Part shown: one piece after another, positions 1 through 64,000 of the stretch | Layout of the letters: every line of letters starts with the position of its first letter | Numbering within the stretch: the stretch's first letter is position 1 | Source: Alkaliphilus pronyensis | GTDB taxonomy: Bacteria; Bacillota; Clostridia; Peptostreptococcales; Natronincolaceae | Assembly (NCBI RefSeq): GCF_009017275.1 | Contig: NZ_WBZC01000003.1 | Span: 1-64,000 of the forward strand | DNA length: 64,000 nucleotides | Reading direction: 5' to 3' | Translations under genes and position numbers: made by a program | Notes under the pieces: model-generated | What the model was told of the DNA's origin: nothing | Database searches by the model: none | Seen by the model: the letters and a program-made list of their open reading frames with translations, nothing else

Positions 1-22
1 GTCAGTTAACTGACTCTTTTTT
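1..22 (+). terminator. Terminator-like hairpin at window edge
   Basis: A short palindrome (GTCAG, loop TTAA, CTGAC) is followed directly by TCTTTTTT. It would end a plus-strand transcript coming from outside the window and lies just past the 3' end of the minus-strand PhoH gene, so it may serve both sides. The stem is only about 5 bp within the window and may extend upstream. Confidence 0.5.
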
Positions 23-28
23 AATGGA

Positions 29-1384
29 TTACATATGTTTTTCTGCTATTTTTGCTAATGGACTTCTTTCTACCTGTCGTAATTGGATATGGCCGGTTAT
101 ATCAAAATACTTCATTTTATCTACGGTGTATACTAAACCATTTGACTTTGAGTCCACCAAGATATTGTCGATTTGATTATCAGATGGGTCACCAACAAAA
201 ACAAATTTCGAATCATGGCCTGCTCTAGTTAATAATAGCTTTGCTAAGTGGGGGGTTGTTTGCTGGGCTTCATCAACTATAACTAAAGAACCAGATAGGG
301 TGCGCCCCCTCATATATGTGAATGACTTAGTTTCAATAATTCCCTTTTCTCGAAACATGTCGATAAACATATCAATACTATTCTCATTTCTTGTATTACC
401 AATGGTTTTTTTATCCTTAGACTTGTTATCAAATAGGTTGTCTATTGCATCATAAAAGGGACCCATCCAAGGCTTTAGCTTTTCAATTTCGTTGCCTGGT
501 AAATAACCTATATCATTTCCTGCGGGAACAACAGGTCTTACAAATACAATTTTTCTATAAACTCCCTTTTCTATAACCTTTTGGAGGGCCACACTGGTAG
601 GTAAAATGGTTTTTCCTGAGCCTGCACCTCCTGTTAAAGTAACAAAATGTACACTTTCGTCCATTAGAAGCTCGAAAGCCATTTTTTGCTCCATATTTAT
701 TGGTTTTAATCCCCAGGCAGATTCATTTTGGTATTTAAGGGGAACTATAAGAGAGCCATTATACTTAGCCAATAGCTCATGGGAAGAATTCTCTATATTT
801 TTAACATGGAAAAAATGATTGGGATAAATTTCTTCCTCAATTCTTGAGGGAAGTGGGAGGCCAAAATCAAAAATCATATCTATTTCCTTAGAGGACAGCT
901 CTAGCTCAGAATAGCCTTTGTATAAGGTATCAGTACTGACTTTATCAAACTTGTAATCCTGTACATTTATACCTAAGGAATCAGCTTTAATTTTCATAGA
1001 AAGGTCTTTAGTAACTAGTATTGTTGTGTTGTCACTAAGCTTTGAAAGGGCTTCACAAATAGATAATATTTTATTGTCGTTTTTATCCTGGTCCAAACCA
1101 TTGGGTAGACATTTTGTGTCCATGTGGTTTAGCTCAATTCTTATGGTACCGCCAGTTTCTAGTTTAATGCCTGTTGAGAAATCTCCATTTTTCCTTAGCT
1201 TGTTTATTTCTCTAAAGACACTTCTGGCATGGAAGCCCACCATACCTTCTCGATTCTTAAGGGTGTCTAACTCTTCGATACAGATAATAGGCATAATGAT
1301 ATTGTTTTCCTCAAAATTATTAAAGAAATAGGGGTCATGAATCATTACATTTGTATCAATAATATAGTCTTTTATCAAAACCAT
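29..1384 (-). CDS. PhoH family protein (PIN domain + PhoH ATPase)
   Basis: A 451-residue protein with two domains. The N-terminal ~150 residues form a PIN nuclease-type domain opening with DTNVMIHDPYFF, which carries the acidic pair typical of PIN. The C-terminal half is a PhoH/RecD-like ATPase with Walker A GGAGSGKT and Walker B LVIVDEAQQ. Length and order match the PIN-PhoH (YlaK/PhoH2-type) family, proposed to act as RNA helicase-nuclease proteins in the cytosol. A ribosome site GGAGGG precedes the ATG. It is transcribed alone and divergently from the MBL-fold gene, with a dispersed repeat in the shared upstream region. Family assignment is firm; the cellular substrate is not known from sequence. 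Confidence 0.92.
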   Translation of the reverse strand: MVLIKDYIIDTNVMIHDPYFFNNFEENNIIMPIICIEELDTLKNREGMVGFHARSVFREINKLRKNGDFSTGIKLETGGTIRIELNHMDTKCLPNGLDQDKNDNKILSICEALSKLSDNTTILVTKDLSMKIKADSLGINVQDYKFDKVSTDTLYKGYSELELSSKEIDMIFDFGLPLPSRIEEEIYPNHFFHVKNIENSSHELLAKYNGSLIVPLKYQNESAWGLKPINMEQKMAFELLMDESVHFVTLTGGAGSGKTILPTSVALQKVIEKGVYRKIVFVRPVVPAGNDIGYLPGNEIEKLKPWMGPFYDAIDNLFDNKSKDKKTIGNTRNENSIDMFIDMFREKGIIETKSFTYMRGRTLSGSLVIVDEAQQTTPHLAKLLLTRAGHDSKFVFVGDPSDNQIDNILVDSKSNGLVYTVDKMKYFDITGHIQLRQVERSPLAKIAEKHM

Positions 1385-1481
1385 CCCTCCTTTTTACCAT
1401 TTTACAACATATTATAACTTTGAGTATTATGGATTTGTTAAAAAACTAAAAATAGTAGAAAAGTATGATTTTCGACAATAT

Positions 1482-1614
1482 TATAAAGAAAACTAAGTTC
1501 AAATAAGGCCTTTACTCCACTGAACTCTAGCTGTATATATTTAGAAGTTTGCGAATACCTATGTTCAGCTTAAGAAGGGGGAGCATTAGTTACTCCTCTG
1601 CGATTAATTGATCT
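1482..1614. repeat. Dispersed structured repeat, divergent copy
   Basis: This intergenic stretch aligns end to end with the repeats at 43681-43806 and 49833-49959. It shares the opening TATAAAGAAAAC, AGTTC...GAACTCTAG flanks of the first hairpin, CTTAAGAAG in the second hairpin and a decayed tail TTAGTTACTCCTCTGCGAT (TTAGTAACGCCGCTGAGAT in the intact copies). The hairpins are degraded, so this looks like an old copy. It fills most of the ~300-bp gap between the divergent phoH-like and MBL-fold genes. Confidence 0.7.
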
Positions 1615-1696
1615 TAATATGGGATGTATAATTGCTGTTGTTTCATAAAAAATTGTAATATAATAAACATAAAATTATGTAAAAAGGGTGAATAAA

Positions 1697-2677
1697 ATGA
1701 TTAAAGAACTATATCCAAATGTTTTTTGCTGTGAAATACCCCTTCCTAATAATCCCCTTAAAGCCTTAAACAGTTATGTTATTAAAGGGGAGGAGGAGAG
1801 CTTAATTATAGATACGGGCTTTAATTGTAAAGAAAGTCAAGATGTATTCTTCAATAATTTACAGGAGTTAAAGGTTGATATTGCAAAATCAAAGGTAGTA
1901 ATTACCCATCTTCATTCCGATCACTCTGGACTTGCTCACCTAGTCTATAAAAGGGGAGGGAAAATCCACATGAGCAGGGGGGATGGAGCTGCCACCAAAA
2001 GAATGATGCAGGAGGAGAATTGGCAGGAGATAAAGCTGCAATTAGAAGCCTTTGGAGAGAGGGTAGAAAACAATTTCTTTGATAGTCATCCAGGAAAGAA
2101 ATATGCTCCCTCTGAAGAGTTCCATTTTACTACTATAGAGGAGGGAGATTCTATAGCCGTGGGTGACTATAGGCTAGAGGTTATTTCTGTACCGGGCCAT
2201 ACTCCTGATATGATTAATCTATATGATCCTAAGCACAAAATATATTTTTCAGGTGATCACATATTGAATCCTATAACACCTAACATTGGCTTTTGGGGTT
2301 TTAAATATCCAGTAATACTTAACCAGTATTTTAAAAGCCTCGAAAAAATATATAGCTTAGATATAAAGCTAACCCTACCTTCCCATAGAAGGATAATTAC
2401 AGACCATAAGAAAAGAATTAATGAATTAATAGCCCATCATGATGTAAGACTTAAAGAGGTACAGAATATTTTATGTGGGGCAGAAAGGCCCATGTCGGTG
2501 ACTGAGGTAGCAGAAGGAATGAGCTGGAGAATACCCTTTGATACATGGAGTAGCTTTCCACCACCGCAAAAGGCCTTTGCCCTAGGAGAAGCCATGAGTC
2601 ATTTAGAATTTTTAGTTTATCAGAAAAAAGCTGTTTTAGCCGATGATGAAGGCATACTGATGTTTAGTGCTAAATAG
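1697..2677 (+). CDS. MBL-fold metallo-hydrolase
   Basis: About 326 residues with the metallo-beta-lactamase signature THLHSDHSGL near residue 75 and a second metal-ligand region VPGHTPDMINL, followed by FSGDH and a late SH in LPSHRR. These are the usual ligands for a two-metal site. The C-terminal ~80 residues are helical, as in many MBL-fold hydrolases with an added winged-helix-like tail. ATG at 1697 is preferred over GTG 1688, because the AAGGG ribosome site lies just upstream at proper spacing and overlaps the GTG. It converges on feoB with a 2-base gap and no obvious terminator between them. The substrate cannot be told; glyoxalase II-like or thioesterase-like activity is possible. Confidence 0.88.
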   Translation: MIKELYPNVFCCEIPLPNNPLKALNSYVIKGEEESLIIDTGFNCKESQDVFFNNLQELKVDIAKSKVVITHLHSDHSGLAHLVYKRGGKIHMSRGDGAATKRMMQEENWQEIKLQLEAFGERVENNFFDSHPGKKYAPSEEFHFTTIEEGDSIAVGDYRLEVISVPGHTPDMINLYDPKHKIYFSGDHILNPITPNIGFWGFKYPVILNQYFKSLEKIYSLDIKLTLPSHRRIITDHKKRINELIAHHDVRLKEVQNILCGAERPMSVTEVAEGMSWRIPFDTWSSFPPPQKAFALGEAMSHLEFLVYQKKAVLADDEGILMFSAK

Positions 2678-2679
2678 CT

Positions 2680-4827
2680 TTAAACAAGCCCCAATAATTT
2701 TACCCCTTGAGCTACTATAAAGCAAACCAAAATACCAGTTATAGTAGGTACTAAAAAGGAAATTCCAGTCCATTTCCAGCTTAAGGTTTCTTTTCGGATG
2801 GTTAAAAGAGTAGTACCACAGGGCCAATGATTTAATGAGAATAGCATTGTGCAAACAGCTGTTAGCCAAGTCCAGCCATTATCTACAAATAATTGTCTCA
2901 TCTCAGCTAAGCTATCTAGCTCCAGCATAGAGCCCTTTGACATATAGCTCATAATTAAAATTGGAAGCACAATTTCATTGGCAGGTAACCCAAGTATAAA
3001 AGCCATCATAATGTAGCCATCAAGACCTAATAGCTTAGCAAATGGATCTAAGAACTGGGCACATATTGTTAAAATACTTAAATCACCAATTGTGACGTTA
3101 GCCATAAGCCATATTACTAAGCCGGCTGGTGCAGCTACAACCACTGCTCGACCTAGAACAAATAGGGTACGGTCTAAAAGAGAGCGAACTATAATTCTGC
3201 CTACCTGGGGCTTTCTATAGGGGGGCAACTCTAAAGTAAAGGAGGAGGGCAAACCCTTCAATATTGTTTTTGACAATAATCTTGAAATTAAAAGGGTAAT
3301 TAAAACTCCCAATACAATAGTTGCTAAAACCGACAAGGTAGCTATAATTGAACTGAAGGCACCAGCAGAAGCAGCAATAAATATACTGGCTAATGCGATT
3401 AAGGTAGGAAATCTACCGTTACAAGGAACAAAGTTATTAGTTATTGTAGCTATTAACCTTTCTCTTGGAGAATCAATAATTCTACAGGCAATTATTCCAG
3501 CAGCATTACAGCCAAAGCCCATACACATGGTTAGAGCCTGTTTTCCATGGGCACAAGCCTTTTTGAAGTAATAATCTAAATTAAAGGCAACACGAGGTAA
3601 GTATCCTAAATCCTCAAGCAAAGTAAATAATGGAAAGAAAATAGCCATTGGAGGAAGCATTACAGAAACTACCCAGGCTAATGTACGATAGACACCTAGC
3701 ACGAGAATATCATGTAACCACATTGGAGCCTCTATCCAGTAAAAAAAGTCAGTCAAATGCCCCTCAATCCAAAACAAGCCATCCGCCAGCATAGCTGAAG
3801 GAACGTTGGCACCAGCAATAGTAAGCCAAAAAACCAAGCCTAAAAGGGAAATCATAATGGGTATACCAAATAATTTAGAGGTTAACACACTATCAATTTT
3901 TCTATCAAACTGGTTATAAGACTCATTTTCTATAGAAACAACTTCTCTACTGATTTTTTCTGCTGCTTTAACTATATTTGAGACAATAAGGTCGGGTAAA
4001 TCTTCCAGCATTATATTGCTTTCTACTAAGTGTTTACCAGCAGCATCTAATTTCATCTGTATTAATGTATTCTCTGACAAATTAAATTTTAGGTAATCAT
4101 TTATGGATTCCAAGAGAGAGGTATCCCCATCAATAAGGCGAAGAGCCGCCCACTTACTATTAATCCTATTACCTACTAAATCATGAATAGGTGGTTCTAC
4201 CTCTTGTATGGCCTTTTCAAGAGCCTCATCATAGGTTACTTTTTTTGGCATAGGATTTATATCTCCACAGGCCACCTTTTTTACTATGTCCTTTAGCTCC
4301 TTTAACCCCTTTCCACTTCTGGCTGTGGTTCCTACTACAGGCACACCCAGTAAGCTAGATAGCTTTTTAAGATTAATATTAATTTTCTTTCTTTTAGCTT
4401 CATCCATTAAATTTACGCATACCACAACCTTATTTGTGATTTCTGTAATTTGCAGTACTAAGTTAAGATTTCTTTCTAAGCAGGTGGCATCTGTAACCAC
4501 TACAGTTGCATGGGGATTACCAAAGCAAATAAAATCCCTGGCAACCTCCTCTTCTACTGAATTAGCTAATAAAGAATATGTTCCTGGCAAATCAACCAAT
4601 ACAAATTTTTTGTTTTCATGTACATACCTTCCCTGGGCGTTGGTAACAGTTTTACCTGGCCAGTTTCCAGTGTGTTGATTCAGACCAGTAAGGCTGTTGA
4701 AGACAGTGCTTTTACCGGTATTTGGATTACCTGCCAATGCAGTTACTATGTCATCTGGTGATTCCAATTGAACCTCAAACATTTCCTTTAAGGCACCCGT
4801 GCCTGTTGATTCCTTAGTTAAACCCAT
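2680..4827 (-). CDS. feoB: Ferrous iron transport protein B
   Basis: A 715-residue FeoB, the membrane Fe(II) transporter with a cytosolic G-protein domain. G1 is GNPNTGKSTVFN near residue 34, G3 VDLPGTYSL, and G4 NLMDEA. A GDI-like helical region follows, then a polytopic membrane domain from about residue 325 with the conserved core CMGFGCNAAGIIACR. A short N-terminal extension of about 25 residues precedes the G domain. The GGGAGG ribosome site lies 15 bases behind feoA, so the two are co-transcribed. It should import Fe(II) under anaerobic, iron-poor conditions. Regulation by the divergent DtxR-type gene at 5237 is likely from context, but I could not find a convincing operator. Confidence 0.97.
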   Translation of the reverse strand: MGLTKESTGTGALKEMFEVQLESPDDIVTALAGNPNTGKSTVFNSLTGLNQHTGNWPGKTVTNAQGRYVHENKKFVLVDLPGTYSLLANSVEEEVARDFICFGNPHATVVVTDATCLERNLNLVLQITEITNKVVVCVNLMDEAKRKKININLKKLSSLLGVPVVGTTARSGKGLKELKDIVKKVACGDINPMPKKVTYDEALEKAIQEVEPPIHDLVGNRINSKWAALRLIDGDTSLLESINDYLKFNLSENTLIQMKLDAAGKHLVESNIMLEDLPDLIVSNIVKAAEKISREVVSIENESYNQFDRKIDSVLTSKLFGIPIMISLLGLVFWLTIAGANVPSAMLADGLFWIEGHLTDFFYWIEAPMWLHDILVLGVYRTLAWVVSVMLPPMAIFFPLFTLLEDLGYLPRVAFNLDYYFKKACAHGKQALTMCMGFGCNAAGIIACRIIDSPRERLIATITNNFVPCNGRFPTLIALASIFIAASAGAFSSIIATLSVLATIVLGVLITLLISRLLSKTILKGLPSSFTLELPPYRKPQVGRIIVRSLLDRTLFVLGRAVVVAAPAGLVIWLMANVTIGDLSILTICAQFLDPFAKLLGLDGYIMMAFILGLPANEIVLPILIMSYMSKGSMLELDSLAEMRQLFVDNGWTWLTAVCTMLFSLNHWPCGTTLLTIRKETLSWKWTGISFLVPTITGILVCFIVAQGVKLLGLV

Positions 4828-4842
4828 AAAATATCCTCCCTA

Positions 4843-5088
4843 CTATTTCTTTATTGATTCAACTAGTATTTTAGATGCTTCTTCTGAGCGTAAGGCAATA
4901 ACAGCTCCCCTTATCTCATAGGCAATGGGATCTCCAGCAGGACTTTTTCTTAAGGACTCTACTGTTGTATCATCAATTAATCCTAAATCCAACATCCTCC
5001 TACGGGCAATTCCATCTGCAATAAGCCTTTTCACCTTGCCAAATGAGCCCACAGGCAATTCATTAAGCGATATTAAACTGTTATTCAT
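4843..5088 (-). CDS. feoA: Ferrous iron transport protein A
   Basis: An 81-residue FeoA, a small SH3-like cytosolic protein that partners FeoB. The conserved segment around LIADGIARRRMLDLGLI and the C-terminal YEIRGAVIALR match the family. Its ribosome site AAAGGGG precedes ATG at proper spacing. It is the first gene of the feoAB operon. The promoter must lie in the 148-bp gap to the divergent DtxR-family gene. Confidence 0.95.
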   Translation of the reverse strand: MNNSLISLNELPVGSFGKVKRLIADGIARRRMLDLGLIDDTTVESLRKSPAGDPIAYEIRGAVIALRSEEASKILVESIKK

Positions 5089-5236
5089 GTAAAAAACCCC
5101 TTTCTACAAATTTTTTATAGGTTAGTATCATAAATTAGTTGTAGGAAACATTATTTGCTGTACCTAATAACTAAGATATGAGCTATTGCTTAAACCTGTT
5201 ACATAGAAAAGTAAAAATATTAAAGGGGATGTAATT

Positions 5237-5731
5237 TTGAAAAAGAATAAGGAATTTCATACGGTTAGAGGTTACCAAATGCTAAGCTCTGAGAATAAAA
5301 AATTAACTTCAAGCATGGAGGATTATCTGGAAATGATATATAGAACCTGCATTAAGGAAGGCTATATTCGTGTTAATCAATTGGCCCGTAAGCTAAATGT
5401 TAGACCTTCATCTGCTACTAAGATTGTTCAGAAGCTAAGCGAATTACAATTAATAATCTACCAGAGGTACGGAATAATACAGCTGACTCAAGAGGGGAAA
5501 ACAATAGGAGAGTTTCTTCTTAAAAGACATGATATTATTCAAAGATTTTTAAAGATTCTAGGCATTGAAGAGACACTGCTTAAAGAAACAGAATTAATAG
5601 AGCATGATGTAAGCAGCCGTACATTACAGGCAATAGATTTGTTTAACTCCTTTATAGACCAAAATCCTGATATTAAAAAGCAATATGAGGATTTTAGAGC
5701 TACAAAGCAAAAACAAAGTGAGAAAAGCTAA
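5237..5731 (+). CDS. DtxR/MntR-family metal-dependent repressor
   Basis: A 164-residue DNA-binding protein with an N-terminal winged helix (SMEDYLEMIYRTC, then RVNQLARKLNVRPSSATKIV as recognition region) and a helical dimerisation/metal domain with HDVSSRTLQAID near residue 130. It lacks the C-terminal SH3-like domain, as in MntR. The first 20 residues extend beyond the family core; the TTG start is kept because AAGGGG sits about 9 bases upstream. Lying divergent to feoAB and directly before a YeiH-type gene, it is the obvious candidate to control both with Fe(II) or Mn(II) as co-repressor. Which metal it senses is not decided by the sequence. Confidence 0.87.
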   Translation: MKKNKEFHTVRGYQMLSSENKKLTSSMEDYLEMIYRTCIKEGYIRVNQLARKLNVRPSSATKIVQKLSELQLIIYQRYGIIQLTQEGKTIGEFLLKRHDIIQRFLKILGIEETLLKETELIEHDVSSRTLQAIDLFNSFIDQNPDIKKQYEDFRATKQKQSEKS

Positions 5732-5740
5732 TGAACCTAA

Positions 5741-5772
5741 ACTTAACCTTATGTATGTATACTTAAGGTTTA
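5741..5772. promoter_or_regulatory. Inverted repeat, candidate operator for yeiH-like gene
   Basis: AACCTTA (5745-5751) and TAAGGTT (5764-5770) form an inverted repeat with a 12-base spacer, inside a larger imperfect palindrome running from CTAAAC to GTTTAG. A TATAAT lies about 10 bases downstream near 5781. The position between a DtxR-type repressor gene and the next gene suggests an operator, but the spacing is wider than usual DtxR/MntR boxes. Confidence 0.35.
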
Positions 5773-5824
5773 GATGATGATATAATTGATAGCTGTAAGG
5801 ATTACACTTAAAGGATGATAAAAA

Positions 5825-6808
5825 ATGAGTAAGCTCTACAAACTTATTCCTGGATTCATGCTGGCATTTACTATAGGTTTAATTTCATTGTATTTGGGTA
5901 AAAGCTTTACTATAATTGGAGGTCCGATATTTGCAATACTAATAGCCATGTTAATTGCATCCACCTGTAGCATACCCAATTCATTAAAAATTGGTATAAA
6001 GTTTACAGCAAAAAAGATGCTTCAATTGGCTATAGTACTGCTGGGTTTCCAGCTAAATCTCTTTAATGTGTTAAAGATGGGTATGCAATCCTTAACAATG
6101 ATTTTATTCACTATCTCCTCGGTATTCATAGTTTCCTATACGATATCAAAGCTTTTAAGAATACATAAGAATAAAGCTATTTTAATTGCAGTAGGTACAG
6201 CTATTTGTGGTGGCTCTGCAATTGCAGCTACAGCTCCTGTAATTATGGCTGAGGATGAAGAAGTGGCTGCTTCAATATCAACAATTTTTCTATTTAATAT
6301 TGTAGCAGTATTTGTTTTTCCTCCCATAGGTAGACTATTAGAAATGACAGATATAACCTTTGGTTTATGGAGTGGACTAGCTATAAACGATACTTCCTCC
6401 GTTGTAGCAGCGGCACAGGTCTGGAGTTCTGAAGCTTTAAGTATAGCAACAATAGTAAAGTTAACAAGAACCCTAATGATTTTACCAATTACTATGATCT
6501 TAAGTATTTATTCTTTAAAAACTAGTTCAAATAGCAATCGAGTCAATTTAGCGGGGCAACTGCCCTGGTTTATTGTTGGGTTTTTATTTACCTCTGTTAT
6601 AGCAACACTCAATGTAATAGCAATAGATATAACAAGAGCTTTAGTAGATTTAGGTAAGCTACTTATAATTATAGCAATGGCGGCAATAGGTTTAAACACA
6701 GACATTAAGCAGTTGATGTCTAATGGAATAAAACCTTTAGCTTTAGGCTTATGCTGTAGTATAACCGTTGCAATAGTGGCTATTATTGTAATAAAGCTAT
6801 TATTTTAA
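5825..6808 (+). CDS. YeiH/UPF0324-family putative exporter
   Basis: A 327-residue integral membrane protein with about ten hydrophobic helices. The conserved family core is present: LLGFQLNL, then AVGTAICGGSAIAATAP near residue 125, and GLAINDTSSVVAAA near residue 190. It belongs to the YeiH family, annotated as putative sulfate exporters on limited evidence. It starts 93 bases after the DtxR-type gene behind an inverted repeat and a TATAAT box. Metal-linked regulation is inferred from position only; the substrate is unproven. Confidence 0.88.
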   Translation: MSKLYKLIPGFMLAFTIGLISLYLGKSFTIIGGPIFAILIAMLIASTCSIPNSLKIGIKFTAKKMLQLAIVLLGFQLNLFNVLKMGMQSLTMILFTISSVFIVSYTISKLLRIHKNKAILIAVGTAICGGSAIAATAPVIMAEDEEVAASISTIFLFNIVAVFVFPPIGRLLEMTDITFGLWSGLAINDTSSVVAAAQVWSSEALSIATIVKLTRTLMILPITMILSIYSLKTSSNSNRVNLAGQLPWFIVGFLFTSVIATLNVIAIDITRALVDLGKLLIIIAMAAIGLNTDIKQLMSNGIKPLALGLCCSITVAIVAIIVIKLLF

Positions 6809-6938
6809 AATATTTTTTTAAAATAAAAAACGACAAAAAACGTCAAAAATTTACAAAAACACTGATATAATGATTTTATAATATAAAGTAAACTATTAAC
6901 CAATTTAACTAAATTTGCTTTCTACAGGGGGACTTGAA

Positions 6939-8261
6939 ATGGGTGAAAACTATTTAAAAAAAGAATTGTATCAACTTGTAAAAAGGGATTCAACTATATT
7001 TGATTTTGTTCAAGCAGGCTTTTTAGATGGCATTTGGTATTGGGATATAGAAAATCCAGAGAATGAATGGATGAGTGAAAGATTTTGGGAAACATTAGGC
7101 TATGATCCAAAGGAAAAAAAGCATCTCGCATACGAATGGCAGGATATTATCTTCAAAGAAGATTTAAAAGCAGCAACATCTAATTTTCAGAAACACTGTT
7201 TAGATCCAAACCATCCCTATGATCAAATTGTACGTTATAGACATAAAAATGGATCTACTGTATGGGTTAGGTGTAGAGGAATAGCAATTAGGGATGACAG
7301 CGGTGAGCCTATTCGAATGCTAGGGGCACATACAGATATAACTAGCCTAAAGGAAGCTGAGGAAGAAATAAAAAGTATTTCTTTAGAATATGAAAAAGTA
7401 TTTAACGGTACTCAAGATGCCATGTTTTTAGTAGAGGTTTTAGATAATAATACATTTCGATATATACGTACTAATCTTACCCATCAAAGCAAAACAAAAA
7501 TATCCTTAGAAAAGATAAGAAATAAAACCCCCCAAGAGCTACTTGGTAAAGAAATTGGAGATATTATATCAAAAAATTATCAGAGGTGCTATGAAAGCAG
7601 GGAAAGCATTGTCTATGAAGAAGAGCTATGCTTACCTGGTGGTAATAGAGTTTGGTTAACAACCTTAACACCAATTTTAGAGGATAATAGAAAATCTTAT
7701 ATTGTAGGCTCTTCTACAGATATAACAGATAGAAAGGAATTGGAGCTAGAGCTTCAAAACAGTGCTTATTATGACAAGCTAACAGGAATACCAAATAGAA
7801 GATTGTTTTTTGAGAAGCTAAGTCAAATGATAACAGAAAACAAGAGGGATAGCAAAAAGTTTGCAGTGCTTTTTATTGATTTAGACGGCTTTAAGGCAGT
7901 TAATGATAATTATGGACATGAAGTAGGAGATAAGGTTTTAGCCACAGTAGCCAGTCGCCTACAAAATTGTGTTAGAAGGTCAGATGTTTTATCACGAATG
8001 GGTGGAGATGAGTTTACAGTTATTCTTAGAAACATAAAGGACAAAAATGCTATAGAAGCTATCGTTAATAAAATCCACAAAGCCCTTAAGGAGGTTATGT
8101 ACATAGATGAACAGGAGTGTAGAGTAGATTCTTCCATTGGAATTGCAATATATCCAGAAAACGGCAAGGATTGCGATACTTTATTACGGAATGCTGATGC
8201 AGCTATGTATGACATTAAGAAAAATGGAAAAGGTGGGTATAGTTTTTTTAGCAATAATTAG
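6939..8261 (+). CDS. PAS-PAS-GGDEF diguanylate cyclase
   Basis: A 440-residue cytosolic protein with no membrane segment. A PAS_3-type sensor domain spans about residues 10-140 (DGIWYWDIENPENEWMSERF, then VRYRHKNGSTVWVRCRG), a second PAS follows at about 145-270, and the GGDEF domain fills the rest. The catalytic GGDEF is intact (RMGGDEFTV), and an RxxD product-inhibition site (RRSD) sits five residues before it. The protein should make c-di-GMP from two GTP and be feedback-inhibited. ATG 6939 is chosen over an upstream TTG because GGGGG lies 8 bases before it. Monocistronic, with a strong terminator after it. PAS ligands cannot be predicted. Confidence 0.94.
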   Translation: MGENYLKKELYQLVKRDSTIFDFVQAGFLDGIWYWDIENPENEWMSERFWETLGYDPKEKKHLAYEWQDIIFKEDLKAATSNFQKHCLDPNHPYDQIVRYRHKNGSTVWVRCRGIAIRDDSGEPIRMLGAHTDITSLKEAEEEIKSISLEYEKVFNGTQDAMFLVEVLDNNTFRYIRTNLTHQSKTKISLEKIRNKTPQELLGKEIGDIISKNYQRCYESRESIVYEEELCLPGGNRVWLTTLTPILEDNRKSYIVGSSTDITDRKELELELQNSAYYDKLTGIPNRRLFFEKLSQMITENKRDSKKFAVLFIDLDGFKAVNDNYGHEVGDKVLATVASRLQNCVRRSDVLSRMGGDEFTVILRNIKDKNAIEAIVNKIHKALKEVMYIDEQECRVDSSIGIAIYPENGKDCDTLLRNADAAMYDIKKNGKGGYSFFSNN

Positions 8262-8279
8262 ATAATTAGCAATCCTATG

Positions 8280-8314
8280 GCATCTATATAGATAGATGCT
8301 GTTTTCTTTTTTTT
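8280..8314 (+). terminator. Terminator after diguanylate cyclase
   Basis: Perfect 8-bp stem GCATCTAT/ATAGATGC with a 4-base loop, followed by TGTTTTC and a run of eight T. It is a typical intrinsic terminator. Confidence 0.85.
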
Positions 8315-8359
8315 GTAAAGGGTATAAATCAACATACGTTAAATAAGGAAGGTGAAAAT

Positions 8360-9559
8360 ATGACAATCAAAAAAAAGCTAATTTTATTACTAATTCCATT
8401 TATAATTGTTTCTGGTTTTATGTTTTATTATTTTACATATTCAAATGAAGCTATAGAAGCCTATGAGGTTAAGGAATTAGATGCAATAAACACTATTGTG
8501 GTAAATGGTAAAATTGTTCCAGCTAAAAGTCTACAAATCAGGTCTCCCATAACTGGAGTAGTTAAAGAAATTAAGGTTAAGGAAGGCTCGCCTGTTGAAG
8601 CTGAAAATATAATGATTGTCTTTGAAACAGAGGACATCGAAAATCAATTAAGGGAAATAGAGGCAAACAAAAGGGTTATTGAGTTTTCCCTACAAGAGTT
8701 ATCAGGAAATGGCTATAAGCTACGGGAGGAAGAGGTTAATATTGCCAATATTCAACTGGAGGAAGCGAAAAAAGCACTTGATAGGAGTAAGGAGCTATAT
8801 AATAACAAGGCTATAAGTCAAAGGGAGTATGAAAGTGCACTGACAAACTATGATTTGGCACTGGCTAAATATAATTTAGCCCTCATTAACCAGCAAAACT
8901 TATCCCATAGTGGTAGTAAAACTAAACAAATAGAAGCACAAATAGATCAATTTAATATAAGGCTTCAGGGTACTAATCTACTACTGGAAAAACACAGCAT
9001 AGTAGCTCCCTTTAAAGGAAAGATTACTGAATTATTAATTAAGGAGGGGGAGTTTATACAGGTGGGAGCTCCTCTATTGGTATTAGAGGATCAAAGGGAG
9101 TTCTTTTTAGAGGTTAACTTAGATGAAAAGGAGCTTCAATATATTAGCGTAGGTCAAGAGGCCATTATATCACCCCAGTCATACCCCAATATGAGGATTA
9201 ATGGAACTATTGGAAGCATTAAGCCCTTTGTTGATACTGAGAGAGGGACTATTTCCATAAGCATAAAGCTAGAAGAAGCCAACGAGGCTGTTATAACTGG
9301 TCTTACAGCATCTGCAGAAATTATTACAAATGAATATAAAGCAGTTAAGCCTATACCTAAAAGATTCATTATTAATGATGAAAACGATAACTATGTGTTT
9401 ACTATGGTTGACAATAAAACAGAAAAAATAAAGCTTAGCATAGAAGCTGAAACAAGTGATAGCTTTATAGTAAAGGATGGAGTTACAAAGGGGGATGTTA
9501 TACTGTTACCGGACGGTATTGAGGAAGGACAAAGGGTAAAGCCTATGTTAGGGGAGTGA
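8360..9559 (+). CDS. HlyD/MacA-type efflux adaptor
   Basis: A 399-residue membrane-fusion protein. One N-terminal membrane anchor (about residues 7-27) precedes a biotinyl-lipoyl half (GKIVPAKSLQIRSPITGVVK), an alpha-helical hairpin (about 100-195) and the second lipoyl half (HSIVAPFKGKITELLIKEG), with a beta-barrel after it. Such adaptors pair with MacB-type ABC permeases to move peptides, lipids or drugs across the envelope. The permease gene starts 4 bases after its stop and the ATPase follows, so this is the first gene of a three-gene export operon. Confidence 0.9.
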   Translation: MTIKKKLILLLIPFIIVSGFMFYYFTYSNEAIEAYEVKELDAINTIVVNGKIVPAKSLQIRSPITGVVKEIKVKEGSPVEAENIMIVFETEDIENQLREIEANKRVIEFSLQELSGNGYKLREEEVNIANIQLEEAKKALDRSKELYNNKAISQREYESALTNYDLALAKYNLALINQQNLSHSGSKTKQIEAQIDQFNIRLQGTNLLLEKHSIVAPFKGKITELLIKEGEFIQVGAPLLVLEDQREFFLEVNLDEKELQYISVGQEAIISPQSYPNMRINGTIGSIKPFVDTERGTISISIKLEEANEAVITGLTASAEIITNEYKAVKPIPKRFIINDENDNYVFTMVDNKTEKIKLSIEAETSDSFIVKDGVTKGDVILLPDGIEEGQRVKPMLGE

Positions 9560-9563
9560 TAAA

Positions 9564-10787
9564 ATGTCTTTAAATGTTATGCTTGCATTAAAGTTTCTTA
9601 AATCAGGTAGAAATCAAACAATTTTAATTATATTAGGTATTGCAGTAGGTATATCAATACTGGTTTTCATAGGAGCCCTTATAGATGGTCTGCAAAAAGA
9701 CCTTATTGACGGTACAGTCGGTAATACACCCCATATCATTATCGATCCATCACAAGAAAAGCCTACTCCACAAATACAAGCTAATGATGGCACTATTTAT
9801 AACCGTAAAACTATTAATACCTATAGAAGAACACCAACTATATCAGGCTGGAAGCAGGATATCTCCCTTATAGAGAAAAATAAAGGTATTATCACTATAT
9901 CTCCAGCAGTTATAGGTGCTGGCTTTATATCTAAGGGGGGCATAAATAAATCAGTAGTTATTAGAGGACTTAATATAAATGAAGGAGATAAGATATATGA
10001 TATAACAAGAAGAGTGATAAAGGGAGAAGGCTTATCTGGTAGCAATAATATTTTGATAGGCTCTTCATTAGCTAATGATTTAGATATTAGTATTAATGAT
10101 ATAGTTAATATAACTACAAACAATGGTAATCAAGACCTTTATAACATACAAGGTATATTTGATTTAGAAAATGAAGCCTTAAACAATAGTTGGATTGTAA
10201 TGGATATTGGTAGAGCCCAAAAGTTTTTTAATCTTGATGGTAACATATCTACTATTGAATTACAGGTGGAGGATATTTTTATGGCAACATCTATAGCCAA
10301 TAACTTAAAGGGTCAGTTTAAAGGCTATGATATAAAAAGTTGGCAAGAAAACAACCAACAGCTTTTAACTGCCCTTAATAGCCAATCTAGCTCCACCCTA
10401 TTGATACAGGTTTTTGTACTTATTGCTGTAACGTTGGGAATAGCAAGTGTACTGGCAATATCAGTAATTCAAAAGTCAAAGCAAATAGGCATTTTAAAGG
10501 CTATGGGTATAAAGACTAAAAACGCAAGCAGTATCTTTTTACTACAAGGGTTTATTCTTGGTTTTTTGGGGTCTTTGATAGGAAGTGGCTTTGGTTCCTT
10601 CCTTACACTAATATTTGTTACATTTGTTAAAAATGAAAAAAATGAGCCTTTATTTCCAATAGAAATAAGCTTTAACTATATCTTAACTGTAATTATAATA
10701 GCAACAATTGCAACCACCCTAGCTGCTGCGTTTCCTGCTCGACGTTCAGCTAAATTAGACCCAATAGAGGTGATAAGAAATGGATAG
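9564..10787 (+). CDS. FtsX/MacB-type ABC transporter permease
   Basis: A 407-residue permease with the MacB/LolCE topology: one N-terminal membrane helix (about 19-40), a large extracytoplasmic MacB-PCD domain (about 45-270), then three C-terminal helices with the FtsX domain (VIQKSKQIGILKAMGIKTKN) and the family end AAAFPARRSAKLDPIEVIRNG around residues 387-407. It acts with the adaptor upstream and the ATPase downstream, whose start overlaps this stop by 8 bases. Substrate unknown. Confidence 0.92.
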   Translation: MSLNVMLALKFLKSGRNQTILIILGIAVGISILVFIGALIDGLQKDLIDGTVGNTPHIIIDPSQEKPTPQIQANDGTIYNRKTINTYRRTPTISGWKQDISLIEKNKGIITISPAVIGAGFISKGGINKSVVIRGLNINEGDKIYDITRRVIKGEGLSGSNNILIGSSLANDLDISINDIVNITTNNGNQDLYNIQGIFDLENEALNNSWIVMDIGRAQKFFNLDGNISTIELQVEDIFMATSIANNLKGQFKGYDIKSWQENNQQLLTALNSQSSSTLLIQVFVLIAVTLGIASVLAISVIQKSKQIGILKAMGIKTKNASSIFLLQGFILGFLGSLIGSGFGSFLTLIFVTFVKNEKNEPLFPIEISFNYILTVIIIATIATTLAAAFPARRSAKLDPIEVIRNG

Positions 10788-11538
10788 CTTAGTCAAATTA
10801 AGCAATATAACTAAGGAGTATGGAACAAAAATAAAAACAAAAGCCCTTGATAAAATAAATCTTGAGATATTGGAGGGAGAGTTTTTATCTATAATTGGTC
10901 AATCTGGCTCAGGGAAAAGTACTCTCTTAAACATAATGGGAACACTAGACAGACCCACTGATGGTGAGCTGCTTTTTAAGGGCAGTAAAATAAGTAGACT
11001 AAATGATGATGCTCTTGCCAACTTCAGAAATAATAATCTAGGCTTTGTCTTTCAATTTCATCATCTGCTGCCAGAACTGAGTGTGCTGGAAAACGTATTA
11101 ATCCCAGCGTGGATAACCTTTGAAAAAAAACCAACTGCCACCATAATAGATAGAGCAAAGGAATTAATAGTCTTAGTTGGTGTCGAAAATAGAGTTAATA
11201 ATAAACCCAACGAATTGTCAGGAGGACAAAGACAAAGAGTTGCCATAGCTAGGTCCTTATTAAACAATCCTTCATTAGTTCTGGCAGATGAACCAACGGG
11301 CAACCTAGATAGCGATGCTTCAGACAATATATATGAGCTACTTAGAACCATTAATAAAGAACTAAATACAACTTTTATTATTGTTACCCATGATATGCAT
11401 ATAGCAGCTAAAGCAGACAGGGTTATAGAGATAAAGGATGGAGAGATAGTTCGGGATGTTAGTAATAGAAGTAAGGCTGAGGAGGAGGCCTTTAAAGAGT
11501 TTTCACCTAAAAACTGTTTGTATTGTAAGAGCTTATAG
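10780..11538 (+). CDS. ABC transporter ATP-binding protein (MacB/LolD type)
   Basis: A 252-residue ATPase. Walker A GQSGSGKST near residue 38, Q-loop FVFQFHH, signature LSGGQRQRVAIARS, Walker B LVLADEPTGNLDSD and the H-loop VTHDMH are all present. After the ATPase core there is a ~25-residue tail ending CLYCKSL, with two Cys, not usual for LolD-type subunits. It completes the export operon begun at 8360. It is a useful comparison for the broken ATPase at 24247. Confidence 0.94.
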   Translation: MDSLVKLSNITKEYGTKIKTKALDKINLEILEGEFLSIIGQSGSGKSTLLNIMGTLDRPTDGELLFKGSKISRLNDDALANFRNNNLGFVFQFHHLLPELSVLENVLIPAWITFEKKPTATIIDRAKELIVLVGVENRVNNKPNELSGGQRQRVAIARSLLNNPSLVLADEPTGNLDSDASDNIYELLRTINKELNTTFIIVTHDMHIAAKADRVIEIKDGEIVRDVSNRSKAEEEAFKEFSPKNCLYCKSL

Positions 11539-11550
11539 ACTTAGACTATA

Positions 11551-11598
11551 ACCACAAAATGGGATACACCACCAAAGGGGTGTATCTTATTTTGTGGT
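11551..11598. terminator. Large bidirectional terminator hairpin
   Basis: A long near-perfect palindrome: ACCACAAAAT pairs with ATTTTGTGGT, enclosing GATACACC/GGGTGTATC. It has A-rich and T-rich arms on both sides, so it can stop transcription from either direction. It closes the export operon before the larA-family promoter. Confidence 0.8.
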
Positions 11599-11627
11599 TA
11601 ATTTAATATTTATGTAATAAAAATACA

Positions 11628-11689
11628 TTGACCAACCTATAAATTATTAATATAATGCATATATATTCATTCAAATGAATAAATAATTA
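11628..11689 (+). promoter_or_regulatory. Promoter with two ArgR-like boxes (larA-family gene)
   Basis: TTGACC (11628-11633) and TATAAT (11651-11656) are separated by 17 bases, a strong housekeeping promoter. Two boxes resembling the ArgR/AhrC core TGAATWWWWATTCA follow: TGCATATATATTCA (11656-11669, one mismatch) and TGAATAAATAATTA (11676-11689, three mismatches). Their start-to-start distance is 20 bp, as for two 18-bp ARG boxes separated by 2 bp. The first box touches the -10, so binding should repress. Confidence 0.55.
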
Positions 11690-11740
11690 TTACTCTTAAG
11701 ACTTGAATGGATAAAAGAAAAGATAAGGAGGGGGAGACAA

Positions 11741-13048
11741 TTGATTAGTTTAAAAATGAAATATGGAAGGGATGAAATGCTTGCAGCTGTACCTAATCAA
11801 CATTTTATGGGATTTATTGAAGGTAAAAAGCAAGCTAATAGTAATACAGAAGAAGAAATCATACAAAAGGCTTTAAATAATCCAATAGAAAGCAGAAGCC
11901 TAGTTGAAATTGTATATCCAGGAGATACCATATGTATAGTAATTTCTGATATTACAAGGGCTTGGCAAAAAATGAGCTTATATCTTCCCTATATTGTAGA
12001 GGAGCTAAATAGAGGGGGAGTAAAGGATGAGGATATTACCTTTCTTTGTGCTACAGGGTCCCACCGTAAGCAGAGTAGAAGGGAACATTCAATACTACTG
12101 GGGAAGGACCTAGCAAAACGCTTTAGGGTGATTGATCATGATTGTAGAGATAAAGAAGCTATGGTTTATGTAGGAGAAACCAGCTATGGTACTCCAGTAT
12201 GGATTAATGAAATAGCTATGAAAAGCACCCATATTGTATTAACTGGAGCTATTGTCTATCATGATCTAGCAGGATGGAGCGGAGGAAAGAAATCTATACT
12301 TCCAGGAATAGCTGCCTATGAAAGTATAATGGCAAATCATGGCCTTTCCTTAAGTAAAACAGCTGGGGGAGGTATTCACCCTAAGGTAGGATGTGGAATT
12401 GCAATAGATAACCCTATTCATGAGGATATGCTGGAGGCCGCCAACTTAGTTAAACCTTCTTTTATTTTTAATGTAATTATGGACTATAGGGGGAAAATAG
12501 GTGCTGCAGTTGCTGGTGATTATATAAAGGCCCATAAAATAGGACAAGAGAAGGTAAATGCTATTGATGGAGTTAAAATCAAGGAAAAGTCTGATTTAGT
12601 AATAGTATCATCAGGAGGCTATCCCAAAGATATAAACCTATATCAAGCATCAAAGGCATTAAGCAACGCAAAAGAGGCTGTAAAAAAGGGAGGCACTATA
12701 ATTCTAGTAAGTCAATGTATTGAAGGCTTTGGAGATAAAGGGGTTCAAGAGATTATACAAGACTATAGTGAAAACTATTCCCAGGAAATAGAATTGAGGA
12801 ATAATTATTCAATAGCAAAATATACTGGTTATTTAATAGCAAAAATTGCTGAGGATTATAAAGTTATTCTTGTATCTGAGATTCATCCAAGTTCACTAAA
12901 ATCTATAGATATACAAGTTGTGACAACATTAAAGGAGGCTATAGTTAAGGCAAAGGAAGATAAAAAGGAGCCTCAAAAAACCTACTGTATGCCTTATGGC
13001 TCCAATACTCTTCCTAAGCTTGACTCCATTACTATACCCCTTAGGTAG
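11741..13048 (+). CDS. LarA-family nickel-dependent racemase/epimerase-like protein
   Basis: A 435-residue protein of the LarA (DUF2088) family. It shows the N-terminal domain with CATGSHRKQSRREH and the central HDLAGWSGGKKSILPGIA followed by NHGLS, which hold the His and Lys positions used to carry the nickel-pincer (NPN) cofactor in lactate racemase. TTG start behind AAGGAGGGGG. No larB, larC or larE cofactor genes are nearby, so the cofactor would have to be made elsewhere. LarA homologues act on several 2-hydroxy acids, and the ArgR-like boxes and neighbouring amino acid transporter suggest an amino-acid-linked substrate here; that is inference. The last codons may derive from a repeat remnant. 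Confidence 0.82.
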   Translation: MISLKMKYGRDEMLAAVPNQHFMGFIEGKKQANSNTEEEIIQKALNNPIESRSLVEIVYPGDTICIVISDITRAWQKMSLYLPYIVEELNRGGVKDEDITFLCATGSHRKQSRREHSILLGKDLAKRFRVIDHDCRDKEAMVYVGETSYGTPVWINEIAMKSTHIVLTGAIVYHDLAGWSGGKKSILPGIAAYESIMANHGLSLSKTAGGGIHPKVGCGIAIDNPIHEDMLEAANLVKPSFIFNVIMDYRGKIGAAVAGDYIKAHKIGQEKVNAIDGVKIKEKSDLVIVSSGGYPKDINLYQASKALSNAKEAVKKGGTIILVSQCIEGFGDKGVQEIIQDYSENYSQEIELRNNYSIAKYTGYLIAKIAEDYKVILVSEIHPSSLKSIDIQVVTTLKEAIVKAKEDKKEPQKTYCMPYGSNTLPKLDSITIPLR

Positions 13049-13055
13049 AGGCATA

Positions 13056-13068
13056 TTAGTAACGCCAC
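13056..13068. repeat. Tail fragment of the dispersed structured repeat
   Basis: TTAGTAACGCCAC, eight bases after the larA-family stop, matches the conserved tail of the repeats at 43681 and 49833 (TTAGTAACGCCGC) and is identical to the fragment at 26282. The preceding bases (CCCCTTAGGTAGAGGCATA) weakly resemble the second hairpin. A remnant is likely. Confidence 0.5.
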
Positions 13069-13098
13069 AGAAAAAATAAAGATTTATTAAAAAAACAC

Positions 13099-13133
13099 TT
13101 GCATAAATATACTCATACATGTATAATAATTCA
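13099..13133 (+). promoter_or_regulatory. Promoter with two ArgR-like boxes (amino acid ABC operon)
   Basis: TTGCAT (13099-13104) and TATAAT (13122-13127) with a 17-base spacer. Two ArgR-like boxes overlap it: TGCATAAATATACT (13100-13113, weaker) and TGTATAATAATTCA (13120-13133, one mismatch to TGAATWWWWATTCA). Start-to-start distance is again 20 bp, the same as upstream of the larA-family gene. Boxes covering both promoter elements imply repression. Confidence 0.5.
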
Positions 13134-13176
13134 ATAACATATTATTATTAATCAAAAAATTAAAGGAGGAGAAATA

Positions 13177-13998
13177 ATGTTTAAAAAATTGAAAACAATA
13201 ATGGTAATGGTATTAATACTTGTATTAACAGTTTCAGTTGTAGGATGTGGTGTTAAGGCTAATGATGGGGAGAAGGAAATGACAAAGCTTGAAAAAATTC
13301 AAGCAAAGGGCAAAATTGTTTTAGGTACCTGTGCCGACTATCCCCCCTATGAATTCCACAAGGAAATAAACGGTAAGGATGAAATAGTTGGATTTGATAT
13401 TGAAATTGCAAAGGTTATAGCAGAAAATCTAGGGGTTGAGCTGGAGATAAAGGACATGAAATTTGACGGTTTATTGGCGGCTTTAGTGGCAGATGATATT
13501 GATTTCATTATTGCTGGAATGGTACCAAGAGAAGATAGAAAAGAGAGTGTAGATTTTTCAATCCCATATTATCAAGCAGAACAAAAAATACTAATAAAGG
13601 CAGAGGATGCAGAAGCTTTAAATTCAATAGAAAGCTTAAAGGGCTTAAAGATTGGTGCCCAGAAGTCAACAGTGCAGGAGGATATTGCCAAAGACAAACT
13701 AGAGGCAGGAGAGGTTAAAGCATTAGGCAAAATTACTGACCTAGTATTAGAGCTTATGAATAATAAGATCGATGGGATTGTTTTAGTAGCCCCAGTTGCA
13801 GAGGCATATGCAAAGCAGAACACAGATTTAATGGTACCAGAGTTTACCTTAGGAAAAGAGGATGGGGTAGCGGTAGCAGTAAACAAAGGAAATGCAGACC
13901 TACTGGCAGAAATAGATAAAACCTTAGAAGAGCTTATTAATGATGGATCAATAGATAAATTTATTCAAGAGGCAACAGCATTAGCAGAGGAAGAATAG
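13177..13998 (+). CDS. Polar amino acid ABC transporter, substrate-binding lipoprotein
   Basis: A 273-residue extracytoplasmic binding protein (SBP_bac_3 family). The signal peptide ends in a lipobox-like VSVVGCG, so Cys-24 is the likely lipidated residue. The mature domain begins QAKGKIVLGTCADYPPYEF, with GFDIEIAKVIAENLGVELE and DFIIAGMVPREDRKESVDFS, all typical of His/Arg/Gln-type binding proteins. It heads a binding protein-permease-ATPase-aminotransferase operon. ArgR-like boxes in the promoter favour arginine or a related cationic amino acid, but ligand specificity cannot be read from the sequence with confidence. Confidence 0.93.
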   Translation: MFKKLKTIMVMVLILVLTVSVVGCGVKANDGEKEMTKLEKIQAKGKIVLGTCADYPPYEFHKEINGKDEIVGFDIEIAKVIAENLGVELEIKDMKFDGLLAALVADDIDFIIAGMVPREDRKESVDFSIPYYQAEQKILIKAEDAEALNSIESLKGLKIGAQKSTVQEDIAKDKLEAGEVKALGKITDLVLELMNNKIDGIVLVAPVAEAYAKQNTDLMVPEFTLGKEDGVAVAVNKGNADLLAEIDKTLEELINDGSIDKFIQEATALAEEE

Positions 13999-14026
13999 TT
14001 TATAAGAGGTAAAGGAGAAAAAGACA

Positions 14027-14689
14027 TTGGACTTTTCATTTATGCATAAATATTATCAGTTTTATATAGATGGTACAGTAATCACACTATTACTTTCTTT
14101 CTTTGGTGTTTTATGTGGAGTAGTTCTAGGGGTATTTCTAGCCCTAATGAAGCTTTCAAGGAATTCTATGCTTAAGCTATTGGCATCAGCCTACATAGAA
14201 TTGGTTAGGGGTACCCCATTATTGGTTCAATTATACATTGTTTATTACGGACTTCCCAAGTTGCTGGGCTGGGATTTTGCTGATCTTACTTTAGGTATTG
14301 TAGCTGTTTCACTTAATAGTGCTGCCTATGTTGCTGAAATTATAAGGGCGGGAATACAATCTGTTGATAAGGGACAGATGGAGGCAGCAAGGTCATTAGG
14401 AATGCCCCATAGAACTGCAATGACTTATATCATCATACCACAAGCCATTAAAAACATATTGCCAGCCCTCGGCAACGAGTTTATTGTTCTAATAAAGGAA
14501 TCGGCTATTGTTTCGGTTGTAGGTATACATGATTTAATGTATAAGGCTGATACTGTAAGGGGTAACACCTATAGACCCTTTGCACCATTATTGGTGGCAG
14601 CTGCAATCTATTTTACAATAATTTTTGGGTTATCTAAGCTATTGGCTTATGTGGAAGGGAGGATGAGGACTGGTGATTCAAGTATCTAA
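14027..14689 (+). CDS. Polar amino acid ABC transporter permease
   Basis: A 220-residue HisM/GlnP-type permease with about five membrane helices. It carries the family landmark [20 protein letters not shown] near residue 60 and the EAA loop [20 protein letters not shown] near residue 120, which docks the ATPase. TTG start with AAAGGAG upstream. One permease gene is present, so the transporter is presumably a homodimer in the membrane. The ATPase start overlaps its 3' end by 17 bases. Confidence 0.94.
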
Positions 14690-15395
14690 TTTAAATAAGG
14701 AGTTTGGCAAGCTCCATGTACTAAAGGACATAAATATAAAAATTAATAAAGGAGAAATAGTTGTAATTATTGGACCAAGCGGTTCGGGAAAGAGCACCTT
14801 CCTCAGATGCTTAAACCTTCTTGAGGAGCCGACAGATGGAGAAATTGTATTCGAAGGGGCTTCAATAACTAATAAATATAATGATATAAACAAGCAAAGA
14901 CAAAAAATGGGTATGGTTTTTCAGCAGTTTAATCTATTTCCCCACATGACAGTAATAGAAAATATTACACTGGCCCCAATAAAGCTTAAAAAAATGGAAA
15001 GGGCAGCTGCCAACAAGGTGGCTTTAAACCTTCTAAAGAGAGTAGGATTAGAGGATAAAGCCTTTGTATACCCAAATCAGCTATCAGGCGGACAAAAACA
15101 AAGGATAGCAATTGCTAGAGCATTGGCAATGGCTCCAAACATGATGCTTTTTGATGAACCAACCTCGGCTTTGGATCCTGAAATGGTAGGGGAGGTGCTG
15201 GGGGTAATGAAGGAACTAGTAACTGAAGGTATGACAATGGTGATTGTTACCCATGAAATGGGCTTTGCAAAGGAGGTAGGAAGTAGGGTTATTTTTATGG
15301 ATGATGGAAGGATTGTTGAAGAAGGCTACCCAAAGGAGCTATTTAGTCAACCTAAGCATCCAAGAACGAAGGATTTCCTTGCTAAAGTTCTATAG
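14673..15395 (+). CDS. Polar amino acid ABC transporter ATP-binding protein
   Basis: A 240-residue GlnQ/HisP-type ATPase with Walker [11 protein letters not shown]-loop [13 protein letters not shown], signature [17 protein letters not shown], Walker [15 protein letters not shown] and H-loop VTHEMGFA. The GTG start lies inside the permease gene behind GGGAGG, which suggests translational coupling. It powers import by the upstream permease and binding protein. Confidence 0.95.
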
Positions 15396-15414
15396 AGGGG
15401 GATGACGAGTATAT

Positions 15415-16575
15415 ATGAAGCATAGATTTCTATCTAAAAGATACTGGAGTTCAATTACAACCCCCATGGCAGAGGTGGTTGATCTGGCAAGTAAATATAA
15501 GGATATAATTAATCTAAGCTTAGGGGATCATGATTGGATTACAGATAAGAATGTAATTGACGCAGCCTTTAAGGATACCCACCAAGGTCATACTAAATAT
15601 ACAGACTCCTTAGGAGACCCTGAGTTAAGGGAGGAAATTATAAAATACTATAGTGAGGAGTATGGCTATGGCCTAGAAATGACAGAGGTTATGGCTGTTG
15701 TAGGTGGTTGCCACGGAATGCATCTTGTGCTGGAGGGAATTTTAGATGATGGTGATGAAGTAATTGTTCCAGAGCCCTTTTTCACACCCTACAAACACCA
15801 AATTCAACTGGCTAGAGGAAAAATGGTGGCATTAAAAACCTGTGAAGAGGATAGTTTTCAAATAGATTCCCAAGAGCTTAGAAATTTAATCACCAATAGA
15901 ACAAAGGCATTAATACTTAATACTCCCAATAACCCCACAGGAGCCTGCTATAGTAAAGAAACCCTTAAAAACATAGCAGAAATAGCTGTTGAAAATGATC
16001 TAATAATTATATCAGATGATATATATGGAGCCTTTAGCTATGGAGAAGCCTTTCAACCCATTACCACATTAGAGGGTATGAAGGAAAGAACCATTACTAT
16101 AGGTAGCTTTTCAAAGGATTATGCAATGACGGGATGGCGGATTGGATATGTGCTGGCACCAGATTATATAATACAGTGTATAAGGGATATAAATGAGGGT
16201 ATATGCTTCTCTGCACCTTCAATATCCCAAAGGGCAGCCCTTCATGCCCTTAGCAGGAGAAGGGAGATACAATCACCAATGGTTGATGAATACAAAAAAA
16301 GAGTTTTCTACGGCTATGAAAGGATTTGTAAAATCCCTAAAATGTCGGTGCTCCCCCCAAAGGGCAGCTTTTATCTTTTCGTCAATATTAAAGAAACAGG
16401 CTTAACATCTGTAGAAATAAGCAAAAAAATATTGGAGGAGGCCCATGTTTTGGTGATTCCAGGTAATGCCTTTGGTAAATGCGGTGAGGGATATATAAGG
16501 CTTGCCTGTACTGTAGACATTAGAGCTTTAAAGGAAGCCTTTGATAGAATAGAAGTAATATGTAATAATATTTAA
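15415..16575 (+). CDS. Class I/II pyridoxal-phosphate aminotransferase
   Basis: A 386-residue fold-type I aminotransferase. Landmarks include LGDPELREEI, the NTPNNPTGA loop, and the PLP-lysine region GSFSKDYAMTGWRIGYV near residue 230, with a C-terminal RLACT arginine that usually binds the substrate carboxylate. It starts 19 bases after the transporter ATPase stop and ends at a strong terminator, so it is the last gene of the amino acid uptake operon. The amino acid brought in is probably its substrate; which one is not determined. Confidence 0.92.
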   Translation: MKHRFLSKRYWSSITTPMAEVVDLASKYKDIINLSLGDHDWITDKNVIDAAFKDTHQGHTKYTDSLGDPELREEIIKYYSEEYGYGLEMTEVMAVVGGCHGMHLVLEGILDDGDEVIVPEPFFTPYKHQIQLARGKMVALKTCEEDSFQIDSQELRNLITNRTKALILNTPNNPTGACYSKETLKNIAEIAVENDLIIISDDIYGAFSYGEAFQPITTLEGMKERTITIGSFSKDYAMTGWRIGYVLAPDYIIQCIRDINEGICFSAPSISQRAALHALSRRREIQSPMVDEYKKRVFYGYERICKIPKMSVLPPKGSFYLFVNIKETGLTSVEISKKILEEAHVLVIPGNAFGKCGEGYIRLACTVDIRALKEAFDRIEVICNNI

Positions 16576-16591
16576 TTACCATAATACTAGT

Positions 16592-16623
16592 AAACACCCT
16601 AAGTAATCTTAGGGTGTTTTAGA
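16592..16623 (+). terminator. Terminator of amino acid uptake operon
   Basis: A perfect 12-bp stem AAACACCCTAAG/CTTAGGGTGTTT with loop TAAT, followed by T residues. Confidence 0.85.
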
Positions 16624-16740
16624 CTGATGAAAAAGCCCTATTTTCTTTGTTGCTTCATAATCCTAGCACTTTTACAAAACTTAGAGGCAGGATGTAAGAG
16701 TCTAGAGAATAGAGTTTTATTTTTCTCAAGCTTTTAATCT

Positions 16741-16790
16741 GCGAACTCCAACTTCCAAACTAAAACCTCCAACTTCTAACCTCTCATGTT
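16741..16790. repeat. Short low-complexity pyrimidine/A tract
   Basis: A run built from loosely repeated AACTTCCAAAC and AACTTCTAACC units, free of purine runs on the plus strand. It lies just beyond the 3' end of the minus-strand cupin gene and between convergent genes, as does the larger tract at 39031-39427. No coding potential is seen in 16624-16807. Confidence 0.5.
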
Positions 16791-16807
16791 CTTTAAATGG
16801 TTTGTCT

Positions 16808-17368
16808 TTAATGATCATGGTCTTCCTCGGCATCCTTTTTAGTTTCATGTATGGTTCCAAAGGGATGCTCGGGTGGTGCATAAATAGAGTATAGCTTAAG
16901 GGGTTTACAGCCAGTGTTAACTAGGTTATGCCATGTTCCAGCAGGAATAAGTATTGCATAATCATCATACACCTCTTTTTTAAAGCATAAGTTATCCTTG
17001 CTATCCCCCATCATAACAAGTCCTTGCCCTTCTTCTATCCGTATGAACTGATCTACATCAGGGTGTTTCTCAAGACCTATATCATCACCAACATCTATAC
17101 TCATTAGAGTAAGCTGCAAATGCTCTCCTGTCCATAGGGCAGTACGGAAGTTTGTATTTTCCTTAGTAGCTTCTTCAATATTTACTACAAAGGGCTCTGG
17201 TCCATAATCCTTTAATTCAATACATTGTCTCCCAGAGCCTGGAGAATACATAGGCATATTACCCCAATAGGGGTATTGTTGAAATCTGTAGCCCTGCATA
17301 TTATATGGATTATAAACAGGTGCATTATAGAAATAAGGATAGTAGCATGGGTTATAATAATAATTCAC
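16808..17368 (-). CDS. Cupin-domain protein with Tyr-rich N-terminus
   Basis: About 186 residues. The first ~45 residues are packed with Tyr, Asn and Pro (YYYNPCYYPYFYNAPVYNPY), and the rest is a single cupin domain with the metal-site pattern EKHPDVDQFIRIEEGQG and later PAGTWHNLVN. The C-terminus ends EEDHDH. The GTG start at 17368 fits an AAGGGA ribosome site better than the ATG codons at 17377 and 17386. The cupin half resembles mannose-6-phosphate isomerase-like cupins. The Tyr-rich leader recalls spore-coat or cross-linked surface proteins, which would suit a spore former, but that role is inference. Monocistronic. Confidence 0.82.
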   Translation of the reverse strand: MNYYYNPCYYPYFYNAPVYNPYNMQGYRFQQYPYWGNMPMYSPGSGRQCIELKDYGPEPFVVNIEEATKENTNFRTALWTGEHLQLTLMSIDVGDDIGLEKHPDVDQFIRIEEGQGLVMMGDSKDNLCFKKEVYDDYAILIPAGTWHNLVNTGCKPLKLYSIYAPPEHPFGTIHETKKDAEEDHDH

Positions 17369-17559
17369 ATAAATCATTCCCTTCATACTCTTTTATGAAC
17401 ATAATATGATTTTTACATATAGGATGTGATTTATAATAAAAAAGTTTAAATGTGTTTTAAAAAGATATAATAAACTTAGATACATTTTTAAGCAATATTC
17501 TTAACATCCATAAAAAAACCAATATAATAGCATATAAGTGAAAAGGAAAAGGTGATAAT

Positions 17560-19029
17560 ATGACAAGTACAAAGGCAATAAATTGGAACTTTGAAAACAG
17601 CTATGTACAGCTACCTTCAATATTTTATTCTACCTTAAGGCCTACTCCAGTACCATCACCAAAGCTGGTTATTTTAAATCATAAACTGGCTACAGAGCTA
17701 GGACTAGATGTACAAAACCTGCAAAATAAAGAAGGTATAGAAATGCTAGCAGGAAATCAAGTTCCTAATGGAGCTATACCCCTTGCACAGGCCTATGCAG
17801 GACATCAATTTGGACACTTTACAATGTTAGGAGACGGTCGTGCAATACTTTTAGGCGAACAAATAACTCCTTTGGGAGAAAGGTTTGATATACAACTAAA
17901 AGGCTCAGGACCAACACCATATTCCAGAGGCGGTGATGGTAGAGCCACACTAGGACCAATGCTAAGGGAATACATTATAAGTGAGGCCATGGAGGGTCTG
18001 GGAATTCCCACCACCCGTAGCTTAGCAGTTGTTTCAACTGGAGAGATTATAACCCGTGAAGCACACCTGCCTGGTGGTATTCTAACTAGAGTAGCTTCAA
18101 GTCATATAAGGGTGGGAACCTTCCAATATATATCAAACTGGGGTACCAATGAGGAGCTTAAGGCTTTGGCAGATTACACAATAAACCGTCATTTCTCAGA
18201 TTTAAAAGAGGTTGAAAACCCATACCTTATGTTGCTTAAAGAGGTGATAAAAGGTCAAGTACAGTTAATATCTAAGTGGCAGTTGGTTGGCTTTATACAT
18301 GGGGTAATGAATACCGACAACATGGCTATTAGTGGGGAAACCATTGATTATGGACCCTGTGCATTTATGGACACCTATGACCCCAAAACAGTATTCAGCT
18401 CAATTGATGTTAGAGGGCGTTATGCTTATATTAACCAGCCCCCTATTGCTGAATGGAACCTATCAAGATTTGCAGAAGCTCTTTTACCCCTGCTGCATAA
18501 GGATCATGATATGGCAGTAGAGCTTGCAAAGGAAGGTATTTCAAGCTTTAATGAGCTATATAAATATCATTGGATTAAGGGAATGAGGGCAAAGCTTGGA
18601 ATCTTTAACGAGGAACTAGAGGATATATCCTTGGTTGAAGAATTACTTAGTATAATGGAGAAATACAAGGCTGATTATACAGATACCTTTAGGAGATTAA
18701 CAATTAATGAAATACAGGGGGATTTAGAATTATTTAACTCAAGGGAGTTTACTGAATGGTATAAACGATGGCAAACCAGACTAGAAAGACAACCACAGCA
18801 TAGGGAATCAAAATATCAATTAATGAGTAATTCAAACCCTGCTGTTATACCTAGAAATCATAAAGTTGAAGAGGCATTAGAAGCGGCAGTAATGAAAGGG
18901 GACTTTAGTGTAATGGATAGACTTTTAAAGCTTGTTACAAAGCCCTATGATTACACCTGCCAGCAGCTGGAATATATAACACCACCTAAGCCTACAGACA
19001 TACCATATAAAACTTATTGTGGCACCTAG
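17560..19029 (+). CDS. selO: Protein adenylyltransferase SelO (YdiU/UPF0061)
   Basis: A 489-residue SelO pseudokinase-fold enzyme, which transfers AMP from ATP to protein hydroxyls in the family. It has [10 protein letters not shown] near residue 80, the ATP-binding segment [15 protein letters not shown] near 115 and [19 protein letters not shown] near 245, where N and D ligate Mg. The C-terminus ends YKTYCGT with a penultimate-region Cys rather than selenocysteine. The length matches the family, so it is intact. Its stop codon lies in the loop of its own terminator. Confidence 0.95.
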
Positions 19030-19042
19030 TGCCATTTTTTTT
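19020..19042 (+). terminator. Terminator overlapping selO stop
   Basis: TGGCAC, loop CTA, GTGCCA, then eight T. The selO TAG stop lies across the loop and stem. Confidence 0.85.
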
Positions 19043-19151
19043 GTTAAGAGCTTTATATAGGGTTTTTTAGTGGTCTTAAAACACGAAACTGGGTGTAATA
19101 TACATTTTAGCCATCATGCCAATATTACAAAGCCTTATTAATAATACAATT

Positions 19152-19179
19152 TTGTAAAAATTGGTATATGTGGTATACT
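19152..19179 (+). promoter_or_regulatory. Promoter for leader peptide and phosphotransferase gene
   Basis: TTGTAA (19152-19157), a 16-base spacer and TATACT (19174-19179). It would start transcription near 19186, about 145 bases before the phosphotransferase ATG, leaving room for the leader at 19237-19269. Confidence 0.5.
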
Positions 19180-19236
19180 TTTATTGTTAGCAATGTCGGA
19201 TTGTTTAACAAGTCTAATGTGAAGGGAGTTGTTTTT

Positions 19237-19269
19237 ATGAAGAAAACTAATAGGAGGTTTTCCGACTAA
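19237..19269 (+). CDS. Ten-codon candidate leader peptide MKKTNRRFSD
   Basis: An ATG with GAAGGGAG nine bases upstream opens a 10-codon frame that reads MKKTNRRFSD and stops at TAA. It contains tandem AGG AGG arginine codons, which are rare and also form an internal Shine-Dalgarno sequence, so ribosomes could pause there. It ends just before a hairpin that precedes the phosphotransferase-fold gene, the layout of translational attenuators. No homologue is recalled; expression is unproven. Confidence 0.45.
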   Translation: MKKTNRRFSD

Positions 19270-19272
19270 ATT

Positions 19273-19331
19273 GGAGGAATAAGTAATTAATTTTTCATAA
19301 TCTTATTCCTTCCTTAAAGGAGTGTAGGAAT
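19273..19331 (+). promoter_or_regulatory. Candidate translational attenuator hairpins
   Basis: GGAGGAATAAG (19273-19283) can pair with CTTATTCCTTCC (19302-19313). The same downstream arm contains ATTCCT (19305-19310), which can instead pair with AGGAAT (19326-19331) just before the ATG, enclosing the ribosome site AAAGGAG (19316-19322). The two helices exclude each other, so ribosome position on the leader could decide access to the gene. Pairing is judged by eye. Confidence 0.4.
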
Positions 19332-20309
19332 ATGATGAAATTAGAAAACCTGATATGTAATACTGAAGATATTGCATATGAAATTTTGCAAAGTTGGCAA
19401 CATGATATTGATAGTCTTAGGTTTTGGCGTGGTAGTTCTAACTATGTATATTTTTTTACATGCAATGATAATGAATACTGGTTAAGATTTACTAAAAAAG
19501 ACGAAAACTCATTAGAAGAAATTAAGGCTGAAATTCAGTTATTATTGTACTTAAATAATAATGGTTACCCATGTGTTGTTCCTATTAAGTCTAAGAATAA
19601 TAATTATGTTGAAGCTATTGAAAGGCATAAGGAAACATATTATGCTGTTGTGTTTAATAAGGCTGTTGGTGTTAACTTAGACATTAAAAACATAACAAAA
19701 ACCCAGTTAGAGGGTTGGGGCAAGGCACTTGCTTCTTTTCATAGTTTATCTATGTCCTTTCAACCTAAAGAATACGTTAGAAAGAGTTGGAAAGATAAGT
19801 TGAAACTGACAGCCGATATATTAAAAGACTTCCCCAACGAGAAAAATGCTCTAGAAGAACTATATAGAATCAAAGAGTGGCTAAGTTCCTTACCAATTAC
19901 TAATGAAAACTATGGTTTAATTCATTATGATTTTGAATTAGACAATATCTTCTGGAATGAGGAGTTTAAAAAATTTACTATAATCGACTTTGATGATTCT
20001 ATGTATCACTGGTATGCTATGGATATAGCCTATGCCTTGAGGGATTTATATGAGTTAGAGGAATGCAAAAAGAAAGAGGGTTTACAGGTATTTTTAAAGG
20101 GCTATTGCTCTGTTAAAACTATAAAAGAAGAGTATATAGAACTATTACCTAAATTTAAAAGATTTGGGGATTTAATAACCTTTGCAAAGCTGTTAAGGTC
20201 TTTAAAGGATAGTGACTTTTCACAAGAGCCAGTTTGGCTAGATAAGCTAAGACCCAAGTTACTAAACAAGTGCCAAGAATTAAGAGATGGCTTTATTGAA
20301 GAATGGTAA
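19332..20309 (+). CDS. Aminoglycoside phosphotransferase-fold (APH) kinase
   Basis: A 325-residue soluble protein of the APH/choline-kinase superfamily. The catalytic loop is GLIHYDFELDNIFW near residue 195 (HxDxxxxN) and the Mg-binding segment IIDFDDS follows near 220. The N-lobe has the usual beta-rich start (SSNYVYFFTCNDNEYWLRF). The family includes antibiotic kinases but also homoserine, fructosamine and stress-related kinases, and I cannot assign the substrate. A leader peptide with alternative hairpins upstream suggests drug- or stress-inducible translation. It stands alone between terminators. Confidence 0.85.
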   Translation: MMKLENLICNTEDIAYEILQSWQHDIDSLRFWRGSSNYVYFFTCNDNEYWLRFTKKDENSLEEIKAEIQLLLYLNNNGYPCVVPIKSKNNNYVEAIERHKETYYAVVFNKAVGVNLDIKNITKTQLEGWGKALASFHSLSMSFQPKEYVRKSWKDKLKLTADILKDFPNEKNALEELYRIKEWLSSLPITNENYGLIHYDFELDNIFWNEEFKKFTIIDFDDSMYHWYAMDIAYALRDLYELEECKKKEGLQVFLKGYCSVKTIKEEYIELLPKFKRFGDLITFAKLLRSLKDSDFSQEPVWLDKLRPKLLNKCQELRDGFIEEW

Positions 20310-20394
20310 ATAGTATTAGTAAAAAATACTAAACAAGACATCGGTATATCAAAATATTCCTTTAGAGGAAGAAGAAAATAAAATAAGACTTAAT

Positions 20395-20431
20395 GCCCAG
20401 TGGATATTACTATTTGTATATCTCACTGGGT
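20395..20431 (+). terminator. Terminator-like hairpin after APH gene
   Basis: GCCCAGTG-GATAT pairs with ATATC-T-CACTGGG(T). The T-tract after it is weak, so efficiency is uncertain. Confidence 0.5.
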
Positions 20432-20525
20432 GTTACTATATTTAAACATAATATTTAATATATCAAACTCCACATTTACTATATTTAATAAGGTTAAGTA
20501 TAATTATTATTAGGGCAATTATAAA

Positions 20526-20570
20526 TCTCAATAAAATCTTAATAATCTATAGAAATAAAAATGGTATAAT
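20526..20570 (+). promoter_or_regulatory. Two-component promoter with 11-bp direct repeats
   Basis: TCTCAAT (20526-20532) and TCTTAAT (20537-20543) are direct repeats with an 11-bp period, followed at 20565-20570 by a perfect TATAAT. The -35 region is poor, as in promoters that need an OmpR/PhoB-type activator bound to direct repeats. The same repeats recur before the adjacent efflux operon. Confidence 0.5.
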
Positions 20571-20600
20571 AAAAACCCATACTTTCATCGGAGGTTTGAA

Positions 20601-21293
20601 ATGAACAAGAACATACTGATTGTAGATGATGAAAAGGAAATAGCCGATTTACTTGAGATATACTTAACAAATGAAAACTATAATGTTTTTAAATATTACC
20701 TTGCTCAAGATGGTTTAGAATGTGTAAATGAAAACAAAATAGACTTAGCCATTTTAGATATTATGCTTCCAGATGGTGATGGTTTTTCCATGTGTCAAGA
20801 GATAAGGAAAAAATATATGTTTCCTATAATAATGCTCACAGCGAAAAACCAAGAGCATGATAAAATACATGGATTAACTTTTGGTGCAGATGATTATATA
20901 ACTAAGCCTTTTAGACCCCTTGAAGTTGTTGCAAGAGTTAAAGCACAGCTTAGAAGACACACTAAATATAATACTTCCACAAACTCTCATGATATTCTTA
21001 TTCTTAGAGGACTAACACTTAATTTAAAGACCCATGAATATACACTAAACGATGTCCCCCTTTCTCTTACTCCAACAGAGTTTAGTATTTTAAAAATTCT
21101 AATAGAGGAAAACGGAAATGTTTTATCGTCAGAGGAGTTGTTTAATAGGGTATGGGGGGATGAATACTATGACAAAAACACAAATAGTATTGCAACTCAT
21201 ATTAGACATATCAGAGAAAAGCTAGGTGATACAATGGAAAATCCAAAATATATAAAAACTGTATGGGGGGTTGGATATAAAATTGAAAAATAA
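20601..21293 (+). CDS. OmpR/VanR-family response regulator
   Basis: A 230-residue regulator with an N-terminal receiver domain (DDEKE acidic pocket, phospho-acceptor Asp in LAILDIMLPDGDG near residue 53, MLTAKN and the KPFRP lysine) and a C-terminal winged-helix DNA-binding domain (LTPTEFSILKILIE, SIATHIRHIREKLGD, KTVWGVGYKIE). It overlaps the kinase gene. It probably binds the 11-bp direct repeats before itself and before the lipoprotein gene at 22504, controlling its own synthesis and the efflux genes. Confidence 0.95.
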   Translation: MNKNILIVDDEKEIADLLEIYLTNENYNVFKYYLAQDGLECVNENKIDLAILDIMLPDGDGFSMCQEIRKKYMFPIIMLTAKNQEHDKIHGLTFGADDYITKPFRPLEVVARVKAQLRRHTKYNTSTNSHDILILRGLTLNLKTHEYTLNDVPLSLTPTEFSILKILIEENGNVLSSEELFNRVWGDEYYDKNTNSIATHIRHIREKLGDTMENPKYIKTVWGVGYKIEK

Positions 21294-22401
21294 AAGACCT
21301 TATCAAAAGCTTATCAATAAAATATTTTTGCAAACACTATTATTATTTTGTATTGCTATTGCTGTTATATTTTTAGTCCGCTCTTCCACTCAAGGAAAAA
21401 TAGGAAACATTATTGCTCGAATTATTAGTAACACAAAAGATGTAGATTGGGATACTGCAAGTAGAATGTATTATTATAGCATAAGACAGTATATGAACAC
21501 TATTATATCAGGTATTATTTTAATAACATTTATAGTGTTTTTCAGAATATTCTTATGGTGGTTTACCAAATATTTTGATGAAATGATAGCAGGAGTCAAT
21601 GCCATTACGGTTAAAGGCGAGGAAATTCGTATGTCTGATGAACTTAATTTTATGGAAAATCAGCTTAATAGTATTAAACGGAATTTGGAACGAAGTGCAG
21701 AGGCAGAGCGTGAACTGGAAAAACGAAAGAATGAACTGATTATCTATCTTGCTCATGATATAAAAACACCTCTGACTTCTGTTATAGGATACCTGAACCT
21801 GCTTGAAGAAATCCCCGATATGCCCATTGAGCAAAGGAGTAAACACGTAAAAATAACATTGGAAAAATCATATAGACTTGAAAAGCTGATTAACGAATTT
21901 TTTGAAGTGGCGAGATATAATACTGATAATATTACATTGGATAAAAAAGAAATAGACTTAAATCAAATGATGATACAAATAGCTGATGAAATTCATCCTC
22001 TGCTTGAGAAAAAAAACAAGAGTATATCAAGTGAAATCGAGGAAAATACAAAGCTTTATGTTGACGGTGAAAAGATAGCAAGGGTGTTTATCAACATCAT
22101 AAAGAATGCCATATCCTATGGAGATGATAACAGTATCATCGACATATTTACCTATGAAAAAGAAAACTGCATTGAAATAAAGATAAAAAACAAGGGTATT
22201 ATTCCTCAAAAAGACTTAGAAACAATATTTGATAAGTTTTACAGAGCAGATAGTGCTAGACAAACAGCAACAGGGGGGACGGGTTTAGGTCTGGCTATTG
22301 CTAAAGATATTGTTACACTTCACAAAGGAAAAATTTTTGCCGAATGTGATTGCAATCATACAATCTTTACCGTAGAACTCCCTAACAAACTTCAATCTTA
22401 A
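21283..22401 (+). CDS. VanS-like sensor histidine kinase
   Basis: About 372 residues. Two membrane helices (about residues 12-32 and 72-92) flank a short ~38-residue external loop, so it may sense within the membrane. A HAMP-like linker and coiled coil follow, then the H-box LAHDIKTPLTSVIGYLN, N-box INIIKNAISYGDD and G-box GGTGLGLAIAKDIV. TTG at 21283 is preferred over TTG 21271 because GGGGGG lies about 12 bases upstream. Short loops like this are typical of kinases paired with ABC exporters for cell-wall-active compounds. Partner of the response regulator it overlaps. Confidence 0.92.
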   Translation: MKNKRPYQKLINKIFLQTLLLFCIAIAVIFLVRSSTQGKIGNIIARIISNTKDVDWDTASRMYYYSIRQYMNTIISGIILITFIVFFRIFLWWFTKYFDEMIAGVNAITVKGEEIRMSDELNFMENQLNSIKRNLERSAEAERELEKRKNELIIYLAHDIKTPLTSVIGYLNLLEEIPDMPIEQRSKHVKITLEKSYRLEKLINEFFEVARYNTDNITLDKKEIDLNQMMIQIADEIHPLLEKKNKSISSEIEENTKLYVDGEKIARVFINIIKNAISYGDDNSIIDIFTYEKENCIEIKIKNKGIIPQKDLETIFDKFYRADSARQTATGGTGLGLAIAKDIVTLHKGKIFAECDCNHTIFTVELPNKLQS

Positions 22402-22424
22402 TAAAGTCTCAATATATTCTCAAA
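22396..22424 (+). promoter_or_regulatory. Three 11-bp-spaced operator half-sites
   Basis: TCTTAAT (22396-22402), TCTCAAT (22407-22413) and TCTCAAA (22418-22424) lie at an exact 11-bp period and overlap the kinase stop codon. They match the repeats before the response regulator gene, so both promoters are probably bound by the same regulator. The -10 used is not clear (GATACT at 22431 or TATACT at 22472). Confidence 0.5.
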
Positions 22425-22431
22425 GCACTTG

Positions 22432-22471
22432 ATACTCTTATTTGCTACACTGCAAGTAAGAGTATTTTTAT
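22432..22471 (+). terminator. Terminator/attenuator between kinase and efflux operon
   Basis: ATACTCTTATTTGC pairs with GCAAGTAAGAGTAT (13 of 14), loop TACACT, followed by TTTTTATT. It closes the two-component operon and may act as an attenuator for the lipoprotein operon if that starts upstream of it. Confidence 0.7.
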
Positions 22472-22503
22472 TATACTCAAAAACATTGGAATGGAGAGAG
22501 AAG

Positions 22504-23037
22504 ATGAAAAAAATTGTAGTTTTACTAATGGTATGTTTAGTCATACTTGCAGGGTGCAACACAGATAATGAAACAAGTAATCCTTCGCAGGCAAGCAACA
22601 AAAGTAAAGATACTGAATTGGATTTAATGTTAGCTCAAACAAGACTTGAGAAAAAAACACTGTTTTTAGAAAAAGGCATAGTTATGTCCAGTACTGAAGA
22701 ATTTTATCAATTTCCAGGGCAGTCGCAGAATATACCCACATGGGAGGATGAAGATTATTCATTTTTCTACGAATGCTCAAAAGCATATGTTGATTATATT
22801 AAAGAAAAACATGGATTTGATCCTGTAATATCTCAACAATGCTTAGACCCAAGAATGAATGCCATATATGATGACAGTGATAAAGGTGTAGCAAATGGAT
22901 ATAACAATGAAGATATATACTTGGTTGAGTATGAAACGCAAGACGAAAATGTTTATAGCTATTTAGTGGTAGTTAGGGAAAATGACGGTACATGGCATGT
23001 AATCCACGAAGGACTAAGCTATAAGAAAGGTGAGTAA
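22504..23037 (+). CDS. Small lipoprotein of two-component/efflux locus
   Basis: A 177-residue exported lipoprotein. The signal peptide MKKIVVLLMVCLVILAGCN has a clear lipobox LAGC. The mature part starts with an Asn/Ser-rich linker and has no domain I can name; motifs include YVDYIKEKHGFDPVIS and ENDGTWHVIHEG. ATG at 22504 is chosen because GGAGAGAAG precedes it; an in-frame TTG upstream at 22429 would lie inside the terminator. It starts an operon with a MacAB-like exporter and probably senses or binds the exported compound at the cell surface, which is inference from position. Confidence 0.75.
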   Translation: MKKIVVLLMVCLVILAGCNTDNETSNPSQASNKSKDTELDLMLAQTRLEKKTLFLEKGIVMSSTEEFYQFPGQSQNIPTWEDEDYSFFYECSKAYVDYIKEKHGFDPVISQQCLDPRMNAIYDDSDKGVANGYNNEDIYLVEYETQDENVYSYLVVVRENDGTWHVIHEGLSYKKGE

Positions 23038-23050
23038 AAGGTAAATTATT

Positions 23051-24247
23051 ATGAAAAAAAATAAAAAGAAAATCGTTATAGGAATAATATGTTTAACTAT
23101 TGTTGTATCAATGATATTTATGGCAAATAACAACTCCGAAGAACAGTCTGCAACAACAACTTTACAAACCGAAACTGTAAAAAGGGGAGATATAAACAAT
23201 TCAACCATAGTAACAGGAGAAATTATTTCATCAGAAGAAACTACAGTTGTTTCAAGAGTAACAGGAGAAGTAAGAAAAATTGATGTTTCTAAGGGTGATT
23301 ATGTTGAACAAGGGGATTTATTATTATCCATAGATACAAAAGAGTTGGATAGCAGAATAAAAAAGGCTGAAATAGCATTAAAGAAGAAAGAGGCAGAGTT
23401 AAGCGGACAAAAGACAATGAATATCAATAAAATCAATACAAAAACAGAGTTAAAAAACAAGTATGACTTTAAAGCAAAAGAGTTAGAAAGCAATGAAATT
23501 CTTTACAACAATGGTGCTATAAGTTTGCATGAACTTGAACAGTCAAGAATAGATGCACAGGAGGCATATAACGCATATGCACAGGTTTTAAATGTCGATA
23601 ACAGCAGTTTAACCGTTGCAGAGTTGGAATATAAAGAGTTAAAAATAGAGTACAATAACCTGCTTATGGAAAAGGAGTACTATGAAATTGTTTCACCCAT
23701 AGAAGGGATAGTAATTGATGTTTATATAATTGAAGGAGAAGTTACAGGGAAACAACAGCAGTTAATTCATATCGTCAACACAAATAATCTTAAAGTAACG
23801 GGATATATAAACGAATTCGAGGCAGATAATATAGCTTTAGGGAATGTCTTTGAAATCTCAAAATATGGTGAAACCTACTCAGGGGAAATTACATATATAT
23901 CACCTGTTATAAAAACATTAAAAGTTCCAGGACGAGGCGATACAAAAGTTATAGAAATCGAAGGTATACTCTATGATGAAAACTTGTTACTGTTAGCAGG
24001 TTCGGATGTTACTCTTGACCTTATACTCCAAAAGTCTGAAGATGCACTAATTGTATCACAAAAGAGTATTTTCAATAATGAGTATGTTATCAAAATCGAA
24101 GGTGAAGATTATATTTTGGTTGAGGTGATAACAGGCGTACAAGATTTAATGAACATAGAAGTAGTAAGTGGCGAACTCAACGAAGGTGATATAATTCTTT
24201 CAAGCCCTACAATGGAATTGGTTAAAGAATTAAAGGGAGAGAAGTAA
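23051..24247 (+). CDS. HlyD/MacA-type efflux adaptor (second system)
   Basis: A 398-residue membrane-fusion protein with one N-terminal membrane anchor (about 7-25), split lipoyl domain (VVSRVTGEVRKIDVSKGDYV and EIVSPIEGIVIDVYIIEGEV), coiled hairpin (about 95-200) and a beta-barrel. It is the adaptor for the MacB permease at 24575. Its stop overlaps the start of the damaged ATPase gene by one base. It is similar in plan but not closely related to the adaptor at 8360. Confidence 0.9.
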   Translation: MKKNKKKIVIGIICLTIVVSMIFMANNNSEEQSATTTLQTETVKRGDINNSTIVTGEIISSEETTVVSRVTGEVRKIDVSKGDYVEQGDLLLSIDTKELDSRIKKAEIALKKKEAELSGQKTMNINKINTKTELKNKYDFKAKELESNEILYNNGAISLHELEQSRIDAQEAYNAYAQVLNVDNSSLTVAELEYKELKIEYNNLLMEKEYYEIVSPIEGIVIDVYIIEGEVTGKQQQLIHIVNTNNLKVTGYINEFEADNIALGNVFEISKYGETYSGEITYISPVIKTLKVPGRGDTKVIEIEGILYDENLLLLAGSDVTLDLILQKSEDALIVSQKSIFNNEYVIKIEGEDYILVEVITGVQDLMNIEVVSGELNEGDIILSSPTMELVKELKGEK

Positions 24248-24578
24248 TGATTACACTAAAAAATGCAAGTAAAATATATGAAGTCGAGAACAATAAAGTT
24301 TACGCCCTTGATAATATTAGCTTAACCATAAAGAAGGGAGAATTTGTCTGCATTATGGGTTCAAGCGGTTCGGGAAAATCTACACTGTTAAATATTTTAG
24401 GCTGTTTAGACAGGCTTACCGAAGGCGAATATCTACTGGAAGATAAAAATATAAACAGTCTTAAAAAAAATATCCTTGCAGAAATAAGAAATAACATGAA
24501 GAAGAAGTCGGAGCATACGGAAATAGGTTGATACGTTTTTCAGACGGTAAAATCATAAACGATGAGGTGAAGAAATGA
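24247..24578 (+). pseudogene. MacB-type ABC ATPase with internal deletion
   Basis: The first ~84 residues are a normal ATPase start with Walker A GSSGSGKST near residue 39, ending LAEIRNN. The frame then reads a foreign tail and stops at 24531. A second frame resumes near 24499 as HEEEVGAYGNRLIRFSDGK, the H-loop and C-terminus of the same family, and stops at 24578 overlapping the permease ATG. The Q-loop, signature and Walker B are missing: about 120 residues are lost compared with the intact paralogue at 10780, with a frame change. The product cannot hydrolyse ATP, so the exporter is dead unless another ATPase substitutes, or the assembly is wrong here. Confidence 0.85.
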
Positions 24579-25762
24579 TTGAATATATAATAACCGCTTT
24601 TGAAGTTTTAAAGAATAATAAACTCCGCTCTATTCTTACTACTTTTGGAATTATTATAGGTGTTGGCAGTGTTGTTACAATAGTTTCTTTGGGCGAAGGA
24701 ATGGTGAAAACCGTTGAGGAAAATTATGAGCCTACACTTGCTGTAATTGAATATGACTGGTCTAAACTAGGGAGTTACCTTGACTATACATGGATTGAAG
24801 ATATAAATATGTTAAGCAGGGCTTTTGATGATAAAGTTCAAGGTGTATCAAAGCAATACAAAGGGGGAGAATCATTTATTTCAGGTAAAACAGGGGGCAT
24901 TGCCTCTGCCTATCTTATGTATGCCACAGAAGATACATTGATTTTGGAAGATGAAACTATACTAAAAGGGCGAGATTTTAATGACCAAGACAGATATTTA
25001 TCAAAACGAGTAACTATCATCCCTTCTTCTTTAGCAATACAAATCTTTGGAACAGACGATGTTTTAGGAAGAACGATAACTTTTATGAATGAATCCTATT
25101 CTATTGTGGGAGTTTTGCAAGATAGGTTTGATCCTTTAAGAGCCTTAGATGGTATAGGAAGTCTTCCTGTTTTTTATCTAACAGATACTATTATGCTTGA
25201 ACGAGAAGGATTTTTACATGGTGGTGATGCCCCTATTAGAGTAAGGGTAAATGAGGGTGAAGATGTTAAAACTGTTATGACAGATATGGTTCATTTTTTA
25301 AAGCAAGCAAAGAATAGTGAAGCCTATATTTATTCTACCGTTACAATGGACATGGAAGCTACTAACGAAATTTTAAGGTTAATCACTATGGCAGTGGGTG
25401 CAATAGCAGGCATTTCTTTGTTTGTGGGGTGTATTGGCGTTGTTAACATTATGCTTGTTTCCGTAACAGAAAGGACAAGGGAAATAGGGTTAAGAAAAGC
25501 TATCGGTGCTAAGGATACACACATTATGTACCAGTTTATTACTGAAGCAGTTATTGTTTCTTTGATTGGCGGCATTATTGGTATTATAGTTGGTATTTTA
25601 GGGGCATGGATTATGCTTGACAGTATGGGAATGGTAACTGTTATTTCTATACAGTCTATTATAATATCAACTGTCGGGGCTATTATTGTAGGCTTAATAT
25701 CAGGGATATACCCTGCAAGGAAAGCATCCAAGTTAGACCCTGTTGTTGCACTAGGGCATTAA
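24575..25762 (+). CDS. MacB-type ABC transporter permease (second system)
   Basis: A 395-residue permease starting with LKNNKLRSILTTFGIIIGVGSVV, the classic MacB N-terminal helix, then an external MacB-PCD domain (about 45-255) and three C-terminal helices around the FtsX motif SVTERTREIGLRKAIGAK. It ends YPARKASKLDPVVALGH. It is intact, in contrast to its ATPase. Start codon overlaps the damaged ATPase's restored-frame stop (ATGA). Regulated with the upstream lipoprotein by the VanRS-like system, probably against an envelope-active compound. Confidence 0.92.
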   Translation: MIEYIITAFEVLKNNKLRSILTTFGIIIGVGSVVTIVSLGEGMVKTVEENYEPTLAVIEYDWSKLGSYLDYTWIEDINMLSRAFDDKVQGVSKQYKGGESFISGKTGGIASAYLMYATEDTLILEDETILKGRDFNDQDRYLSKRVTIIPSSLAIQIFGTDDVLGRTITFMNESYSIVGVLQDRFDPLRALDGIGSLPVFYLTDTIMLEREGFLHGGDAPIRVRVNEGEDVKTVMTDMVHFLKQAKNSEAYIYSTVTMDMEATNEILRLITMAVGAIAGISLFVGCIGVVNIMLVSVTERTREIGLRKAIGAKDTHIMYQFITEAVIVSLIGGIIGIIVGILGAWIMLDSMGMVTVISIQSIIISTVGAIIVGLISGIYPARKASKLDPVVALGH

Positions 25763-25990
25763 TATAGAAAAAAAATATAAAAATAATTAAACTCGCTGTG
25801 TATAATTGTTTATTTTGAGTAAATGATGTGTTTTACTACTTGTTTGTTAATCACACAAAAGGTTGCATTAATTATAGTATACAAAAAAATCAAGAGGTTT
25901 ATAGATTTTGATTCGTGATGCCTTGCAGGAGCATTGTGGCAATGAAAAAACATACTGTGTGATATTGAAAAGCTTTAGAGAATGAAAAAT

Positions 25991-26076
25991 TGGTGCCGAT
26001 GGTGGGACTCGAACCCACACGCCATTACAGCACACGATTTTGAGTCGCGGTCGTCTGCCAATTCCGACACATCGGC
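25991..26076 (-). tRNA. tRNA-Leu (CAA)
   Basis: Read on the minus strand, the acceptor GCCGATG pairs with CATCGGC, followed by A and an encoded CCA. The anticodon loop CTCAAAA gives anticodon CAA. The long variable arm and 86-nt length fit leucine. The flanks (25763-25990 and 26077-26281) hold no gene; a ~24-codon frame near 25914 has no recognisable similarity. Confidence 0.95.
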
Positions 26077-26281
26077 ATTTATCTTTATTTATACTTTAGT
26101 AACCAGTTTGCATCATGCCCTTATCAATGCCCTATTAAAGAAATAGCTCTAAACCAGCCTTCATGTATAACAAAAATATATTATCACAGCTATTATAAAA
26201 TGTCAATTAAATACAAATAGAAAAATATACAACTATATATAGTTTTTCTAGTTTGATATAATAAAAAAATGTTAGGGAATT

Positions 26282-26294
26282 TTAGTAACGCCAC
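26282..26294. repeat. Tail fragment of the dispersed structured repeat
   Basis: TTAGTAACGCCAC is identical to the fragment at 13056 and matches the tail of the repeats at 43681 and 49833. Upstream sequence does not extend the match, so only the tail is present. Confidence 0.45.
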
Positions 26295-26341
26295 TGACTT
26301 GAATTATGCAAGACACATTTATGTCAAAAGGGGGAATGGGG

Positions 26342-27291
26342 ATGGACCCATTATCACATGCACTAATAGGCTTGTCCCTACATGGGCTTAGCCAAGGGCC
26401 AAGCTTAAGTAACCCTGCCACCATTGGGGTAATCATTGGTGCTATAGTGCCAGACCTAGATATAATAGCAAGATTAAAGGGAGATTATGTATACTTAAAG
26501 CATCATAGGGTAGAAACCCATTCAATTCCAGGTATTATTGGGTTATCTCTTATAACCACCTATCTGCTTTCTTTTTTATACACTTCATTTGCTTTTAAAG
26601 AAGTATTTATCTGGACAATGATAGGTGCCTTATCCCACATGTTTTTTGATCTCCTAAACTCCTATGGGGTTGCAATATTATATCCCTTTAATAGAAGGAT
26701 GTATTCCTTGAACTTAATAATGATATATGACCCAGTAATATTTTGCTGGGAGGCTACATTTTATTCTACAGTAGAGGTACCCTTCAAGAAAATCTCACTA
26801 TAGGGGTTATAATGTTGATTTATTTTTCCTATAGACTATTAAATAAAAGAAAGCTGTTTAGAGTTCTTAAAACCTATTATGGAGATAGCAAGATAATTAA
26901 CAGAGCAATTGTTATGCCATCGAATTATAATCCATTTAAATGGGATTATATAGTAAGAACAACAAAGGAGTATATAGTTGGAGATATTAACAGCTTTAGC
27001 TGTATTCCTAACCAATCAGGAGAGCTTACTATTGTTACTAACCCTATTGTTGAAAAATCCTTAAAGGAGGAGCTAGGAAGATACTTTAAAAGCTTTACAC
27101 CCTTTTATCATATTAGCTTTAAAGAAGAAAAGGATAGAATTATTGTTAAGATGACTGATTTGAGATATAGGGTTTCAAATGGATTCAAGCATCATGCACT
27201 TTTTTATTATAGCTTAAATGCACAGTTAATAAGTAGTGTTTTTCATCCCTTTAGCATGGAAAATAATATTGAAATTAAGAATAATCGGTAA
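26342..27291 (+). pseudogene. YdjM-type membrane hydrolase, frameshifted
   Basis: The first frame (start ATG 26342 behind AAGGGGG) reads MDPLSHALIGLSLHGL and HHRVETHSIPGIIGLS, signatures of the YdjM/LexA-binding-type membrane-bound metal-dependent hydrolases, with about four membrane helices. It loses frame at the TTTT run 26741-26744 and stops at 26803. The neighbouring frame continues directly as LLGGYILFYSRG and runs to 27291, giving a full ~315-residue protein if one T is restored. A single-base deletion or a homopolymer sequencing error explains it. The function of the family is poorly defined. Confidence 0.75.
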
Positions 27292-27381
27292 ATATAGCCG
27301 ATTATTTTTATTGAAGAATTGTTAAGAAAACGAAATATCATTATTGTTAAAAAGATATATAATTAAAATATAAATTAATCA

Positions 27382-27407
27382 TGGAACAATACATAAATTA
27401 TGTCGTC
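27382..27407 (+). promoter_or_regulatory. ECF-type autoregulatory promoter
   Basis: TGGAAC (27382-27387) and CGTC (27404-27407) are separated by 16 bases, matching the ECF sigma pattern (AAC near -35, CGTC at -10, as for SigM/SigW-type factors). It lies directly before the ECF sigma gene, so the factor probably drives its own operon. The start point would be near 27414. Confidence 0.5.
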
Positions 27408-27442
27408 TAATGGAATATGAGGTGGGGAAAGGAGTGGAAGGC

Positions 27443-28018
27443 TTGAGTCAAGAAGAAATCTCCTTAATAGAAGAATCCAAGCAGGGGGATATAGAGAGCT
27501 TTGAAAGACTAATAGAACCATATCAAAAAAAGGCCTTTAACATCGCCTACAGAATGTTAGGTAATTTAGAGGATGCCAATGATGTAACTCAAGAGGCATT
27601 AATTAAAATTTATAGGTCTATTAATAAGTTTAAAGGTAATAGTCGGTTTTCTACATGGCTTTATTCTATTGTGACAAACTCCTGCATTGATTATATTCGT
27701 AAGAATAGAAGGGGGAAGGTTATTTACTTAGATAAGGATTATGAGACAGAGGAAGGCAACTATCAGTTGGAAATACCAGACAACAACAATTCTCCTGAAA
27801 TATTATTAGAAAGAAAAGAAACACAATATATTATACATGATGCAATAAACCAGCTTACCTATGAGCATAAGGAAGTGATTATTTTAAGAGACATTGAAGG
27901 CTTTAGCTATCAAGAGATTTCTGAAATACTTAAGTGCTCTGAAGGAACTGTAAAATCAAGAATAAGCAGGGCCAGAAGCAGCTTAAGAATTTTGATTACT
28001 GAAAAATTAAAGGCTTAA
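27443..28018 (+). CDS. ECF-family RNA polymerase sigma factor
   Basis: About 191 residues with sigma region 2 (FNIAYRMLGNLEDANDVTQEALIKIYRSINKF region, residues ~35-65) and region 4 (EHKEVIILRDIEGFSYQEISEILKCSEGTVKSRI region), no region 3, as in ECF factors. ATG 27410 would fall at or before the predicted transcript start, while TTG 27443 has AAAGGAG eight bases upstream, so TTG is preferred. It is followed by its zinc-finger anti-sigma gene after 13 bases. SigW-like; it likely responds to envelope stress. Confidence 0.92.
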   Translation: MSQEEISLIEESKQGDIESFERLIEPYQKKAFNIAYRMLGNLEDANDVTQEALIKIYRSINKFKGNSRFSTWLYSIVTNSCIDYIRKNRRGKVIYLDKDYETEEGNYQLEIPDNNNSPEILLERKETQYIIHDAINQLTYEHKEVIILRDIEGFSYQEISEILKCSEGTVKSRISRARSSLRILITEKLKA

Positions 28019-28031
28019 AGGAGGGTTAGAA

Positions 28032-29243
28032 ATGGATTGCAAAAGCTTTGATAAATTTAGTTCTTTATATATAGATGATGTTCTTTCAAAAGAAGAAGCT
28101 ATTGAATATGAAAATCACCTTAAGCATTGTGAAAAATGTAATGCTGCACATAAAAATTTAAAAACCATAGTTACTTGTGTTAACCAGATGCAAGAAATAG
28201 ATTTGCCTTCCAGTTTTAATAATACCCTCCGTGAAAAGCTAAGGTTACAAGCTAATAAAACAGAATATTCACCTAAAAAGAAGTGGTTAAACCTTAGACT
28301 TGTGAAGGGTATAGCTGCTGGGGTATTAGTTTTACTGGTGACTGCAACAACCTATAGCTCATTTATGCCTAACCAATTTAGAGGTAAATCTATGCTAATG
28401 ACAGATGAAGCTCCAACTGAAGCAAACTATGCTGCCGAGAGCGAACAGTTTATTGATGATAAAGTAATCATTAATGAAGATGTAGCCTTCAACGCTAATG
28501 ATCAAATGAGTACTATGGCTACAGCTGAAAATTTTTCGGAATTTAAGCTTATCCATACTGGAAATATAATTATTGAAACCACAGATTTTGATAGGGTTTA
28601 TAATTCAGTTTTACAATTGGTTAATGAAAATAATGGGTATATACAACAATCAGAGTCCTTTTATCGACATCTAAATAAAGAAAACCCAAAAGATTCTTTA
28701 AGGTATGCAAATATTACAGTACGAATACCAAGTGGTACCTTTAAGGGTGTATTTAATGAAATTGAATCCCTTGATAGGGTAATAAGTAGAAATACTCATA
28801 CAGAAAACATAACAGAAACCTATAGAGATACTGAGACACAAGTAAAAAACTTAGAAATTCAAGAGGAACGACTACAGGAGATTTTAAGAAAAGCAGATAA
28901 GGTTGAAGATTTATTGAAAATAGAAAATGAGCTATCCAGAATAAGACTAGAAATCAATAGGTATAAAGGCACTTTAAAATCCTATGACCGACTGGTGGAA
29001 ATGTCAACTATTCACCTTGAAATTAATGAGGTAAAGCCATCAATATTAAAAATACAGACAGTAGATGAAGGTATATGGGGAAAAGCAAAAAATAACTTTA
29101 TTCAATCGGTAAATGCAATTATTATGACTGGTCAAAAAAGCTTCGTTAGTTTGTTCGGGTTACTACCACATCTTTTAATAATATCTGCTCTGATAGTCCC
29201 ATTAGGATGGTATTTACTAAAAAAATATAAGAAGGGAAGGTAG
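28032..29243 (+). CDS. Zinc-finger anti-sigma / DUF4349 membrane protein
   Basis: A 403-residue protein. Residues 1-45 form a zf-HC2 anti-sigma zinc finger (HLKHCEKCN supplies HxxxCxxC). A membrane helix lies at about 95-115, and an external DUF4349 domain follows, with a long coiled coil around 270-325 and a C-terminal membrane helix near 375-395 with a basic tail. It should hold the ECF factor inactive at the membrane and release it on a signal. A zf-HC2 fused to DUF4349 unites sensor and anti-sigma in one chain. Operon with the sigma and SIMPL genes. Confidence 0.88.
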   Translation: MDCKSFDKFSSLYIDDVLSKEEAIEYENHLKHCEKCNAAHKNLKTIVTCVNQMQEIDLPSSFNNTLREKLRLQANKTEYSPKKKWLNLRLVKGIAAGVLVLLVTATTYSSFMPNQFRGKSMLMTDEAPTEANYAAESEQFIDDKVIINEDVAFNANDQMSTMATAENFSEFKLIHTGNIIIETTDFDRVYNSVLQLVNENNGYIQQSESFYRHLNKENPKDSLRYANITVRIPSGTFKGVFNEIESLDRVISRNTHTENITETYRDTETQVKNLEIQEERLQEILRKADKVEDLLKIENELSRIRLEINRYKGTLKSYDRLVEMSTIHLEINEVKPSILKIQTVDEGIWGKAKNNFIQSVNAIIMTGQKSFVSLFGLLPHLLIISALIVPLGWYLLKKYKKGR

Positions 29244-29249
29244 AAAAAA

Positions 29250-29996
29250 ATGAAAAATTTAACAGTTAAAAAGGGTCCTTTTATAATCCTTATGGTGTTA
29301 CTACTTGTTAGCATCTTCTTTCTAGGTGGGTTTTCTTCGAGTGTGGCAAAGGAAGAAATAAATACTGATTCTAAAAGTGAAATCAGTGTAAGCGGAACAG
29401 GGGTAATTCAGGTAAAACCAGATATAGGTATTATAAACATTGCTATAGAAACCTTAAATGTGGATTCTGAAGCTGCACAGGATGAAAACACAGAGCTTTC
29501 AAATAAGCTGGTAGATGCACTGGCAAAAGAAGGTATAGCTGAAGAGGACATTAAAACCTCATACTACAACATGTATCGTGAAAGAATCTATAATAAAGAA
29601 AATGGAAAAGAGCAAGATGGCAAGTATAGAGTTCTACATTCCTTTCAAGTTACAGTAAAGGACATTAATAAAGTAGGTGCTATTATTGATACTGCTGTAA
29701 ACAATGGGGCAAATAAAATCAACAATATTAGATTTGCTGTATCAGAGCCTGAAAAATATTACTTAGATGCTCTAGCTGCTGCAGTTGAAAATGCTGAAGG
29801 AAAGGCAAAAACCATAGCAAATACACTTGGTGTAAAAATCCATAAACCCTCAATGGTAGTAGAAAGGGGATATAGTGAGCCCTATGGAAAGCATGTTAAC
29901 TTTAGGATGGAGGTTGCATCAGACTCTATAGCTACACCAATTACAGCTGGTGATTTAGAAATAAAAGCATATGTTAATGTAACATATAACTACTAA
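29250..29996 (+). CDS. SIMPL-domain (DUF541) exported protein
   Basis: A 248-residue protein with an N-terminal hydrophobic signal or anchor (about residues 12-32) and a SIMPL domain starting EISVSGTGVIQVKPDIGIINI, ending in the family-typical AYVNVTYNY. The domain occurs in periplasmic or surface proteins tied to oxidative or envelope stress; molecular function is not settled. It begins 6 bases after the DUF4349 gene, so it is an output of the ECF operon, which ends at the hairpin at 30012. Confidence 0.9.
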   Translation: MKNLTVKKGPFIILMVLLLVSIFFLGGFSSSVAKEEINTDSKSEISVSGTGVIQVKPDIGIINIAIETLNVDSEAAQDENTELSNKLVDALAKEGIAEEDIKTSYYNMYRERIYNKENGKEQDGKYRVLHSFQVTVKDINKVGAIIDTAVNNGANKINNIRFAVSEPEKYYLDALAAAVENAEGKAKTIANTLGVKIHKPSMVVERGYSEPYGKHVNFRMEVASDSIATPITAGDLEIKAYVNVTYNY

Positions 29997-30011
29997 TTTA
30001 ATATATCATAA

Positions 30012-30060
30012 AAGCCTAGCGGCCCTTCGTAACTGTATCTACGAAGGGTTAGCTAGGCTT
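30012..30060. terminator. Long hairpin after ECF operon
   Basis: AAGCCTAGC pairs with GCTAGGCTT and encloses CCCTTCGTA/TACGAAGGG with an 8-base loop. The T-run is weak, but A/T arms flank both sides. Probably the operon terminator. Confidence 0.65.
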
Positions 30061-30202
30061 AATAGCTTTGTGGAGTATTTAAAATTCTTTATTTGATTTC
30101 AATAGAAATTGTATATAATAATTAACGATAGGTTGTACTATGGATTTAATAAATGTTAAAATATTAATACTAGGATATTACCTTTTGAAGGGATGATAAC
30201 AA

Positions 30203-32875
30203 ATGATAAAGGATCGAATAGTAATAATTGATGGGAATAGCTTAATAAACAGAGCCTTTTATGCACTACCACCACTGGTGACAAAGGACGGAAAATATAC
30301 AAATGCAATATACGGATTCTTAACAATGCTAAGTAAGGTTTATGATGAATACGATCCAGAATACATAGGGGTAGCCTTTGATCTTAAGGCTCCAACCTTT
30401 AGACATAAGGAGTATGGAGATTACAAGCTAGGAAGAAAAAAAATGCCTCCAGAGCTGGCACAACAAATGGAGCCACTAAAGGAGGTTTTAGATGCATTAA
30501 ACATATATAGAGTTGAAGCAGAAGGCTTTGAGGCCGATGATCTTATAGGGACATTATCTAAGCTTTGTGAAGAAAAGGGTATGGAAAGCTTAATTGTAAC
30601 AGGTGACAAGGATGCCCTTCAGCTTGCATCTCAAACAACTAAAATACTTATTACTAAAAAGGGTATATCCAACCTAGAGATTTATGATGACAAAAAGCTT
30701 TATGACGTTTATGAGTTAACACCACAGCAATTTATTGACTTAAAGGGATTAATGGGGGATAAATCAGATAACATACCTGGAGTACCAGGAGTAGGTGAGA
30801 AAACTGCATTAAAGCTACTAAAGGAATTTGGTTCTATAGATACGCTTATTAAGAATTCAAATAAAATAACAGCTACAAAGCTTAGGGAAAAAATAGAAAA
30901 ACATGCCTCGGATGCAGTAATGAGTAGAAGATTAGCTACTATTGTTACTGATGTTCCAGTAGATATTGATATCGAGAGCCTAAAAAGAACAGAAGGACAT
31001 TATGATTACATAGTAGAGCTCTTTAAAAAATATGAGTTTAATAGCTTGATTAACAAGTTTGCAATACAAAAAAATGAGGTTAATAATGAAAAAAAGCAAA
31101 AAAATCTAATAAAAATAACTAATTTAGAATCTATGCTTAAGGCAAAGAGTAATATGATTAACGGAAGAGAAATAGCAATAAAATCATTAACAGAAGAAAG
31201 TAACATGCTAACCGATGAAATTATCTGTATTTCAATGGCCACAAGGGAAGATATATATTTTATAGACTTAAAAAACACAGATAAACCTAAAGAAATAATA
31301 GAAGCTGTAAAGGACATATTAAGTCATGAAGAAATAGAAATAATTGGTCATGATGTAAAAAAAGAAATCATTCACTTTAAACCATATGATATTACTATAA
31401 ATAACATTACATTTGATACCATGATAGCAGAATATTTAATTGATCCTGCTAAGTCCTCCTATGGTCTTAAGGAACTGAGTACCTTTTACTTAAATGAAAG
31501 TATTATGGATGATGAGGAGTTAAGGGGTAAAGGGAAGAAGCAGTTAAAACCCAAAGACATAGACCCTCAAAAGGTTGAAAAATATATGTGTCAACATGTT
31601 AATGCCATTATAGAGCTTATGGGACCTATTGAAGAAAAAATAAAGGAGCTTCAATTAGAAAATCTATATTATAATGTGGAGCTGCCCCTTACTGAAGTTC
31701 TTGCATCAATGGAGCTAGAAGGGATAAAGGTTGATAAGGATATGCTTAATAGGTTGAAAATAGAGTTTCAAGATAAGCTAGAGGAGCTTACAAAAAACAT
31801 ATACTCCTTAGCAGGGGTTAGCTTTAACATAAATTCACCAAAGCAGCTGGGGGAGGTTTTGTTCGAAAGATTAGAGCTACCACCTATTAAAAAAACCAAA
31901 ACTGGCTTCTCAACAAATGCAGAGGTTTTAGAAAAGCTGTATGATAAGCATGAAATTATACCGAGGATAATTGATTATAGGCAAATAGCAAAGCTGAAAT
32001 CAACCTATGTTGATGGACTGCTGAACATTATTAATCCTATTACTAATAGGATACACTCCAGCTTTAATCAAACGGTTACTACTACAGGGCGTATATCAAG
32101 CACAGAGCCTAACCTACAAAACATACCAGTTAAGCTGGAGATGGGACGAAGACTTAGAAGGGCCTTCACAGCAGAGGAAGGCTATAGGTTTGTTGATGCC
32201 GATTACTCACAAATTGAATTAAGGGTTTTAGCCCACATATCAGGGGATGAAAACTTATTAGATGCCTTTGATAAGGATCAAGATATTCACACTAGAACAG
32301 CAGCAGAGATTTTTGATGTTGATATGGAAGATGTAACACAAGAGATGAGAAGTAATGCTAAGGCAGTTAACTTTGGTATAGTTTATGGAATCAGTGACTT
32401 TGGACTTGGTGAAAACTTAAATATTTCAAGAGCTAAGGCAAAAAAATATATTGACAGCTATTTAGAAAAGTATGGTAGCGTAAAAAAATATATGGGTGAC
32501 AGCGTAAAGGCTGCTAAGGAAAAAGGATATGTTAAAACCCTTTTAAACAGAAGGCGATATTTACCAGAGTTACATTCAAGTAATTTTAATATACGTTCCT
32601 TTGGAGAAAGAATTGCAATGAATACACCAATACAAGGAAGTGCAGCCGATATCATAAAACTAGCTATGGTAAAGGTGTATAAAGCTTTAAATGAAAAACA
32701 ACTAAAATCAAAGCTAATTTTACAGGTCCATGATGAGCTTATTGTTGAAGCTCCACAGGATGAGCTGGATATAGTTAAGGAATTACTTAAGGAGTGTATG
32801 GAGACTGCAATAGAACTAAAAGTTAGACTAAAGGCAGATTTGTCCTACGGAGATACCTGGTATGATGCAAAATAG
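30203..32875 (+). CDS. polA: DNA polymerase I
   Basis: An 890-residue PolA. The N-terminal ~290 residues are a complete 5'-3' exonuclease (IDGNSLINRAFYALPP, GDKDALQL, GDKSDNIPGVPGVGEKTA). The polymerase domain has motif A DADYSQIELRVLAHIS, motif B RSNAKAVNFGIVYG and motif C LQVHDEL. The middle 3'-5' exonuclease domain keeps the fold but lacks the catalytic acids: no DxE at KSLTEES, GHDVKKE instead of NxxxD, YMCQH instead of YxxxD. So proofreading should be absent, as in Bacillus-type PolA. It functions in Okazaki-fragment processing and repair. coaE follows after 39 bases. Confidence 0.98.
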   Translation: MIKDRIVIIDGNSLINRAFYALPPLVTKDGKYTNAIYGFLTMLSKVYDEYDPEYIGVAFDLKAPTFRHKEYGDYKLGRKKMPPELAQQMEPLKEVLDALNIYRVEAEGFEADDLIGTLSKLCEEKGMESLIVTGDKDALQLASQTTKILITKKGISNLEIYDDKKLYDVYELTPQQFIDLKGLMGDKSDNIPGVPGVGEKTALKLLKEFGSIDTLIKNSNKITATKLREKIEKHASDAVMSRRLATIVTDVPVDIDIESLKRTEGHYDYIVELFKKYEFNSLINKFAIQKNEVNNEKKQKNLIKITNLESMLKAKSNMINGREIAIKSLTEESNMLTDEIICISMATREDIYFIDLKNTDKPKEIIEAVKDILSHEEIEIIGHDVKKEIIHFKPYDITINNITFDTMIAEYLIDPAKSSYGLKELSTFYLNESIMDDEELRGKGKKQLKPKDIDPQKVEKYMCQHVNAIIELMGPIEEKIKELQLENLYYNVELPLTEVLASMELEGIKVDKDMLNRLKIEFQDKLEELTKNIYSLAGVSFNINSPKQLGEVLFERLELPPIKKTKTGFSTNAEVLEKLYDKHEIIPRIIDYRQIAKLKSTYVDGLLNIINPITNRIHSSFNQTVTTTGRISSTEPNLQNIPVKLEMGRRLRRAFTAEEGYRFVDADYSQIELRVLAHISGDENLLDAFDKDQDIHTRTAAEIFDVDMEDVTQEMRSNAKAVNFGIVYGISDFGLGENLNISRAKAKKYIDSYLEKYGSVKKYMGDSVKAAKEKGYVKTLLNRRRYLPELHSSNFNIRSFGERIAMNTPIQGSAADIIKLAMVKVYKALNEKQLKSKLILQVHDELIVEAPQDELDIVKELLKECMETAIELKVRLKADLSYGDTWYDAK

Positions 32876-32914
32876 ACTAACAGACTTATTGATGTTATAT
32901 AAGGGTGAATAATA

Positions 32915-33514
32915 ATGAGTAAAACAATAGGCTTAACAGGTGGTATAGCAAGTGGTAAAACCACTGTATCAAAAATATTAGAGCTATTAGGTGCCATCAT
33001 TATCGATGCAGATTTAATAGCCAGAGAAGTAGTAAAAAAAGGCACTCCAGCTCTTAAAAGTATAGAAGCTGTTTTTGGTAAAGAGTTTATTACCAAAGAT
33101 GGAGAGCTAAATAGAAAAAAGCTAGGGGTGCATGTCTTTAGTAATAAGAAAGCATTGGAAAAACTAAATAGCATAACTCACCCAATAATAATAAACCATA
33201 TACAAAATCAAATAATAGAGCTGAAGAAGAATAACAGTAATTCAATTATAGTTTTAGACGCTGCCCTTCTTATAGAAATGAAGCTAACATCCCTTGTAGA
33301 TGAGGTTTGGGTTGTAGCAGTAACCTTCGAAGAGCAACTTAAGAGACTAATGGAAAGAGATGGACTTTCAAAAAGGCAAGCTATAGACAGAATTAATTCT
33401 CAAATGAACATTGAAGAGAAAAAAGCATATGCAGATAAAATAATTGATAATTCAGGAGGTCTATCTCAGCTAGAAGCCCTAATTATTAATATATGGAAAA
33501 ATATAAAAGATTAA
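32915..33514 (+). CDS. coaE: Dephospho-CoA kinase
   Basis: A 199-residue cytosolic kinase for the last step of coenzyme A synthesis. P-loop GLTGGIASGKTT at residue 5, DADLIAREV near 31, HPIIINHI near 89 and RDGLSKRQAIDRINSQM near 148 are all family hallmarks. It sits in the common Firmicute order polA-coaE-lytic transglycosylase, which supports co-transcription. Confidence 0.97.
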   Translation: MSKTIGLTGGIASGKTTVSKILELLGAIIIDADLIAREVVKKGTPALKSIEAVFGKEFITKDGELNRKKLGVHVFSNKKALEKLNSITHPIIINHIQNQIIELKKNNSNSIIVLDAALLIEMKLTSLVDEVWVVAVTFEEQLKRLMERDGLSKRQAIDRINSQMNIEEKKAYADKIIDNSGGLSQLEALIINIWKNIKD

Positions 33515-33536
33515 TGATACTTCGGAGGGATTGGAT

Positions 33537-34154
33537 TTGATTATCTTTGTAAGCAAAAAAGCCCGTTTTTTAATAATATTATTAATTATATTTATAGCAG
33601 GAATACTGTTACTTAATAATGCAGACTGGATACTAAAAACAATCTATCCAATTCATTATCAAGAGTATATAGAGAAGTATTCTGAAATATATAATCTTGA
33701 TCCTTATCTTGTGGCAGCAGTTATTCGTAACGAAAGCAGCTTTAACCCAAAGGCAACTTCCCCTAAGGAAGCTAGGGGATTAATGCAAATAGCCCCAATA
33801 ACAGGAGAATGGGCATCCGAAAAGCTTAAAATTGATAACTATTCAGTGGAAAGGTTATATGAGCCTGAGCTAAACATAATGATTGGTTGTTGGTATTTAA
33901 ATATCCTTTATAGAGAATTTGGAGATAACCTACAACTAATAATTGCAGCTTATAATGCAGGTAATGGAAATGTAAGTCGCTGGTTGACTAATTCCGAATA
34001 CAGTAGTGATGGGAAAAAGTTAGATGTTATACCCTTTGGTGAAACTAAAGCTTATCTTGAAAGAGTAAATAGAGATTATAATAGATATAGAATAATATAT
34101 AAAGAGGGAGCAAAGGGATTTTTAAAATACCTAATGCAATATACCTTATTTTAG
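33537..34154 (+). CDS. SLT-family lytic transglycosylase
   Basis: About 205 residues: an N-terminal membrane anchor (about 10-30) and one SLT (lysozyme-like) domain with the catalytic Glu in RNESSFNPKATSPKEARGLM, QIAP, and AYNAGNGNVSRWL. It cleaves peptidoglycan glycan strands non-hydrolytically outside the membrane. TTG 33537 is preferred over TTG 33531, which lies only 2 bases after GGAGGG. Downstream of coaE by 22 bases. Confidence 0.92.
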   Translation: MIIFVSKKARFLIILLIIFIAGILLLNNADWILKTIYPIHYQEYIEKYSEIYNLDPYLVAAVIRNESSFNPKATSPKEARGLMQIAPITGEWASEKLKIDNYSVERLYEPELNIMIGCWYLNILYREFGDNLQLIIAAYNAGNGNVSRWLTNSEYSSDGKKLDVIPFGETKAYLERVNRDYNRYRIIYKEGAKGFLKYLMQYTLF

Positions 34155-34254
34155 CAAGTTGTATTTATCTATTTAAACAAACCAGCAAATAATATATAAT
34201 GGAATAGATATTGATTTTTAAAACATTGTTACTTTTAAAGGGGGACATACTTTG

Positions 34255-35886
34255 ATGAAACAGAAGAATATTATTTTAATGCTGTTTTTAAGCTTAGCTT
34301 TATTTTTAACAGCATGCAATCAAGAAACTGTCATAGATGAGGTGCCTGAAGTAGAAGAAGAACCTATAGAAAACTTGGAACCAGTCGAGGGAGGAACACT
34401 AAAGCTATCAGTAACTAGATTTAATAATTTTAATCCTTTATTCGATAATAGTAGAGGAATAAAGCAGCTACAAAACATAATTTATGGCGGCTTAGTTAAA
34501 TATAATAAGAACCTAGAGCTAGAGCCTGCATTAGCTGAATCATGGGAAATATCAGAAAATGGTCATGCGATTGAGTTCAAATTAAGAGATGATGTTAAAT
34601 GGCACGATGGACAACCATTTACAGTAGAGGATGTACTTTTTACTTTTCAAGTTATAAAGGGTAATAGAGAATTAGTTCAAAATACTTCAGTATATACAAA
34701 GAGTATACAGCAAATATCTGATATGGGTATGTTAGATGATAATAAACTAAGGGTGACATTTACAAGACCCTTTAGCAATGGACTAGAGGTAATGACATTT
34801 CCTATATTACCAAAGCATTTATTTCAGCAGGGTAACGAAGATAAGCTGGAAAGCTCTGCTTTCCCTATAATAGGAACAGGTCCATACAAGCTTGTAAACT
34901 ATGATTCATTAAAAAATATGGAGTTGGAAAGAAACAATGACTACTGGGGAAAGACCCCCTATATTGATGCTATTCATGTGAACATAGTACCGGATATAGA
35001 TGCACAGCTTTCACAATTTGAAAATGGTGAAATAGACTTGGCAGAGGCTATATCTATTGATTGGGGAAAGTATTTAGATGACGACAATGTTGATGTTTAT
35101 GAATATGTAAGCAACTATTATGAGTTTATTGGTTTTAACTTTAGAAATGAAATAGCTAATAATATTGCCATTAGAAAAGCAATAGCCTTTGGAATAGATA
35201 GACATAAATTGGTTAATAACATATATTTAGGACATGGAACTGTAGCTGATGTACCAATATTTCCACAATCATGGCTTTACAATGAAAAAAGCTTAAAGTA
35301 TGGATATGATGTAAATCAGGCAGCTACACTTCTTGAAGAGATTGGATATAGGCTTTTAGAAACAGAAGAGGATATAATTCGAAGGAATGAAGAGGGGGAA
35401 AAGCTTAAGCTTACCCTAATAACTAATAAGGATAACCTGTTAAGGGAAAAAACAGCATATTTTATTAAGGATGAGCTAGAGGTAATAGGAATAGAAGTAG
35501 AAGTACAATTACTGGAATGGGAAGAGTTAAATGAAAGAATAAAAACAAATACCTATGACTTAATACTTGGAGGCTGGGAATTAAGTATAGGACAAGATTT
35601 ATCCTTTGCCTTCCATTCAAGCCACCTAGATGATACAAACTTTATTGGCTATAGTAATGAAGATATGGACAATCTATTGGTTGAAGCCTTTAGGTCCAGC
35701 AATAGAGAAGAAAAGAAAGAAAACTATGAAGCATTACAAATCCATATCTCCAATGAATTACCATACTTTAGTCTATTCTTTCAAAATAGAGCTTTACTAG
35801 TTAATGATAGAATTAAGGGAGATATAGAACCCCATATGAATAACAGGTTAAATGGAATAGAAGATTGGTTTATAGAAACAAAATAG
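34255..35886 (+). CDS. Peptide/nickel ABC transporter substrate-binding lipoprotein
   Basis: About 543 residues of the SBP_bac_5 (OppA/DppA) family. Signal peptide with lipobox LTAC, an acidic linker (EVEEEPIENLEPVEGG), then the binding domain with LAESWEISENGHAIEFKLRD, WHDGQPFTVEDVLFTFQ and the late FAFHSSH segment. It stands alone with its own terminator and no permease or ATPase genes nearby, so it must use a transporter encoded elsewhere, or act as a receptor. Ligand unknown. Confidence 0.92.
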   Translation: MKQKNIILMLFLSLALFLTACNQETVIDEVPEVEEEPIENLEPVEGGTLKLSVTRFNNFNPLFDNSRGIKQLQNIIYGGLVKYNKNLELEPALAESWEISENGHAIEFKLRDDVKWHDGQPFTVEDVLFTFQVIKGNRELVQNTSVYTKSIQQISDMGMLDDNKLRVTFTRPFSNGLEVMTFPILPKHLFQQGNEDKLESSAFPIIGTGPYKLVNYDSLKNMELERNNDYWGKTPYIDAIHVNIVPDIDAQLSQFENGEIDLAEAISIDWGKYLDDDNVDVYEYVSNYYEFIGFNFRNEIANNIAIRKAIAFGIDRHKLVNNIYLGHGTVADVPIFPQSWLYNEKSLKYGYDVNQAATLLEEIGYRLLETEEDIIRRNEEGEKLKLTLITNKDNLLREKTAYFIKDELEVIGIEVEVQLLEWEELNERIKTNTYDLILGGWELSIGQDLSFAFHSSHLDDTNFIGYSNEDMDNLLVEAFRSSNREEKKENYEALQIHISNELPYFSLFFQNRALLVNDRIKGDIEPHMNNRLNGIEDWFIETK

Positions 35887-35912
35887 AGTAAATAGAATAA
35901 AGCAAATAAAAT

Positions 35913-35945
35913 AAAGGGGCTGGGTTTTTGGCCCCTTTTATATTA
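35913..35945 (+). terminator. Terminator after peptide-binding lipoprotein
   Basis: AAAGGGGC pairs with GCCCCTTT across a 10-base loop, followed by TATATTAT. Confidence 0.8.
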
Positions 35946-36011
35946 TAGCTATAAGCCAGTTGACTTTTAATAATGTGGGTATTATAATATTAAAGTGCTA
36001 ATTAAATAAAG

Positions 36012-36096
36012 GCGAGTGTGCTGGAATCGGCAGACAGGCACGTTTGAGGGGCGTGTGTCAATAGACGTATGGGTTCAAGTCCCATCACTCGCACCA
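36012..36096 (+). tRNA. tRNA-Leu (GAG)
   Basis: Acceptor GCGAGTG pairs with CACTCGC, followed by A and an encoded CCA. The anticodon loop TTGAGGG gives GAG. A long variable arm and the GGTTCAAGTCC T-arm support leucine; total 85 nt. Confidence 0.95.
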
Positions 36097-36102
36097 AATC
36101 AC

Positions 36103-36131
36103 ACCATTTTCTAAAAGGAGATGGTTTTTTA
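36103..36131 (+). terminator. tRNA terminator
   Basis: ACCAT and ATGGT form a short stem seven bases after the tRNA CCA, followed by TTTTT. Confidence 0.6.
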
Positions 36132-36184
36132 TATATAACTTAAAATCAAAAAAAGATACTTTGGTATTATTTTTAAAATCTACT

Positions 36185-36207
36185 AACCTTTTAGCAGGTT
36201 TTTTTTA
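36185..36207 (+). terminator. Second terminator-like hairpin after tRNA
   Basis: AACCT, a 6-base loop, AGGTT, then a run of T. The rest of 36132-36355 shows no gene, only AT-rich sequence leading to the GTG start at 36356. Confidence 0.55.
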
Positions 36208-36355
36208 TATAATATAGAAGTATTTACATTAGATAACAGTTTTTCATAAGATTTTCTTGATGAATTTTGGTTAATTTTGTATAATGTTATTATAAGCTGT
36301 AAAAATATTGAAAAACCAGTTATTAACTATTAATTAAAACTAAGGGTGTGTAGCC

Positions 36356-37918
36356 GTGGAAAATATAAACCTAACTAATTATAATATTGTTGATACCTTT
36401 AAGGAAACAGAAAAGCAGAAAATATATATTGGTAACAGCCTAGAGATAGATAAAAAAATGGTTATTATAAATGCTATAAATGATAGGTCTATTATGGATG
36501 AAATAAAGGCTATAGAAGAGTCATTTCTTTTATCTACACTAAATAACCTTGTAGATATAAAAAAAGAAGAGGATAAAATAATTTTAATAACAACCCTGAA
36601 TGATGCAACACCGCTGGAAGCCTATGTTGAAGACAATACCTTATCCTTGAAGGAACGTATGGATTTAGTACTGGAGTATCTAAAGCATATAGTTAAATAT
36701 GACCAACTGAGTAATACCCTAAAGAGTATGCTGGTGGACGAAGCACAGGTGGTTGTAGAGAAAAATGGCAGGCTAGCCTTTGATGAAGTATTAATTATTG
36801 ATAGCGAGGAAAATACTTTAGATTTTGGCTCAATAGCAAGAAAAATTGGAACAGTATTTTATAAAATATTGTTTTACGATGGTATAGAGACCAATAATCC
36901 TATGATTACAGAGGAGCTAAATAGGTTTATAGATGACCTTCAACATAATAATCAAGCCTTTAATAGCATAGAAGGATTAATGGAGGAGTATAGAAAGCAC
37001 TATATATATTACATATGTATGAATAATATTAATAAAGAGGAAGATAATGAGTTACCAAAGAAAAAACCTTTTTCAGGCTTTGAATATGGTGGTAAGCCTA
37101 AAACTAGCAAAACAAAAAATGCAGTTATAGTTTCCTTTATACTTATCCTAATGATAATAGGTATTGCTTTAGGAATGAGGCATTTAACACCAGTAGAAAC
37201 CCTCCAGCAGCCCTCAGAGGAAGAAACTAATATAGCAAAACCTATTGCTGAATTTACAGTAGAAAAGGATGGACCCCATTGGAGATTTATAAGCAATAGT
37301 ACACCTTCAAAAAACAACACTATAGATGAATACACCTGGGAAATCAGAAAAAATGGTATATTATTGAAGGCTTTAAAAGATAAGGATTTAAAATTAGACT
37401 TCAAAGAATCTGGAATATATGAGGTTTCACTTCAGGTTAGAGACAGCAACAATGAATGGAGTGATAAATTTTCAAAACACGTAGAAATTACGCTAGAAGA
37501 TAGTGAAGAAAATGCAGAAGGCAATATATCATCAAAGAACCTTTACACAATAAACTATAAAGAGGATGAAATTACAATAGATACTAGTATTTTTAGAAAG
37601 GACAGTTTTTCCTACAGAATTGACAATAATACAACGTCAGCTGTTCTAGCCTTAGAGGATATCGAAATTGAATCCGGTGGTTTTTTAACCTTTTGGATTT
37701 TAGGTACTAAAGATGATAAAGTTAATATAGATATACAGCTGTTTGACAAAAACCAGAAATTAACTGGAGCTGATAGTATTACCCACAAGCTACAATCCCA
37801 TAATAATTGGGAAATGGTAACACTCCAAGTGGCACAAGCAAGTAAAGTAAGAATTGTACTGTCACAATTCAGCAACACATTATGGATAGATGATATACAG
37901 TTAGAACTATTGAAATAA
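36356..37918 (+). CDS. Kinase-like/PKD-domain membrane protein of unknown function
   Basis: A 520-residue protein with four parts. Residues 1-215 resemble a Ser/Thr protein kinase in layout (NYNIVDTFKETEKQKIYIGN as a degenerate N-lobe, a helical C-lobe from TLSLKERMDLVLEYLKHI), but no glycine loop, HRD or DFG is seen, so it would be a pseudokinase. A basic linker precedes one membrane helix (about 256-280). Outside, residues ~295-380 look PKD-like (WRFISNSTPSKNNTIDEYTW to YEVSLQVRDSNNEW), and the last ~130 form a beta-rich, carbohydrate-binding-like module. GTG start. I know no characterised homologue; an envelope sensor or scaffold is a guess. Confidence 0.6.
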   Translation: MENINLTNYNIVDTFKETEKQKIYIGNSLEIDKKMVIINAINDRSIMDEIKAIEESFLLSTLNNLVDIKKEEDKIILITTLNDATPLEAYVEDNTLSLKERMDLVLEYLKHIVKYDQLSNTLKSMLVDEAQVVVEKNGRLAFDEVLIIDSEENTLDFGSIARKIGTVFYKILFYDGIETNNPMITEELNRFIDDLQHNNQAFNSIEGLMEEYRKHYIYYICMNNINKEEDNELPKKKPFSGFEYGGKPKTSKTKNAVIVSFILILMIIGIALGMRHLTPVETLQQPSEEETNIAKPIAEFTVEKDGPHWRFISNSTPSKNNTIDEYTWEIRKNGILLKALKDKDLKLDFKESGIYEVSLQVRDSNNEWSDKFSKHVEITLEDSEENAEGNISSKNLYTINYKEDEITIDTSIFRKDSFSYRIDNNTTSAVLALEDIEIESGGFLTFWILGTKDDKVNIDIQLFDKNQKLTGADSITHKLQSHNNWEMVTLQVAQASKVRIVLSQFSNTLWIDDIQLELLK

Positions 37919-38064
37919 TGGCTATAAAATTATTACATTTATAGTCATTATATTTTTGTCATTTTATTTAGCAATAATGTTTTCCTTACCCCAATAAAAT
38001 GTTGTATAATATAGGCAAGTTTAATAAGTAAACACATTTCATACAATTTTAAGGGGGTTATATT

Positions 38065-39003
38065 TTGAATCAAAGAAGATTAGGTAATATAGCTGTAATA
38101 TCTGCTATAATCATTTTTTCACTTAATTTTATTAGTATGAAATATCTTGTTAAGTATATTCCTCCCTTTGGTTTGATTTTTTTGAGATTTGCATTGGCTT
38201 CAATATTTTTTAACATAGTTATTTTATTCAGAAAAGAGAAGCATATAATAAAAAAGGATGACAAAAAAAAGGTTGTTTTAGCAGGCTTTGTGGGAATAGT
38301 AATATACTACTGCTTTCAAACTATAGCCCTAATCTATATATCAGCCTCACTTGCAGCCCTTATATGTGGTTTAATACCAATTTTCACTTTGCTTACTAAG
38401 GTTTTTATTGATAAGAGAAGGCTAGCTTTATCTGAGCTATTAATATTCTTAATATCAATAGTAGGGGTGTTTTTAGTATTAGATATGGGATTAAAGGAGC
38501 TATTCAGTTCCTCAGAAATAATAGGATTCTTATATATGCTACTGGCGGTTTTAAGTTGGATAGTATACACAATACTAACATACAGCCTGCAGAACAGTTA
38601 CGATACCCTTACCTTAATTAGTAAGCAATTTAATGCTTCAACCATTATATTACTTATAATATCAATTATTGATCTTCCTAAAATGTTAATTGCCTTTAAG
38701 CAGGTTGAAATCTTACCTATACTAATTGGAAATCTACTTTTCGTAGGTATTATCTGTTCAGCATTAGGGTATTTCTTTTATATCTACGGTATGGAAAAAC
38801 TAGGTGTTGAAATTTCCTCACTATATATGAATTTACTACCGGCCTTAACTGCTATAATTAGCTATTTTGTTTTAGATGAAATCTTAAATACAAAGCAAAT
38901 TATTGGAATTGTAATTGTGCTCATTTGTCTTTATGTGAATGGATATATAGACTTAATGAAAGCAAAAAACAATACACCCAATACAGAGCTTCAAAAAGCC
39001 TAG
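38065..39003 (+). CDS. EamA/DMT-family transporter
   Basis: A 312-residue protein with ten predicted membrane helices in two EamA repeats (first ending near LVLDMGLKELF, second ending YVNGYIDLMKAKN). The family moves metabolites or amino acids across the membrane; the substrate cannot be inferred. TTG start behind AAGGGGG. The stop codon is embedded in the terminator stem. Confidence 0.9.
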   Translation: MNQRRLGNIAVISAIIIFSLNFISMKYLVKYIPPFGLIFLRFALASIFFNIVILFRKEKHIIKKDDKKKVVLAGFVGIVIYYCFQTIALIYISASLAALICGLIPIFTLLTKVFIDKRRLALSELLIFLISIVGVFLVLDMGLKELFSSSEIIGFLYMLLAVLSWIVYTILTYSLQNSYDTLTLISKQFNASTIILLIISIIDLPKMLIAFKQVEILPILIGNLLFVGIICSALGYFFYIYGMEKLGVEISSLYMNLLPALTAIISYFVLDEILNTKQIIGIVIVLICLYVNGYIDLMKAKNNTPNTELQKA

Positions 39004-39030
39004 ATTTGTAATAAATCTAGGCTTTTTGAA
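38990..39030. terminator. 18-bp perfect terminator hairpin
   Basis: TTCAAAAAGCCTAGATTT pairs perfectly with AAATCTAGGCTTTTTGAA around a 5-base loop. The arm contains the transporter TAG stop. With A/T runs on both arms, it can act in both directions. Confidence 0.85.
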
Positions 39031-39427
39031 CTTAACTGCTTTTAATTTTATTTAAGTTTTTTAACTTTCATTTTTGCTTTTAGTTTTTATTGTTCTTAAT
39101 TATGATTTGTAATTTTTAACTTTTAATTTTTAGTTTTTAATTACGTCTTCTTGTTTCCATATTACATATTCCATATTACCTATTCCATATTACCTATTCC
39201 TTATTACCTATTACCTATTACATATTACTTGCTTTTATGGTTTAACACTCAACATTCAACAATTCTTTTATGTTTTTCACTTTTCACTTTTCATTTTTAA
39301 TTCTTAATTCTATGATTGTCTTTTATCTTTTGATTTTTGATTTTTCCATTTTCAATTTAATCTTTTAGTTTTTCACTTTTCACTTTTCACTTTTCACTTT
39401 TAACTCTGCTTTTTATTTTTCAATTTG
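39031..39427. repeat. Low-complexity pyrimidine-rich intergenic tract
   Basis: About 400 bases on the plus strand are nearly all T, A and C, with nested short units: TTTTTAATTTTTAGTTTT near 39115, TATTACCTATTCCATATTACC near 39170-39230, CACTTTTCACTTTTCA in several runs near 39285 and 39372-39403. G is very rare. There is no coding frame and no regular spacer pattern, so it is not a CRISPR array. It lies between convergent genes, beyond the 3' end of the minus-strand DUF418 gene. Confidence 0.8.
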
Positions 39428-40666
39428 TTACAAGCTTCCTCCATAGGTCAAATACCGCCATACCCACTCAAAGGGTCCGTACTTGTATTTGCTCAACCAA
39501 GCTTTACTGAAGAATATTTGTCCAATATAAATTATAATGGTAATTAATATACCTGTTGCAAGATTGGCTTTATTTAACAGACCAAATCCATAGCCATAGA
39601 ATAATATTGAACATAGAATACATTGCACTAAATAATTTGTTAGTGCCATTTGTCCCATATAGCTTAGGGGCATAAGTAGGCTTTTGATGTTAGTTTTATG
39701 ATATAGAAGGACTAAGCTGGTAATATAAAACAATGATAGGAAAACAGTAGCTATCTCACTAAAGAAAGTTATAGAGCCACTATAAAACAGTCTATTAACA
39801 ACTATAGCCTCAAACTGAATTAGCACATAGACTAGGGTAGATAAAAGTCCTACTATACCAGCTGTTTTCCATACTTTTTTTATAAATCCTAAGTTACCTT
39901 TAATATCCTCAAATATTTTTCTTTTACCTACATAAAAACCAATAAGAAACATACCAAGAATCTTAGGTATTAACACAACAAGGCTCATTGCAACTAAGCT
40001 AAGTTCATTTTGCAATCTATAGGATACTACCTCTATAAATGAGCCATTACCATATACATCTAAGGATTCCTCCGCCTGCATTTGAGTTTGGGCATTATAT
40101 GCACTTATTGTTTCTTCATCAAGAAACTCATACATTAAATCATTTGATAGCATAAAGAAGCTGTACAATATAATTGAGATTGACAGTAGGGCTATCATCC
40201 AATTTCTTATAGTTTTAACCCTGCAGTTTTTAAATAGGATTAATAGAAAACCTATAATTCCGTATGCATGCAAAATATCTCCGAACCAAACTAATGTAAA
40301 ATTTAACATTCCAAAAAGAAATAGAAAAAATGAGCGTCTAGCAAAGAGTCTTCTTGGGCTATTTGTTTTCGCCTCAGCCCTATCCATAAATATATAAAAG
40401 CCTAAACCAAATAGAAAAGAAAAAATTGTGTAAAACTTACCCTCTGCAAATATTTGAATGAATAATGAAGATATTTTATCAGACAAGGCAGTAAGCTGTA
40501 GTGGATTAGCCAGAGGTGATACACCAGCTATCTCCTCCATTAAAGTTGAATTAAACATTGCGATGTTTACCAGCAGTACTCCAAAAAGTGCGAAGCCCCT
40601 TACTATATCCAATTCTTTAATTCTTTCCCCTGCCGACACTGGTTTAACAGTTTTTGTATTGGTCAA
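39428..40666 (-). CDS. DUF418-domain membrane protein
   Basis: About 412 residues with roughly ten membrane helices. It opens with the family motif RIKELDIVRGFALFGVLLVNI and ends with the DUF418 region (GQMALTNYLVQCILCSILFYG, then FSKAWLSKYKYGPFEWVWRYLTYG). TTG 40666 is chosen because AAAGGAGG lies just upstream, while the longer in-frame ATG at 40693 has no such site. Related to acyltransferase-like membrane proteins such as YeiB; no established function. Confidence 0.88.
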   Translation of the reverse strand: MTNTKTVKPVSAGERIKELDIVRGFALFGVLLVNIAMFNSTLMEEIAGVSPLANPLQLTALSDKISSLFIQIFAEGKFYTIFSFLFGLGFYIFMDRAEAKTNSPRRLFARRSFFLFLFGMLNFTLVWFGDILHAYGIIGFLLILFKNCRVKTIRNWMIALLSISIILYSFFMLSNDLMYEFLDEETISAYNAQTQMQAEESLDVYGNGSFIEVVSYRLQNELSLVAMSLVVLIPKILGMFLIGFYVGKRKIFEDIKGNLGFIKKVWKTAGIVGLLSTLVYVLIQFEAIVVNRLFYSGSITFFSEIATVFLSLFYITSLVLLYHKTNIKSLLMPLSYMGQMALTNYLVQCILCSILFYGYGFGLLNKANLATGILITIIIYIGQIFFSKAWLSKYKYGPFEWVWRYLTYGGSL

Positions 40667-40817
40667 TTTTATTCCTCCTTTTACCTTTTTCATAATTATA
40701 TCAAATAGTAAGAAACTTTAGTATCTACTTTTACAGAGGGATTGTTAAATATCATTTAAAAAAATAATATATATTATCAAAACAGCTGAATATCATAGCA
40801 TTTAAATTTACAAATAT

Positions 40818-40846
40818 ATAGTATATAATTATCTATAGTATATAAT
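40818..40846 (+). promoter_or_regulatory. Tandem ATAGTATATAAT boxes before rarD
   Basis: ATAGTATATAAT occurs twice, at 40818-40829 and 40835-40846, a 17-bp period. Each contains a TATAAT -10 hexamer, so there may be overlapping start sites. No good -35 is apparent. Confidence 0.35.
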
Positions 40847-40876
40847 ATTTAAACTATAAAGAGATGGGGTAAAGCA

Positions 40877-41827
40877 ATGGAAAACCAAGCTAGCTTAAGC
40901 AAAAATGACAACAAAAAAATAGGGATACTATATGGAACTATAGCCTTTATAGCATGGGGATTTCTTCCATTATATTGGAAGCTGTTAAATCAAATACCAG
41001 CCCTAGAGATATTAGCCCATAGAATAACCTGGTCCTTTGTATTTGTCACCATCCTCCTTTTATTAAAAGGGGATTTTAAAAGGCTGAAGGAAGTGTTTAA
41101 AAGCAGAAAAAATACAGTGTTAATAATTTTTGCCTCTGTATTTATAACAGTTAACTGGTTTACATATATTTGGTCAGTAAACTCTAATTATGTGGTGCAG
41201 GCAAGTATGGGCTATTATATCAATCCGTTGGTGGTATCCCTTTTAAGCATGCTAGTGTTAAAGGAGCGGTTTAATGCTGGACAAATGATAGCACTAATTC
41301 TTGCAACTATAGGTGTTTTAGTATTAACTATTCAGTATGGCAGAATTCCATGGATAGCATTAATATTAGCAACAACCTTTGCCTTTTATGGATTAACAAA
41401 AAAGCTTCTTACAGTTGACTCAATTACTGGATTAGCCCTTGAAACAATGATTATAACTCCTGCTGCTTTGTCCTTTATAATTTATAGACAAGTAACTGGA
41501 GTAGGCAGCTTATCAACTATTCCAATACCAGTATTGATTTTATTAATGCTTTCAGGTGTAGCTACTGCTACTCCCCTCCTTTGGTTTGCAAAGGGGGCAC
41601 AAATGGTGGAGCTTTCAACAATAGGCTTTTTACAGTATATAGCACCAACCATCAGCTTGTTTTTAGGAATATTTCTGTTTAAAGAGGAGTTTTCTCAAAC
41701 ACACTTTATTAGCTTTTCGTTTATTTGGGTAGCTTTAATAATTTATACTATATCCATAACAAGGGGTAATATATATAAAATAAAAGAAAAGTCAGAGGCT
41801 GTTTCTGCTAAAAAACCAAGCATGTAA
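40877..41827 (+). CDS. rarD: RarD-type EamA transporter
   Basis: A 316-residue protein with ten membrane helices. The N-terminal GTIAFIAWGFLPLYWKLL, LLAHRITWS-like ILAHRITWSFVFV and INWFTYIWSVN-like VNWFTYIWSVNSNYVVQASMGY regions are diagnostic for the RarD subfamily (first described as chloramphenicol-sensitive protein). Substrate unknown. Start ATG with GATGGGG upstream. Paralogous in fold to the transporter at 38065. Confidence 0.92.
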   Translation: MENQASLSKNDNKKIGILYGTIAFIAWGFLPLYWKLLNQIPALEILAHRITWSFVFVTILLLLKGDFKRLKEVFKSRKNTVLIIFASVFITVNWFTYIWSVNSNYVVQASMGYYINPLVVSLLSMLVLKERFNAGQMIALILATIGVLVLTIQYGRIPWIALILATTFAFYGLTKKLLTVDSITGLALETMIITPAALSFIIYRQVTGVGSLSTIPIPVLILLMLSGVATATPLLWFAKGAQMVELSTIGFLQYIAPTISLFLGIFLFKEEFSQTHFISFSFIWVALIIYTISITRGNIYKIKEKSEAVSAKKPSM

Positions 41828-41869
41828 TCAAAGAAGTTGTTTTCCAAAAGAAATTGAAGGGAGAATATT

Positions 41870-42051
41870 ATGGAATTAATTGATATACAACATAAAATAA
41901 AACAATTCACCAATGAAAGAAATCGGTCGTTCTCTTTTCGCTTATTTGCTTAGCAAATGAAACAGAAACAAATTTACAGGAAGCATTGTTTGGAGTTTTA
42001 GAAAAATATGAAAAAAGGTTTAAAGACAAAGGAAATATTGGGTCTTTATGA
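41870..42051 (+). pseudogene. Remnant of a MazG-like nucleotide pyrophosphohydrolase
   Basis: An ATG with AAGGGAG upstream opens MELIDIQHKIKQFTNERN, close in style to the N-terminus of small MazG-like pyrophosphohydrolases. The frame degenerates after residue 18 and stops at codon 28. A second frame then reads ETNLQEALFGVLEKYEKRF and stops at 42051, like the C-terminal helix of that family. The middle with the metal-binding EExxE/ExxD motifs is missing. The assignment rests on short resemblance only. Confidence 0.4.
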
Positions 42052-42088
42052 TATCAGCATAAATAAAATATAATAGTGAGGTGTCTAC

Positions 42089-43495
42089 ATGAGAAAAACT
42101 ATATGGAGTATGATTATAATAATTGTAGCTGTTACTATCTTTACCAGCACTGCTTTCTCTAACTCTGGTCCTGTTTATTGGGGAGGGAAATCAGCTTCTG
42201 ATATATTGTTAGTTGATAGCAACTCACCTATAACTGTTACAAGTGAAAACCTAACCTTTGATTTTTCCAAAAATCAAATACCTGACCACACTATTCATGG
42301 GGAAGTTACTGCTGAGTATGTTATGGTTAATCCTACAAATGAAAGCCAGACTGTACTGATGGCTTTTCCTTTTATTTCACAAATTAGAAGCTTAACAACT
42401 GACGATGTACGAATATATGCTGATGACAAGCTGCTAGACTATGATATTTATATAGGAGATATTATTAGAAGCAGCGCAACAGAAAGTAATAAAGAATCAA
42501 CCTTTAGCTTTACTAATATAGTTAATAACATCACAAATGAGCCCTATAAAGCAGAGAGCTTTGCCAAAAATGAAAGGAGGAGGCTCTATACCTTTAAGGT
42601 AACGCCAACCACTGAGGAAAGAATTAATTTTACGGTAGATTTCTCCTTTAACCATAAGGATACCAAAATAGTATCGGATGGATTTAATAGGTATGAGAGA
42701 AAAGGTGATGAAGTCAAAATTGCAGCATGGTGCTATGAAGAAGAAAGCCTAGAGCTATTCCTATTGGGAAAAGATGTTGATTTTGAAGTAAATGCATATT
42801 CTGATGGTGAACTAAGTGAAGAGACAGACCTGTTTACATATAATGTTACTACTGAAGAAGTTGAATTAGAGTCATATATAATGGATTATATTGGAGAGGA
42901 AAATCAAGCTGCAAATAAAGAAATGTTTGCAGATTCACAAATATATAACTTGTATGCACAGTCTTTAGATGAGCTATTTTCACATGGAAATGGATACTGC
43001 GTTGAGTTTGATATAATAGAGCAACAACATTTTCAACGATTATTAACCCTTGCTTATACTGTTGAATTTCCACCCAACAGTGAAAAAAAGGTATCGGTTA
43101 ATTATATGACAACTGGAACAATGGATAAAACAGAAACCGTTTATCCCTTATATACCTTTGACTATATTTTAAATCCTGCAAAAAATTGGAGGGATTTTAA
43201 GAATCTAAATGTTAAGATAATACCTCACCCAGATGCACAATATTTAGTGGAGAGTAATATTGAGTTCATAAAGGAAGAAAACAACACATATACTGCAAAG
43301 CTTGAGAATCTACCAGAAAATGATCTTACCTTTACTTTGTATTCTGACGAAGAAATCACAGCTATAGATAGATTAGCAGGTGACATATATAATAGGTTTG
43401 GCTATCTAACCCCCATTGTAATAATACTAATAGTTTTAACAATAGTAACATTAATTATTGTGGCAATTATAAGAAAAAAACAGCATAAAGCTTAG
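42089..43495 (+). CDS. Exported, C-terminally anchored protein of unknown function
   Basis: A 468-residue protein with a signal peptide (residues ~5-24, ending STAFS) and one C-terminal membrane helix (about 437-460) with a basic tail RKKQHK. The ~410-residue external part is beta-rich and acidic, beginning NSGPVYWGGKSASDILLV. I do not recognise a family; the lumen-side layout suggests an adhesion or sensor protein. It stands alone before a terminator. Codon use looks like its neighbours. Confidence 0.65.
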   Translation: MRKTIWSMIIIIVAVTIFTSTAFSNSGPVYWGGKSASDILLVDSNSPITVTSENLTFDFSKNQIPDHTIHGEVTAEYVMVNPTNESQTVLMAFPFISQIRSLTTDDVRIYADDKLLDYDIYIGDIIRSSATESNKESTFSFTNIVNNITNEPYKAESFAKNERRRLYTFKVTPTTEERINFTVDFSFNHKDTKIVSDGFNRYERKGDEVKIAAWCYEEESLELFLLGKDVDFEVNAYSDGELSEETDLFTYNVTTEEVELESYIMDYIGEENQAANKEMFADSQIYNLYAQSLDELFSHGNGYCVEFDIIEQQHFQRLLTLAYTVEFPPNSEKKVSVNYMTTGTMDKTETVYPLYTFDYILNPAKNWRDFKNLNVKIIPHPDAQYLVESNIEFIKEENNTYTAKLENLPENDLTFTLYSDEEITAIDRLAGDIYNRFGYLTPIVIILIVLTIVTLIIVAIIRKKQHKA

Positions 43496-43572
43496 GTTTG
43501 AGGATAGTTTATATTAAAATTTAGTATCTATATAGGAACCTAGAGGATTATATGGTATTATATAATAAATAA

Positions 43573-43602
43573 ATGTTAAAGGGGGTAATTAACATTTTTT
43601 TT
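43573..43602 (+). terminator. Terminator downstream of 42089 gene
   Basis: ATGTTAA pairs with TTAACAT around AGGGGGTAA, followed by a run of eight T. The rest of 43496-43680 has no gene. Confidence 0.7.
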
Positions 43603-43680
43603 ATTGGTGGAAAAAGCTTTAAATGCAATATTACTCTTAAGGTAGAGTTTGAAGAACTATGAAGAAGACAACAGCTTGTA

Positions 43681-43806
43681 TATAAAGGAAACTTAGTTCA
43701 GATGGAGTTTAACCCCACCTGAACTCTAGTTCCGTTTACTTTCTAGCTTGGCGGCACTTATCCCTCGCTTAAGAAGCGGATGTGTTAGTAACGCCGCTGA
43801 GATAAA
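43681..43806. repeat. Dispersed structured repeat, near-complete copy A
   Basis: Aligns along its whole length with the copy at 49833-49959 (about 80% by eye). First hairpin: AGTTCAGATGGAG with CCCCACCTGAACT, two A-C mismatches that become G-U pairs on the minus strand. Second part: GGCGGCACTTATC, hairpin around CGCTTAAGAAGCG, then TTAGTAACGCCGCTGAGATAA. GCGGC/GCCGC and TTATC/GATAA cross, so a pseudoknot is possible. It ends 15 bases before the trkA ATG, whose ribosome site GGAGG directly follows it. Confidence 0.8.
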
Positions 43807-43821
43807 ATGGAGGTTGTTTAA

Positions 43822-45228
43822 ATGTATGTTATTATTGTTGGAGCAGGTAAACTAGGGTATAAATTAGCAGAATCATTTTCCCATGTAAATAATAATGTTG
43901 TGATTGTAGATACAGATAACGGAGCTTTACAACGTGTAAGTAATCATATAGATTTACTCACGGTTAAAGCCAATGGTGTAAAGTTATCTGTTTTAGAAGA
44001 GTTAGGTGTAAAAAATGCTGATTTACTAATATCTGTAACAAGTAGTGATGAAACAAATATGTTAATTTGTACAACAGCAAAAAAGCTTGGCTGTAAAAGA
44101 GTTATTGCCCGTATTCGAAATCCAGAGTATGGTAATCAAATGGATTTTGTTAAAAATAAACTGGAAATAGATTACATTGCAAATCCTGAATTAGAGACAG
44201 CCAAAGAAATAACTAAATATTTACTGAAGGGCGATGCCATACACATGGAGGATTTTGCTCGAGGTAAAGTTGTTATGGCAGATTTCCGCGTAAATAGCCT
44301 TAACAATATGAAGGGTAAAAAGCTTAAAGAGCTTGAGATATCTAAACCTGTCTTAATTGTTGCTATATCAAGAGATGGTGAAATGATAATACCCCATGGT
44401 GATACTGAATTAACACAAAGAGATATTATATACGTTATTGGAGAGAAGGAAAATATTAATACCTTTTCTAAGTTTTGGGGCGCGCCTGTAGAACGAAAGC
44501 ATGTAAAAAAAGCTATGATATTAGGTGGGGGAAAGGCTGGATTCTATCTTGCAAGAAAGCTTATAGCTAGTGGAGTTTCAGTGAAAATAATTGAAAGAAA
44601 TAAAGAAAGATGTAAATATTTAGTGGAAGAACTCAATAATGCATTAGTAATACAAGGAGATGCTACAGATCAACAGCTTATTTTAGACGAAAACATTTCA
44701 GATATGGATGCTTTAATATTATTAACTGGCTATGATGAGGAAAATCTTCTTCTATCACTTTTAGGTAAAAAATACGGAGTCAGCAAAGTAATAGCTAAGG
44801 TTAGCAGACCAAATTATATACCAATTATTGAACAGCTGGGAATAGATGTGGCAATAAATCCTATAATGATAACAGCTGGTGGTATATTAAGGTATGTACA
44901 AGGTGGGAAGGTTGAATCCATTTCAATGCTATTGGGAGGACAGGCAGAGGTACTTGAAATAATTGCTCCAAATAATTCTAAAGTTATAGGAGTACCCTTA
45001 TCCAAGCTGGAGCTGCCAAAGGGAATTATAATTGGAGCTATAGTAGATAATGGTAAAGTTACTATTCCTAATGGAAATTCAATTATAAATCCAGGAAACC
45101 GCTTAGTTGTATTCTGTCTACAATCGGAGATAAGCTCACTAGATAAGTACTTTTATAGAACCAAAGGGGGACTACTAGATGAACTACAGAAGAGTTTTAA
45201 AGGTCTTAGGAAGTCTGCTTCTATTTGA
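43822..45228 (+). CDS. trkA: Trk potassium uptake regulatory protein TrkA
   Basis: A 468-residue cytosolic protein with two RCK (TrkA-N plus TrkA-C) units. The first NAD-binding Rossmann motif is VGAGKLGYKLAE at residue 6, the second LGGGKAGFYLARKL near 234; each is followed by a TrkA-C segment. It gates the TrkH channel in response to nucleotide. Its last 50 bases overlap trkH in another frame, so the two are translationally linked. No c-di-AMP riboswitch is seen upstream; the dispersed repeat occupies that place. Confidence 0.95.
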   Translation: MYVIIVGAGKLGYKLAESFSHVNNNVVIVDTDNGALQRVSNHIDLLTVKANGVKLSVLEELGVKNADLLISVTSSDETNMLICTTAKKLGCKRVIARIRNPEYGNQMDFVKNKLEIDYIANPELETAKEITKYLLKGDAIHMEDFARGKVVMADFRVNSLNNMKGKKLKELEISKPVLIVAISRDGEMIIPHGDTELTQRDIIYVIGEKENINTFSKFWGAPVERKHVKKAMILGGGKAGFYLARKLIASGVSVKIIERNKERCKYLVEELNNALVIQGDATDQQLILDENISDMDALILLTGYDEENLLLSLLGKKYGVSKVIAKVSRPNYIPIIEQLGIDVAINPIMITAGGILRYVQGGKVESISMLLGGQAEVLEIIAPNNSKVIGVPLSKLELPKGIIIGAIVDNGKVTIPNGNSIINPGNRLVVFCLQSEISSLDKYFYRTKGGLLDELQKSFKGLRKSASI

Positions 45229-46624
45229 AGCACTAACCTTAATTCCCCCCTTAGCAATATCTATTTATCATAATCAACATGATAGACAAGCATTTCTTTA
45301 TACAATTGCTATTATATTAGCCTTTAGTATACCGATGTCCTTGCTTCCGCAGAAATCCAATAGAATTAAAGCAAAGGAAGCCCTTTCAATTGTTACATTA
45401 GGCTGGCTTCTTGTAGCCTTTTTTGGATCTTTACCCTTTGTTTTTTCAGGCAGTATTCCATCTGTTATTGATGCATTCTTTGAAACGGTATCAGGTCTTA
45501 CCACAACGGGAGCAACAATAATAGAAGATATAGAGGTATTACCACGTGGAATATTGTTTTGGAGGTCTTTTACCCATTGGATAGGCGGCATGGGGATACT
45601 GGTATTGACATTAGCCATTTTACCTACTATAGGTGTTGGTGGATTTCAAATATTTAAGGCTGAAAGTCCAGGCCCTATTTCAGATAAGCTAGTACCTAAA
45701 ATGAAGGATACTGCGAAAATTTTGTATAGTGCCTATTTAGGAATAACCGTAATACAAACTGTTATGCTGTACTTTGGAGGACTATCACTATATGAAGCAT
45801 TGGTTCATACCTTTGGAACAGTAGGTACAGGAGGATTTTCTACTCGTAATGCAAGTATAGGAGCCTTTAATTATAGCAGCTATATAATTATGGTTATATC
45901 ATTTTTTATGATTGCTTCTGGTGTTAATTTCTCTTTATATTATGAGATGTATAAGGGACGTTGGAGAAATGTATTAAAGAACTCTGAGTTTAGAGCATAT
46001 ATGTCGATAATATTTATTAGCGTGCTATTAATAACAGTTAATTTGAATGGTTTGTATTCTTCAGTTTTTGAAACATTTAAGCATTCCCTGTTTCAAGTTG
46101 CATCCATTATAACTACCACTGGCTACACAACAGCAGATTTTGATCAATGGAATAGCTTTAGTAAAGCAATACTCTTCACCTTAATGTTTGTGGGTGGATG
46201 TGCTGGGTCAACCGGTGGTTCAATTAAGGTTATCAGATTAGTAATACTGTTTAAGCTAGTAAAGCGAGAGATTAAAAAAATACTACATCCTAATGCATAT
46301 GTGCCAATTCAAATAAATAAAAAAATGGTTTCTAATGATGTTGTAGCAAGCATAACAAGCTTTTTCTTTTTATATCTAGTTATTTTTGCAGTAGGCACCC
46401 TGCTTATTTCCTTAGAGGGAGTTGGTTTTATTACAGCTTCTAGTGCCGTAGCTGCAACATTAGGGAATATAGGTCCAGGCTTTGAAATGGTAGGACCTAC
46501 CATGACCTACAGCCACTTTTCTATTCCTAGTAAGCTTTTATTATCATTAATGATGTTATTTGGTAGACTTGAGCTATTTACTATTTTTGTTATGTTAATG
46601 CCTAACTTTTGGATAAATGAGTAA
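45179..46624 (+). CDS. trkH: Trk/Ktr potassium transporter membrane subunit
   Basis: A 481-residue membrane protein with the four pore-loop repeats of the TrkH/KtrB superfamily, seen as SGLTTTGATI, TVGTGGFST, ITTTGYTTAD and LGNIGPGFEMVGPT. About ten or more membrane helices. ATG 45179 follows AAAGGGGG within the trkA coding sequence and is well placed. With TrkA it takes up K+ using the membrane potential and ion coupling. Confidence 0.95.
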   Translation: MNYRRVLKVLGSLLLFEALTLIPPLAISIYHNQHDRQAFLYTIAIILAFSIPMSLLPQKSNRIKAKEALSIVTLGWLLVAFFGSLPFVFSGSIPSVIDAFFETVSGLTTTGATIIEDIEVLPRGILFWRSFTHWIGGMGILVLTLAILPTIGVGGFQIFKAESPGPISDKLVPKMKDTAKILYSAYLGITVIQTVMLYFGGLSLYEALVHTFGTVGTGGFSTRNASIGAFNYSSYIIMVISFFMIASGVNFSLYYEMYKGRWRNVLKNSEFRAYMSIIFISVLLITVNLNGLYSSVFETFKHSLFQVASIITTTGYTTADFDQWNSFSKAILFTLMFVGGCAGSTGGSIKVIRLVILFKLVKREIKKILHPNAYVPIQINKKMVSNDVVASITSFFFLYLVIFAVGTLLISLEGVGFITASSAVAATLGNIGPGFEMVGPTMTYSHFSIPSKLLLSLMMLFGRLELFTIFVMLMPNFWINE

Positions 46625-46835
46625 TCTATAGCTTAACCCCAAAAAGCAAATAGTAACTTGAGATACTAACTGTTATCTAGTCTTGTTTGTAGTTTTATAA
46701 CAAAAACAATAGTCAAAATTTGATAAATGTACACAAAATTGTACACATCGACATAAATCGACACATTACCCTTTGATATGATGCTATAATATTTGAAAGA
46801 TTCAAAATCCTATATAAATAAATACCTATGAAGAT

Positions 46836-46913
46836 AATGGCAAACTTTTTGAAAGAAAAGGACGCAAAGCTATGGGTCTAAGGGATAAAATATCCTATGA
46901 CAGCCAAGTTGCC
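46836..46913 (+). ncRNA. c-di-GMP-I (GEMM) riboswitch
   Basis: The sequence has GGCAAAC near 46839, GGACGCAAAGC at 46860-46870, the GGGTCTAAGG stretch, an ATCCTATGACAGCCAAG segment and closing GTTGCC, in the order and spacing of the GEMM-I consensus. GGCAA at the start pairs with TTGCC at the end (P1). It lies upstream of a chemoreceptor gene with a terminator directly downstream, so c-di-GMP probably controls its transcription. The rest of 46625-47097 has no gene. Confidence 0.93.
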
Positions 46914-46934
46914 TAATTAGATTATGCAATTTTG

Positions 46935-46961
46935 GAGACGACCTATCGTCTCTTTCTTTTT
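46935..46961 (+). terminator. Expression-platform terminator of the c-di-GMP riboswitch
   Basis: GAGACGA and TCGTCTC form a 7-bp stem with loop CCTA, followed by TTTCTTTTT. It sits 22 bases after the aptamer. Whether ligand favours or prevents it cannot be decided by eye. Confidence 0.8.
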
Positions 46962-47097
46962 ACATATTTTAATTCTAATAGTTTAAGCTTTTTTATGTGC
47001 TTAAGAAGGGAGCTGAGGGCATTCATTGAATTTGAGGTAGTAAATAACAGGAAAACGTATACCCATTTAATTATTACAAAGCTAGGAGTGAATAATA

Positions 47098-49089
47098 TTG
47101 AAAAAATTGAAGTTTAGAATTGCTTTAGCCTTTACACTAATAAGCCTGTTACTATTTTTAACCACAGGCGTAGCTGCATCCTTATTCGCAAAGGGGTCAT
47201 TAATTGATGTTTCTGAAATTCTAAGTAATGAAGTGGTAAACTCTAATGCTGATACTATATCAGAGTTCTTAGCTGCCCGTATAAGTGAGCTAAAGCATAT
47301 AGCACAGTATGATGACTTAAAAGACATGAATCTTGAAGAATCAATGGATTATCTTATTCGTGTCGCTGAGGACAGTGAATATGAATCTATAGCCTTAGTT
47401 AAGCCTAACGGACAGGCATGGGCAACAACTGGTGCAACCTTAGACCTATCAAAAAGTCCCTATATGAAGGAGATTTTTGAAAATGGAGCAAGCAACTATG
47501 TTTCCGATCCATTTCTAGCAAAGTCTACAGGTAGCATTATTGTTTCAGTAGCTCAGGTTATTGTTGATGATTATGGAAATAAGGTTGGTGTTTTATCAGC
47601 AGCATTAACATTAGACAAAATAACAGAAATATCAGAGGCCATTAATATCGAAGACAAGGGCTTTGGCTGGATTATAAATCAAAAGGGTTTAATAATAGCC
47701 CATAGGAATCCTGAGGTAGCAATGATAGAGGATATTGTTGACTACGAGGATGGAGTTTATAAGGAGCTAAAGGCTTATAAAGATGAGTTGTTTGAAAATC
47801 CCTTCGGTGTAATAGAACCAACTATAAATGGACAAGAGGTTTATCTTTTTTATTCAGCAATAGATAATACACAAAATTGGAGGCTAGTGGTGGAAATACC
47901 CAAGGGTGCTCTTTTAAGTAATATATCAGCCTTAAATAATAATCTTGGTATGCTAATTTTAGTAATAGTACTTATAATGACTACTGCTGCATTCTTAATC
48001 TCTAATATTATAACAAAGCCTATTACTGAAATAACAAAATATAGTGAAAAGGTTTCAAAGCTAGACTTTACAGACGATATTCCTAAAAAGCTATTAGATC
48101 GTAAGGATGAAATCGGGGCCCTATCAGTATCCTTTAACAATATTCTACTTAATTTACGGAGCTTTATAAAGAATATTGCAGAAAACTCCCAGTACTTGAC
48201 AGCCTCATCACAGCAATTAACGGAAACTAGCCAACAATCAACTATGGCAGCAGAAGAGGTTGCTAAAACAATTGAAGAAATAGCGAGGGGGGCCAATGAT
48301 CAAGCTAAAGACACTGAAAAAGGAGCTTTAAATATTGATGAGCTTGGAAGGCTTATTGAAAAGGATCAGAACTATATGAAGAAGCTGAATTCCTCAGTTG
48401 AAGATGTATCTAAGCTTAAAGAGGCTGGTTTAGGAATTGTACAAGACTTGGTGGAAAAAACAATGGCAAGCAATAATGCCACCAAAGAGGTTCATGATAT
48501 TATTCAAAACACAAATAAAAGTGCTGAAAGAATAGAAAATGCAAGTGAAATGATTAAAAGCATTGCTGCACAAACTAATCTCTTAGCCCTAAATGCTGCT
48601 ATAGAGGCTGCTAGAGCAGGTGAAGCAGGAAAAGGATTTGCAGTAGTTGCGGAGGAAATAAGAAAGCTGGCAGAGCAATCCAATGATTTTACAGAGGAAA
48701 TATCTAAAATTATTAAAGAATTAAGTATAAAAACCCTAGAGGCTGTTAGCACCATGAAGGATGTAGGAGACATAGTTACCTCTCAATCTGAGAGTGTAGA
48801 AAGCACCAACAAAAAGTTTGAGGGTATATCAAAGGCAATAGAGGACATTAAAATAATAATTGAAGAGCTTAACCTATCTGGTAAAGAGATGGATAGTAAG
48901 AAGAATGATATTATTACCATTATCCAAAACCTATCTGCTATTTCAGAGGAAAATGCAGCTGGGACTCAGGAGGCCTCTGCTTCAGTAGAGGAGCAAACGG
49001 CATCTATGGAGGAAATTGCCAACGCAAGTGAGGCTTTGGCTAAGCTAGCTCAAGAAATGCAAGCTAATATTTCAAAATTTAAATGCTAA
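47098..49089 (+). CDS. Methyl-accepting chemotaxis protein with dCache sensor
   Basis: A 663-residue chemoreceptor. TM1 at about 8-30, an external dCache-type domain (~35-275, with [16 protein letters not shown] and [16 protein letters not shown]), TM2 at about 282-302, HAMP ([18 protein letters not shown]), then the signalling domain with the hairpin tip [20 protein letters not shown] near residues 500-520. TTG start behind AGGAGTG. Its leader carries a c-di-GMP-I riboswitch, tying taxis to the sessile/motile second messenger. No chemotaxis or flagellar genes are adjacent. The ligand is unknown. Confidence 0.95.
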
Positions 49090-49091
49090 TA

Positions 49092-49128
49092 ATTAATGTC
49101 GTGGGGACTGTGTCCCCACGACATTAAT
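49092..49128. terminator. Perfect 16-bp palindrome between convergent genes
   Basis: ATTAATGTCGTGGGGA pairs perfectly with TCCCCACGACATTAAT around loop CTGTG. It sits between the chemoreceptor stop and the carbonic-anhydrase-like stop and likely serves as a bidirectional terminator, although there is no long T-run. It is far richer in GC than the surroundings and could be a dispersed palindrome. Confidence 0.65.
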
Positions 49129-49591
49129 ATAATCTACTAAGCTTTAACTTTTTTATTTGAGCTAACTGGTTTATAGAAACAGGTGAATATCTAAAAGAAT
49201 ATTGACAAGCCACCCGATTAACCTTCCAATTCTCATCCACCCATAGGCCTATTACTTCAACATCCCTATTCCAGGCTTCAACATTTCTTACCGCTTGTAA
49301 AATCTGTTTAATTTGAGTATCTTCATTTGCAGGATTACCACCACAGTCATAGTGTCCAACTATTGCTATTACCTTAGAGTTATGCTTTTCAATTGAAATT
49401 GCTACTCGTTTCTTAATAGAATCTACAGTTAATTTATTTGTGTATTCTGCTAAAATTTTGTTTGGCCCTGCCTCAGTAATCATATCTACAAAGTCTGCTC
49501 CATACTCACTCTTCATAAAATCAATTACAGGCTTTTGTGTCCTACCATCCATGCAGTTAATTGTAGTTACAAACCTATCTGTCATATTCAT
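49124..49591 (-). CDS. Beta-carbonic-anhydrase-like protein
   Basis: A 155-residue soluble protein. INCMDGRTQKPV near residue 13 gives the CxDxR zinc and catalytic motif, and IVGHYDCGGNP near 80 gives HxxC, together the three zinc ligands and dyad of beta-carbonic anhydrases. It is shorter than typical enzymes (~200 residues) and lacks part of the usual C-terminal helix region, so activity is likely but not certain. Monocistronic, ending in the palindrome at 49092. The 5' region 49592-49832 holds a hairpin at 49677. Confidence 0.8.
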   Translation of the reverse strand: MNMTDRFVTTINCMDGRTQKPVIDFMKSEYGADFVDMITEAGPNKILAEYTNKLTVDSIKKRVAISIEKHNSKVIAIVGHYDCGGNPANEDTQIKQILQAVRNVEAWNRDVEVIGLWVDENWKVNRVACQYSFRYSPVSINQLAQIKKLKLSRLY

Positions 49592-49676
49592 GTTATAAAG
49601 TCCTCCATAATTATGTAATTAACTATAATTATATGAGTTATTAATTCTCAATGCAATAAAAACTTGTGGAAGAAAC

Positions 49677-49713
49677 GGGGTTATTGACATTTTTGTTAGT
49701 TGTCAACAACCCC
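49677..49713. other. Hairpin upstream of carbonic-anhydrase-like gene
   Basis: GGGGTTATTGACA pairs with TGTCAACAACCCC (12 of 13); the one A-C mismatch becomes G-U on the minus strand. Further TTGACATG and CCTGACATG pieces follow to 49755. It may be a minus-strand RNA structure or a remnant repeat. No function assigned. Confidence 0.4.
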
Positions 49714-49832
49714 ATCCCCATGATATGCTGTTGACATGTTGGTCACCCCTGACATGAAGAGATAAATTTAACCATTATGAATCTTTAAAGTGATTAATGA
49801 AGGATTTCAATAGGAGATTAGAGAAATATTAC

Positions 49833-49959
49833 TATAAAGAAAACTTAGTTCAGATGGAGTTAAAACTCCATCCGAACTCTAGTTGCCCTTATTTCGAAGC
49901 TTGGCGGCACTTATCTCCCGCTTAAGAAGCGGGAGTGTTAGTAACGCCGCTGAGATAAA
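49833..49959. repeat. Dispersed structured repeat, complete copy B
   Basis: This is the best-preserved copy. Hairpin one: AGTTCAGATGGAGT, loop TAAA, ACTCCATCCGAACT, with one A-C mismatch that is G-U on the minus strand. Hairpin two: CTCCCGCTT, loop AAG, AAGCGGGAG, perfect. GCGGC (49904-49908) can pair with GCCGC and TTATCTC with GAGATAA; these cross, giving a possible pseudoknot. It ends 34 bases before the gene at 49994. There is no open reading frame inside. Confidence 0.82.
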
Positions 49960-49993
49960 TGTATGCTTATTGGATGCATAAAGGAGAAATTGT

Positions 49994-50662
49994 ATGAAAT
50001 TTGATAATAAAAACAATGGATGGAAATTTGGTGAGTACAGTTATAGTGTTGATAACGGGTTATTTAAAAAAGCCTACACCAAAAAAGCAGGATATAAAAC
50101 TAAAATTACTGTTATTGCATTTATATCAGTACTTATCTTTATCCTTTATCCCTTTGATTTAGAAGGCACCGCTGGCATTAAAAATCTTACAGCCGAAGAT
50201 ATATCTAGCATATCTTTAAATCAAGTTATAGTAATACCTAAGGGGATGGACATAGAAAATCAAGATATTTCTATGGAGGATATTGCTGAAAAAATAAAAG
50301 AACTTAGACCTTTACCACTATCTGAGTACTCAGAGGATCATGTAATATCTATGGAAGCTATTACTGATAAAAGATTTATTGAAGAGGTGCTTATAACACT
50401 ATCTAATCATAAAATGAGAAAAAGACGTTTTAGTAGAGGTGTGGATTTTTTTCCAATGGACTATACAATGCCAAGTTCAACAAGACTCTCAATATATATA
50501 AATGACAGTAATAAAACACTAGTAAATATTTTTATTAGTCATAATCCACAGTATGTAAGCATCCATAAATATAGCAATATTAATGGAAATAGTAAAACAG
50601 CAAGATATAAAATATATGGAGATGGTATTGACACTCAAAGACTTTTTGAGCTAACAAAGTAA
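49994..50662 (+). CDS. Single-pass membrane protein of unknown function
   Basis: A 222-residue protein. Residues 1-35 are hydrophilic and Lys/Asn-rich, one membrane helix covers about 36-55 (KITVIAFISVLIFILYPF), and the ~165-residue rest is outside, with EDISSISLNQVIVIP and an IYINDSNKTLVNIFISH beta segment. No known family recognised. ATG behind AAGGAG. The dispersed repeat stands directly before it. It stands alone. Confidence 0.65.
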   Translation: MKFDNKNNGWKFGEYSYSVDNGLFKKAYTKKAGYKTKITVIAFISVLIFILYPFDLEGTAGIKNLTAEDISSISLNQVIVIPKGMDIENQDISMEDIAEKIKELRPLPLSEYSEDHVISMEAITDKRFIEEVLITLSNHKMRKRRFSRGVDFFPMDYTMPSSTRLSIYINDSNKTLVNIFISHNPQYVSIHKYSNINGNSKTARYKIYGDGIDTQRLFELTK

Positions 50663-50769
50663 TAACCCCGTCCCTCCCCCACCTTTTAGGTTGATAGTAT
50701 CAATGATATAAGATAAAATAGTTTAGTAAAAAGCTTGTTTTATTAAAAATTTCATTTTGCTACTTATCT

Positions 50770-50975
50770 AGGTTCTTTGAAGTAATTCAAGGATTAATAG
50801 GGAATGGAGTGAAAATCTCCAACGGTCCGGCCACTGTAAGTGGGGAGAAATTCTTTTGTTAGCCACTGGAAAACTGGGAAGGCAAAGAATTAGCTTTGAT
50901 CCACAAGTCAGGAGACCTGCCAAGGTAATTATGCATACAACCTTCCGAGGAAAGGAAAGTGCAGGATAATGATAT
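50770..50975 (+). ncRNA. Cobalamin riboswitch (upstream of cbiK)
   Basis: Contains the class hallmarks in order: AATAGGGAATGGAGTGAAAATCTCC-type P3/P4 start, GGTCCGGCCACTGTAAG, and AAGTCAGGAGACCTGCC. GCCACTGT with the CAAGTCAGGAGACC box is diagnostic for B12 aptamers. It should turn off cbiK and the ferredoxin gene when cobalamin is plentiful. Bases 50663-50769 show no gene. Confidence 0.93.
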
Positions 50976-51013
50976 GTTTAAATGTCTGGTTAGTCTTGAT
51001 AAATAATCATTTT

Positions 51014-51050
51014 AAAGCGTTGACTTTTCTTGGAGGTCAGGGCTTTTTTA
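51014..51050 (+). terminator. Terminator of the cbiK riboswitch
   Basis: AAAGCGTTGAC pairs with GTCAGGGCTTT (one mismatch, one wobble) and is followed by TTTT. It lies between aptamer and cbiK ATG. Confidence 0.65.
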
Positions 51051-51080
51051 TATATTGTTTTAATGGGAGGAGGAGTTCAT

Positions 51081-51857
51081 ATGAAAAAGGGTATAATAGT
51101 GGTTAGCTTTGGAACAACCCATGAGGAAACTAGAAGGCTGTGTATTGAAAGCATTGAAAAGAGGATAGCTAAGGAGTTTAGTAGGTTTGATGTAAGGCGT
51201 GCCTTTACATCAAAAATGGTAATAAATAAGTTGAAGTCTAGGGACAACCTTTTAGTTGATACTCTTGAGGAAGCATTAACTAAAATGAAGGAAGAAGGCT
51301 TTAATGAGGTTTATATTCAGTCATTGCATGTAACTCCTGGAAAGGAATATGGCGATATTGTTGAAACAGTTAGACAGTTTCAGGATCAATTTCATAAGCT
51401 AGCTTTGGGTAGACCCCTTCTGACTAAAGTAGAGGATTATAAAGCTACTGTAGCGGGCTTGAAAAAACAACTACCACAGCAGAAGCAAGGCAAAGCAGTA
51501 TTGCTAATGGGACATGGAACATATCATCCAGCTAATGCTTGCTATTCATGTCTACAGAGCATAATTAATGATGAAGGCCTTAATGCTTATGTGGGAACAG
51601 TTGAGGATTATCCAGAGCTACAGGATATTCTTCCGAAGCTTAAAAAAGCTAATATTAAAGAGGCTGTTCTTATGCCATTTATGCTGGTTGCAGGAGATCA
51701 TGCTAAAAATGATTTAGCAGGAGATGAAGATTCCTGGAAAACAGTTTTAGAAGATGACGGTTTTAAGGTAGAAGTGTATATGCATGGGTTAGGAGAAAAT
51801 ATAGAAATACAAGACATTTATATTCAGCATTTAAAAGATGCTATGGCAGAACAGTAG
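51081..51857 (+). CDS. cbiK: Anaerobic cobaltochelatase CbiK
   Basis: A 258-residue chelatase that inserts Co2+ into sirohydrochlorin (factor II) in the anaerobic B12 pathway. It starts IIVVSFGTTHEETR, with the metal-binding His in LLMGHGTYHPAN near residue 150 and MPFMLVAGDHAKNDLAGDE near 210, as in CbiK. ATG 51081 follows GGAGGAGG; an earlier in-frame TTG at 51030 lies in the terminator and is rejected. No signal peptide, so cytosolic. First gene after the riboswitch, followed by a ferredoxin. Confidence 0.95.
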   Translation: MKKGIIVVSFGTTHEETRRLCIESIEKRIAKEFSRFDVRRAFTSKMVINKLKSRDNLLVDTLEEALTKMKEEGFNEVYIQSLHVTPGKEYGDIVETVRQFQDQFHKLALGRPLLTKVEDYKATVAGLKKQLPQQKQGKAVLLMGHGTYHPANACYSCLQSIINDEGLNAYVGTVEDYPELQDILPKLKKANIKEAVLMPFMLVAGDHAKNDLAGDEDSWKTVLEDDGFKVEVYMHGLGENIEIQDIYIQHLKDAMAEQ

Positions 51858-51883
51858 GTATAAAATATAGGAGGTTTGGTCTT

Positions 51884-52234
51884 ATGAAGGGCTTCTTAAA
51901 AGGAATATGGCATCCTGTTATAGATATGAGTAAGTGTAGAAATTGTGGCTTTTGCTATGAGTTCTGTCCCAAGGGGGTATTTGTAAAATCTAATGCTGGT
52001 GTAGAAGTTAAAAATCATAGTGAATGTGTAGATGGCTGTCATGGATGTGAATGGAAATGCCCTAGCAATGCTATTAGTTTTCCAGAACCAATTACTAGGG
52101 AGTATGTTGTGAAGGTTGTTAGGTGGAGCAAGGATAAGGGGAGAGCTTATCCAGATGCTTTTGTTAATTATGCAATAAAGAATAACATTATAACTGAAGA
52201 GGATCTAAAGGATGAAGCTTTAGGCAAGTCGTAA
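51884..52234 (+). CDS. 4Fe-4S ferredoxin-type protein linked to cobalamin synthesis
   Basis: A 116-residue protein with two [4Fe-4S] motifs: CRNCGFCYEFCP near residue 18 and CVDGCHGCEWKCP near 47. A ~50-residue tail follows that is not part of the ferredoxin fold (REYVVKVVRWSKDKGRAYPD). It is co-transcribed with cbiK under a cobalamin riboswitch, so it may supply electrons for a cobalt-reduction step; this is inference. AGGAGG ribosome site. Confidence 0.88.
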   Translation: MKGFLKGIWHPVIDMSKCRNCGFCYEFCPKGVFVKSNAGVEVKNHSECVDGCHGCEWKCPSNAISFPEPITREYVVKVVRWSKDKGRAYPDAFVNYAIKNNIITEEDLKDEALGKS

Positions 52235-52362
52235 ACATGGTAGAATTAATAGTTTAAAATCAGCTAAATGTTTAATAAATAAAACGTGCTATGTATAAAT
52301 AAAGCAGAGTTTATAAACTAGTTTTATTGACATATTGTTGCTGTTTAACTATAATTAAGTTA

Positions 52363-52404
52363 GCTAAGACAAGGCTTTATGTCTTGCTTTGAAAAGTAAA
52401 TATG
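52363..52404. repeat. Direct repeat flanking B12 riboswitch, copy 1
   Basis: GCTAAGACA...ATGTCTTGCTTTGAAAAGTAAATATG resembles the stretch at 52657-52701. It forms a small hairpin (AAGACA/TGTCTT) at the start of the riboswitch region. Confidence 0.5.
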
Positions 52405-52592
52405 TAATAGGGAAGTTGGTGAAAATCCAACACGGGGCCGCCACTGTAAAGGGGAGCGTCTTGCAAATACCACTGTTCATTATTAAGAGTTTAGTGATAA
52501 TGAATGGGAAGGTGCATTAACGCTGAGAACCTAAGTCAGGATACCTATTGTCTGTTTATGCTCGCGAGCCTGAGCATGGTAGGACGATAGTG
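52375..52592 (+). ncRNA. Cobalamin riboswitch (upstream of btuF)
   Basis: AATAGGGAAGTTGGTGAAAATCC, CGGGGCCGCCACTGTAAAGGGG and CTAAGTCAGGATACCTATT follow in the B12-riboswitch order, with a long peripheral hairpin (AATACCACTG to TAATGAATGGG) between. The 3' segment TGCTCGCGAGCCTGAGCATGG is likely the loop that kisses the core. It precedes btuFCD and the cbi operon. The rest of 52235-52374 shows no gene. Confidence 0.93.
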
Positions 52593-52599
52593 TATTTGT

Positions 52600-52624
52600 G
52601 CTCAGTTAAAACTGGGCTTTTTTT
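52600..52624 (+). terminator. Terminator of the btuF riboswitch
   Basis: GCTCAGTT, loop AA, AACTGGGC (one G-T) followed by seven T. Confidence 0.8.
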
Positions 52625-52656
52625 ATTGATTGCCAGAAGTTAGGTTTAAAGACATT

Positions 52657-52701
52657 GCTAAGACACTGATCATGTCTTAGCTTTGAAAATGTAGTAAATA
52701 T
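52657..52701. repeat. Direct repeat flanking B12 riboswitch, copy 2
   Basis: GCTAAGACACTGATCATGTC then TTAGCTTTGAAAATGTAGTA repeats the start of the riboswitch region with a better hairpin (GCTAAGAC/GTCTTAGC). It ends 14 bases before the btuF ATG and precedes its ribosome site GAAGGGAG. Confidence 0.5.
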
Positions 52702-52715
52702 CGAAGGGAGACAAT

Positions 52716-53798
52716 ATGATGAGAAGAGTACTATTGCTTTTAATGACCTTATTTATGATTTTTAGCTTGTTTGTTGGATGTACAAAAGAAGACACAGCCA
52801 TACAAGAAACAGGAAGCAATGAATTAAGCAATGAAGCTAATGAAGCCAATGAAAACCATGAAGCTAATGAGGAAGACAGCGACAATAATAATTCTAATGA
52901 AACTAGCAATAATTATACAGCTTTAGCTGATGAGGTTATTGTTGAGGATGAATCAGTAACCTTTGTTGATGCACTAGACCAAGAGGTTACAATTCAGAAG
53001 AAACCAGAAAGAGTTATTTGCTTGTTTAACTCATACTTAGATTTATGGTACCTATCAGGTGGAGAGGTTATAGGTAGGATAGAGAGCAGGGATAAGGTTC
53101 CAGAAGGAGCCATGGAGGCAGAAATAGTTGGAACAATGACTTCTCCAAATATGGAAAAAATAATTTCATTGGAACCAGATTTAGTAATCTTAAGACCTGG
53201 TATGAGGGGACAAAGTGAGATTATACCCATACTAGAGGAAAATGAAATACCATATTTAGGAATAGAATATGATAATCTAGAGCAATACCTTTATGCAATT
53301 AGATTGTTTACCGCTATTAATGAAAGAGATGATTTATATCAAAAGAATGGTTTAGATATTACAAAGCAGGTAGAAGAAATAGTTAATAAAGTGCCTAAAG
53401 ATGAAGAACCAACTGTTTTACTAATGTTTGCATCAACTAGAAATGTATCTGTTAAGTTTCAAAACTCATTTGTTGGGGATATGCTACATGATTTAGGTAC
53501 AGTAAATATTGCATATGATGCACAATTAACCAATGAAGAAATGGAAGTATTTAGTATGGAAAAGGTAATAGAAAGAGACCCAGAGTATATACTGGTTCAA
53601 ACAATGGGAGATGTGGATAATATAAAGGATAAGCTTATAAAGGATGTAGAATCTAATCCTGCGTGGGAAAGCTTAACAGCTGTTAAAGAGGGAAAATATA
53701 TTTTCTTACCAAAGGATTTATACTTATACAAGCCAAATGAAAAGTATCCAGAAGCATATAGAGGGCTAGCTGAGATACTATATCCTGATACATTTTAA
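52716..53798 (+). CDS. btuF: Corrinoid ABC transporter substrate-binding lipoprotein (BtuF-like)
   Basis: A 360-residue lipoprotein: signal peptide with lipobox LFVGC, a linker of ~45 residues made mostly of Asn and Glu (NEANEANENHEANEE), then a class III periplasmic-binding domain with PERVICLFNSYLDLWYLSGG, EKIISLEPDLVILRPG and EVFSMEKVIERDPEYILVQ. The family binds cobalamin or siderophores; the riboswitch in front makes corrinoid the best choice. First gene of btuFCD. Confidence 0.88.
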   Translation: MMRRVLLLLMTLFMIFSLFVGCTKEDTAIQETGSNELSNEANEANENHEANEEDSDNNNSNETSNNYTALADEVIVEDESVTFVDALDQEVTIQKKPERVICLFNSYLDLWYLSGGEVIGRIESRDKVPEGAMEAEIVGTMTSPNMEKIISLEPDLVILRPGMRGQSEIIPILEENEIPYLGIEYDNLEQYLYAIRLFTAINERDDLYQKNGLDITKQVEEIVNKVPKDEEPTVLLMFASTRNVSVKFQNSFVGDMLHDLGTVNIAYDAQLTNEEMEVFSMEKVIERDPEYILVQTMGDVDNIKDKLIKDVESNPAWESLTAVKEGKYIFLPKDLYLYKPNEKYPEAYRGLAEILYPDTF

Positions 53799-53819
53799 AT
53801 CTAAGTGCTTAATGAATTG

Positions 53820-53838
53820 CCTCTCCTTAATGGAGAGG
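53820..53838 (+). other. Hairpin between btuF and btuC
   Basis: CCTCTCC, loop TTAAT, GGAGAGG, with no T-run. It may moderate btuF mRNA stability rather than terminate. Confidence 0.4.
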
Positions 53839-53875
53839 TATTTCATAATAGCTCTACTTATAAAGGATGATTAGA

Positions 53876-54886
53876 ATGATGGTAATGAAAAACAAAACAA
53901 GCTCTTCAATAAAGGTTTTTGTACTTTTGATTTTGCTGGCAATTTGCATTGTTAGCTTCTTTATAAGCATAGGTAAGGGTTCACTGGATATAAGCTTTCA
54001 AGAGGTTATTAAAGCAATATTTATTGAGGACGATACTGTTAACCATAGAATAATTTTTAATGTAAGGCTTCCAAGAACTTTAGTAGCAGGACTTGTAGGA
54101 ATTTGCTTAGGGGTTTCAGGAGCTATACTTCAAGGAGTTATGAGGAACCCTCTAGCCGCTCCCAATATAATAGGAGTTTCATCAGGTGCTGGACTAATGG
54201 CGTATATTATATTAATTTTATTTCCTAAATACTATTACTTAGTGCCAATTGGAGCTTTTGTGGGAGCACTGTTTGCTACACTATTGATTTATTTATTAGC
54301 ATGGAAAAATGGAGTGAATCCCATGAGATTAATTCTAGCTGGCGTTGCTGTATCCTCTTTATTAGGGGCTGGCATAAGCTCATTAATGACCTTATTTCCA
54401 GATAAAGTAGCAGGGGCTGTTGGATTCATGGTAGGTGGGCTTTCCGCAAGAACATGGCCAGATTTCAATATTTTATGGCCCTATGCATTACTGGGATTAG
54501 TTCTCACATTTCTGTTTCCTAAAAAGCTAAATATACTTATGCTAGGAGATGAGATAGCAACAGGACTAGGACTAAATGTAGAAAGGACTAGGCTAATGTT
54601 TATTGCCTTTGCAGCTTTACTGGCAGCAAGTGCAGTAAGTGTTGTTGGATTATTAGGCTTTGTTGGACTAATTGTACCCCATACAGCTAGGTTAATAATA
54701 GGATCTGATTATAGATATTTGTTCCCTGCCACTGCTATTCTTGGTGCGACGGTTGTTATGCTATGTGATACAATTGCTAGACTGGTGTTTGATCCTGTAG
54801 AAATACCAGTAGGTATTGTTATGTCGTTGTTAGGAGCACCTTTTTTCCTGTTTTTATTAAGAGAAAGGAAGAGTATGGAGAGATGA
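53876..54886 (+). CDS. btuC: FecCD/BtuC-type corrinoid ABC transporter permease
   Basis: About 336 residues with ten membrane helices. FNVRLPRTLVAGLVGICLGV, VMRNPLAAPNIIGVSSGAG near residue 90 and the later GFVGLIVPHTARLI near 265 are family markers. ATG 53876 is preferred over ATG 53867, which overlaps the ribosome site AAAGGA; several ATG codons are close together. Its end overlaps btuD. With BtuF and BtuD it imports corrinoids across the cytoplasmic membrane. Confidence 0.92.
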   Translation: MMVMKNKTSSSIKVFVLLILLAICIVSFFISIGKGSLDISFQEVIKAIFIEDDTVNHRIIFNVRLPRTLVAGLVGICLGVSGAILQGVMRNPLAAPNIIGVSSGAGLMAYIILILFPKYYYLVPIGAFVGALFATLLIYLLAWKNGVNPMRLILAGVAVSSLLGAGISSLMTLFPDKVAGAVGFMVGGLSARTWPDFNILWPYALLGLVLTFLFPKKLNILMLGDEIATGLGLNVERTRLMFIAFAALLAASAVSVVGLLGFVGLIVPHTARLIIGSDYRYLFPATAILGATVVMLCDTIARLVFDPVEIPVGIVMSLLGAPFFLFLLRERKSMER

Positions 54887-55668
54887 TTTTACATGCTAAA
54901 GATATTTGCTTAAGGTATGGTAATAAAGAAGTTGTTAAGAATGTAAGTATAACAGTCAATAAGGGTGAGGTGGTAAGCATAGTTGGCCCCAATGGCTGTG
55001 GAAAATCCACAATACTTAAAGCCTTATCCCGTTACATTAAGCCATCAAAAGGAGAAATCCTTTTAGAAGGCAAGAATATTCAGACCATTCCTACCAAAAA
55101 GGCTGCTAGGAAGATAGCTATTTTACCACAGGTAAGGAATGTACCCAATGACTTTACAGTTGAGACACTGGTTTCCTACGGTAGGTATCCTCATTTGAGC
55201 TTTGGAAACAGGCTTAAAAAAGAAGATGTAGAGACTATTGATTGGGCTATTAATAAAACCGGTATGAATCAGCTTAGAGAAAGAACCGTTGCCACTCTTT
55301 CTGGAGGAGAACAGCAAAGGGCATGGATAGCTATGGCATTAGCACAAAGACCAGAGATATTGATTTTAGATGAGCCAACAACCTTTTTAGATATATCCTA
55401 TCAGCTAGAAATATTAGAATTGGTTAAGGAGCTAAATAAAGCCCTAAGCTTAACAATTATTATGGTTTTACACGACATAAACCAAGCCATACGTTATTCC
55501 CATAGAATTTATGTAATTAAAAATGGTGAGGTATATAGCCATGGAGATTCCAAAACCTTGATAAGCAGTGATTTACTTAGAAGGGTTTTTCGTATTGAAG
55601 CCGATGCTTTGGAGGATTCAACAAATGGGTGTCCATACTATATTCCACAAAAAATGGTAATAGGTTAG
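54883..55668 (+). CDS. btuD: Corrinoid ABC transporter ATP-binding protein
   Basis: A 261-residue FecE/BtuD-type ATPase: Walker A GPNGCGKST near residue 34, Q-loop ILPQVRNVPNDF, signature LSGGEQQRAWIAMALAQ, Walker B ILILDEPTTFLDIS, H-loop VLHDINQAIRYS. ATG overlaps btuC by four bases (ATGA). The C-terminus after about residue 235 is longer than the ATPase core. It powers import by BtuCF. Confidence 0.94.
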   Translation: MILHAKDICLRYGNKEVVKNVSITVNKGEVVSIVGPNGCGKSTILKALSRYIKPSKGEILLEGKNIQTIPTKKAARKIAILPQVRNVPNDFTVETLVSYGRYPHLSFGNRLKKEDVETIDWAINKTGMNQLRERTVATLSGGEQQRAWIAMALAQRPEILILDEPTTFLDISYQLEILELVKELNKALSLTIIMVLHDINQAIRYSHRIYVIKNGEVYSHGDSKTLISSDLLRRVFRIEADALEDSTNGCPYYIPQKMVIG

Positions 55669-55679
55669 GAGACTTGTTA

Positions 55680-55860
55680 TGATTAGATTAATTAAAAAAA
55701 GCTGTTCATATTCTATCTGCTGACATTAGGTCATATATTAGCTGGAGCCTTTAGAGGGACAATTAAATACAACCTCTTTGTTAGTATTATCAATTTATTT
55801 TATAGTACTTTATTTTATGGGGGTTAAGGCAAGCTTTCGAGAAATGATATAATATTAGTA
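55680..55860 (+). other. Degenerate hydrophobic coding remnant between btuD and cbiA
   Basis: This gap has no intact gene, but hydrophobic fragments appear in different frames: LLTLGHILAGAFRGTIKYN near 55715-55772 and LNTTSLLVLSIYFIVLYFMG near 55763-55825, the latter stopping at 55852. Together they suggest a decayed small membrane protein. No family identified. Confidence 0.35.
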
Positions 55861-55868
55861 AGGGAAGG

Positions 55869-57263
55869 ATGATGTATGTGAAGAGAATAATGATTGCTGG
55901 AACAGCCAGTGGAGTGGGTAAAACCACCATTTCCTTAGGCATAATGAAGGCCCTTAGTAATAGAGGAATAAAAGTTTCACCCTTTAAGGTAGGACCAGAT
56001 TATATAGACCCAGGCTTTCATAAATACGTTACAGGTAACCCTTCCCATAATTTAGATAGCTGGTTTTTACATGAAGAAACATTAAGCTTTTTATTTCAGA
56101 GGAACATGAAGAATAAGGATATTGGAGTAATTGAAGGTGTTATGGGGCTTTATGACGGGTTTGGAGTAGAAAAATCTATGGGAAATTCAGCCCATGTCTC
56201 AAAGATATTAAAGTCACCAGTAATCTTAGTTATAGATGCCGGTGGAATGTCAACAAGCTCTGCTGCTATGGCATTAGGATATAAGCTCTACGACCAAGAC
56301 GTCAAAATTAAGGCTATAATAATAAACAACGCTTCGGGAAAAGCCCATTATGAGATGGTTAAAACAGTTATTGAACGGGATGTAAAAATCTCCTGTATAG
56401 GCTATTTGCCCTCCAATTCTGATATATCATTGGATAGTAGACACTTAGGCCTTATACCCAGTGAAGAAGCAGCCGATTTAGATGCAAAAATAGAAAAGAT
56501 AGCACAATTAGTTGAAGAATACATAGATTTAGATACACTGCTTAACATTTCAGGTGATGTTGAGGATCTGCCAGCTGTAAAAAATCCCATAGAAGGTATA
56601 AAAGGACTAGCCCAAGGATTAACCATAGGGGTTGCTAAGGATAAAGCCTTTAGCTTTTATTACAATGATAATTTACAGCTTTTAAAGGAGCTAGGTGCAA
56701 AGCTAGTTGAGTTTAGCCCAATTGAGGATATAGACATACCAAAAGATGTAGATGCCCTATATATAGGGGGTGGATTCCCAGAGGTTTTTGCAAAGGAGCT
56801 TCAGGATAATTGGCTTTTTCGTCAAAATTTAAAAAGGCATTTGGAGGATGGTTTACCGGCCTATGCTGAATGTGGAGGACTAATGTACCTAACAGAAGAG
56901 CTTCAAGACCTAAATGGAGAAGCCTTTAAAATGGTAGGTTTTATATTAAGTAAATCTATAATGACTAAAAGGCTTCAACGTTTCGGATATGTAAACATCA
57001 AATTAAATGAAATTGAAGTTAAGGGGCATGAATTTCACAGGTCCTTTGTAGAAGACAATGAAAGCTTAAGTTATGTTTATGATATATACAAAACAAGAGG
57101 CGGTGAAGTAAAAAATCAATGGAGATGCGGTATACATAAAAAAAATACTTTAGCTGCCTATCCACATGTTCACTTCTACAGCAGCATTGATTTTGTAATT
57201 ATGCTTTTAGAATGGATTAACAAAGGATTAAATAAAAAACAATCCAGAAAGGAAAATGTATAA
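55869..57263 (+). CDS. cbiA: Cobyrinate a,c-diamide synthase
   Basis: A 464-residue CobB/CbiA enzyme that amidates the a and c side chains of cobyrinic acid using ATP and glutamine. The N-terminal dethiobiotin-synthetase-like half has P-loop AGTASGVGKTTISLG and KVGPDYIDPGFHKYVTGNP; the C-terminal class I glutaminase-like half has LYIGGGFPEVFAKEL and the nucleophile Cys in YAECGGLMYL near 340, with a late YPHVHFYS His. ATG 55872 or GTG 55878 may be the true start, because AAGGA lies just upstream. First cbi gene of the operon. Confidence 0.96.
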   Translation: MMYVKRIMIAGTASGVGKTTISLGIMKALSNRGIKVSPFKVGPDYIDPGFHKYVTGNPSHNLDSWFLHEETLSFLFQRNMKNKDIGVIEGVMGLYDGFGVEKSMGNSAHVSKILKSPVILVIDAGGMSTSSAAMALGYKLYDQDVKIKAIIINNASGKAHYEMVKTVIERDVKISCIGYLPSNSDISLDSRHLGLIPSEEAADLDAKIEKIAQLVEEYIDLDTLLNISGDVEDLPAVKNPIEGIKGLAQGLTIGVAKDKAFSFYYNDNLQLLKELGAKLVEFSPIEDIDIPKDVDALYIGGGFPEVFAKELQDNWLFRQNLKRHLEDGLPAYAECGGLMYLTEELQDLNGEAFKMVGFILSKSIMTKRLQRFGYVNIKLNEIEVKGHEFHRSFVEDNESLSYVYDIYKTRGGEVKNQWRCGIHKKNTLAAYPHVHFYSSIDFVIMLLEWINKGLNKKQSRKENV

Positions 57264-57299
57264 TGAGCTTTTATAGCTATCATTATACAGGGTAAAGCT

Positions 57300-57929
57300 A
57301 TGGAGTACCAATATATTAAAAATCCCACAACAATAGAAAACAGAAGCTTTGAGATTATAACAGAGGAGCTTGGAGAAAAGAATAATAGGTTTGACGAAAA
57401 AACTGGAAAAGTAGTTAAAAGGGTTATACATACAACAGCAGATTTCCAGTATGCCGATTTAATGGAGTTTCATCCTAAAGCTATAGAAATGGGCATTACA
57501 GCATTAAAAGAGGGCTGCAATATCTATGCAGACACTCAAATGGTGTACTCTGGAATAAACAAAAAAAGGCTTAGTGGACTGGGAGGGTATGTGTGCAACT
57601 TTGTCCATGATCCAGAGGTGGCTAAGGAGGCTAAGGTTAGAGGTATAACTAGGTCTATGATCTCTATAGAAAAGGCTATGGCCGACGAGAGCATAAGAAT
57701 ATATGCCATTGGCAACGCTCCTACCGCATTATTTAACCTTATAGAGATGATTAATGAAGGTATGCAAAAGCCCAACTTAGTTATTGGAGTACCTGTTGGC
57801 TTTGTTGGGGCTGTGGAATCAAAGGAAGCCCTTACAAAACTGGAGGTTCCATACATAGTAACCCGTGGAAGAAAGGGAGGCAGTGGTGTAGCAGCAGCCA
57901 TTGTTAATGCACTATTATATATGATTTAA
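57300..57929 (+). CDS. cbiC: Cobalt-precorrin-8 methylmutase
   Basis: A 209-residue CbiC/CobH enzyme that moves a methyl from C-11 to C-12 to give cobyrinate. It begins EYQYIKNPTTIENRSFEII, with the catalytic His in VIHTTADFQYADLMEFHP near residue 43 and IGNAPTALFNLIEMI, PVGFVGAVESKEAL and VTRGRKGGSGVAAAIVNAL later. All hallmarks are present, so it is intact. Confidence 0.97.
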   Translation: MEYQYIKNPTTIENRSFEIITEELGEKNNRFDEKTGKVVKRVIHTTADFQYADLMEFHPKAIEMGITALKEGCNIYADTQMVYSGINKKRLSGLGGYVCNFVHDPEVAKEAKVRGITRSMISIEKAMADESIRIYAIGNAPTALFNLIEMINEGMQKPNLVIGVPVGFVGAVESKEALTKLEVPYIVTRGRKGGSGVAAAIVNALLYMI

Positions 57930-57948
57930 ATAGATTGGGAGGTATGCC

Positions 57949-59109
57949 ATGAAGTCTTTAGAGGGTAACAAGCTCGATAGATTTATAACTAAGGGAAGAA
58001 AAAAACTAAGATATGGTTACACAACAGGCTCATGTGCAGCTGCAGCTTCTAAGGCTGCTACCCTTATGCTATACACCAAGAATAGTATTAAAGACATATG
58101 CATTGATACTCCAAAGGGATGGCAGCTTAAGCTATCGGTTATAGACCCAGTTATAACAGATGATTTAGCCAGCTGTTGCATAATTAAGGATAGTGGAGAT
58201 GATCCTGATGTAACTAATGGTATAAGAATTTATGCAGCAGCTAAAAAAATTAATAGTCCTACTATTGAAATTGAAGGTGGAGTTGGTATAGGTATGGTTA
58301 CAAAGGCAGGTTTATCTGTTTCACCAGGTCAACATGCCATTAATCCAGCACCAATGAGAATGATAATAGAAGAGGTAGAGAAGGTATTACCAAAGGGCGA
58401 AGGTGTAAAAATAAAAATTTACGCTCCTGAGGGAGTAGCCATTGCTAAAAAAACCTTTAACCCTAAGCTTGGCATAGTTGGGGGTATTTCAATTATTGGA
58501 ACAACTGGAATAGTAGAGCCTATGAGTGAGGAGGCAATGAAGGAATCCTTAGCCTTAGAATTATCTGTCTTAAAGGAAAAAGGAGTCAAAAGGATTATCT
58601 TCTCACCTGGTAACTATGGCAGGGATTATACTAAGGAGCTATTCATAAAAAACAATAAAGAAGTAAACATAGATGAGGTTTTAATAAAGACAAGTAATTT
58701 CATAGGATATATGCTGGATAAGGCTTTGGAACACAAATATGAAGAGATTATGATTATTGGTCATCTGGGTAAAATGGTAAAGGTGGCAGGAGGAATTTTT
58801 CATACCCATAGCAGCATAGCCGATGGAAGAATGGAAGTACTGGCTGCCAACTGTGGATTATTAGGATGCTCCCAACAGCTTATTGCAAAAATAATGGAGA
58901 GTATAACCACTGACGAGGCAGTTGACTATATCATGGCTGAAAAGCTCTATAGAGTTTTTGATCTATTGGCAGAAAAAATTACACAGAAAGCTACAGAACG
59001 AACCTTTAACAACATTAAAATAGGCACTTTAATTTTTACAAATAACCATGATAAATTGGGACTGTGTAGTAATGGTAATAGAATGTTGGAGGAATATTGG
59101 AATGAATAA
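57949..59109 (+). CDS. cbiD: Cobalt-precorrin-5B C1-methyltransferase
   Basis: A 386-residue CbiD, which methylates C-1 in the anaerobic branch. It has LRYGYTTGSCAAAASKAAT near residue 22, DDPDVTNGI, IEGGVGIGMVTKAGLSVSPGQ-type core (split as GGVGIGMVTKAGLSV and PGQHAINPAP) and GTTGIVEPMSEEA near 190. No SAM-binding Rossmann fold is expected in this family. It overlaps cbiE by 8 bases. Confidence 0.96.
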   Translation: MKSLEGNKLDRFITKGRKKLRYGYTTGSCAAAASKAATLMLYTKNSIKDICIDTPKGWQLKLSVIDPVITDDLASCCIIKDSGDDPDVTNGIRIYAAAKKINSPTIEIEGGVGIGMVTKAGLSVSPGQHAINPAPMRMIIEEVEKVLPKGEGVKIKIYAPEGVAIAKKTFNPKLGIVGGISIIGTTGIVEPMSEEAMKESLALELSVLKEKGVKRIIFSPGNYGRDYTKELFIKNNKEVNIDEVLIKTSNFIGYMLDKALEHKYEEIMIIGHLGKMVKVAGGIFHTHSSIADGRMEVLAANCGLLGCSQQLIAKIMESITTDEAVDYIMAEKLYRVFDLLAEKITQKATERTFNNIKIGTLIFTNNHDKLGLCSNGNRMLEEYWNE

Positions 59110-59722
59110 AATAAAGGTGGTTGGCTTAGGTCCCGGACATAAAGATTATATTTTACCTAAAGGGATGGAGGCTATAAACAATTCAAACATAGTAATAGGC
59201 GCCAAAAGAAATCTACAGGCCATGAATTTACAGGGCAAAGAATCCTATGAAATAACTGGTAATCTTGATGGAGCAATTGATTTTATTAAAAACAAATATA
59301 TTGATAACAGAGTAGCAGTGATTGTATCAGGCGATACTGGGTTTTATAGCCTATTAACATTTTTAAAAAAGCATTTTACAGCTGAAGAACTGGAGGTTAT
59401 TCCTGGCATAAGCTCAATGCAATACATGTTTGCAAGATTGGGGGAGAGCTGGGAAAACGCATATCTTGGAAGTCTCCACGGAAGAGATAATTCTTTTGCT
59501 GAAGGGGTAAGGGAGCACAAAAAAGTATGCCTCTTAACTGATAAAAAATGGACCCCCTTTATGATAGCTCAAAGGCTTATTGAAGAAGGGGTTAAAGATA
59601 GGGTAATGTATATTGGTGAAAACCTATCCTATGAAAATGAAAGAATAACAAGGGTTGATATTAATAAAATAGACAGAGATACTGTATATGATATATGTGT
59701 GGTGGTGATAGTGTATGAGTAA
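59102..59722 (+). CDS. cbiE: Cobalt-precorrin-7 C5-methyltransferase
   Basis: A 206-residue tetrapyrrole methylase fold protein starting KIKVVGLGPGHKDYILPKG, with the SAM-binding VVSGDTGFYSL-like IVSGDTGFYSLLTFLKK and EVIPGISSMQYMFARLG. It methylates C-5. ATG 59102 gives the canonical N-terminus; an upstream in-frame ATG at 59048 lies inside cbiD and is rejected. Here CbiE and CbiT are separate genes, overlapping by 8 bases, where some organisms have the CobL fusion. Confidence 0.95.
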   Translation: MNKIKVVGLGPGHKDYILPKGMEAINNSNIVIGAKRNLQAMNLQGKESYEITGNLDGAIDFIKNKYIDNRVAVIVSGDTGFYSLLTFLKKHFTAEELEVIPGISSMQYMFARLGESWENAYLGSLHGRDNSFAEGVREHKKVCLLTDKKWTPFMIAQRLIEEGVKDRVMYIGENLSYENERITRVDINKIDRDTVYDICVVVIVYE

Positions 59723-60311
59723 AAGGTGGAGCTATAAAACCTATGGAGTTCCCGATTCTTTGTTTATTCGTGGTGAAGCCCCCATGACAAAGTCTGAGGT
59801 AAGAAGTATAACCCTTAGCAAGCTGAGAATAAAAACAAAGGACATAATTGTTGATATAGGGGCTGGTACTGGATCAATATCTATAGAATGTGGATTGGTT
59901 GCCAATGGTGGACGGGTATATGCTGTTGAAAGGGACCCCCAGAGTGTTAGAGTAATAAAAGAGAACGCAAAAGCCTTTGGTGTTGATAATATAGAAATAA
60001 TTGAGGGAACAGCTCCAGAAATATTGAACAGGGTACCTAAGGTAAATAGGGCAATTATAGGTGGAAGTGGTGGTAAGCTAGATGCTATATTTCAATGGTT
60101 TAACACTAATTTGATTGTAGGTGGTAGGGTTGTAATGAATTTCATTACACTAGAAAATATGTGTAAAGCACTAGAGCTGTTAAAAACTAGCCCTTATAAA
60201 GATATAGACGTAGCTCAAATACATGTAGCTAGGGGAAAAAATATTGGCAGTTTAACAATGATGGAGGGTCATAATCCAGTATATATAATATCAGCAACTA
60301 AGGAGAGATGA
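59715..60311 (+). CDS. cbiT: Cobalt-precorrin-6B C15-methyltransferase (decarboxylating)
   Basis: A 198-residue class I SAM methyltransferase with DIGAGTGSISIECGL (motif I) near residue 52, VYAVERDPQSVRVI and IIEGTAPEIL. It methylates C-15 and removes the acetate carboxyl on C-12. Begins GVPDSLFIRGEAPMTKSEVR, the CbiT signature. Confidence 0.95.
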   Translation: MSKRWSYKTYGVPDSLFIRGEAPMTKSEVRSITLSKLRIKTKDIIVDIGAGTGSISIECGLVANGGRVYAVERDPQSVRVIKENAKAFGVDNIEIIEGTAPEILNRVPKVNRAIIGGSGGKLDAIFQWFNTNLIVGGRVVMNFITLENMCKALELLKTSPYKDIDVAQIHVARGKNIGSLTMMEGHNPVYIISATKER

Positions 60312-60314
60312 ACA

Positions 60315-61016
60315 ATGGGAAAGTTTTATGGTATAGGTGTAGGTCCTGGTGACCCAGAGCTAATAACAATAAAGGCTATAAAAGCCATACAAAATGTGGA
60401 TATTATAATATGCCCTGAAGCTAAGAAGGATAAAGGAAGTATCGCACTAAAAATAGCTAAGCAGCATATTAAAGAGGATGCACAAATTCTATATTTAACA
60501 TTTCCAATGATACACAATAAGGAAGTTTTAAAGGAACAGTGGAAAAAGAATTCAACAATCATAAAGAATGAGCTGGAAAAGGGTAAGAATATTGGCTTTA
60601 TTACTTTGGGTGATCCGATGGTATTTAGCACCTATATTTATTTACTTCGTCACTTAAAAGAGGAAGCTATTGAGATAGAAACGATACCAGGGATTACAGC
60701 CTTCTGTGCTGTAGCAAGCAGAGTAAATGTCCCGTTATCTGTTGGGGAAGAGACCTTGGGAATATTACCCCTAATGAAGGACTGTGGAAACCTTGAAAAA
60801 ATCCTAGAGGATTATGATAATGTTGTAATAATGAAGGCCTCCCATGACAGCCCTAAGATGGCAGATATTCTTGAGAAAAAAGGATATAAAGACAAATTTG
60901 TTTTTGTTTCAAAATGTAGCACCAATGAAGAAGAAATATCCTATGATATCGAAAGATTAAGGAAAGAAAAGGTCCATTACCTTTCTACAATTATTGTTAA
61001 AAGGAATAAGCTATAG
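60315..61016 (+). CDS. cbiL: Cobalt-precorrin-2 C20-methyltransferase
   Basis: A 233-residue tetrapyrrole methylase. It starts FYGIGVGPGDPELITIKAI, then IGFITLGDPMVFSTYIYLL and TIPGITAFCAVASRVNVPL, as in CbiL/CobI. It adds the C-20 methyl early in the pathway, after CbiK. Spacing to cbiF is 58 bases, the largest in this part of the operon. Confidence 0.95.
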   Translation: MGKFYGIGVGPGDPELITIKAIKAIQNVDIIICPEAKKDKGSIALKIAKQHIKEDAQILYLTFPMIHNKEVLKEQWKKNSTIIKNELEKGKNIGFITLGDPMVFSTYIYLLRHLKEEAIEIETIPGITAFCAVASRVNVPLSVGEETLGILPLMKDCGNLEKILEDYDNVVIMKASHDSPKMADILEKKGYKDKFVFVSKCSTNEEEISYDIERLRKEKVHYLSTIIVKRNKL

Positions 61017-61074
61017 AGCTCAACAGCAGATCAGAGGTTTAATATGCTTTAATCTATAGAAGGAGTGAAAAACT

Positions 61075-61857
61075 ATGACATATAAAAATCAAAAGCCTTC
61101 AAATAAAATTTTTTTTATAGGAGCAGGACCAGGTGATCCTGAGCTTATTACTATAAAAGGAAAAAATAGAATCGAAGAAGCAGATGTAATAGTATATGCA
61201 GGCTCCTTAGTTAATCCTAAGGTTTTACAGTGGGCAAAAAAGGATAGCCAAATATTCAACAGTGCAACAATGGATTTAGACGAAATTATTGAAGTGATGG
61301 AGAAGGCCGTTAAAAAGGGGAAAAAGGTTGTTAGAGTCCATACAGGTGATCCTAGTATATATGGGGCTATTAGAGAACAGATGGATAGATTAGAGGAATT
61401 GGAAATAGACTTTGAGGTGATTCCAGGAGTAAGCTCCTTTTTAGCCTCTGCCGCCCTATTAAAGAAGGAGTTTACTTTACCAGATGTAAGTCAAACCATT
61501 ATATGCACTAGGTTAGAGGGAAGAACTCCAGTACCAGAGGGTGAAGCTCTTGAAGCCTTGGCATCCCATAAAGCCTCAATGGCAATATTTTTATCGGTAC
61601 ATATGATAGATAAGGTTGTAGAGAAGCTAATGCAGCATTATAACGGAGATACACCTATTGCTGTGGTTCAAAGGGCAACATGGGAAGATCAAAGGATTGT
61701 ACAAGGCACTTTAAAGGATATAGCCTCAAAGGTAAAGAAGGCTAATATTACAAAAACTGCACAAATATTAGTTGGTGACTTTTTAGGAAATAGCTATAGC
61801 TTATCTAAGCTTTATGATAAAACCTTTAGCCACCAATATAGGAGGGCAAAAAAGTGA
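61075..61857 (+). CDS. cbiF: Cobalt-precorrin-4 C11-methyltransferase
   Basis: A 260-residue tetrapyrrole methylase with FFIGAGPGDPELITIKGK, VVRVHTGDPSIYGAIREQM near residue 90 and EVIPGVSSFLASAALLKKEF, then TPIAVVQRATWEDQRIVQGTL-like core split by residues; CbiF/CobM type. It adds the C-11 methyl. Stop overlaps cbiG start (GTGA). Confidence 0.95.
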   Translation: MTYKNQKPSNKIFFIGAGPGDPELITIKGKNRIEEADVIVYAGSLVNPKVLQWAKKDSQIFNSATMDLDEIIEVMEKAVKKGKKVVRVHTGDPSIYGAIREQMDRLEELEIDFEVIPGVSSFLASAALLKKEFTLPDVSQTIICTRLEGRTPVPEGEALEALASHKASMAIFLSVHMIDKVVEKLMQHYNGDTPIAVVQRATWEDQRIVQGTLKDIASKVKKANITKTAQILVGDFLGNSYSLSKLYDKTFSHQYRRAKK

Positions 61858-62879
61858 GTTGGGCAATAATTACCCTTACTAAGGGTGGATTATATAAAGC
61901 TAAAGAGATTAAGAGACAGATATCACCAGCTGATATATATACACTACCTAAATGGAAGGAAGAAAACACTGAAGCCATCGAGGGTAGCTTTGGTGATTTT
62001 GTAGGGGATATTTTCCACAAATATGATATACTACTGTTTATTATGGCTACTGGAATTGTTGTTAGGGCTATAGCAAGGTATATTGACAATAAAACCGTTG
62101 ACCCTGCTATTTTGGTAATGGATGAAAAGGGAAAGCATGTCATAAGCCTGCTATCGGGTCACATTGGTGGTGGTAACGAGGCAGCCCTGTATCTATCGGA
62201 AAAAATTGGAGCAACTGCTGTTATAACAACTGCTTCAGATGTTAATGACAGTATAGCAGTAGATACCCTTGCAGTAAAGCTAGGCTGCTACATTGATAGC
62301 ATGGAGGAAGCAAAGGAGATTACAGCTAAAATTGTAAATAAAGAAAGGGTAGGAATACTATCAGATGTTAGAGTAGATATAAGTCTGCCCAGTAATATTA
62401 TACGTTTCACTGAATACCATAATAGTCTTGATTTTGATGGAGTCATTTATATAACAAGCAAAACTAATATAGATCTAAGTCATCCATATGTACAGCTTAT
62501 TCCTAAAAGAATAGTTGTAGGTATTGGATGCAAAAAAGGCATTTCTGGTGATAGAATAGTAAATGCAATAAAACTAGCCTTAGATAGATACAAGCTTCAT
62601 CATAGGTCAATAAAGACTATCGCCACCATAGATATAAAACAGAAGGAGAAGGGGATTATAGAGGCAGCGGATTTTTTTGATGTAGCCCTAACAATAATAG
62701 AAAAAAATGAAATAAAAAAAATAGAAAATAAGTTTCAGCAATCTAAGTTTGTAATGAATGCAATTGAAGTAGGTGCCGTATGCGAGCCATGTGGATATTT
62801 AGCCTCTAGCAGGGGGAAATGCATTATGAAAAAAACAAGCTTTGATGGAATAACACTTTCACTATGGGAGGAAGCATAA
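61854..62879 (+). CDS. cbiG: Cobalt-precorrin-5A hydrolase
   Basis: A 341-residue CbiG that opens the lactone of cobalt-precorrin-5A and releases acetaldehyde. N-terminal part has LFIMATGIVVRAIARYI and the LLSGHIGGGNEAALYLSEKI core near 105; the C-terminal CbiG_C domain begins VVGIGCKKGISGDRIVNAI. GTG start overlapping cbiF by 4 bases. Confidence 0.95.
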   Translation: MSWAIITLTKGGLYKAKEIKRQISPADIYTLPKWKEENTEAIEGSFGDFVGDIFHKYDILLFIMATGIVVRAIARYIDNKTVDPAILVMDEKGKHVISLLSGHIGGGNEAALYLSEKIGATAVITTASDVNDSIAVDTLAVKLGCYIDSMEEAKEITAKIVNKERVGILSDVRVDISLPSNIIRFTEYHNSLDFDGVIYITSKTNIDLSHPYVQLIPKRIVVGIGCKKGISGDRIVNAIKLALDRYKLHHRSIKTIATIDIKQKEKGIIEAADFFDVALTIIEKNEIKKIENKFQQSKFVMNAIEVGAVCEPCGYLASSRGKCIMKKTSFDGITLSLWEEA

Positions 62880-63619
62880 TGAATGGTAATGGTAAAATAT
62901 ATGTTATAGGCTTAGGCCCTGGTAATAGACAGCATACCACCCCAGCAGCAATTGAAGCAATAGGCCAGTCGGGTGTTATAGTAGGCTATAATACCTATAT
63001 AGAGCTTATAGAGGACTTATTAACGGATAAAAAAGTAGTATTCTCTGGAATGAGGAAAGAGGTTGATAGATGTACACAAGCATTTAATTATGCCTCACAG
63101 GGTGAAATAGTTTCATTAATAAGCAGTGGTGATGCAGGGGTTTATGGAATGGCTGGTATTATGAATGAGGTATTAATGAAGAAGGGTAGTAATATTGAAA
63201 TAGAAATAGTACCAGGCATTACAGCCGCCAATGCTGCAGCCTCAATACTAGGGGCACCAATAATGCACGACTATGTTACCATAAGCTTAAGTGACTTACT
63301 AACAGATTGGAAATTAATTAAAAAGAGGCTACATTGTGGAGGAGAAGGGGATTTTGTAATATGCATCTATAATCCAAAAAGCAAGGGCAGACAAGACCAT
63401 ATCAAAGAAGCTAGAGATATACTATTAAAGTACAAGAGGAAGGATACCCCTGTTGGAATCGTACGAAATGCTAAAAGAGAAAAGGAGGGCTATATCCTTA
63501 CAACCCTAGAGCATATGCTAGACTATGAAATAGACATGGTTACAGTGGTGATAGTTGGAAATTCACATACCTATATTGCCAATAATAGAATGATAACACC
63601 CAGGGGGTATAGGCTGTGA
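62879..63619 (+). CDS. cbiH: Cobalt-factor III/precorrin-3B C17-methyltransferase
   Basis: A 246-residue tetrapyrrole methylase starting KIYVIGLGPGNRQHTTPAA, with VSLISSGDAGVYGMAGIM and EIVPGITAANAAASILGAP, and the family CIYNPKSKGRQDHIKEA. It methylates C-17 and contracts the ring. ATG 62879 overlaps the cbiG stop by one base (TAATG); an in-frame ATG 62864 inside cbiG is rejected. Confidence 0.95.
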   Translation: MNGNGKIYVIGLGPGNRQHTTPAAIEAIGQSGVIVGYNTYIELIEDLLTDKKVVFSGMRKEVDRCTQAFNYASQGEIVSLISSGDAGVYGMAGIMNEVLMKKGSNIEIEIVPGITAANAAASILGAPIMHDYVTISLSDLLTDWKLIKKRLHCGGEGDFVICIYNPKSKGRQDHIKEARDILLKYKRKDTPVGIVRNAKREKEGYILTTLEHMLDYEIDMVTVVIVGNSHTYIANNRMITPRGYRL

Positions 63620-64000
63620 TACTTATTTTATCAGGAACGAAGGATAGTAGGCTTATAATTAAAAGCTTATTAGCTAAGGGATATAAATTAGTGGCAACTA
63701 CAGCAACCGACTATGGAGGAGAGCTTATAGAAAAACACCAAAACCTAGAAATTATATCCACAAAACTTAATCAAAGCCAAATGGAAAACCTAATAAACGA
63801 GAAAACCATTAGCTTAATTGTGGATACCACTCATCCATATGCCCAAGAGGTTACAGAGAATGCTATAAATGCATCTAAAAATCTATCTATACCCTATATT
63901 AGATATGAGAGAAAACAAACCATTAATTCTGTTGGGACAAGGTATAGTAGCTACAAAGAAGCAGCAGGGGCATTAGAAAACTGTAGCGGAAACATTTTGC
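63616..64000 (+). CDS. cbiJ: Cobalt-precorrin-6A reductase, partial at window end
   Basis: The first 128 residues of a CbiJ/CobK reductase. GTG 63616 overlaps the cbiH stop (GTGA). It begins VILILSGTKDSRLIIKSLL, a typical nucleotide-binding start, and has IVDTTHPYAQEVTENAI near residue 73 and IPYIRYER near 94, both hallmarks. It reduces cobalt-precorrin-6A with NAD(P)H. The remaining ~130 residues lie outside. Confidence 0.93.
   Translation, partial: MILILSGTKDSRLIIKSLLAKGYKLVATTATDYGGELIEKHQNLEIISTKLNQSQMENLINEKTISLIVDTTHPYAQEVTENAINASKNLSIPYIRYERKQTINSVGTRYSSYKEAAGALENCSGNIL

Follow-up and report, generated by a model that had tools for sequence, protein, structure and literature searches.

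A short mobile DNA element with two palindromes in Alkaliphilus pronyensis and other Clostridia

Here, we analyse a repeat that occurs three times in a 64,000-nucleotide stretch of Alkaliphilus pronyensis DNA (contig NZ_WBZC01000003.1, positions 1 to 64,000; below, the window) and many more times elsewhere in the genome. We will show that it is a mobile non-coding DNA element, of whose mobility there is hardly any doubt. It is probably a short non-autonomous element of the PATE kind (palindrome-associated transposable element). The family is new and widespread, and its kind has already been described.

Copies, exact ends and target site

An earlier note, made from the letters of the window, had placed two near-complete copies at 43681-43806 and 49833-49959, and a divergent one at 1482-1614, each just upstream of an unrelated gene in the same orientation. 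The two near-complete copies are confirmed on the + strand, and the third is real as well, with a score of 33 bits (E 4e-5) against a covariance model from other species. Each of the three lies upstream of an ORF on the + strand, and the genes are indeed unrelated: a TrkA-like ORF of 468 aa (start 43822) for copy 1, a membrane protein of 222 aa (start 49994) for copy 2 and an MBL-fold-like ORF (start 1688) for copy 3. As for the boundaries, the stretch from TAAAG to GAGA stands as the unit proper, while the outer TA and TAAA that had been included belong to the target site. The features are the following.

49835..49955, + strand: copy 2, element proper, 121 bp, TAAAG...CTGAGA, nearly intact; ends from the empty-site comparison
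49956..49959, + strand: TAAA of the host, forming the right half of target A^TAAA; formerly counted as repeat
49842..49884, + strand: hairpin 1 of copy 2, left subterminal palindrome (fold; covariation)
49889..49958, + strand: hairpin 2 of copy 2, right subterminal palindrome (fold; covariation)
43683..43802, + strand: copy 1, element proper, 120 bp; the TrkA-like ORF (43822) begins some 16-19 nt further downstream
43803..43806, + strand: TAAA, half of the target, to the right of copy 1
1484..1603, + strand: copy 3, decayed; the fold is gone, while the head and some of hairpin 1 can still be recognised

Hairpin 2 of copy 2 extends to the right end and pairs partly with the target TAA. The window also holds a c-di-GMP-I riboswitch (46829-46916) and two cobalamin riboswitches (50753-50938 and 52353-52566).

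The exact unit follows from an empty site. One copy (L018, G000:C75:4664-4790) interrupts the coding sequence of a RAYT (REP-associated tyrosine transposase), and a second RAYT gene of the genome, a paralogue that has 90% identity to it over 501 aligned columns and lacks the element, is uninterrupted across this position, CAAGATAGATA running directly into TAAAAGTGAAG. The paralogue is thus an exact empty site, and exactly 121 bp (TAAAG...GAGA) have been added at A^TAAA. It is important to point out that this case alone could be read as a 4-bp duplication of TAAA. Subfamilies in relatives that have other heads, TCAAG or TTGAACG, still carry TAAA on the right, which identifies TAAA as target and not as a duplication; the same subfamilies exclude a duplication of TA or ATAA.

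Both ends are sharp across 64 copies, and no direct repeats above shuffles were found in the flanks of these copies. In the cleanest parse, A precedes the element in 51 of the 58 scored copies and TAAA comes after it in 47, that is, a fixed short target lies beside the insertion, as for IS200/IS605-type elements. The left end, TAAAGAAAAC, does not match the inverted right end, TCTCAGCGGC, and the terminal inverted repeats that characterize a classical MITE (DDE transposase) are therefore absent. Perfect or near-perfect head-to-tail tandem copies are found in relatives, which is to be expected if every junction recreates the target A^TAAA.

Using a chimaeric query of neighbour-protein pieces, we located the orthologous regions in a same-genus genome, where many of the sites are empty or near-empty of the element; some intergenic alignments at these sites are poor and were excluded as evidence for the exact ends. 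Insertion can also rewrite gene ends. The protein upstream of locus L057 ends in EAEKAIKKT (stop) with the element and in EAEKAIEGSSKNTNEEELS (stop) without it, its C-terminus changing from EGSSKNTNEEELS (stop) to KKT (stop), and the rsmB, ksgA and acyl-carrier-protein genes of the host end in or beside the element. The rsmB-rlmN junction of Alkaliphilus peptidifermentans, the closest named relative by RsmB (72% identity to the host protein), was considered as a further clean empty site and set aside as weak, ten head-like bases lying also 3' of the copy. At loci L002 and L040, 10-12 bases of the element head (AAAGAAAACT) recur in the right flank, which may reflect coincidence, a second copy that is truncated, or a target that resembles the head.

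In the host genome (3.06 Mb) there are about 80 tail-bearing copies and about 20 tail-less ones. The 22-nt tail has 79 matches with at most three mismatches over the whole genome, compared to none for the reversed control pattern, and the repeat family is far beyond chance. The 20-nt head has 88 matches, and a recognisable head is also present in 64 of the tail-bearing copies. The copies are nearly all intergenic or at gene ends, in both orientations. In one relative (G002), near-identical copies occupy many sites, the mark of a recent burst.

A covariance model of seven copies from related genera finds matches in 20 of the 59 other near genomes, at least 57 copies being present in three of them. 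Among 290 other genomes taken from the class Clostridia, 10 have matches, several of these multi-copy. Relatives of the repeat are thus patchy through the class. The earlier note had proposed just such a family-wide search, and its outcome is that the copies are not confined to the window and that covariation between lineages is strong (see below). That note had also left three possibilities side by side, among which the mobile non-autonomous element is borne out by the empty sites, the sharp ends, the tandem arrays and the recent burst in a relative.

Two further observations were made among the relatives. A decayed copy (loci L093 and L101) recurs, with near-identical flanks, in G008, a genome of another genus, which suggests that the region has been transferred. 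Loci L119 and L123, from relatives in genus g7, are longer forms in which the two hairpins are separated by about 70-90 additional nt; both share AAACGACTTTTATT.

Fold, covariation and gene context

Copies 1 and 2 of the window fold into two hairpins, with z scores of -6.7 and -3.1 relative to shuffles, and copies in relatives fold down to z -9.0. In copy 3 the fold is absent (z +0.94). Between lineages, 35 of 40 pairs have changed on both sides, and 91.4% of the cells in the diverse alignment are paired, above all 500 shuffles and slid versions, in an alignment that was fitted to the covariance model and is hence somewhat favourable to pairing. Hairpin 1 covaries also on an unfitted MAFFT alignment. 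Within the host genome the picture is a different one: among 58 copies, 175 stem changes are broken pairs, 77 are one-sided with the pair kept and 12 are compensated, about as random substitution would give. The suggestion that the hairpin arms vary while the fold is kept is accordingly right between species and wrong among the window copies: copy 3 has lost its fold, and stem changes among the copies of the host genome mostly break pairs. Covariation between lineages together with uncompensated decay within a genome suggests that the structure matters for spreading and not at each site; selection seems to act on the structure in the spreading lineage and not on the inserted copies. A count of RNA-strand asymmetry is even, with 30 G-U against 34 A-C cells, which does not discriminate, as the sampled copies are themselves decayed.

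We now turn to the possibility that the repeat is a cis-regulatory or small RNA family with a common function, residing in the 5' leaders of many genes. The strong fold and the covariation would fit such a family, and so would the gene context. Of the 75 scored copies, 54 have a downstream gene on the same strand (p = 1.8e-4), and where a copy lies between co-directional genes, sense copies outnumber antisense ones by 33 to 13, counts that are approximate because the genes were called as simple ORF choices. Part of this sense excess is explained by the target, however, as the sense strand there has 1.43 times as many ATAAA sites as the antisense strand, which leaves a marginal residual bias (p about 0.05). 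Furthermore, the neighbour genes are unrelated, about a quarter of the copies face no co-oriented gene, some copies interrupt coding sequences, and the stem changes in host copies are mostly unpaired, at about the chance level. No Rfam family matches the repeat at gathering or lax thresholds, in line with the earlier remark that no named RNA fits. We therefore regard an RNA family as very improbable, and the regulatory RNA that had been the second of the three possibilities is not supported, in view of the unrelated neighbours, the presence of both orientations and the uncompensated decay of the stems.

Replication-strand bias was considered as a cause of the co-orientation with genes, and is not significant, the orientation of the copies agreeing with GC skew in 40 of 68 cases (p = 0.18). 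A blastn search of phage and plasmid records with a host copy and a relative's copy gave no match, and a literature search with sequence strings of the repeat gave a single match, which is unrelated.

Copying via RNA, as by a SINE-like retro-element, is another option. The repeat is structured and some copies are truncated only at the 5' side; 3'-side truncations and internal deletions are, on the other hand, about equally common, and there is neither a poly(A) tail nor a target duplication. The chance that the repeat is a retro-element is thus slimmer still.

Known systems and the mobilising enzyme

By definition, a PATE lacks terminal inverted repeats, carries a palindrome a short way in from each terminus, makes no target duplication and is too short for a transposase; a further hallmark is that the palindromes are related to those of IS605-type transposons (PMC3119063). 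The first four properties are found here: the element has no terminal inverted repeats, has palindromes near both ends, makes no duplication and, at 121 bp, is too short to encode a transposase, and it is mobile. Like it, the published IS200/IS605 elements and PATEs lack inverted repeats and duplication, use a short fixed target and have subterminal palindromes (PMC7290912, PMC3119063). With the PATEs of Haloquadratum walsbyi the element has in common that copies are numerous, that internal deletions look as if mediated by repeats, and that small repeats are nested in the palindromes (PMC3119063). It differs from them in being bacterial (Clostridia) and not haloarchaeal, and in that its two palindromes are unlike each other; also, the haloarchaeal PATEs match IS605-type parents, whereas no parent with the same ends was found for the present element.

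Elements of the IS200/IS605 family (IS608, ISDra2) share with it the subterminal hairpins, the lack of inverted repeats and of duplication, and insertion beside a fixed tetranucleotide, which reads TTTA^ on the opposite strand. Viewed from that strand, hairpin 2, with its stem, asymmetric loop and C-rich tip, resembles the left-end hairpins of IS200/IS605 elements in relatives, a likeness judged by eye and of architecture only. Unlike these elements, ours carries no tnpA or tnpB, has no sequence match at the ends and shows only a weak replication-strand bias, and no convincing guide tetranucleotide was identified at the feet of the hairpins. REP/REPIN sequences with their RAYTs are likewise intergenic, palindromic and of high copy number, and RAYT genes are present in the host genome, one of them with a copy inside it; here, however, no GTAG or CGTC tag is seen, the unit does not consist of two copies in inverted orientation, and the host RAYTs seem to have other ends. 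ERIC/RU-1 (127 bp), RUP, BOX and Correia-type repeats are similar in size class, intergenic dispersal and absence of a transposase, but their sequences are not known to be related to that of the element. ERIC is one long palindrome, and RUP and Correia elements have terminal inverted repeats and a TA duplication.

When 67 loci, 66 of them Y1-transposase loci, were searched with the element model, a copy was found nearby in only two, the element was at both ends of the transposase in none, and at none of the 67 did the element ends match IS605-type ends in sequence. The intact Y1 genes of the host are RAYT-like and seem to carry other ends, GGGACGGTTC. The element does not lie on both flanks of a RAYT gene, as it would in a REPIN/RAYT system, and the host RAYT genes were rejected as parents on these two grounds. 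Four RAYT genes (L146-L149; G000 C47, C22, C12 and C27) have GGGACGGTTCTTGTG-type inverted sequences on either side, apparently the ends that belong to them. The sole TnpB-family match in the host genome belongs to an IS607-type element, for which no connection with the repeat is visible, and the last of the three earlier possibilities, a transposon-associated guide-RNA-like end, finds no footing. Other neighbour genes were considered as hidden partners, and only common housekeeping families and RAYTs recur among them.

A single-strand mechanism, with a Y1 HUH transposase acting in trans, is our best guess, held at about even confidence, because the element agrees with the definition of a PATE, resembles IS605 elements by eye and has no partner locus among those searched. 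In this mechanism, the two palindromes would fold on single-stranded DNA and be bound by a Y1 HUH transposase (IS200/IS605- or RAYT-type) from another element; the enzyme would then cut the element ends and insert the piece beside the tetranucleotide (TTTA on the opposite strand). The inserted copies would have no common function and would decay by substitutions and internal deletions. Several points speak against the Y1 mechanism: no autonomous partner with the element's ends was found, the intact Y1 genes of the host seem to carry other ends, no convincing guide tetranucleotide was identified, the likeness to IS605 ends is architectural, and the agreement with GC skew is weak (40/68); for IS608, a lagging-strand orientation bias has been reported.

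The missing partner and the weak strand bias also favour mobilisation by an enzyme of another type, for example a recombinase of the serine or tyrosine class that acts on a circular form, or an enzyme of the rolling-circle kind (IS91/Helitron-like). The palindromes would in that case be protein-binding sites or replication signals, and the insertion between A and T of ATAAA and the head-to-tail tandems also fit a circular intermediate. On the opposing side, 25 genomes out of the 27 searched have Y1_Tnp matches, and the remaining ones (G003 and G014) are also without a match to the element model, a co-occurrence of little weight since such genes are too common in Clostridia. We consider a non-Y1 enzyme possible, and rather unlikely.

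A nested repeat and what the family means

In the related genomes G002 and G010, the element itself contains a 62-nt repeat, AAGTAGACAACCGAAAG...GTTTATCTAT, at either of two places. One lies within hairpin 1, following head position 20, and the other is the hairpin 2 loop. G006 has related inserts, and the repeat sometimes forms a tandem pair (loci L301-L303, L311, L318-L320, L296, L115, L120 and L368-L397; G002, G006 and G010). Whole-genome searches give 73 matches in G002, 14 in G010 and none in the host genome. Of 30 fetched loci, 26 are in or beside the element, the four exceptions being partial matches in G010. Sixteen of the 30 are the top G002 copies, which have probably spread together with the element and do not, then, represent independent insertions. 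That the 62-nt repeat is found at two positions, and in two genomes, speaks for at least a few independent events.

In Haloquadratum, the palindromes of PATEs and of IS605-type transposons are insertion sites for SMR-A repeats (PMC3119063), and the 62-nt repeat is nested in palindromes in the same way. The two differ in length, SMR-A being about 110 bp, and their organisms are unrelated. The relation between PATEs and SMR-A has so far been described in haloarchaea, and the nested repeat offers a counterpart in bacteria.

A broader reading, which we offer tentatively, is that the family represents an ancient Clostridia clade of single-strand-type non-autonomous elements, in which the palindromes change sequence and keep pairing, the transposases share no ends with the elements, and a hyperparasite of their own targets the palindromes. 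If true, this two-tier system arose independently of the haloarchaeal pair. The structure of the element covaries between species and could be mistaken for a structured regulatory RNA, which is a warning for RNA-motif discovery: covariation by itself is no proof of a cellular RNA function. In many Clostridia, a previously unannotated repeat fills intergenic space and rewrites gene ends, and the nested pair offers a way to ask which enzyme moves the element or the 62-nt repeat.
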